Shown piece after piece: positions 1-34,585 of a stretch of DNA of 34,585 nt. The DNA lies in assembly GCA_009699465.1 (NCBI GenBank), contig WLOE01000006.1:1-34585 (forward strand). Direction: 5' to 3'. Source of the DNA: Actinomycetota bacterium (GTDB taxonomy: Bacteria > Actinomycetota > Actinomycetes > S36-B12). The first letter of the stretch is position 1, and every line of letters begins with the position of its first letter. Under the pieces are notes generated by a model. That model saw nothing but the letters and a program-made list of their open reading frames with translations. It was not told where the DNA came from and made no database searches. The translations under genes and the position numbers were made by a program.

Positions 1-218
1 GAGGTAGTGCTCATCGCGGGCTCCTAAAGAATTTCGATTGGCCTACCGGCGAACGCGAATCCCGCGACGAGGGGCCGGTTGGTCAGGCCTCGCCGCGGCA
101 GCGAAGGAGCAGTGCGCGCGTCATAGTGACCCAATAGTAGCAGCGTTGGCGCGGAACCGAAAAGGTCATCGTCATGGGGGCAGGTCCGGAGAAATTGGCC
201 CGGATAGAGTTTGGCCCC

Positions 219-1274
219 ATGTCGACGAACTTGAATTTGGCCCTCATCCCTGGCGATGGCATCGGAACCGAAGTAGTGGTTGAGGCCATGAAGGTACTCA
301 ACGCTATTGCTCCTGCCGCAGGCATCACCGTGACCACCAAGGAATATGACCTTGGCGCTCGCCGCTACAACACCACAGGTGAGTTGTTGCCAGATTCAGT
401 TGTTGAAGAACTTCGCGGCTATGACGCAATTCTGTTGGGTGCCATCGGAGACCCTTCGGTGAAGCCAGGAATTCTTGAGCGCGGTGTGTTGTTGCCATTG
501 CGTTTCATCATGGATCACCACGTCAACCTTCGCCCAGTGCGGTTGTACCCGGGCGTTGTCGGTCCGTTGGCCGGTAAGACCACCAAAGACATTGACTTCG
601 TGGTGTGCCGCGAAGGCACTGAAGGTCCTTATGTTGGTGCAGGTGGCGTGCTGCGCGAAGGCACCGAGCATGAAGTGTCAACTGAAGTCAGCCTGAACAC
701 CTACTACGGCGCTGTGCGCATCATTCGTGATGCATTTGAGCGCGCTACCCACCGTCGCAACAAAGTCACCTTGGTGCACAAGACCAACGTGTTGGTGTAC
801 GCAGGTAATACCTGGCAGCGCGCCTTTAATGACGTGGCCAAGGATTACCCACAAGTTGAGACTGACTACTGCCACGTTGACGCAGCATCAATGTTCTTCC
901 TGACACAGCCAGAGCGATTCGATGTTGTGGTGACTGACAACTTGTTTGGTGACATCCTCACCGACATTGGTGCGGCAATCGTTGGTGGCATTGGACTTGC
1001 AGCGTCAGGCAATATCGATCCAACTCGCAAGAACCCAAGCATGTTCGAACCGGTTCACGGTTCAGCACCAGATATCGCAGGTCAAGGCAAGGCGGACCCA
1101 ACGGCAACGGTGTTGTCACTTGCGATGCTTCTTGATCACGTGGGTCAAAAAGACGCTGCAGTCTGGGTTGAGTCTGCGGTTTCAGATGACCTTGCAACAC
1201 GTGGCGATTCAGTTCGTTCCACCTCGGCAATTGGCGATGCTTTGGCAGCAGGAGCTCTCGCAAAGTCCAAGTAA
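219..1274 (+). CDS. leuB: 3-isopropylmalate dehydrogenase
   Basis: Translation [27 protein letters not shown]... with [40 protein letters not shown] and [21 protein letters not shown] motifs typical of LeuB. The ORF opens at 174 but the ATG at 219 fits the family N-terminus better. Confidence 0.95.
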
Positions 1275-1324
1275 TTCCCAAGGGCAATCGGTAGCCTTAC
1301 TGATCGCATCGTTGAAGGAGAGTC

Positions 1325-2452
1325 ATGTCTACCCAAGGTCAGCACGTAGGCGAATCTTTGTGGCCTATTGAGCTGAAGCCATCTCAAAATCCGCTGCCTG
1401 CTGCGCAACGCGAGGAGATCTTGGCTAACCCAGGCTTCGGTAAGTACTTCACCGATCACATGGTTACCGCCGATTGGACCGAGGAACTGGGTTGGCACAA
1501 CGCGCAGTTGGTTCCATATGGTCCGTTGAGTCTTGACCCAGCCACGAACTTCATGCATTACGGGCAGGCAATTTTCGAAGGCTTAAAGGCGTATCGCCAT
1601 GAAGACGGTTCAATCAAAACCTTTCGTCCGATCGCCAACGCAGAGCGTTTCCAGCGTTCCGCTCGTCGTCTAGCGATGGCTGAACTCCCCATTGAACTGT
1701 TCTTGGCTTCGGTGAATGCGCTCGTGCAGCAAGACGCGGCTTGGGTTCCCGGTGGCGAAGATCAGTCGCTCTACCTTCGCCCGTTTATGATTTCAACTGA
1801 AGTGGGATTGGGTGTTCGTCCAGCTAATGCCTACAAGTACCTCTTGATCGCCTCTCCTGCGGGTGCCTATTTCCCACAGGGAGTAAAGCCAGTATCCGTG
1901 TGGATTTCTGATGACTATGTGCGGGCAGCTCCAGGTGGCACGGGTGAAGCCAAATGTGCGGGCAATTACGCCGCTTCGCTCATCGCCCAAGCTGAAGCGG
2001 CTTCGCATGGGTGTGAACAAGTGGTGTGGCTTGACGCTGTCGAGCGCAACTGGATTGAGGAAATGGGCGGGATGAACCTGTACTTCGTGTACGGCTCAGG
2101 TGACAGCGCCCGTTTGGTCACGCCAACGCTTACTGGCTCGTTGCTGCCTGGCATTACCCGAGATTCATTGCTTACCGTGGCCGCTGACCTTGGGTATTTG
2201 GCTACCGAAGATGCGATCAGTGTGGATCAGTGGCGCGATGGTGCACAGGCAGGGGAGATCACTGAAGTGTTCGCCTGTGGCACTGCAGCTGTCATTACTC
2301 CGGTTGGCCAGGTCAAGAGCCGTAAAAGTGGCCATTGGGAAATCAATGAGGGTCAGCCAGGTCCAGTCACCATGCAGTTGCGTGAGGCCCTGCTCAATAT
2401 CCAGACCGGTCAGGTGCCCGACAAGCACCAGTGGCTGCACACCATTTGCTAG
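1325..2452 (+). CDS. ilvE: Branched-chain amino acid aminotransferase (class IV)
   Basis: [58 protein letters not shown] motifs; GAAGGAG upstream of the ATG. Confidence 0.93.
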
Positions 2453-2454
2453 TG

Positions 2455-2474
2455 ATGCCCCCTCTCGAGGGGGT
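2455..2474 (+). terminator. Hairpin just after the ilvE stop (CCCCCTCTCGAGGGGG)
   Basis: 6-bp GC stem with CTCG loop directly after the ilvE TAG. No clear T-tract, so terminator function is uncertain. Confidence 0.35.
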
Positions 2475-2511
2475 CTAGCCCCATATAGGGCAGTTGTGGC
2501 ATGATGGTCAT

Positions 2512-2541
2512 GTGCTTCACCACGGCATCATCATTAACTAG
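2512..2541 (+). CDS. Putative leader peptide (M/V)LHHGIIIN (possible start also TTG at 2494)
   Basis: GTG CTT CAC CAC GGC ATC ATC ATT AAC TAG: three consecutive Ile codons then a stop that abuts a perfect hairpin, upstream of the citramalate synthase gene. Confidence 0.45.
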   Translation: MLHHGIIIN

Positions 2542-2594
2542 CGCGTTGACCATCCGTCAACGCGCTGCCCTTCGCACCCTGCGGGGGGTTTTTT
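2540..2594 (+). promoter_or_regulatory. Putative transcription attenuator of cimA: hairpin AGCGCGTTGAC/GTCAACGCGCT, then terminator-like CCCTTCGC-ACCCT-GCGGGGGG-TTTTTT
   Basis: 11-bp perfect stem (2540-2566) followed by an 8-bp stem with two G-T wobbles (2568-2588) and a T6 tract, 43 nt before the cimA ATG. Confidence 0.6.
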
Positions 2595-2637
2595 CGTTGA
2601 TAGTGCCAATTCGCTCAACACGGTAAGGAAAGAACTC

Positions 2638-4227
2638 ATGGCTACCTCCGACGCTTTTCACTTGTACGACACCACGCTGCGCGATGGCGCTCAGCGTGAA
2701 GGTATTTCGTACTCAGTGAACGACAAGCTCGCTGTTGCGAAACTGCTTGACGAGTACGGCGTTGGTTTTATTGAGGGCGGTTGGCCAGGTGCTATGCCAA
2801 AGGACACCGAGTTCTTCCAGCGTGCTCAAACTGAACTTGATCTGAAGAATGCCCAGCTCGTGGCATTTGGCGCTACTCGCAAAGCCGGCAAGTTAGCTCA
2901 TGAAGATGGTCAGGTTAAGGCACTTCTCGACTCAGGTGCTCCAGTCATCACGTTGGTAGCAAAGTCAGATGTGCGCCATGTGATCGAAGCGTTGAAGACC
3001 GATCTCGATGAAAACGAACGCATGATCGTTGACACAGTGAAGTACCTGGTGGGTGAAGGTCGTCGCGTCTTCGTGGACATGGAACATTTTTTCGACGGCT
3101 ACAAGCACGACTCTGATTACGGCGTGCGGATTTTGGTAGCAGCTGCCGAAGCCGGTGCAAGTGTTGGCGTGATGTGCGATACCAACGGTGGCATGTTGCC
3201 AGTTGGCATCTTTGAAACGGTTACTGATGTGGCAAAGCGTTCAGGTGTGCGTTTGGGTATTCATTGCCAAGACGACACTGCATGTGCAGTCGCTAACACA
3301 GTGACTGCAGTATCTGCTGGCGCAACTCACGCGCAGTGCACGGCCAATGGCTATGGCGAGCGCACCGGTAACGCTGACCTGTTCTCAGTTGCTGCAAACT
3401 TGCAGCTGAAGATGGGCATTGATGTTCTACCTGAAGGCTCACTTCGCGAAACTGTGCATATCTCACATGCGATTGCTGAGATTGCAAACATCGCGCCAAA
3501 TAGTCATCAGCCATATGCGGGCTCATCCTCATTTGCACATAAAGCTGGTTTGCATGCTTCGGCGCTGAAGGTCAACGTTGAGTTGTACAACCACATTGAT
3601 CCGGCTCAGGTCGGTCACGTGCAACGAGTGCTCGTTACTGAAATGGCTGGGCGAGCATCGGTTGAACTCAAGGCTGAAGAGCTCGGTCATGATCTTTCAC
3701 AGAAGCCAGAACTTGTAACCCGCGTAGTGAACAAGGTCAAGGAACTTGAATCCGAGGGCTGGTCATTTGAAGCAGCAGATGCATCCTTCGAATTGTTGCT
3801 ACTTGCCCAAGACGGTGTCGAGCGAGAGTTTGAAGTTGAGTCTTGGCGCACGATTGTTGAGCAAAGTGCCGATGGTGGTGTTGATTCCGAAGCCACAGTG
3901 AAGGTTCATGCCAATGGCGAGCGTGTGATTTCAACTGCTGAGGGCAATGGCCCAGTGAACGCATTGGATAACGCACTTCGCGCAGCATTGGGGCAGATCT
4001 ACCCCGAGCTCTCCGAACTCACCTTGATTGATTACAAGGTGCGCATCCTTGACGGTGGCAGTGGAACGAACGCGGTTACGCGAGTATTGATCGGCACCAC
4101 CGACGGTGAAGCTGATTGGACCACGGTGGGTGTTCATGAAAACGTGATCGCTGCCTCGTGGAAGGCGTTAGACGATGCAGTGCGCTTCGGTTTGCTTCGT
4201 GCAGGCCGGGCAATTGCCTCGAAATAG
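2638..4227 (+). CDS. cimA: Citramalate synthase (LeuA/HMGL-like family)
   Basis: HLYDTTLRDGAQREGISYSVNDKLAVAKLLDEYGVGFIEGGWPGAMPKDTEFF, characteristic of the CimA group rather than classical LeuA. GGAAAG RBS before ATG. Confidence 0.9.
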   Translation: MATSDAFHLYDTTLRDGAQREGISYSVNDKLAVAKLLDEYGVGFIEGGWPGAMPKDTEFFQRAQTELDLKNAQLVAFGATRKAGKLAHEDGQVKALLDSGAPVITLVAKSDVRHVIEALKTDLDENERMIVDTVKYLVGEGRRVFVDMEHFFDGYKHDSDYGVRILVAAAEAGASVGVMCDTNGGMLPVGIFETVTDVAKRSGVRLGIHCQDDTACAVANTVTAVSAGATHAQCTANGYGERTGNADLFSVAANLQLKMGIDVLPEGSLRETVHISHAIAEIANIAPNSHQPYAGSSSFAHKAGLHASALKVNVELYNHIDPAQVGHVQRVLVTEMAGRASVELKAEELGHDLSQKPELVTRVVNKVKELESEGWSFEAADASFELLLLAQDGVEREFEVESWRTIVEQSADGGVDSEATVKVHANGERVISTAEGNGPVNALDNALRAALGQIYPELSELTLIDYKVRILDGGSGTNAVTRVLIGTTDGEADWTTVGVHENVIAASWKALDDAVRFGLLRAGRAIASK

Positions 4228-4257
4228 TTCACGCTGAATCCTCGATAGACTCCCACG

Positions 4258-5052
4258 GTGCGTATTTGTCGGTTTGCGGTCAATGATGAGTTGTTCTATG
4301 GGGTACTCGAGGGGCTAGATGCCGCTGGGGAACCAGGTGATGAAACAGTCATTGCAGTGCTCGATGGGCACCCATTCAACGGGATCAATCCTGATGGTCG
4401 CTTTGTGCGCTATCAAGATGTCCGCCTTGTCGCACCAGTGATTCCCACGAAGATCATCGGTATTGGCAAAAATTACGCAGCGCATGCTGCTGAAACCAAC
4501 CTCGGTTCAGTTCCAGTGGAGCCGCTGATTTTCTTGAAGCCCAATACTTCCGTTGTCGGGCCAGGTGAACCGATACAGATGCCTTGGCAGTCAGAGCGCA
4601 TCGAACATGAAGCGGAATTAGCCATTGTGATTGGTCGTGTGTGCAAGGAAGTTCCCAAGGAGCGAGCTGCAGACGTCATCTTTGGTTACACCTGTGCCAA
4701 CGATGTAACCGCTCGTGACCTGCAGCTTTCAGATGGGCAATGGACCCGCGCAAAGGGTTTTGACACGTTCTGCCCACTTGGTCCATGGATTGAAACGGAA
4801 TTTGATTGGGAAGACGTTGCCGTTCAATGCTCGGTGAATGGCACGCAGTTCCAGGACGGCAACACAAATGACATGGTCTTCGATATAGCGTCTGTTGTTG
4901 AAGCGGTGAGTAATGCGATGACACTGCTGCCAGGTGACGTGATTTTGACTGGCTCACCGGCAGGCACGTCTGTTATCAAGGCGGGCGACACCGTGGCTGT
5001 GAAGATTTCAGGTATTGGCACTCTTAAGAATCCGGTGGTTGACCGTGAGTGA
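4258..5052 (+). CDS. Fumarylacetoacetate hydrolase (FAH) family protein
   Basis: [84 protein letters not shown] start; conserved position beside gltX. Confidence 0.9.
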
Positions 5053-6523
5053 TGTTCGCGTTCGTTTTTGTCCTTCTCCAACGGGTAATCCACACGTAGG
5101 CATGGTTCGTACTGCTCTCTTCAATTGGGCATTTGCTCGCCACGTTGGTGGCACGTTTGTGTTTCGTATCGAAGACACTGATAGTGCTCGTGACTCAGAA
5201 GAGTCATATGACGCATTGTTGGATTCACTTCGTTGGTTGGGTCTGACCTGGGATGAAGGTCCAGAAGTTGGGGGCCCCTATGGGCCGTACCGTCAATCAC
5301 AGCGCCTGGATATTTACGCAGATGTCGCGGCAAAATTACTTGATGGTGGTTTTGCCTATCGCTGTTACTGCACTGCCGAAGAGCTTGATGCGCAGCGTGA
5401 ACTAGCGAAAAAAGAAAATCGGGCTCCTGGGTATGAAGGCACGTGCCGTGATCTCACTGCAGATCAGCGAAATGCCTTTGAAGCTGAAGGTCGTGCATCT
5501 GTTGTGCGTTTCCGGATGCCAGATCGCGATTGCACCTGGAATGACCTCGTGCGTGGTGAAGTGACTTTCGGTCATGAACACGTGCCTGATTACGTGTTGG
5601 TGCGAGGCAATGGTGAACCTCTTTACACACTAGTGAATCCTGTAGACGATGCGATGATGCGCATCACACATGTGTTGCGTGGTGAAGATCTACTTTCTTC
5701 AACCCCTCGACAAATTGCACTCTATGAAGCACTTGCTGCCATTGGCGTCAGTGATGGAACCACACCACTGTTTGGTCATCTGCCATATGTGATGGGCGAA
5801 GGCAATCGCAAGCTCAGCAAGCGCGATCCAGAATCTGCGTTGTTGATGTATCGCGAAGAGGGTTACCTTCCTGAAGCGCTGCTGAACTATCTCGCGTTGC
5901 TTGGGTGGTCGATGGGGGATGACCAAGAGTTCTTCTCAATGGAGCAGATGGCCGCGGCTTTCCAGATTGATCGTGTAAGCGCTAATCCGGCGCGCTTTGA
6001 CTTAAAGAAGTGCACATCGATTAACGGTGACTGGATTCGTTCACTTTCCGTTGATGACTTAATCGCACGGATCATGCCGCGTTTGGCTGATGCAGGTCTG
6101 GTGAGTAATCCGCCGAGTGTGGATCAGCAAGCGATTCTCAAAGAAGCTGTTCCGTTGATTCAAGAGCGTCTAGAAAATCTCAAGCAGGCTGTTGGCATGG
6201 TGGGCTTCTTATTAGTGCAGCCTGAGGAATTCACGCTCGAGGAAGCTGACGCAAAAGCAGTGCTTGGTGAAGACGCCGACGAAACCCTTGCGGCGGCCAT
6301 CACTGCACTCGAAGCGCTGCCTGAGTGGTCTACTGATGCGATTCACGAAGCGCTCAAGAGTGCGTTGGTGGAAGGCCTAGGGCTGAAGCCAAAGTTCGCC
6401 TTTGGTCCAGTGCGCGTAGCCATAACTGGTCGTCGTATCTCTCCACCGTTGTTTGAATCAATGGAAATCCTTGGCCGGGATGTATCACTCGCCCGTTTGA
6501 ATAGCGCGCGCAGCGTGCGTTAG
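5045..6523 (+). CDS. gltX: Glutamyl-tRNA synthetase
   Basis: [43 protein letters not shown] and KLSKRD motifs; GTG start at 5045 overlapping the FAH gene by 8 bp. Confidence 0.95.
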
Positions 6524-7294
6524 AACGGCTCGTTTGCGTTGATCGAATACCGCAACAAGTAGTGGCGCCACGAGCATCACTACGACGCCAACCAGGATCA
6601 GTGTGAATAAAGAAAAGGTCACACCAATTGGGCCGAACTGTTGTGCCTGAGACTCAAGGGTGCGCGGCATGTAGATCGCTGCCCAAATCACGATGCCCAT
6701 GTGTCCGACGCTGCTCAAGATTGCAGATGGAATTAGTAGTCGGCGAGAGATCGTGGGGACGAGAAGTTGAATGCTGATGTATTCGCCCCCGAACCAAAAG
6801 GCAAACATCGCAAAACCAGCAAAAAAACCAACACTGAGGTCACTGTCACGCCAAATATTGCGTAGGCCAGAGCTCAAGGCGAACATCGCTACCTGAAGCA
6901 GTACCCACACCACTCCTCGCCACAGTTCCTTCGGTAAGAGTGATGGCAATTGAAAGATTGCGCCATAGGTACGTGAGAGTTTGCGTGAGAGAGAAAAAGC
7001 CGAATAGGTCGTGATCAGTACCGCGATCCATGAGATGGCGAAGGTTTGGGCGGGTGAGTCAAACAGGGAGGTCACCGCATCAGCGGCGGCACCATCAAGC
7101 CCAAATCGTTCAATGAGTTGGTTGGCTACCACCGTGCCATCTGAACCTGCGAACACCGCAACAATCAAGATCACCAGGGGGAGTAGGGCCACGAACGCCT
7201 GAGCGGCCAACCCAAAAGAGCGATCGAGCAGTTCCAGCTCAAAAAACCGACGGAAGGCCGCAACTGGATATGAACCTAGAGCCCACTCAAGCAT
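6485..7294 (-). CDS. YihY/BrkB-like integral membrane protein
   Basis: 269 aa hydrophobic protein; N-terminal [31 protein letters not shown] and several TM segments resembling YihY/virulence factor BrkB family. Confidence 0.65.
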
Positions 7295-7344
7295 GGGTCA
7301 AGCATGGTCGCTGCGAGCCAAAACATGTGGCATTTGGGCCGGCG

Positions 7345-7371
7345 TTGGGTGGTGATTCCCTCGCGTATACT
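7345..7371 (+). promoter_or_regulatory. Putative promoter of the tRNA pair (TTGGGT .. TATACT)
   Basis: TATACT at 7366-7371, 15 nt after TTGGGT at 7345-7350, about 15 nt upstream of tRNA-Gln. Confidence 0.45.
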
Positions 7372-7386
7372 TCCCTCTTGTTCCCA

Positions 7387-7458
7387 TGGGGTATGGGGTA
7401 ATTGGCAGCCCAACTGATTCTGGTTCAGTTAGTCTAGGTTCGAGTCCTGGTACCCCAG
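7387..7458 (+). tRNA. tRNA-Gln (anticodon CTG)
   Basis: Acceptor TGGGGTA/TACCCCA; anticodon arm ACTGA-TTCTGGT-TCAGT; T arm with GGTTCGAGTCC. CCA not encoded. Confidence 0.93.
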
Positions 7459-7522
7459 CGAGTGTGCAAATCTTCGTGATTTCACCTTAGGTATTGGCTC
7501 AATTCCAATATCTGCGCTTCAC

Positions 7523-7595
7523 GGCCCCGTTGTGTAGTGGCCTAGCACGCCGCCCTCTCAAGGCGGTAGCGCGGGTTCGAATCCCGTCGGGGCTA
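7523..7595 (+). tRNA. tRNA-Glu (anticodon CTC)
   Basis: Acceptor GGCCCCG/CGGGGCT (first pair G-T); anticodon arm CCGCC-CTCTCAA-GGCGG; T arm GCGGGTTCGAATCCCGT. Confidence 0.93.
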
Positions 7596-7596
7596 C

Positions 7597-7632
7597 TTGG
7601 CTCCCTCCTTGTGGAGGGGGCCAATAGTTTTT
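7597..7632. terminator. Intrinsic terminator, tRNA-Glu (+) / IclR gene (-)
   Basis: TTGGCTCCCTCC-TTGT-GGAGGGGGCCAA (12 bp stem, one G-T) followed by TAGTTTTT. Confidence 0.75.
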
Positions 7633-8332
7633 AACCAGTAATCGCTGCGCCCAATTGAGTTGCGGCAGCCAAGAGTGCATTGATCTGAGCCTTCGTTGGT
7701 TCGGCAAGTGGATCCACTGGCCCTGAAATAGACATTGCCGCAACAACAATTCCTGCATGATCGCGAACAGGTGCCGCAAGCGAGGCAACGCCTGGTTCAC
7801 GCTGGGCAACAGATTGCGCCCAGCCTCGGGCGCGTACCACCGTCAGATCCTTTGCCGTGAATGTGGCACCTTGAAGTGTCAGCTTTTGGTCCTCGGTGTC
7901 TGACCAAGCGCACAGCACTTGGGCCGCGGATCCTGCTTTCATGGTGAGTAGTGCGCCGACCGGAACAGTGTCGCGAAGCCCTTGAGTTGGCTCGGCAGCC
8001 GCAATGCACAGACGTTCGTCACCCACCCGTCGGTAGACCTGAGCGCTGACTCCGGTGACATCGCGCAATTCACGCGCAATCGTGAACGCAGCATTGAGCC
8101 ACGATGCCTGCGGGGTTGCCCACTCATTGAGCTGCGGCCCCAACATGAATTGTCCTCGGTCGTTGCGAATGAGTACATGATGGGATTCCAGAGCCACGGC
8201 CAAGCGATGGGCAGTGGGCCGAGCTAGGCCCGAGGCTTGCGCAAGTTCATTGAGTGAAAGCGGTCCAGATGCCAGGCAATCAATCAGGAGTACGACTTTG
8301 TCTACGACGCCGACTCCGCTAGAGTTGTCCAT
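7631..8332 (-). CDS. IclR-family transcriptional regulator (LtbR/NdgR-like by position)
   Basis: [54 protein letters not shown] winged HTH plus effector domain; divergent from leuCD. ATG at 8332 preferred over the longer ORF start. Confidence 0.88.
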
Positions 8333-8347
8333 ACCTTGATATTGTCG

Positions 8348-8362
8348 TCTCACATAGTGAGA
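8348..8362. promoter_or_regulatory. Putative IclR-type operator TCTCACATAGTGAGA
   Basis: Perfect inverted repeat TCTCAC-ATA-GTGAGA in the 60-bp region between the divergent IclR gene and leuC. Confidence 0.65.
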
Positions 8363-8392
8363 TGTCAAGTATCGACACCTAAAGGAGAAGTG

Positions 8393-9790
8393 ATGGCGAA
8401 GACGCTGGCCGAGAAGGTCTGGGAAGCACATGTGGTGCGCAGAGCAGCGGGTGAACCCGATTTGCTGTACATCGATTTGCATCTCGTACACGAAGTAACA
8501 AGTCCACAGGCCTTTGACGGTTTGCGTGCTACCGGTCGAGCAGTGCGTCGACCAGAACTGACTTTGGCAACTGAAGATCACAACGTGCCAACAATTGACA
8601 TCCTTAAGCCAATTGCTGATCCAATTTCCAAAGCTCAGGTTGATGCATTGCGCGCCAACTGTGCTGAATTTGGTGTGCCTATCTACTCACTTGGCAATGT
8701 CGAGCAAGGCATCGTGCACGTTGTTGGTCCCCAGCTTGGTCTCACGCAACCAGGGATGACTGTGGTGTGTGGCGATTCGCATACTTCAACACACGGTGCT
8801 TTTGGCGCACTTGCATTTGGTATCGGTACTTCTGAAGTTGAGCATGTCCTTGCAACACAGACGTTGCCGTTGAAGCCGTTTAAGACCATGGCAATCAATG
8901 TTGATGGAGAATTGCCAGTCGGTGTAACGGCTAAAGACGTCACTCTTGCTGTCATCGCAAAGATCGGCACTGGCGGCGGTCAAGGTTACGTTCTTGAATA
9001 TAAGGGCTCAGCGATTCGCGCCTTGTCGATGGAAGGCCGCATGACTGTCTGCAACATGTCGATTGAAGCCGGCGCACGCGCGGGCATGATCGCGCCGGAC
9101 GAAACGACCTTTGAGTACCTCAAGGGTCGCGATCGCGCCCCTGCAGGTGCAATGTGGGATGAAGCAGTCGCGTACTGGGCAACCTTGCCATCTGATGCTG
9201 ATGCAAAGTACGACGCAGAAGTGTTCATCGACGCCTCGACCTTGAGTCCATTTGTTACATGGGGAACGAACCCAGGTCAGGGCTTGCCGTTGACAGCAAA
9301 TGTCCCATCACCTGCAGATGCAGTGGATGAAACGGATCGCGTTGCCATTGAAAATGCGCTGGAATACATGGGTCTTACCGCTGGAATGCCTTTACGCGAT
9401 ATCAAAGTCGACACCGTGTTTGTTGGTTCATGCACGAACGGACGCATCGAAGATCTTCGTGCCGTGGCCGAGGTACTCAAGGGTCGCAAGGTCGCATCGG
9501 GCATGCGCATGTTGGTGGTTCCAGGTTCAGTGCGCGTGAAGCATCAGGCGGAAGCTGAAGGCCTTGACGTGATCGTGAAGGACTCAGGTGCTGAATGGCG
9601 TGAAGCGGGTTGCTCGATGTGTTTGGCAATGAACCCAGACAAGTTGGCACCGGGTGAGCGCAGTGCTTCGACCTCGAATCGAAACTTCGAAGGTCGTCAA
9701 GGACCAGGTGGACGTACGCACTTGGTTTCTCCTGCAGTTGCTGCGGCAACAGCAATCAAGGGTCATCTCGCTGCTCCGGCAGATCTGTAA
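8393..9790 (+). CDS. leuC: 3-isopropylmalate dehydratase large subunit
   Basis: [15 protein letters not shown]..., [68 protein letters not shown]. Confidence 0.96.
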
Positions 9791-9807
9791 GGGAGAGGGA
9801 ATTCATC

Positions 9808-10395
9808 ATGGAAAAGTTCATTACCCATACCGGAACCGCTGCACCATTGCGTCGCAGCAATGTTGATACCGATCAGATCATCCCTGCGGAATACCTCAAG
9901 CGCATCACGCGCCATGGATTCGAAGATGGTTTGTTTGGTGCCTGGCGTAAGGATTCAGACTTCGTTCTCAATCAGCCGGCGTATCAAGGCGTATCAATTT
10001 TGATTGCGGGACCTGACTTTGGCACCGGTTCATCACGCGAACACGCAGTATGGGCCTTGCAAGATTTCGGATTCAAGGTCGTGCTTTCTTCCCGCTTTGC
10101 GGACATCTTCCGTGGCAACTCAGGTAAAGGTGGCTTGCTCACCGGCTTGGTGGATCAGGCAGATATTGAATTGTTGTGGGCCGCAGTTGAAGCCAATCCA
10201 GCGTTGGAGGTCACCGTTGATCTCGATAAGCGTGAAGTTCGTGCGGGCGATCTGACTGCCACATTCGAGGTTGACGATTACGTTCGTTGGCGCTTAATGG
10301 AAGGTCTCGACGATATTGGTATCACCATGAAACATGGTGATGTCATTGCTGAATTCGAGGTGAAGCGTCCGGCATTTATGCCAACAACTGCATAA
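9808..10395 (+). CDS. leuD: 3-isopropylmalate dehydratase small subunit
   Basis: [53 protein letters not shown]. Confidence 0.96.
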
Positions 10396-10410
10396 CTGCA
10401 ATTTTCACGG

Positions 10411-10446
10411 TGTTACAGATGTGACTCATGTGACTTGTGTGACTCG
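10411..10446 (+). repeat. Tandem 9-mers upstream of hup: TGTTACAGA TGTGACTCA TGTGACTTG TGTGACTCG
   Basis: Three consecutive TGTGACT(C/T)(A/G) units plus one degenerate unit, directly after the leuD stop. Confidence 0.7.
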
Positions 10447-10460
10447 TCGGGGATCGGGTT

Positions 10461-10507
10461 GGAAAACATTGGTGGCGCAAATCACTAATGATTCCAACAT
10501 GTTTTCC
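10461..10507. repeat. Inverted repeat GGAAAACAT / ATGTTTTCC, overlapping GTTGGAA / TTCCAAC
   Basis: Perfect 9-bp arms at 10461-10469 and 10499-10507; alternative 7-bp pairing 10458-10464 with 10492-10498. Confidence 0.6.
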
Positions 10508-10599
10508 CCGGCGAGTCTTCGCAGTTGTGGGCACTTTTCATGGCTAAATATGAGGTGTCGACAACGGGTCGACCTACCACCCTCCGGAGGGGTTTTTCT

Positions 10600-11013
10600 G
10601 TGAACAAGGCTGAACTGATTGAAGAAGTAGCACTGCAACTCGACCTGAGCAAGCGTCAGGTTGCTGAAGTAGTAGAGGCTTTCCTCGACGAGACCAAGAA
10701 GGCTGTTGCTGGCGGCGATCGTGTTGCTATCAGTGGCTTCGGCATCTTCGAGCGCGCAGAGCGCAATGCTCGCTTGGGTCGTAACCCACGCACCGGCGAG
10801 ACCGTGAAGATCAAGGCAACCAAGCTTCCTAAGTTCCGCGCAGCTGCTGAGTTCAAGGCAACTGTTGCTGGCTCAAAGAAGGCTGCACCTGCCAAGAAGG
10901 CAGCAAAGAAGGCTGTTGCAAAGAAGGCAGTGAAGAAGGCTGCACCAGCAAAGAAGGCAGTTGCTAAGAAGGCACCTGCAAAGAAGGCTGTAAAGCGCAC
11001 TGGCCGTCGCTAG
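10600..11013 (+). CDS. hup: HU-family nucleoid protein with Lys/Ala-rich C-terminal tail
   Basis: MNKAELIEEVALQLDLSKRQVAEVVEAFLDETKKAV...GFGIFERAERNARLGRNPRTGETVKIKATKLPKFRAAAEFK then a PAKKAAKKAV-type tail. GTG start preceded by GGAGG. Confidence 0.94.
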   Translation: MNKAELIEEVALQLDLSKRQVAEVVEAFLDETKKAVAGGDRVAISGFGIFERAERNARLGRNPRTGETVKIKATKLPKFRAAAEFKATVAGSKKAAPAKKAAKKAVAKKAVKKAAPAKKAVAKKAPAKKAVKRTGRR

Positions 11014-11025
11014 TCGTCATGAACG

Positions 11026-11055
11026 AAGGGCCCCACCAACTTGGTGGGGCCCTTT
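11026..11055. terminator. Bidirectional intrinsic terminator between hup and cofC
   Basis: AAGGGCCCCACCAA-C-TTGGTGGGGCCCTTT, near-perfect long GC stem with T run, between convergent genes. Confidence 0.88.
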
Positions 11056-11066
11056 GTTATGTCGCT

Positions 11067-11702
11067 TTATAAGTCGTCAAGAAGTGCGGAAGTACTGGCC
11101 CCAACACCGATACGACGTGCATCCCAAAGATCGATAGCTGTATCAACGTCACGTCTGGCGCGAATGAGTAACGCATTGATATCCAGATCGTCGCTCGTGA
11201 GTTCGTGGTAGCCAGCTTGAGCGTGTTTTGCGTGCGATCGAAAGCCGAACATTGGTTGGCAATTCTTAGGATCCTGGCTCAACAACATCGTGGTGCCAAG
11301 CCCTTGTGCGTCAGAAACAAAACTGCGTTGATGTTCCCCAGCAAGCTGGAGGACGCTGTCGATGGCAGCTGAGGTCAGGCAGGGCAGATCACCAGTGATG
11401 ACCGCGACAGGCGTATGTGACACCAGATCAATTCCAGAGGTGATGTCTTCATTCAATCCGGCTGAAGCAACGAAATTCAGTTCGATTGATGGGTCTAGCT
11501 GTCCTTGAAGTCCGGTGTCATCGGTGACCACGATGATGCGCTGGATCTGCGAGCTGCCCACGAGCGCGTGAAGGGCGTCACTGAGAAAGGCGCGGGAAAG
11601 TTCAGTCCGCCAGGCGGCGTTTGTCTCAAGACGTGATTTTGCGCTTGTGCTGGCCTTCACAGGCACAATCGCGGACCACTGCATGCCGCTATCCAACCGC
11701 AT
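11067..11702 (-). CDS. cofC: 2-phospho-L-lactate guanylyltransferase (F420 biosynthesis)
   Basis: WSAIVPVKASTSAKSRLE..., VVTDDTGLQG, GDLPCLTSAAIDSVL, FVSDAQGLGTTMLL; typical location between hup and gpsA in actinobacteria. Confidence 0.8.
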   Translation of the reverse strand: MRLDSGMQWSAIVPVKASTSAKSRLETNAAWRTELSRAFLSDALHALVGSSQIQRIIVVTDDTGLQGQLDPSIELNFVASAGLNEDITSGIDLVSHTPVAVITGDLPCLTSAAIDSVLQLAGEHQRSFVSDAQGLGTTMLLSQDPKNCQPMFGFRSHAKHAQAGYHELTSDDLDINALLIRARRDVDTAIDLWDARRIGVGASTSALLDDL

Positions 11703-11754
11703 TGGGGCATTAGTCTTGGCCAGTGTTCACGAGTAGGCAACTAGGAGGCGGGCG

Positions 11755-12780
11755 ATGAGCCGGGTTGCCATGATGGGCTCGGGCTCATGGGGCACTGTCT
11801 TCGCCACGGTCATGGCAGATGCGGGCAGCGACGTGGTGATTTGGTCACGTGATGAATCAACGGTGACCCAGATCAATGAGCAGCACATCAATGTGGACTA
11901 TCACCCGGATCTGGTTCTTCCTACATCCGTTCGCGCCACGACAGACGCGCAGTTTGCACTGACCGGCGCCGATATCGTCGTCATTGCGCTGCCAGCTCAG
12001 GTGCTGCGCGCAAATTTGACGCAATGGCGTTCGTTTATTCCCGAACAAGCAATTTTGGTCAGTCTCATTAAGGGCGTTGAACTCGGCACGATGAAGCGCA
12101 TGAGCGAGGTCATTGCTGAAGAAACCGGTGCGGTGGCTGAACGCATCGCTGTGGTGTCGGGTCCAAACCTTGCCAGTGAAATCGCGCAACGCCAACCTTC
12201 AGCCACCACAGTTGCCTGCGTTGATGAAGCAAGCGCACAACTACTTCAAGATGCTTGCACCACAGAATACTTCCGTCCTTACTGGACCACCGATGTCATT
12301 GGTACCGAAATTGGTGGAGCGATGAAGAACGTCATTGCAGTGGCCAACGGAATGGCTGTTGGTATGGGCCTTGGTGAAAACTCTCAGGCATCTTTGATGA
12401 CTCGTGGGTTAGCAGAAATTGCTCGGCTAGGTGTTGCACTTGGTGCTGATCCGCTGACATTCCAAGGTCTTGCTGGTGTGGGCGACCTCGTTGCAACCTG
12501 CCAGTCTCCGCTTTCCCGCAACCGCAGCTTCGGTGAAAGCCTTGGACAGGGTAAAACAGTTGACGAAACTATCAATGGCATGAAGCAAACCTGTGAGGCG
12601 TACAAGAGTTGCGAACCAATTCTTGCGTTGGCCAAAGCTCATGGGGTTGAAATGCCCATAACTGAACAAGTGGTGAATGTGTTGCATCACGGTGCTTCAG
12701 TGCGCACCATGGCTGCAGCATTCATGGCCCGCGATACCAAGCATGAACACGACAGTGTCATGCCTGAGGTAAGCGAGTGA
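11755..12780 (+). CDS. gpsA: Glycerol-3-phosphate dehydrogenase [NAD(P)+]
   Basis: VAMMGSGSWGTVFATVMADAG, SLIKGVELGTMKRMSEVI, SGPNLASEIA, IGGAMKNVIAVANGMAVGMGLGENSQASLMTRGLAEI. Confidence 0.95.
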   Translation: MSRVAMMGSGSWGTVFATVMADAGSDVVIWSRDESTVTQINEQHINVDYHPDLVLPTSVRATTDAQFALTGADIVVIALPAQVLRANLTQWRSFIPEQAILVSLIKGVELGTMKRMSEVIAEETGAVAERIAVVSGPNLASEIAQRQPSATTVACVDEASAQLLQDACTTEYFRPYWTTDVIGTEIGGAMKNVIAVANGMAVGMGLGENSQASLMTRGLAEIARLGVALGADPLTFQGLAGVGDLVATCQSPLSRNRSFGESLGQGKTVDETINGMKQTCEAYKSCEPILALAKAHGVEMPITEQVVNVLHHGASVRTMAAAFMARDTKHEHDSVMPEVSE

Positions 12781-13847
12781 CCAAAATCCGCGTTGCGGTG
12801 CTCTTTGGTGGTCGCAGTAGTGAGCACAGTGTTTCGTGTGTCAGCGCCAGCGGTGTAATGCGCGCGCTTGATCAGCAGAAGTACGACGTCACTGCAATCG
12901 GTATTTCCCAAGGTGGTCGTTGGTTCCAGATGGATGCGAACACTGCCTACTCAATGGCTGATGGGCAGGTGCCAGTAGTACCTGAATATGGTGAAGGCGC
13001 TGCGTTGAGCCCTGATCCTGAAGTACTGAAGTCACAGCTTGGCGAAATCGATGTGGTGTTCCCAGTGCTCCATGGGCCGTGGGGCGAAGACGGCACTATT
13101 CAAGGCCTCCTCGAACTTGCAGCGATTCCATATGTGGGATCTGGCGTGCTTGCTTCAGCTGCCGGCATGGACAAGATCACGATGAAGGTGTTATTAGCTC
13201 ATGCAGGTCTAGAGGTAGGTAGCTTCGTTGCAGTCACTGATCGTCAATGGCTAACTGAGCAGAACGCCTGTGTTGATGCGATTCGCGCACTCGGCTTTCC
13301 AGTATTCGTGAAACCTGCGCGCGCAGGATCTTCTCGCGGTATCTCCAAAGTGAAGCAGGAAAGTGAACTCGTAGCGGCAATTGAAGAAGCGCGCACTCAT
13401 GATCCACGCATCATTGTTGAAGCCGGAGTCGAGAAGGCGCGTGAACTCGAATGTGGAGTGCTGTCGGGAGATCGTGGAACGGTCAGTGCAAGTCGTGTTG
13501 CAGAGATTGTTGTTGGCGGCCAACATGAGTTCTACGACTTCGACGCTAAATATCTTGAAGATTCTGCTGAGTTGGTGGTTCCTGCAGATCTCAAGATAGA
13601 CGTCGAGTTGGAACTTCAAGCTATGGCAATTCGCGCCTTTGAGGCGCTGGGCTGTGAAGGTCTTGCTCGGGTGGACTTCTTCCTGGATTCGATGAACACG
13701 TTGATCATCAACGAAGTCAACACGATGCCTGGATTCACTCCTATCTCGATGTTTCCACGGATGTGGCAAGTCAGCGGCATTGAATACGGGGAACTTATCG
13801 ACACCTTGATTGCTGATGCGCTGCGTCGCGGAACCGGGTTGCGTTAA
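12777..13847 (+). CDS. ddl: D-alanine--D-alanine ligase
   Basis: RVAVLFGGRSSEHSVSCVSA, FPVLHGPWGEDGTIQGLLELAAIPYVGSGVLASAAGMDK, INEVNTMPGFTPISMFPRMW; GTG start overlapping gpsA stop. Confidence 0.94.
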   Translation: MTKIRVAVLFGGRSSEHSVSCVSASGVMRALDQQKYDVTAIGISQGGRWFQMDANTAYSMADGQVPVVPEYGEGAALSPDPEVLKSQLGEIDVVFPVLHGPWGEDGTIQGLLELAAIPYVGSGVLASAAGMDKITMKVLLAHAGLEVGSFVAVTDRQWLTEQNACVDAIRALGFPVFVKPARAGSSRGISKVKQESELVAAIEEARTHDPRIIVEAGVEKARELECGVLSGDRGTVSASRVAEIVVGGQHEFYDFDAKYLEDSAELVVPADLKIDVELELQAMAIRAFEALGCEGLARVDFFLDSMNTLIINEVNTMPGFTPISMFPRMWQVSGIEYGELIDTLIADALRRGTGLR

Positions 13848-13849
13848 TC

Positions 13850-14815
13850 ATGAGTAATGACGCTTCGCTTTCCGATGTTGGCGAATTCGGGTTAATTGAT
13901 CGGATCACTCAAGATCTTCCAGACAATCCTGTGGTCTTGCTGGGTCCTGGCGATGACGCCGCAGTCGTGCTTGCCACGAGTGGCAATGTGGTGATTTCAA
14001 CCGATGTCATGGTTGAAGGTCGCCATTTCCGCAAAGACTGGTCAACTCCGGTAGATATTGGCCGCAAAGCGGCGGCTGCAAGTCTTGCCGATATCGCTGC
14101 CATGGGTGCCGTTCCCACAGGCGTCGTTGTTGCATTCGCAGCGCCAAGTGATTTGCCAGCTGCTTGGGCAGTTTCGTGCACTGCAGGTCTACGCACGGAA
14201 ATTGAAGGGGCTGGTGCAGCACTTGTTGGTGGAGACGTGACAAGTGCCGATGCAATCATGATTACGGTCACCGCGATGGGTGACCTTGAAGGTCGGGCCC
14301 CAATCGTGCGCTCAGGTGCAAAAGCAGGCGACACTATTGCGATTGCCGGGCGCATAGGTTGGGCAGCAGCTGGACTCGCAGTCTTAAGCCGAGGTTTTCG
14401 ATCCCCAAAGAAACTCGTTGACGCACATCGCTTTCCGACTCCGCCTTATGAAGCTGGTCCTTTAGCGGCAAAAAGTGGCGCCACGGCAATGGTGGATGTC
14501 AGCGATGGCTTGATTGCTGATGCTCGACATATTGCAACAGCATCCAACGTTGTCTTGGCGATTGATTCTTCGCTCATCGATGTACCTGAAGAAATCGCAG
14601 CAGCGGCAAGTGCCTACAACATGGATCCTCGCGAGTGGTTACTCACTGGTGGCGACGATCATGCGCTGCTGGCCACAATTAAAAAAGGCCGGAAGGTCCC
14701 TGCGGGTTTTCGTGCGATCGGTGTCGTTGAACCAGCAGGGGATCATGGCGCTGGTGTCACGGTTGATGGACATTTTGTGACCACTGCTGGTGGTCACCAG
14801 CACTTCACCTCCTAA
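13850..14815 (+). CDS. thiL: Thiamine-monophosphate kinase
   Basis: GPGDDAAVV, VISTDVMVEGRHFRKDWSTPVDIGRKAAAASLADIAAMGA, MVDVSDGLIADARHIA, LLTGGDDHALLAT. Confidence 0.93.
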   Translation: MSNDASLSDVGEFGLIDRITQDLPDNPVVLLGPGDDAAVVLATSGNVVISTDVMVEGRHFRKDWSTPVDIGRKAAAASLADIAAMGAVPTGVVVAFAAPSDLPAAWAVSCTAGLRTEIEGAGAALVGGDVTSADAIMITVTAMGDLEGRAPIVRSGAKAGDTIAIAGRIGWAAAGLAVLSRGFRSPKKLVDAHRFPTPPYEAGPLAAKSGATAMVDVSDGLIADARHIATASNVVLAIDSSLIDVPEEIAAAASAYNMDPREWLLTGGDDHALLATIKKGRKVPAGFRAIGVVEPAGDHGAGVTVDGHFVTTAGGHQHFTS

Positions 14816-14833
14816 AGCCTTGCCCGGGAACAA

Positions 14834-14862
14834 ATCAACCCAGGTCAATGACCTGGGTTGAT
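14834..14862. terminator. Convergent thiL/rpmB terminator-like palindrome
   Basis: ATCAACCCAGGTCA-A-TGACCTGGGTTGAT, 14-bp perfect arms, between convergent genes. Confidence 0.65.
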
Positions 14863-14881
14863 AAGAATGTGGGTAGTGCGA

Positions 14882-15070
14882 TTAGCCGCGAACGACCTTG
14901 CCAGCCTTGAGGCATGAGGTGCAAACGTTTTGACGCTTCGGGGTCTTGCCCACGAGCGTACGAACACGCTGAATATTTGGATTCCAGCGACGCTTGGTGC
15001 GACGGTGTGAGTGAGAAATTGAATGCCCGAAGCTTGGGCCCTTGCCGCAGACGTCGCAGTTGGCAGCCAC
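14882..15070 (-). CDS. rpmB: 50S ribosomal protein L28
   Basis: [62 protein letters not shown] (GTG start at 15070); zinc-type CxxC pairs. Confidence 0.94.
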
Positions 15071-15235
15071 GGTGCACTCCTTCATAGTCGTAACTTGTCC
15101 GCTCGCGCCGATCGCGCAAGCAAGTCCAAGCCTGGTGTTGGATGCTGCTAGTCGTACTCGCAGCCCCCGTAGGTTACCTGAATCGGGGCAAGCAACCCAA
15201 ATCAGGGTTCCGTGAGCAGATTGAGGAGGCAGGAA

Positions 15236-17449
15236 GTGTCAGTTTATGACGCGAGCGCACCCCTCGATCGGGTCCTAGGCGGCAAATCTGCTGGCGCCCT
15301 CAACAAGGCATTCGGAATCACCACAGTGGGGGAGTTCACTCGGCATTACCCCCGCAGGTACGTCGCCCGTGGGGAACTCACCGACATGAACACCTTGGTC
15401 GATGGGGATGCAGTCACCATCTTGGCCGAGGTTGTGAGTGTGACCACCCGCCCAATGCAACAGCGTCGGGGCACGATCGTTGAGGTTGTCATCTCTGATG
15501 GGGTCGCGAAACTCTCGCTGACCTTTTTCAATCAGCGTTGGCGTGAGGGCATGTTCCGACCAGGGCGTCGTGGACTTTTTGCCGGCGAGGTTTCCTCGTA
15601 CCGCGGTAAGCGGCAATTGGCCCACCCAACCTTTGAATTCTTCCCCGAAGATGTTGAAGAAGATCCAGACCGGATCGCCATGTTCGCCGGAGCGTTCATT
15701 CCGGTTTATCCAGCAACCGCATCGGTCTCCTCGTTGCAGATCGCGCGAGCAATGAGCGTGGTTCTGGACACTCTTGGAGATATTCCGGAACCGTTACCTG
15801 CTTTTGTTATTGCCGACCATGACCTCATGGATCATCGTGCTGCACTCCTTGCAATTCATCGCCCAGTATCTGAAGAAGAAATTGAAGCGGCTCGACTACG
15901 ACTTAAATTTGAAGAGGCTTTTCTTTTGCAGACCGTCCTTGCGCAACGCCGTGCAGAAATTGCGCACCTTCCTGCGCGTGCTCGTGTTGAGCACGACGGA
16001 CCGTTAATTCGTGAGTTTGAAGCGCGATTGCCATTCACGCTGACACCGGGTCAGCTCGCCGTCGGTGAAGACATTGCGCGAGATCTTGCCGGCGACCACC
16101 CCATGCATCGATTACTGCAAGGCGATGTTGGTAGCGGTAAAACCCTTGTCGCGCTACGCGCCATGTTGAGCGTGGTCGATTCAGGTGGCCAGGCAGCACT
16201 GTTAGCGCCGACTGAAGTGCTTGCTGCACAGCATTTCCGTTCAATCAAGAATTTGCTGGGTGAAATGGCAGAGGGCGGCATGCTCGGTGGCCATGATCAA
16301 GGTACGCAGGTTGCACTTGTCACAGGTTCCATGAAAGTTGCGCAGCGACGTAAAGATTTGTTGAAGATCATTTCTGGTGATGCAGGAATCGTGGTCGGCA
16401 CACATGCGTTACTCACCGACACGGTCCAATTTCGTGACCTCGGTTTAGTTGTTGTTGATGAACAGCATCGTTTTGGAGTTGAACAGCGGGCGGCCTTATC
16501 TGCAAAAGCCGTTGACGGAACGAGACCGCATGTGTTGGTTATGACGGCCACACCAATACCTCGAACTGTTGCCATGACAGTGTTTGGGGATCTGGATATT
16601 TCCACTCTTGAAGGTTTACCTGAAGGTCGGGCTGGCGTCACCACACATGTGGTGTCCATGAAGGAAAAACCTGCTCATGTTGATCGCGCATGGGAGCGCG
16701 TGCGTGAAGAAGTTGCTGCAGGGCACCGCGCATTCATCGTCTGTCCGCGAATCGGTGACGATGGAACTGATGAAGATTTACTGGAAGCTGATCTGGAAGC
16801 CGTGGATGACGAAAGCACCAAGTCGCCATTGGCATCAGTACTTGAAACTGCAGAGTACTTAGCCTCTGGGCCACTTGCTGGTTTGCGCATAGGAATATTG
16901 CATGGTCGGATGTCATCGGACGAAAAAGATGCGGCGATGGGGGCATTCGCTTCAGTCGATGCTGACCCCGGCATTGACGTATTGGTCTCTACCACCGTGA
17001 TTGAAGTTGGTGTCGATGTGCCAATGGCAACGGTGATGGTGGTGCTCGATGCTGATCGTTTCGGTATTTCGCAATTACATCAGTTACGCGGACGCGTAGG
17101 ACGTGGGAATCTTCCTGGTTTGTGTTTATTGATGACGAATGCGCCTGTCGGTTCGCCTGCGCGTAAAAGACTCAATGCAGTTGCATCAACGACAGATGGT
17201 TTTGAGCTTGCTCGTTTGGATCTTGAGCAACGTCGCGAGGGTGATGTGCTTGGCGCCTCGCAGTCTGGCCACCGCACGTCATTAAAATTACTGCAAGTCG
17301 TTTCCGATATTGGCATCATCGAGTTAGCTCGAACAGCGGCAACCACACTTGTCGAAATCAATCCAACACTCAGTGAGTACCCTCATCTGATTGCAGCGCT
17401 CGCGGATTTTGTTGCTGAAGACCAGGCAGAATTTATGGAGAAGGCATGA
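15236..17449 (+). CDS. recG: ATP-dependent DNA helicase RecG
   Basis: [107 protein letters not shown]. Start set at GTG 15236 after GAGGAGG. Confidence 0.95.
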
Positions 17450-18030
17450 CGCGCATCATCGCTGGTTCGGCGAAGGGTAGACGTCTGTCAGTTCCTGCAA
17501 AAGGAACGCGACCTACGTCAGACCGAGTGCGCGAATCACTGTTCAATACGGTGAATAGCGAACTGCTAGCAGCGGATGAAGAATGGAGTTCTGTTTCCGC
17601 ACTTGATCTGTACGCGGGTACTGGAGCGTTAGGTATTGAAGCTGCCAGTCGAGGGGCAGCTTCTGTATTACTTGTTGAAAAGAATCGCGCAGCAGCCGAT
17701 GTCATTCGGCGAAATATTGAGCATGCTGATCTGCCATCTGTCTCGCTACTGGCTGCGGGTGTGAATGATCTACTTCGTCGAACTCCACCGGTTGCCTTCA
17801 CTATGGTTTTTGCAGATCCGCCGTATGACGTGACTGCCACTTCGTTGGAGACGCTGCTGGATCAGCTGTGTTCTGCAGGCTGGATCGCTGGCGATGCCCT
17901 CGTGATCGTTGAGCGTTCCTCAACAGATCATCAGTCACCTCTACCAAAGCATTGGATTGATTTAGCGCAACGTAGGTATGGAGACACAACTCTTTGGTAC
18001 GGTCGTTCCCTATCCACGACAGGAGAATGA
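17446..18030 (+). CDS. rsmD: 16S rRNA (guanine966-N2)-methyltransferase
   Basis: [60 protein letters not shown]. Confidence 0.94.
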   Translation: MTRIIAGSAKGRRLSVPAKGTRPTSDRVRESLFNTVNSELLAADEEWSSVSALDLYAGTGALGIEAASRGAASVLLVEKNRAAADVIRRNIEHADLPSVSLLAAGVNDLLRRTPPVAFTMVFADPPYDVTATSLETLLDQLCSAGWIAGDALVIVERSSTDHQSPLPKHWIDLAQRRYGDTTLWYGRSLSTTGE

Positions 18031-18033
18031 GCA

Positions 18034-18519
18034 GTGCGTAGAGCAGTTTGCCCAGGATCATTTGATCCAGTAACCAACGGGCACCTTGACGTGTTCGCTC
18101 GCGCTTCAAAACTGGCTGACGAAGTGGTGATCGTGGTAGCCATAAACAAGAACAAAAGTGGAACCTTCACCATTGAAGAGCGTATGGAAATGTTGCGAGA
18201 GGTCGTCGAGCCGTATCCAAATATTCGAGTGGATTCATTTATGGGTTTACTCGTGGATTACTGCAAGGCCAATGACGTTCAGGCGATCGTGAAAGGCTTG
18301 CGCGCCGTCACTGACTTTGACTACGAACTCCAGATGGCTCAGATGAACTACCGCCTGACCGAGATCGAGACGCTTTTCGTCTCCACGAATCCGATCTACA
18401 GCTACCTCTCATCAAGTTTGATCAAGGAAGTAGCGATGTATGGCGGAGATATCAACGGATTGCTCCCGGGATCGGTGCAAGAGCGACTCTTGACGCGCAT
18501 TGCCGAGAACAAGAAATAA
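18034..18519 (+). CDS. coaD: Phosphopantetheine adenylyltransferase
   Basis: RRAVCPGSFDPVTNGHLDVFARASKLADEVVIVVAINKNKSGTF, GLRAVTDFDYELQMAQMN; GTG start. Confidence 0.96.
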   Translation: MRRAVCPGSFDPVTNGHLDVFARASKLADEVVIVVAINKNKSGTFTIEERMEMLREVVEPYPNIRVDSFMGLLVDYCKANDVQAIVKGLRAVTDFDYELQMAQMNYRLTEIETLFVSTNPIYSYLSSSLIKEVAMYGGDINGLLPGSVQERLLTRIAENKK

Positions 18520-18607
18520 CCAGACTTTTCGCCACTTCGTGAGACGGTAAGGGCTGAACGCAGCAGGTGAGGTGCCTGGAGGCAACTGGTGCGCGTATGG
18601 GTAGGGA

Positions 18608-19129
18608 GTGGTCGTGGATCTGCAGGACCGGTTAGAAGAACTCGCCGTCGTCATTGAAGATGCCAAGGCCATGCCACTTTCGGCCTCCTGCATCGTCAAT
18701 CGTCAGCAGGTGCTGGACCTTATTGAAGAGGTGCGCCAGCTCCTACCTGAGTCGGTTTATCGCGCCGATGAACTCTTGGCGGATCGTGAGGCCGTCGTAC
18801 AAGACGGTCGCCGTGAGGCAGATCGCATTCTGGAGCGAGCTCGTGGCGAAGCCGACCGCATGGTTGCCGAGCACGAGGTCTATCTCGCTGCCGTTGCTGA
18901 GGCACAGGCAATGCGCAGTGCAGTTGACGAGGAAACTTCAATGATGCGCCGCGAAACGGACGATTACATCGATTCCAAGTTGGCCACCTTCGAAATCACC
19001 CTCCAAAAGACTCTCCAGACCGTTGATCGTGGCCGTGAGCGGTTGCGCGGCCAGATGTATCAAGAGTTGGCTCCTGAGGCAGCCGCCGAGACTGATTTCG
19101 GTGGCGGCTTCTATGACGACCAGCAGTAA
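18608..19129 (+). CDS. DivIVA/SepIVA-like coiled-coil protein
   Basis: MVVDLQDRLEELAVVIEDAKAMPLSASCIVNRQQVLDLIEEVRQLLPE... followed by a coiled coil; same position as the SepIVA gene of mycobacteria (between coaD and DUF177/rpmF). Confidence 0.75.
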   Translation: MVVDLQDRLEELAVVIEDAKAMPLSASCIVNRQQVLDLIEEVRQLLPESVYRADELLADREAVVQDGRREADRILERARGEADRMVAEHEVYLAAVAEAQAMRSAVDEETSMMRRETDDYIDSKLATFEITLQKTLQTVDRGRERLRGQMYQELAPEAAAETDFGGGFYDDQQ

Positions 19130-19253
19130 CCAGACTCAAATCCACCGAACTTGGGGTGAGTAGCCCCTACCGGGTACTCTTTCCTGTCAGCCTCTCGCGA
19201 GGCCCTGATTGCCAGCGGCAACCATGCCGCTGGTTGATCCCAAAAGGGGAGCA

Positions 19254-19826
19254 GTGACCAGCCTGGATCCACGCAGTGCGCTTGTGCTGGACACACACGC
19301 ACTTGGACTGCAACGCAGGCCTGGATCAATGGTCGAGTTCACCCGGACGGTCCCTGCACCTGGGGATATGGGCGTAGCGATGGCCAAGGTCACGCCAGAT
19401 TCACCGATTGAGATGGACCTTCGTCTTGAATCAGTGATGGAAGGCGTCTTGGTTAGCGGTGAAGTAGATCTGGAAATCAGCGCGGAATGTTCACGCTGTT
19501 TGGATCCGCTGACCTGGGAGGAAGTGGTCGACATCAGCGAGCTGTTCGCCTATCCCGCCACGGATGCCCGGGGCGCGGTTGTCGAGGAGCCCGATGGTGA
19601 CGAGGATCCGTTGCCGACGCTCGATGGAGATTTAATCGATCTCGAGCCGACGTTGCGGGACTCTGTGGTGTTAGCGCTGCCAATGGCGCCGCTGTGCTCG
19701 GAGGATTGTGCGGGTTTGTGTTCTGAATGTGGAATCAAACTTGACGAAAATCCGGGCCATGAACACCAAGCCGTTGATCCGCGGTGGTCAGCTCTTGCTG
19801 GCCTCGCAGACCCACAAGAGGGCTAG
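19254..19826 (+). CDS. YceD/DUF177 family protein
   Basis: Directly upstream of rpmF; C-terminal CSEDCAGLCSECGIKLDENPGHEH typical of DUF177. GTG 19254 after AAAAGGGG likely start (ORF extends to 19209). Confidence 0.9.
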   Translation: MTSLDPRSALVLDTHALGLQRRPGSMVEFTRTVPAPGDMGVAMAKVTPDSPIEMDLRLESVMEGVLVSGEVDLEISAECSRCLDPLTWEEVVDISELFAYPATDARGAVVEEPDGDEDPLPTLDGDLIDLEPTLRDSVVLALPMAPLCSEDCAGLCSECGIKLDENPGHEHQAVDPRWSALAGLADPQEG

Positions 19827-19876
19827 CCGACCGCCGGTGCCCGTAAAAGAACGTAACAACCGAAAGAGGAAAGACC

Positions 19877-20050
19877 GTGCCAGTACCAAAGCGGAAGACT
19901 TCGCGAGCCAACACCCGTCACCGTCGTTCACAGTGGAAAACCACTGTTCCCAACCTCGTGACTTGCACGCGCTGCCAGTCAAAGCGTCTTGCACACACGG
20001 CGTGCCCAACATGCGGTACGTACGCCAAGCGCCGCGTCCTGGACGTCTAA
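19877..20050 (+). CDS. rpmF: 50S ribosomal protein L32 (not in supplied ORF track)
   Basis: GTG start: MPVPKRKTSRANTRHRRSQWKTTVPNLVTCTRCQSKRLAHTACPTCGTYAKRRVLDV, 57 aa; AGAGGAAAG RBS; zinc-type CxxC pairs. Confidence 0.95.
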   Translation: MPVPKRKTSRANTRHRRSQWKTTVPNLVTCTRCQSKRLAHTACPTCGTYAKRRVLDV

Positions 20051-20057
20051 TACCCAC

Positions 20058-21056
20058 ATGACCACGGTTGCCCTAGATCTCCTTGGCGGAGATGGGGCTC
20101 CTGGAGTCGTTGCGGATGCGGCAGCAACATTGCTGTCGAATACCGCGAATACAGGCCTTCGGCTTGTCTTAGTTGGTCCAGTCGATGTCGCGCGCGATCA
20201 ATTAGTAGCCCGCGGTGTCGATCTCAGCCGCGTCACGCTGCTTCCTGCCACCAGCGGGGTCAGCATGGATGCCAGCCCGCTTGAAGTAGTACGTCAAGAC
20301 GCCCAGCGTGAAGTTGCGGAAACTACAGTTGTGGTGGCAGCTCGCGCGGTGCGCGATGGCATAGCTGATGCGTGGGTGTCCGTTGGTCACACAGGTGCGT
20401 CGGTTGCATCAGCAGTGCTGACCTTGGGTCGAATCACCGGAATGCAGCGCCCAGCACTAGCTGTGGTTGTACCTGCGCTTGCTTCCCCAGTCGTTCTTCT
20501 TGATGTGGGTGCTACGACCACTGGTTCTGTGGGCGCCCTTGAACAGTTTGCAATTGCTGGTCACGCTTTCGCAGTAGCTGTGGGTGTTTCCAGCCCACGC
20601 ATTGGACTGCTCACTATCGGTTCTGAATCGGGCAAGGGTGATGAACTTCGCGTTGAAACGGATGCGCACCTCGCCACTTCTTTGCCGGCGCGTGGCCTCA
20701 ATTACGTCGGTCCAGTTGAAGGCTTTGACGTGACTCGTGGAAATCGCGCACAGGTCATCGTCACCGATGGCTTCACCGGAAATATCGTGCTGAAGAGCAT
20801 TGAAGGTGCGGCTGCTTGGGCTGCACATCAAATTGGTGTTGCCTACGGAGATTCGGGGCCGGCTCGCGGTGTGATTCGTCATGCAGCTGCTGGCGACTTT
20901 GCCGGTGGCTTACTGCTCGGCGTTGAAGGTGTCACTGTTGTTGGCCATGGTGCAGGTACAGCTGCGCAAGTAATTGGTTGTGTTGAGCTCGCGCGCCGTG
21001 CAGTTGAACAGAACCTCATTGGAAATATCAGTACTGCCATGGCGGAACTTTCATGA
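20058..21056 (+). CDS. plsX: Phosphate acyltransferase PlsX
   Basis: TTVALDLLGGDGAPGVVADAA, VSVGHTGASVASAVLTLGRITGMQRPALAVV, VTDGFTGNIVLKSIEGAA. ATG 20058, 7 nt after rpmF. Confidence 0.93.
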   Translation: MTTVALDLLGGDGAPGVVADAAATLLSNTANTGLRLVLVGPVDVARDQLVARGVDLSRVTLLPATSGVSMDASPLEVVRQDAQREVAETTVVVAARAVRDGIADAWVSVGHTGASVASAVLTLGRITGMQRPALAVVVPALASPVVLLDVGATTTGSVGALEQFAIAGHAFAVAVGVSSPRIGLLTIGSESGKGDELRVETDAHLATSLPARGLNYVGPVEGFDVTRGNRAQVIVTDGFTGNIVLKSIEGAAAWAAHQIGVAYGDSGPARGVIRHAAAGDFAGGLLLGVEGVTVVGHGAGTAAQVIGCVELARRAVEQNLIGNISTAMAELS

Positions 21057-21274
21057 TGAGTGTTGTCCAAGCCGCGTTCAATCGAGTATTTGGACGCGAA
21101 GTACTTCTTCGAGGGGATACGCCACTTTCATCCTTAGGTACCTGGAATGAATACGCTGTCTATATTGCAACTGCACTGCACGAATCAACGGGTGCGATTT
21201 TTACTGATGAAGAACTGTCTTCAGTAACCACCGTTGGCGACCTTTTAATGGTGTTGGAAAAGAGTGCGGTATGA
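21053..21274 (+). CDS. Acyl-carrier-protein-like protein, apparently lacking the canonical DSL attachment motif
   Basis: 73 aa; [45 protein letters not shown] aligns with ACP helices II-IV (TTVGD match) but reads LGTWN where ACPs have LGADS. Located plsX-acp-rnc. Confidence 0.75.
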
Positions 21275-21981
21275 CCATTGAATTAACAGATGAGCGCGTC
21301 GAACAATTGACAATCCTTCGCGCGGAGTTAGGTGTAGAGGTCTCCGACGAACTTTTACATCTTGCCCTCATCCATCGCTCTTATGCCTATGAACAAGGCG
21401 GTATTCCGCACAATGAACGCCTTGAATTCCTTGGGGATTCCGTTCTTGGAATTGTTGTGACTGATGAGTTGTATCGACGTTTCCCTGATCTTGCAGAGGG
21501 GCAACTTGCAAAAATTCGTGCTGCTGTTGTCAATGCCCGAGCGCTCGCTGATGTCGCTCGAGCTATTGGGCTTGGCTCGTTCATATTGTTAGGCCGAGGA
21601 GAAGTCACTACAGGTGGAGATGACAAGTCATCAATTCTCGCCGACAGTATGGAAGCTGTGATTGGTGCGATGTATTTATCCGCAGGCCTCAATGGTGCTG
21701 GTGATTTTGTCCACCGTATTTTTGATCCATTGATCACAGCTTCTGCTGACCTTGGAGCGGGCTTGGATTGGAAAACTTCCTTGCAGGAAGCCGCTGCGGC
21801 AGCAGAGCACGGTCTACCTGAATATCTCGTTGAGGATTCTGGTCCTGATCATGAAAAAGAATTTGTTGCTCGGGTGATCGTTGGCGGTCAAGTTCTCGGT
21901 ACTGGCATTGGACGATCAAAGAAGATTGCCGAGCAACAAGCAGCCGAAGCGGCATATCGCGCACTTGTCCACCATGCCTGA
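21271..21981 (+). CDS. rnc: Ribonuclease III
   Basis: [59 protein letters not shown]-terminal ds[24 protein letters not shown]. Confidence 0.96.
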
Positions 21982-22816
21982 GCTGCCAGAAGTTGAGGTT
22001 GTTCGCCGAGGTGTTGATGCCTGGGCGACTCATCGTGAAATTACCAAAGTAGAGGTTCTTCACCCTCGAGCAGTCCGTCGACAAGTAGATGCTCTTGCTG
22101 GTGAACTTCTTGGCCAGCAATTTCATTGTGCATCGCGTCGTGGAAAGTATTTGTGGTTGCCATTGACAAATGAACGCTCGTGTCTCGTTGTGCATTTGGG
22201 CATGAGTGGGCAGTTGTTGATGCAGCCACCAGAAGTAGTCAGTGAAAAGCATCTGCGCGTTCGGATTTCTTTTGCTGATGATGATCATGAACTTCGTTTT
22301 GTGGATCAGCGAACGTTTGGTGGCATGCATACCGATGAGTTGATTTCAGATTCCTTAGGTGGGTTGATTCCAGCGCAAGTGGCGCATATTGCCCGTGATC
22401 CTCTTGATCCTGACTTTGACCAGGCTCTCGTCGTGCGTCGTGTGCACGCCAAGGATGTTGAAATCAAGCGCGCACTCCTAGACCAAGGCCTGGTTTCAGG
22501 TATCGGAAATATCTATGCCGATGAGTCACTGTGGCGGGCAAAGGTCCATGGAAATAGGCGTGCCAGCAACCTTTCAGCGAGAAAACTTAAGGAAATCCTC
22601 GGCCATGCGGCCACGGTGATGCAGGAAGCCTTGAATCAAGGGGGAACGAGCTTCGATTCGCTCTATGTCAATGTCAATGGGGAGTCTGGGTATTTCAGTC
22701 GTTCGCTCAACGCCTATGGCCAAGAAGGGCAACCGTGCCCGCGATGTGGAAGCCAAATCGTGCGGGAGAAGTTTATGAATCGTTCCAGCTTCTCGTGCCC
22801 TAAGTGTCAGCGCTGA
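21974..22816 (+). CDS. mutM: Formamidopyrimidine-DNA glycosylase
   Basis: [36 protein letters not shown]-terminal zinc finger [26 protein letters not shown]. Confidence 0.96.
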
Positions 22817-22841
22817 ATCGTCACCGGTGAAAGTATGGGAA

Positions 22842-23114
22842 TCAAGAACTGAATATGCGCAGGAGTTCACCGATTTTGTGATTCGCTTCCGCCGGATGTC
22901 TAAAACGAAGATCCGGCTGAACTTTGTAGGTATTGCGGCGTCCGACCTTGCTGGTCGTCACATAGCCGACCTCTTCCAGGTCATGCAAAATTCCCTGAAC
23001 GGAGCGCTCGGTAATACCGACGGCCATCGCAATGTCTCTGATTCTCGAACCGGGATTACCGGTGAGATGTATCAGGACATGGGCGTGATTTGTAAGAAAT
23101 GTCCACTGTGACAT
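22842..23114 (-). CDS. Winged helix-turn-helix transcriptional regulator (small MarR/ArsR-like)
   Basis: MSQWTFLTNHAHVLIHLTGNPGSRIRDIAMAVGITERSVQGILHDLEEVGYVTTSKVGRRNTYKV; ATG 23114 preceded by AAGGAG. Confidence 0.83.
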   Translation of the reverse strand: MSQWTFLTNHAHVLIHLTGNPGSRIRDIAMAVGITERSVQGILHDLEEVGYVTTSKVGRRNTYKVQPDLRFRHPAEANHKIGELLRIFSS

Positions 23115-23170
23115 CACTGACTCCTTTCAACAGGAAAATTATATACATGAATTTTAATACTAGCAATGTT

Positions 23171-23194
23171 ATACACGTAAAAAAATACGTGTAT
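23171..23194. promoter_or_regulatory. Putative operator: ATACACGTA-AAAAAA-TACGTGTAT
   Basis: Perfect 9-bp inverted repeat in the AT-rich divergent region, overlapping a TATTAT -10-like element before the methyltransferase start. Confidence 0.6.
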
Positions 23195-23195
23195 T

Positions 23196-24029
23196 ATGTA
23201 TCGTATGAATATTGGTGAATACGAAGATTCAATTTCGGCAGCCTGCCTGATTCCCACGATGCCTTATCCGGCTAATCACTTCGCATTTCGTCATGTGATG
23301 AAGGCATTGCCCGAGCAGGAAGGGACATCGATCGTGGAGATCGGCGTCGGTATGGGAGGCGCAATTCCACTGTTTGCGGGAGCCGGCTTTACTTTCGCAG
23401 GCATTGATCGAGACATTGACTGCGTCGAAAGTAGTAGCCGAGAGTTATGTGAGGCTGGTCAAGATCCTCATCGCATTGTTCAAGCCGACCTGGAGGATTT
23501 AGCGTCATTATCGAGATTGCCGGATAGTGCACACTTCGACGCTTTGATCGCTATGGGCGTGTTTCCTCACCTCAGCTCGGTTAGGCAGGGGATTCTCAAT
23601 GCAGTAAGTCTTGTGCGTCCGGGGGGACACCTCTTCCTTGAATTTCGAAATGCACTCTTTTCACTTGTAACTTTTAACCGATACACACAAGAATTCATCT
23701 GCGATCGACTTCTTGTGGATGCATCGTCAAAAGTCCGGGCAGCGGTGAATACCGAATTGCAGAAGCGACTGAATCTCCAGATTCCATCAGGGGTGATTCA
23801 CCCTGAGGCCTTTCATGTGCCATTCGAGATTGTCGATCTCGCCCATGATCTTGGGCTTACGAATCCGCGGGTGATTCCGTTCCATTTCCACGCAGGAATG
23901 CCTGCTATCGAAGAGGAAGTCCCACAGTCATACCGACTGGATTCAGTGGCCCTTGAGGATGATTCCTCAGGTTGGAAGGGGCTGTTCCTGGCGTCGGCTT
24001 TTCTTCTACATGCTCAACGACCTGAATAA
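23196..24029 (+). CDS. Class I SAM-dependent methyltransferase
   Basis: SIVEIGVGMGGAIPLFAGAGFTFAGIDRD (motif I), QADLEDL, ALIAMGVFPHLSSVRQGILNAVSLVRPGGHLFLEF. Alternative ATG at 23205. Confidence 0.85.
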   Translation: MYRMNIGEYEDSISAACLIPTMPYPANHFAFRHVMKALPEQEGTSIVEIGVGMGGAIPLFAGAGFTFAGIDRDIDCVESSSRELCEAGQDPHRIVQADLEDLASLSRLPDSAHFDALIAMGVFPHLSSVRQGILNAVSLVRPGGHLFLEFRNALFSLVTFNRYTQEFICDRLLVDASSKVRAAVNTELQKRLNLQIPSGVIHPEAFHVPFEIVDLAHDLGLTNPRVIPFHFHAGMPAIEEEVPQSYRLDSVALEDDSSGWKGLFLASAFLLHAQRPE

Positions 24030-24031
24030 AA

Positions 24032-25003
24032 ATGTCGATGGATATCTGGTCTCTAGCTTTCGACAACCTACTTTCAATTCCGGTTCTGTGTTTCGTGCTG
24101 GGCTTCGTTGCGACTCGCGTGAAATCCGACTTGCAATTTCCAGACAGCGTGATGAAGTTTTTAACGTTCTACTTGCTCCTTGCGATCGGCATCAAAGGTG
24201 GAGTTTCACTCCAACAATCTGAATTCACCGAAGTCGCATGGCCGGTGATCGCAACTATTTTTCTAGGCATCGTCTTACCGATTTGTGCGTTCGCCGCATT
24301 AAGGTTTCTCACCAGGCTTGATCGGCAAGATCGAGGAGCGATCGCAGCTCACTATGGATCTACATCATTAGTGACGTTTACGGCAGCGCTTGTATTCCTG
24401 GAAACTGCGGATATTTTCGTCGAGGGTTACGTCGTCACTTTGCTTGCCGTGATGGAAGTTCCCGGAATCATCGTTGGGCTCATGCTGGCCGGATCGCACA
24501 GTCGAAAACCTCGTGAGCTAAGTGCGAGTGCGCGCGAAGTGCTCACGAGCCCTTCGATTGTGCTTCTTGTCGGTGGTGTAGTCATCGGTTGGGCCGCGGG
24601 TCCTGAACGCTTCAAGAGCGCCGAACCATTCTTTGCGGACATTTTCATCGGAATGCTGAGTCTGTTTTTACTCCAAATGGGTGTGACTGTTGCAAAACGC
24701 ATCTCGTCGTTTGCCTCTGCTGGGCCAGGGCTAGTTCTCTTTGCTGTGTTGTTCCCACTCGTAGCAGGGTCGATAGGTGTGTTTGCAGGTTTGGCTGTAG
24801 GTCTAGGTGCGGGAGGAGCCTGCATGCTTGGCGTGCTGTGTGCTAGCGCCTCGTATATTGCAGCGCCGGCCGCTGTACGACTAGCCCTCCCTAGGGCCAA
24901 TGAAGGCCTGGCGATCACCTGCAGCTTGGCGATTACATTTCCCATCAATATGGTCGTGGGAATCCCATACATGGTCTTTCTCGCGCGAACCCTTGTGGCC
25001 TGA
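24032..25003 (+). CDS. SbtA-type sodium-dependent bicarbonate transport family permease
   Basis: LGFVATRVKSDLQFPDSVMKFLTFYLLLAIGIKGGVSL, AAHYGSTSLVTFTAAL, LCASASYIAAPAAVRLALPRANEGLAITCSLAITFPINMVVGIP; multiple TM segments. Confidence 0.87.
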   Translation: MSMDIWSLAFDNLLSIPVLCFVLGFVATRVKSDLQFPDSVMKFLTFYLLLAIGIKGGVSLQQSEFTEVAWPVIATIFLGIVLPICAFAALRFLTRLDRQDRGAIAAHYGSTSLVTFTAALVFLETADIFVEGYVVTLLAVMEVPGIIVGLMLAGSHSRKPRELSASAREVLTSPSIVLLVGGVVIGWAAGPERFKSAEPFFADIFIGMLSLFLLQMGVTVAKRISSFASAGPGLVLFAVLFPLVAGSIGVFAGLAVGLGAGGACMLGVLCASASYIAAPAAVRLALPRANEGLAITCSLAITFPINMVVGIPYMVFLARTLVA

Positions 25004-25126
25004 AACGCACACGTTTGGAAAGTTCAAACGGCTCGCTCGATTCCAGCCGGGCTGCCGGGCCCTTGAGAGATAGACTTCCAAGACTCGACCTCAGCGCTCT
25101 TCCCCGCGCCTGACCAGCGGAGAATT

Positions 25127-28100
25127 GTGCACCTCAAAAGTATGACCCTGAAGGGCTTCAAGTCCTTCGCGTCTTCCACAACCATGCATTTCGAGCCTGG
25201 GGTCACCTGTGTGGTGGGTCCCAACGGTTCAGGAAAGTCCATCGTTGTTGATGCCTTGGCCTGGGTCATGGGTGAACAGGGTGCCAAGAGTCTTCGTGGC
25301 GGCAAGATGGAAGACGTCATCTTCTCGGGCACCGCAGGTCGAGCACCGCTTGGTCGTGCTGAAGTCTCCTTGACGATTGATAACTCTGATGGGGCTCTAC
25401 CCATTGATTACACCGAAGTCACGATTGCTCGTACCTTGTTCCGCAACGGTGGATCTGAGTATTCAATCAATGGGGCTGCTTGCCGCTTGCTTGATGTCCA
25501 AGAACTCCTCAGTGATTCAGGTATTGGCCGCGAAATGCACGTGATCGTTGGGCAAGGTCAGCTCGACACGGTTCTGCGCGCAACACCTGAAGAACGTCGT
25601 GGCCTGATTGAAGAAGCCGCGGGCGTCCTGAAGCACCGTCGTCGCAAGGAAAAAGCATTACGCAAGTTGGATTCCATGGAAGCCAATCTCACTCGTTTGA
25701 ACGATCTCACCACTGAACTTCGCCGTCAGTTAAAGCCTCTTGGCCGTCAAGCAGAAGTTGCTCGCCGCGCAGTCGTGATCCAAACCGATGCGCGCGATGC
25801 ACGTCTACGTTTGATGGCAGATGATCTTGTGCAGATGCGAGAGGCGCTTGCTGCTGAAGTCGCGGATGAGTCGGCCCTACGTTCGCGTCAAAATGTAGTG
25901 GAAAGCGCATTAGCGGCTTTGCGGGAGCAGGAAACCGCTACTGAGGCGGTGACGCTCGAACAATCTCCACGACTTGAGGCTGTTCAAGAGACTTGGTTCT
26001 CATTGAGCGGTTTACGCGAACGTTTTGTGGGTCTGGTGCAACTGAGTACCGAACGCGTGCGCAATTTGCAGCCAGAAGCAGCCGATGAGAATCCAGGTCG
26101 TGATCCAGAGCAACTCGATGCGGAGGCTCGCACCTTACGAGCCAAAGAGTTCGAGCTCGGTCGTGAAGTTGAAGCATCACGTGATGGGCTTTCTGGAGCA
26201 ACAGTTGCGCGTGCGTTAGCTGAAGAGGCGTTCACCGCTGAAGAGCGTCGGATTGCATCTGTTCAAAAAGCGATCACAGAACGTCGTGAAGCGTTGGTCC
26301 GCTTGAGTGGTCAGGTGAATGCGGCGGCATCCAGAGTCGAAGCGCGCACCCACGAACTTGATCGTTTGCGCGAGTCAATTCGCGAAGCAACATCACGTGG
26401 AGATAAAGCTCAGGCAGATTTTCAAGCCATCGAGGTCCAAGTTGCCGGGCTTGATGAAGGCGAAGTTGGTCTCGATGAACATCATGAGCGAGCTGAAGCG
26501 GCGCTTATAGCTGCCGATGCAGAAGTTGAGCGTTTGCGTGGCATTGAGGCAACAAGTGAGCGCGAGCGCGCTGCATTGAGTGCTCGACTTGAAGCGTTGT
26601 CGATGTCGCTTACCCGCAAAGATGCTGGTGGAGCGTTAGTCGCAGCGTCAGATCGAGTGCCAGGATTTGTTGGACCTCTGGCAAAGCAACTTCATATTGA
26701 CCATGGTGCGCAAGCTGCAGTTGCGGCAGTGCTTGGGGATCTGGCCGATGCTGTTGTCGTGCGAGGCGTGCAAGCAGCCGTAAGTTCATTGGTCTTATTA
26801 AAGGAACAAGACGCTGGCCGAGCCGCGCTCGTAGTAGCCAGTGATGACTTCAACGCGCCACATGAATCACGCCAGAGCGCTCCCGTTGGCGTCTGGCTTC
26901 GCGATCGGGTGCGTTGTGATGATTCACTTCGATCCGTAGTCGATCGCTTACTCGCCGGTGCGGTGCTCGTTGAGTCAGTGGAGATCGCCGCACAACACAG
27001 TCAGTTACACCCCTCACTGGTATTCGTCACTCCTACAGGCGATGTTTTCTCTCGTGATGTTGTGCACGGCGGTTCTCAGAGCACTTTGAGTTTGCTTGAA
27101 GTTCAGGCCGCATACGACGAAACCGAAACTGCATTACAAGAAGCCGTGCATAGTGCGGAACGTGCTCGATTCGACATGGTTGCAGCAAAGCAAGTTCAAG
27201 AAGCTGCAGCAGTATCTGTCGAGCAGGCATTAACGGGCTTACATGAATCCGATGCGCGTATGGCGGCTGTTGCAGAGCAATTGGGCCAGCTAGGTCAGGT
27301 TGCTCGTGCTGCCGCAGCTGAAGCGGATCGACTCTCAGCATCGTTGACCGCTGCTGAGGTTGCGCACGGTACTGACGTTGCGAACCACGAACAGTTACAC
27401 CTTCGTTTGATTGCTGCGCAAGATGAACCCGAAGTAGAAGTCGGAGATGATCAGCGCGAAGCCTTTGCGGAAGCCGCAAAAGCTGCACGTCAATCTGAAG
27501 TAGATGCTCGTTTGGCTTTGCGCACGGGTGAAGAGCGTGTTACAGCCGTAGGTATTCGTGCAGAACAGCTTGAAAGCGCGGCGAATGCAGAGCGCGAGGC
27601 TCGGGTTGCCGCGATTCAACGCCGTGAGAAACGCGCACGTGATCTGGTGACGGCCCAAGCAGTGCTCAGTGGCGCGAAGGCAGCACTTTCACGCATTGAA
27701 GTATCAGTGGCTCAAGCCAGTGCAGATCGTGCACTTGCGGAAAAGCAGCGCAAGGAACGTGATGAATCCTTGGTAGTTGTGCGAGCCAAGATTCGTGAAC
27801 TCACAGCTGAATTTGATTTACTCAAAGATTCGGTTCATCGAGATGAGGTTGCACGAGCAGAGCAGCGGATGCGTATTGAGCAGGTTGTTGATCGCGCAAT
27901 GGAAGAATTTGGGATTGAAGCAGACGTACTTACAGCCGAGTACGGTCCAGACCAGATGGTTCCACCAAGCTTGGTTGTTCCAGGTGACGAAGTTCCGCAA
28001 GACGCTCCAGAACCTCAGCCGTATCCCTTTGTTCGGGTTGAGCAAGAAAAGCGCTTAAAGGAAGCAGAGCGTGGTTTGGCATTACTGGGCAAGGTCAATC

Positions 28101-28696
28101 CATTGGCTCTTGAAGAGTTCAATGCGATGGAAGAGCGTCACCGCTTCTTGTCTGAACAGCTTGATGATCTTCGCCGCACGCGTGACGACCTCCTTGACAT
28201 CATTAAGGAAGTTGATGCGCGCGTTGAGCAGGTGTTCACCGAGGCATACACCGAAATTGAACGCGAATTCGAGGGTGTCTTTAGCCGTTTGTTCCCAGGC
28301 GGTGAAGGCCGATTGATTCTGACTGATCCGAGCAACATGCTCACCACCGGTGTAGATGTTGAAGCTCGTCCTCCAGGCAAAAAAGTTAAGCGTCTTTCAC
28401 TACTCTCCGGTGGCGAACGTTCGCTTACTGCTGTTGCATTCCTCGTGGCATTGTTCAAGGCACGCCCGTCACCGTTCTATGTACTTGACGAAGTTGAAGC
28501 CGCGCTTGACGATGTCAACCTTGGACGCCTCATCGACATCATTGAAGAATTGCGCGATAGCTCACAGTTAATCGTGATCACTCACCAGAAGCGAACGATG
28601 GAAATCGCAGACGCTCTTTATGGTGTTTCGATGCGTGGCGACGGTGTCACACAGGTCATTGGTCAGCGTTTACGTGAGTCTGCAACTGCCTCATGA
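25127..28696 (+). CDS. smc: Chromosome segregation protein SMC
   Basis: LKSMTLKGFKSFASSTTMHFEPGVTCVVGPNGSGKS (Walker A), coiled coils and hinge, LSLLSGGERSLTAVAFLVALFKARPSPFYVLDEVEAALDDVN. Confidence 0.96.
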   Translation: MHLKSMTLKGFKSFASSTTMHFEPGVTCVVGPNGSGKSIVVDALAWVMGEQGAKSLRGGKMEDVIFSGTAGRAPLGRAEVSLTIDNSDGALPIDYTEVTIARTLFRNGGSEYSINGAACRLLDVQELLSDSGIGREMHVIVGQGQLDTVLRATPEERRGLIEEAAGVLKHRRRKEKALRKLDSMEANLTRLNDLTTELRRQLKPLGRQAEVARRAVVIQTDARDARLRLMADDLVQMREALAAEVADESALRSRQNVVESALAALREQETATEAVTLEQSPRLEAVQETWFSLSGLRERFVGLVQLSTERVRNLQPEAADENPGRDPEQLDAEARTLRAKEFELGREVEASRDGLSGATVARALAEEAFTAEERRIASVQKAITERREALVRLSGQVNAAASRVEARTHELDRLRESIREATSRGDKAQADFQAIEVQVAGLDEGEVGLDEHHERAEAALIAADAEVERLRGIEATSERERAALSARLEALSMSLTRKDAGGALVAASDRVPGFVGPLAKQLHIDHGAQAAVAAVLGDLADAVVVRGVQAAVSSLVLLKEQDAGRAALVVASDDFNAPHESRQSAPVGVWLRDRVRCDDSLRSVVDRLLAGAVLVESVEIAAQHSQLHPSLVFVTPTGDVFSRDVVHGGSQSTLSLLEVQAAYDETETALQEAVHSAERARFDMVAAKQVQEAAAVSVEQALTGLHESDARMAAVAEQLGQLGQVARAAAAEADRLSASLTAAEVAHGTDVANHEQLHLRLIAAQDEPEVEVGDDQREAFAEAAKAARQSEVDARLALRTGEERVTAVGIRAEQLESAANAEREARVAAIQRREKRARDLVTAQAVLSGAKAALSRIEVSVAQASADRALAEKQRKERDESLVVVRAKIRELTAEFDLLKDSVHRDEVARAEQRMRIEQVVDRAMEEFGIEADVLTAEYGPDQMVPPSLVVPGDEVPQDAPEPQPYPFVRVEQEKRLKEAERGLALLGKVNPLALEEFNAMEERHRFLSEQLDDLRRTRDDLLDIIKEVDARVEQVFTEAYTEIEREFEGVFSRLFPGGEGRLILTDPSNMLTTGVDVEARPPGKKVKRLSLLSGGERSLTAVAFLVALFKARPSPFYVLDEVEAALDDVNLGRLIDIIEELRDSSQLIVITHQKRTMEIADALYGVSMRGDGVTQVIGQRLRESATAS

Positions 28697-29892
28697 GTTC
28701 ACTGGTTTGGATAGTTCTTGCCGTCCTCGCTGTCGCCCTCGTAGTCGTTGGTGTGGTGCTTGCTCGTCGCCAGAGGACAACATCGTTAGCACCGCGTTCT
28801 AGCATCGATTACGCACCAGGCGTTGGTGATGACGATTCGATTCCTCGAGATACCCCTCGCCAAGCAATTGACGAAATCGTGGTTTCCGATGCGCTCACTG
28901 TTGTTCCGGAACCGCTCACGCAAACCCAAGCGCCAGATCAGGAAGTAGCAATTCTGGGATTTGAGATTCCAGACCCCGCTGTTGGGCGTATGCATCGGTT
29001 GCGCGCCAGGCTTGCGCGATCAAATAACGCTATTGGTAAAGGCCTGTTGGGTTTGTTGGGGCGAGACAATCTTGATGCTGGCACTTGGGACGAAATCGAA
29101 GAGACGTTGCTGGCAGCAGATCTTGGTGTCACCCCCACTCGGGAACTTATGGAAAAACTTCGCACTGCAGTGCAGGTCGAAGGTCATCCCACTCAAGAGC
29201 GCCTGATCGAATTACTTCGGTCCAGCTTGCTTGAACTCGTCAATCCAAATCTTGATCGCTCCTTGAACACCAAGATTGAAGGCCGACCTGCAGTGGTGTT
29301 AGTTGTAGGCGTTAATGGCACCGGCAAGACAACCACGACCGGCAAGCTCGCTCGGTTGCTGATTGCCGATGATCAAACGGTGCTGCTTGGTGCTGCGGAT
29401 ACCTTCAGAGCTGCTGCAGCCGAGCAATTGCAGACATGGGGTGATCGGGTAGGCGCTCCCGTCGTGCGTGGGCCTGAAGGGGGAGACCCAGCTGCAGTCG
29501 CTTTCGATGCAGTTTCGACCGCGATGGCCGCTGAATTGGACACCGCTGTGATTGACACTGCAGGTCGACTACACACGAAAACCGGCTTGATGGATGAACT
29601 AGGCAAGGTTAAGCGAGTCATCGAGAAGCAATCGCCCGTCGATGAAGTTTTGTTGGTGTTAGATGCCACCACTGGGCAAAACGGTCTAGTCCAAGCCCGA
29701 GTCTTTGCTGAGGTAGTTGACGTCACTGGTGTTGTACTCACGAAATTAGATGGAACGGCTCGAGGTGGAATCGTGATCGCGGTGCAGAGAGAACTTGGTG
29801 TGCCCGTCAAGCTCGTTGGTTTGGGCGAAGGCCCAGATGATCTTGCGCCATTTGACGCAGTGGAGTTTGTGGAGGCGATTATTCATGGCTGA
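28693..29892 (+). CDS. ftsY: Signal recognition particle receptor FtsY
   Basis: N-terminal TM segment; VVLVVGVNGTGKTTTTGKLARLL, LLGAADTFRAAAAEQLQTWGDRVGAPVV, IDTAGRLHTK, LTKLDGTARGGIV. Confidence 0.95.
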   Translation: MSSLVWIVLAVLAVALVVVGVVLARRQRTTSLAPRSSIDYAPGVGDDDSIPRDTPRQAIDEIVVSDALTVVPEPLTQTQAPDQEVAILGFEIPDPAVGRMHRLRARLARSNNAIGKGLLGLLGRDNLDAGTWDEIEETLLAADLGVTPTRELMEKLRTAVQVEGHPTQERLIELLRSSLLELVNPNLDRSLNTKIEGRPAVVLVVGVNGTGKTTTTGKLARLLIADDQTVLLGAADTFRAAAAEQLQTWGDRVGAPVVRGPEGGDPAAVAFDAVSTAMAAELDTAVIDTAGRLHTKTGLMDELGKVKRVIEKQSPVDEVLLVLDATTGQNGLVQARVFAEVVDVTGVVLTKLDGTARGGIVIAVQRELGVPVKLVGLGEGPDDLAPFDAVEFVEAIIHG

Positions 29893-30493
29893 AGTAGTAG
29901 CTGAAGTACCTCGTCCCGTTGGTCGTGAGCGTCTATTACTTGCTACTGAAGCCTGTCTAAAAGCTGGCCATGAGGTGCGAATCGCAGACATCTGCCGAGA
30001 TGCAGACGTCAGTGCAGCGCTGATCTATAAGTACTTTGTTGATCGTGAAGATCTTGTCGCTGAAGCGTATGCGCGCATTTTTAAAGGGCTTGTCGCCAGT
30101 GACCTTGCTGCTTTTGCGCACTTTCCCACCGATCTGCATCAACTTCGCATTGCAGTTCGTGAACAAGCCCAAGAAATCTTTAGTGCGGAGCGAGATGAAG
30201 TGCGATGGGCTCGGCTAGAAGCCCTTGCACACGCCCGAATGAACCCAGGAGTCGGTGAACGCATTGAACAAGCGCGTCACGAGCTCGTCATGGCCATGGC
30301 TGACACCATCATGAATCTGCAAGGGGAAAAACTCAATCGCGAGCAGGCTGAAACCTTTTCCGTTATTGCCTTGGGCCTCGTTCTGGGTGTTACGGCGATG
30401 TCACCAGGGCGTATGAGTGATACCCAACGCTTGGGGTTGGCGCATATGTGGTCTGACATGGTGTACGCGACACTCACCCACGTACATTCCTAG
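29885..30493 (+). CDS. TetR-family transcriptional regulator
   Basis: MAEVVAEVPRPVGRERLLLATEACLKAGHEVRIADICRDADVSAALIYKYFVDREDLVAEAYARIF; ATG overlaps ftsY end by 8 bp. Confidence 0.85.
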   Translation: MAEVVAEVPRPVGRERLLLATEACLKAGHEVRIADICRDADVSAALIYKYFVDREDLVAEAYARIFKGLVASDLAAFAHFPTDLHQLRIAVREQAQEIFSAERDEVRWARLEALAHARMNPGVGERIEQARHELVMAMADTIMNLQGEKLNREQAETFSVIALGLVLGVTAMSPGRMSDTQRLGLAHMWSDMVYATLTHVHS

Positions 30494-30521
30494 TCGACAC
30501 CGGTTATTCGTTAACACAGAC

Positions 30522-30579
30522 GTTACTTAAGCCGTGATTTCGTGACGCGACGGTAATCAACGGCGTCACTCTGGGAAAC
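30522..30579 (+). promoter_or_regulatory. Cluster of GTnAC/GAAAC-like half-sites upstream of amtB (possible nitrogen-regulator site)
   Basis: GTTAC (30522), GTGAC (30542), GTAAT (30553), GTCAC (30565), GAAAC (30575); the GTGAC-n6-GTAAT pair has the spacing of a GlnR-type box, others do not fit exactly. Confidence 0.35.
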
Positions 30580-30651
30580 CTCAGCACGACACTCTCCTCC
30601 TTGTCGACATACGCGACCGGCCACATCCCGTGGTTCGAAAGGAGACTGGAA

Positions 30652-32306
<1,655 letters not shown>

Positions 32307-32318
32307 TTCAATAGGCAT

Positions 32319-34585
32319 ATGCCCAGCGCCCGTGAACCGTTCAGTAGTGAGCAGTTCATCAGCGCTCGAAGCGCCCTCGTGCGACGTCCAGGACCTTTCG
32401 GTCCAGGACGTCGCCTTGAATTAACAGAGCTCACAGATGCCTGGTTGTCAGGTGTCTTTTCGGCTTCACACCCGCTTGCCGATGGCGTGTGTCTCGTTGC
32501 GGTAGGCGGCCATGGTCGTCAAGAACTTGCCCCGGGAAGTGATCTTGATCTGGTGCTCTTGCACCGAATAGACCCCCGTCGAGCTGCAGTTATTGCACAA
32601 GAACTTTGGTACCCAATTTGGGATTCAAGTTTGTCCTTAGATCACAGTGTTCGAACTGTTGCAGAAGCCAGGAGGCTTGCGAGCGAGGACATCAAGGTCA
32701 TCCTTGGTCTCTTGGATATGCGTGTAATCGCCGGCGATCCGGTCATTGCAGATCAATTGAAAAAAGCTATCTATTCCGATTGGCGAGCAACAGCCTCTAG
32801 GCGAGTCGGGGAGTTACGCGTACTTGTCGATCAACGACGTGAACGTTTTGGCGAGCTTTCTAATATGTTGGAACCAGATCTCAAAGAGGCTTACGGAGGC
32901 TTGCGCGAAGCTACAGTGCTTCGGGCAATTTCAGCCTCGATGATCACTGATGTCACTCAAATGCAGTGGCAAGAATGCATCATATTTTTACAAGATGTTC
33001 GAGACGCCCTACATCAGGTTACTCAGCGCAACAGCGATCGACTGCTTTTACAAGAGCAGGATGCAGTAGCCCAGGCTTTAGGGATAGAAGACGCAGACGA
33101 GCTCTTGCGGCAGGTATACACATCAGCGCGAGTGATTGCCTATACGTCAGACACCACATGGCATCGAGTTCAGCGATTAACAACGCGTACGAGTAGACCT
33201 GGTCTGCGTGCACTAAAAAAGGGCGGTCCTGAGCGAGTGCCGCTGACTGAGGGTGTGGTGATTCAAGCAGGAGAGGCAGTCCTTGCTATCGAAGCGCGGC
33301 CAGAAAAGGATTCAGGTCTACTCCTTCGGGCGGCGGCTGCAGCTGCACAAGCGGGGATTCCGCTGGCTCCACACGCTGTTTCACGCTTAGCTCATGAGAG
33401 TCCAGCGCTGACCACTCCTTGGAATCAATCAGCACGTGATGATTTCCTTTCGTTGCTCGGAGCAGGAGCAGCAACGCTCCCAGTATGGGAAGCCCTTGAC
33501 CAGGTTGATGCGATTAGTGCACTCATACCCGGCTGGAGCGTGTTGCGCTCAGCCCCGCAACGCAATGCTCTACACAAGTACACCGTTGATCGCCATCTAG
33601 TCGAGTGTGTCATTCAAGCTAGCGCTTTAACGCGCAAGGTTGATCGTCCAGATTTGTTGCTGTTAGCCGCGCTATTTCACGACTTTGGCAAAGCGCGCGA
33701 TGGTGACCACAGTGAAGTGGGCGCAGATCTCGTTGAAGGCGTTTTGCAGGGGATGGGTTTTCAGCCAGAAGACATTGAAATGGTTGTGACCGTGGTGCGT
33801 CACCACTTGTTGCTAGCAGAAACTGCAACGCGACGTGATCTAGACGATCCGGCAACAGTCGCATTTATAACCGAACGCATTTCTGATTCACAAACGTTAG
33901 ATCTCCTCGCAGCTCTGACCGAAGCCGATTCCATCGCCACGGGTTCAGCAATGTGGAGTACCTGGCGTCAGAGTTTGATTAAAGACCTCATTCGCCGATC
34001 ACATGCAGCAATCGCTGGTCGGGCTCTTCCTGAACAACCCAAGCTCACCGAGGATCAACTCGTAGCCATCGACCAGCCTGGCGTTTGGGTGGTTATGAAT
34101 GAAGTCGCTGATGGCCACGAACTCACGTTGGTTGCTCCTGACCGCATTGGTTTACTGGCAACCGTTGCGGGCGTACTTGCAGTGAATCAACTTGAGGTGC
34201 GCGCGGCGAAAGTGATGACGGTTGGCGAGCGTGCCGTTCAGGTATGGAGCGTTCATCCGATGTTTGGTGAATTGCCGCGCATGGAGAAATTGACTGACCA
34301 GTTAAAGAATGCAATTGACGGAAATTTTGACATCGCGGAACGTTTGCGTAAGCGAGACGAGGCCTACCGACCAACCGTTGTGGCTGCTGCACCCGTAGTG
34401 GACATCGTTGAAAATGCTTCAGAGCACACGTCGATATTAGAAGTTCGTGCTCACGATGCCCCTGGCCTGCTCTACCGGGTGACTCGGGCTATCGCTGCTA
34501 CCGATGCGGCGATTATGGGCGCCCGGGTTTCTACCCTCGGATCTGATGCGGTGGATGTGTTTTTCCTCGTAGATCGTCAAGGAAA
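32319..34585 (+). CDS. glnD: [Protein-PII] uridylyltransferase, 3'-truncated by window end (not in supplied ORF track)
   Basis: Open frame from ATG 32319: MPSAREPFSSEQFISARSALVRRPGPFGPGRRLELTEL...VAVGGHGRQELAPGSDLDLVLLHR; HD domain LAALFHDFGKARDGDHSEVGADL; ACT domains LTLVAPDRIGLLATVAGVLA and EVRAHDAPGLLYRVTRAIAA. Confidence 0.95.
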   Translation, partial: MPSAREPFSSEQFISARSALVRRPGPFGPGRRLELTELTDAWLSGVFSASHPLADGVCLVAVGGHGRQELAPGSDLDLVLLHRIDPRRAAVIAQELWYPIWDSSLSLDHSVRTVAEARRLASEDIKVILGLLDMRVIAGDPVIADQLKKAIYSDWRATASRRVGELRVLVDQRRERFGELSNMLEPDLKEAYGGLREATVLRAISASMITDVTQMQWQECIIFLQDVRDALHQVTQRNSDRLLLQEQDAVAQALGIEDADELLRQVYTSARVIAYTSDTTWHRVQRLTTRTSRPGLRALKKGGPERVPLTEGVVIQAGEAVLAIEARPEKDSGLLLRAAAAAAQAGIPLAPHAVSRLAHESPALTTPWNQSARDDFLSLLGAGAATLPVWEALDQVDAISALIPGWSVLRSAPQRNALHKYTVDRHLVECVIQASALTRKVDRPDLLLLAALFHDFGKARDGDHSEVGADLVEGVLQGMGFQPEDIEMVVTVVRHHLLLAETATRRDLDDPATVAFITERISDSQTLDLLAALTEADSIATGSAMWSTWRQSLIKDLIRRSHAAIAGRALPEQPKLTEDQLVAIDQPGVWVVMNEVADGHELTLVAPDRIGLLATVAGVLAVNQLEVRAAKVMTVGERAVQVWSVHPMFGELPRMEKLTDQLKNAIDGNFDIAERLRKRDEAYRPTVVAAAPVVDIVENASEHTSILEVRAHDAPGLLYRVTRAIAATDAAIMGARVSTLGSDAVDVFFLVDRQG
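32382..32413 (+). repeat. 32-nt near-perfect palindrome inside glnD 5' coding region
   Basis: CGACGTCC-A-GGACC-TTTC-GGTCC-A-GGACGTCG: 13 paired positions with one A/A mismatch and a TTTC loop. Confidence 0.85.

Follow-up and report, generated by a model that had tools for sequence, protein, structure and literature searches.

The window, the whole stretch of 34,585 nucleotides analysed here, comes from a 1.72 Mb draft genome of an Actinomycetota bacterium (145 contigs, 88% complete). It carries an islet of three genes between mutM (21974..22816, + strand; its ORF, as listed, extends upstream to 21881) and smc (25127..28696, + strand), a pair of flanking genes in synteny with two other loci (L040 and L233). 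A small winged-HTH (wHTH) regulator occupies 22842..23114 on the minus strand. Divergent to it are a class I SAM-dependent methyltransferase of 274 aa (23205..24029, + strand, with an alternative ATG start at 23196) and a 323-aa SbtA-like Sbt_1 permease of the Na+/bicarbonate type (24032..25003, + strand). For the regulator we prefer the ATG at 23114, which yields 90 aa and has an RBS-like AAAGGAG just 5' of it, over a possible GTG start at 23117; the homologue at L040, which starts with MSQWTFL, fits this choice. The original prediction of three genes at this place, with the regulator on the minus strand and 2 bp between methyltransferase and permease, is borne out by the ORF positions (stop at 24029, start at 24032). 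GC content hardly differs between the islet (0.51) and the window (0.54), and a repeat check at both edges found no common word of more than 8 bp. There is thus no sign of a recent insertion from a foreign source, and we rejected this origin.

Conservation and content of the islet

The trio extends to six further genomes, as a search of gene neighbourhoods revealed, and adopts two arrangements. In order A, the wHTH gene is divergent to a methyltransferase-permease pair: this is the case in the host and in genomes G028, G369 and G005 (70-84% identical), the site lying between mutM and smc in the first three and beside ahcY in G005. In order B, wHTH, permease and methyltransferase follow each other on one strand, in three genomes of another genus (G395, G397 and G404; 44-60% identical). 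Partial versions also occur: the wHTH gene is divergent to the methyltransferase with no permease in sight in G407, and in G024 the contig ends past the methyltransferase of such a pair. Retention in seven genomes and two gene orders makes the trio a conserved unit, so that the refuting outcome first named for it, confinement to this genome, did not occur. One might still see the islet as a random accessory insertion devoid of functional unity, as it breaks a housekeeping stretch and the permease is missing from most genomes of the same genus; however, this is extremely improbable for a set kept in so many genomes, at two or more genomic sites, with a candidate operator common to the order A trios.

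The permease strongly matches the SbtA-type profile, as had been predicted (Pfam PF05982, Sbt_1, 353 bits for a cut-off of 27, residues 18-316). Its sole solved relative by sequence is the SbtA protein Slr1512 (7cye, E=1.5e-30), and sequence alignment brings both halves of the permease onto the SbtA repeats. We mapped the Na+/HCO3- site residues of Slr1512 from PMC8352866, in which the four HCO3- ligands are docked. The window permease keeps G111, S114, S322 and S324 of this site, S114 and S324 being HCO3- ligands, while at the positions of the other two docked ligands, Y140 and S327, it has L and A instead. For this reason we file the protein as an SbtA-like Sbt_1 member rather than as SbtA itself. 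Identical replacements are found in all 14 SbtB-linked actinobacterial homologues compared, and thus do not set the window permease apart. By family membership, the permease would bring in HCO3- together with Na+. That it carries a different anion, or exports a methylated product of the methyltransferase, is a quite unlikely alternative: it can invoke the two changed ligand residues and the constant proximity of methyltransferase and permease, 2 bp apart here and neighbours in both gene orders, but the SbtB-linked homologues, one of which has an upstream carbonic anhydrase gene, share both changes, and permeases of the same clade stand at many loci without any methyltransferase.

The second gene of the operon matches Methyltransf_11 (37.4 bits, cut-off 21.2), with Methyltransf_12, 23 and 25 also above their cut-offs, and its motif I (VEIGVGMGG) in a Rossmann-type domain identifies a class I SAM methyltransferase. 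Among functionally named NCBIfam families none scored above its cut-off, the best being UbiG with 30.2 bits for a threshold of 103. The structure model (pLDDT 89.7) retrieves generic small-molecule methyltransferases in a fold search, with TM scores of about 0.5-0.6. This subfamily was found only in the taxonomic family of the window: of 166 genomes from the order, 40 have it, and 296 further genomes from the phylum yielded no copy. In G411 it occupies the place that SbtA-SbtB hold in G009, and in G022 (L067, about 815-988) a C-terminal SbtB remnant without SbtA precedes it, in what appears to be a decayed SbtA-SbtB site. It is rather doubtful that the gene has nothing to do with carbon uptake and entered the cassette by a chance insertion at the divergent promoter. 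Its restriction to one taxonomic family would suit such a capture, as would its many copies elsewhere, for example next to argF and PEPCK genes or within polysaccharide-like clusters (names by reading); yet it adjoins the permease, the wHTH gene or both in at least eight genomes, in differing orders, besides its presence at the two former or alternative SbtA-SbtB sites. The best reading of the model and its context is that of a linked, co-regulated accessory, which may act on a small molecule; a modification of the permease or the regulator by this enzyme found no support. On gene content, the core pairing is that of wHTH and permease, with the methyltransferase added within one taxonomic family only.

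A small regulator family beside three carbon systems

The wHTH protein matches the MarR_2 profile marginally (28.9 bits, cut-off 27) and TrmB exactly at its cut-off (25.6). Its model (pLDDT 90.4) shows a single helix past the wing, and a structure search places AspA, MepR, HcaR and PcaV as its nearest solved folds. These matched MarR structures have roughly 135-145 residues. With 90 aa and one helix past the wing, the islet protein lacks the MarR architecture of about 140 aa, which includes dimerisation helices, so we describe it as a MarR-like wHTH only. It shares with MarR-type and other small winged-HTH repressors the fold and a candidate palindromic operator in a divergent promoter, but belongs to a family of its own, in which the motifs WTFLTNHAH and GRRN are conserved. 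Across an alignment of 18 relatives, His11, His13, Arg73, His74 and Glu77 are conserved and no cysteine is.

Scanning named genomes with this alignment matched at least 590 relatives, of which the best 80 were kept, irrespective of their neighbours. Inorganic-carbon genes adjoin the wHTH gene in 56 of these 80 best loci: the gene facing it is Sbt_1 in 19, a methyltransferase-Sbt_1 pair in 2, DabB-DabA in 17 and a beta-carbonic anhydrase in 18. Representatives of each neighbour class were confirmed with Pfam (DabA with 719 bits, Proton_antipo_M, Pro_CA). All 18 carbonic anhydrase loci belong to Micromonospora and are therefore not independent, whereas the DAB loci are distributed over Microbacteriaceae, Nocardioides, Tessaracoccus and Acidobacteria records, so that the link crosses phyla. 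The remaining 24 loci have other or unassigned neighbours (TerC in 7, DUF6671 in 2, isocitrate dehydrogenase in 1, no assignment in 14). Co-occurrence was counted separately, in an even sample of 297 genomes of the phylum with the window genome set apart: the wHTH is present in 10 of the 15 other Sbt_1 genomes versus 38 of the 281 without Sbt_1 (Fisher p ~8e-6). The notion of a dedicated regulator thus needs correcting: the wHTH is no one-off, but belongs to a large family also found beside DAB complexes and carbonic anhydrases. The transporter families involved are unrelated, and the islet itself has no DAB/MpsAB genes (DabA, PF10070, and DabB), although its wHTH relatives are divergent to dabB-dabA at the 17 loci above.

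Alternatively, the signal for this family may be alkaline pH, Na+ or a metal (Zn, for example), and its target genes may serve pH or metal homeostasis, their handling of bicarbonate being incidental. Several observations lean this way: TerC-like membrane genes are divergent to the wHTH at seven loci; a ZnuABC-like operon (by reading) follows the wHTH-methyltransferase pair of G407 (L243, 1467-4147); carbonic anhydrase is itself a zinc enzyme; the folds nearest to the wHTH include those of ZitR, AdcR and SmtB, which are metal sensors; and His11, His13, His74 and Glu77 could bind a metal. We consider it unlikely nonetheless, as most of the neighbourhoods feature one of three non-homologous inorganic-carbon systems, good palindrome sites are missing at the TerC loci and the alignment has no conserved cysteine.

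Other neighbours recur at a smaller scale. The TerC-family genes are those of Actinoplanes-type genomes (L112, L113, L117, L118, L120, L121 and L124). DUF6671 directly follows the wHTH gene on the side away from Sbt_1 at L102, L104, L107, L119, L123 and L125, lies near it at L074, L081 and L091 (by reading), and may be one more partner of the carbon genes. purE (N5-CAIR mutase) adjoins the wHTH gene at L163, L166 and L071, in Chloroflexi-type and other records, and isocitrate dehydrogenase does so at L158, L109, L110, L073, L077 and L096; the products of both genes handle CO2 or carboxylation. In Tessaracoccus (L122, 3961-4233 and downstream), two tandem wHTH copies, the second with about 51% identity, stand beside a DAB operon.

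Within the permease family, two kinds of regulatory partner can be distinguished. SbtB-type relatives have a P-II/SbtB-like gene 3' of the permease (L042, L047, L048, L050, L055 and others), whose P-II identity was confirmed with Pfam; wHTH-type relatives have a wHTH gene divergent to the permease (L049, L051, L053 and L054). Both partners are present at a few loci (L129, L140 and L172), and no SbtB adjoins the islet. In the permease tree, three trio permeases belong to a clade with 99/95 support whose 18 rows are all wHTH-linked, and SbtB-linked rows from the same taxa fall outside it. Sister lineages would thus have adopted two solutions for one permease family: control by protein contact through SbtB, or control of transcription through the wHTH. 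Compared with cyanobacterial SbtA-SbtB (TC 2.A.83), the islet has a permease of the same superfamily that keeps core Na+/substrate-site residues, and a single-gene Na+/HCO3- importer is expected here too; it differs by the replaced Y140 and S327, by the wHTH and its candidate operator standing in the regulator's place, and by a host in which no RuBisCO was found.

A palindrome in the divergent promoter

A candidate operator, the 22-bp palindrome TACACGTAAAAAAATACGTGTA (23172..23193), lies between the two divergent genes and fits the pattern TACAYG-N10-CRTGTA. Consensus matches, whose number is near chance expectation, suggest a putative methyltransferase-permease promoter at 23170..23197 on the plus strand (TATACA, 16 nt, TATTAT) and a putative wHTH promoter at 23138..23166 on the minus strand (TTGCTA, 17 nt, TATAAT). 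The palindrome covers the -35 to -10 region of the former, which suggests repression. Among 116 promoters of wHTH relatives, the pattern occurs 8 times perfectly and 12 times with one mismatch, against 0 and 0.14 in shuffles that preserved base composition, though not dinucleotides; leaving out the eight discovery loci, 2 perfect and 10 one-mismatch sites remain in 108 promoters. Its distribution follows the neighbour classes unevenly: 11 of 19 Sbt_1 loci have a site with at most one mismatch; with up to two allowed, 7 of the 17 DAB loci have one, as do 3 of the 18 carbonic anhydrase loci. No site with up to two mismatches was seen at the TerC loci, and the pattern was not found in the three order B trios.

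In the 1.7 Mb host genome, the only perfect copy is that of the islet's divergent promoter. One-mismatch sites are no commoner than those of a reversed control pattern, so the palindrome regulon looks local, and we discarded the idea of a genome-wide one.

A candidate bicarbonate uptake cassette and its host

We propose that the islet is probably a cassette by which a photoheterotroph takes up HCO3- with Na+ under local regulation. Acting on transcription, the wHTH would be its alternative to the PII-like SbtB. This protein, presumably as a dimer, is the wHTH that would bind the palindrome in the shared divergent promoter and so repress the methyltransferase-permease operon; a shortage of inorganic carbon, or of a metabolite that reflects its level, would lift the repression. 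In this way the wHTH would do by transcription what SbtB does in sister lineages by binding the transporter, and the imported bicarbonate would be used for carboxylation in a rhodopsin-bearing heterotroph. CcmR and CmpR, which work in a similar way, are LysR proteins with an effector domain, to which the islet wHTH is unrelated. The similarity would lie in the control of HCO3- transporter transcription by carbon status, which is described for CcmR in cyanobacteria (PMC3401165).

The regulator family behind the cassette is the part most worth testing. One small wHTH family, tied by neighbourhood and partly by a palindrome to three unrelated carbon systems, constitutes a testable candidate, and may be an undescribed inorganic-carbon switch in non-photosynthetic organisms. 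To our knowledge, there is little work outside cyanobacteria on how heterotrophs monitor and regulate their supply of bicarbonate. In the open-licence literature we found no regulator of the wHTH or MarR-like kind for SbtA, DAB or carbonic anhydrase, and no description of the trio, in line with its initial assessment as an unfamiliar set. A more speculative extension, to which we give limited credence, would make the wHTH the first example of a so far undescribed family of single-domain transcription factors sensing CO2/bicarbonate, either directly or via a small ligand for which His11/His13/Arg73/His74/Glu77, all conserved, would form the binding site. In phyla other than cyanobacteria, such a family would switch SbtA-like permeases, DAB pumps and beta-carbonic anhydrases, and the methyltransferase would tune the signal in one lineage.

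The gene content of the host agrees with the heterotrophic lifestyle first attributed to it. No PF00016 match, indicative of RuBisCO, was found in the host genome, in G005 (74% complete) or in G028, and a cyanobacterial-type CCM was accordingly rejected. A rhodopsin gene is present (L240, contig C132, 1413-2108; PF01036, 129 bits), as are two beta-carbonic anhydrases, a function whose presence elsewhere in the genome it had been suggested to check. Bicarbonate may serve anaplerotic carboxylation; PEP carboxylase, considered as a user, was not found in the 88%-complete genome and was set aside. Two precedents make a photoheterotroph with an SbtA-like importer a fitting combination: MpsABC supplies bicarbonate for carboxylation in the non-autotroph S. 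aureus (PMC11394868), and sbtA is biased to rhodopsin-positive genomes among Flavobacteriia (PMC5932025). The proteorhodopsin-bearing Flavobacteriia likewise combine an sbtA-type gene with a rhodopsin-bearing heterotroph, but the passages of PMC5932025 consulted mention neither a wHTH nor a methyltransferase as a partner. Judging by the two nearest trio genomes, the host is probably of freshwater origin. One rhodopsin gene is also present in G028.
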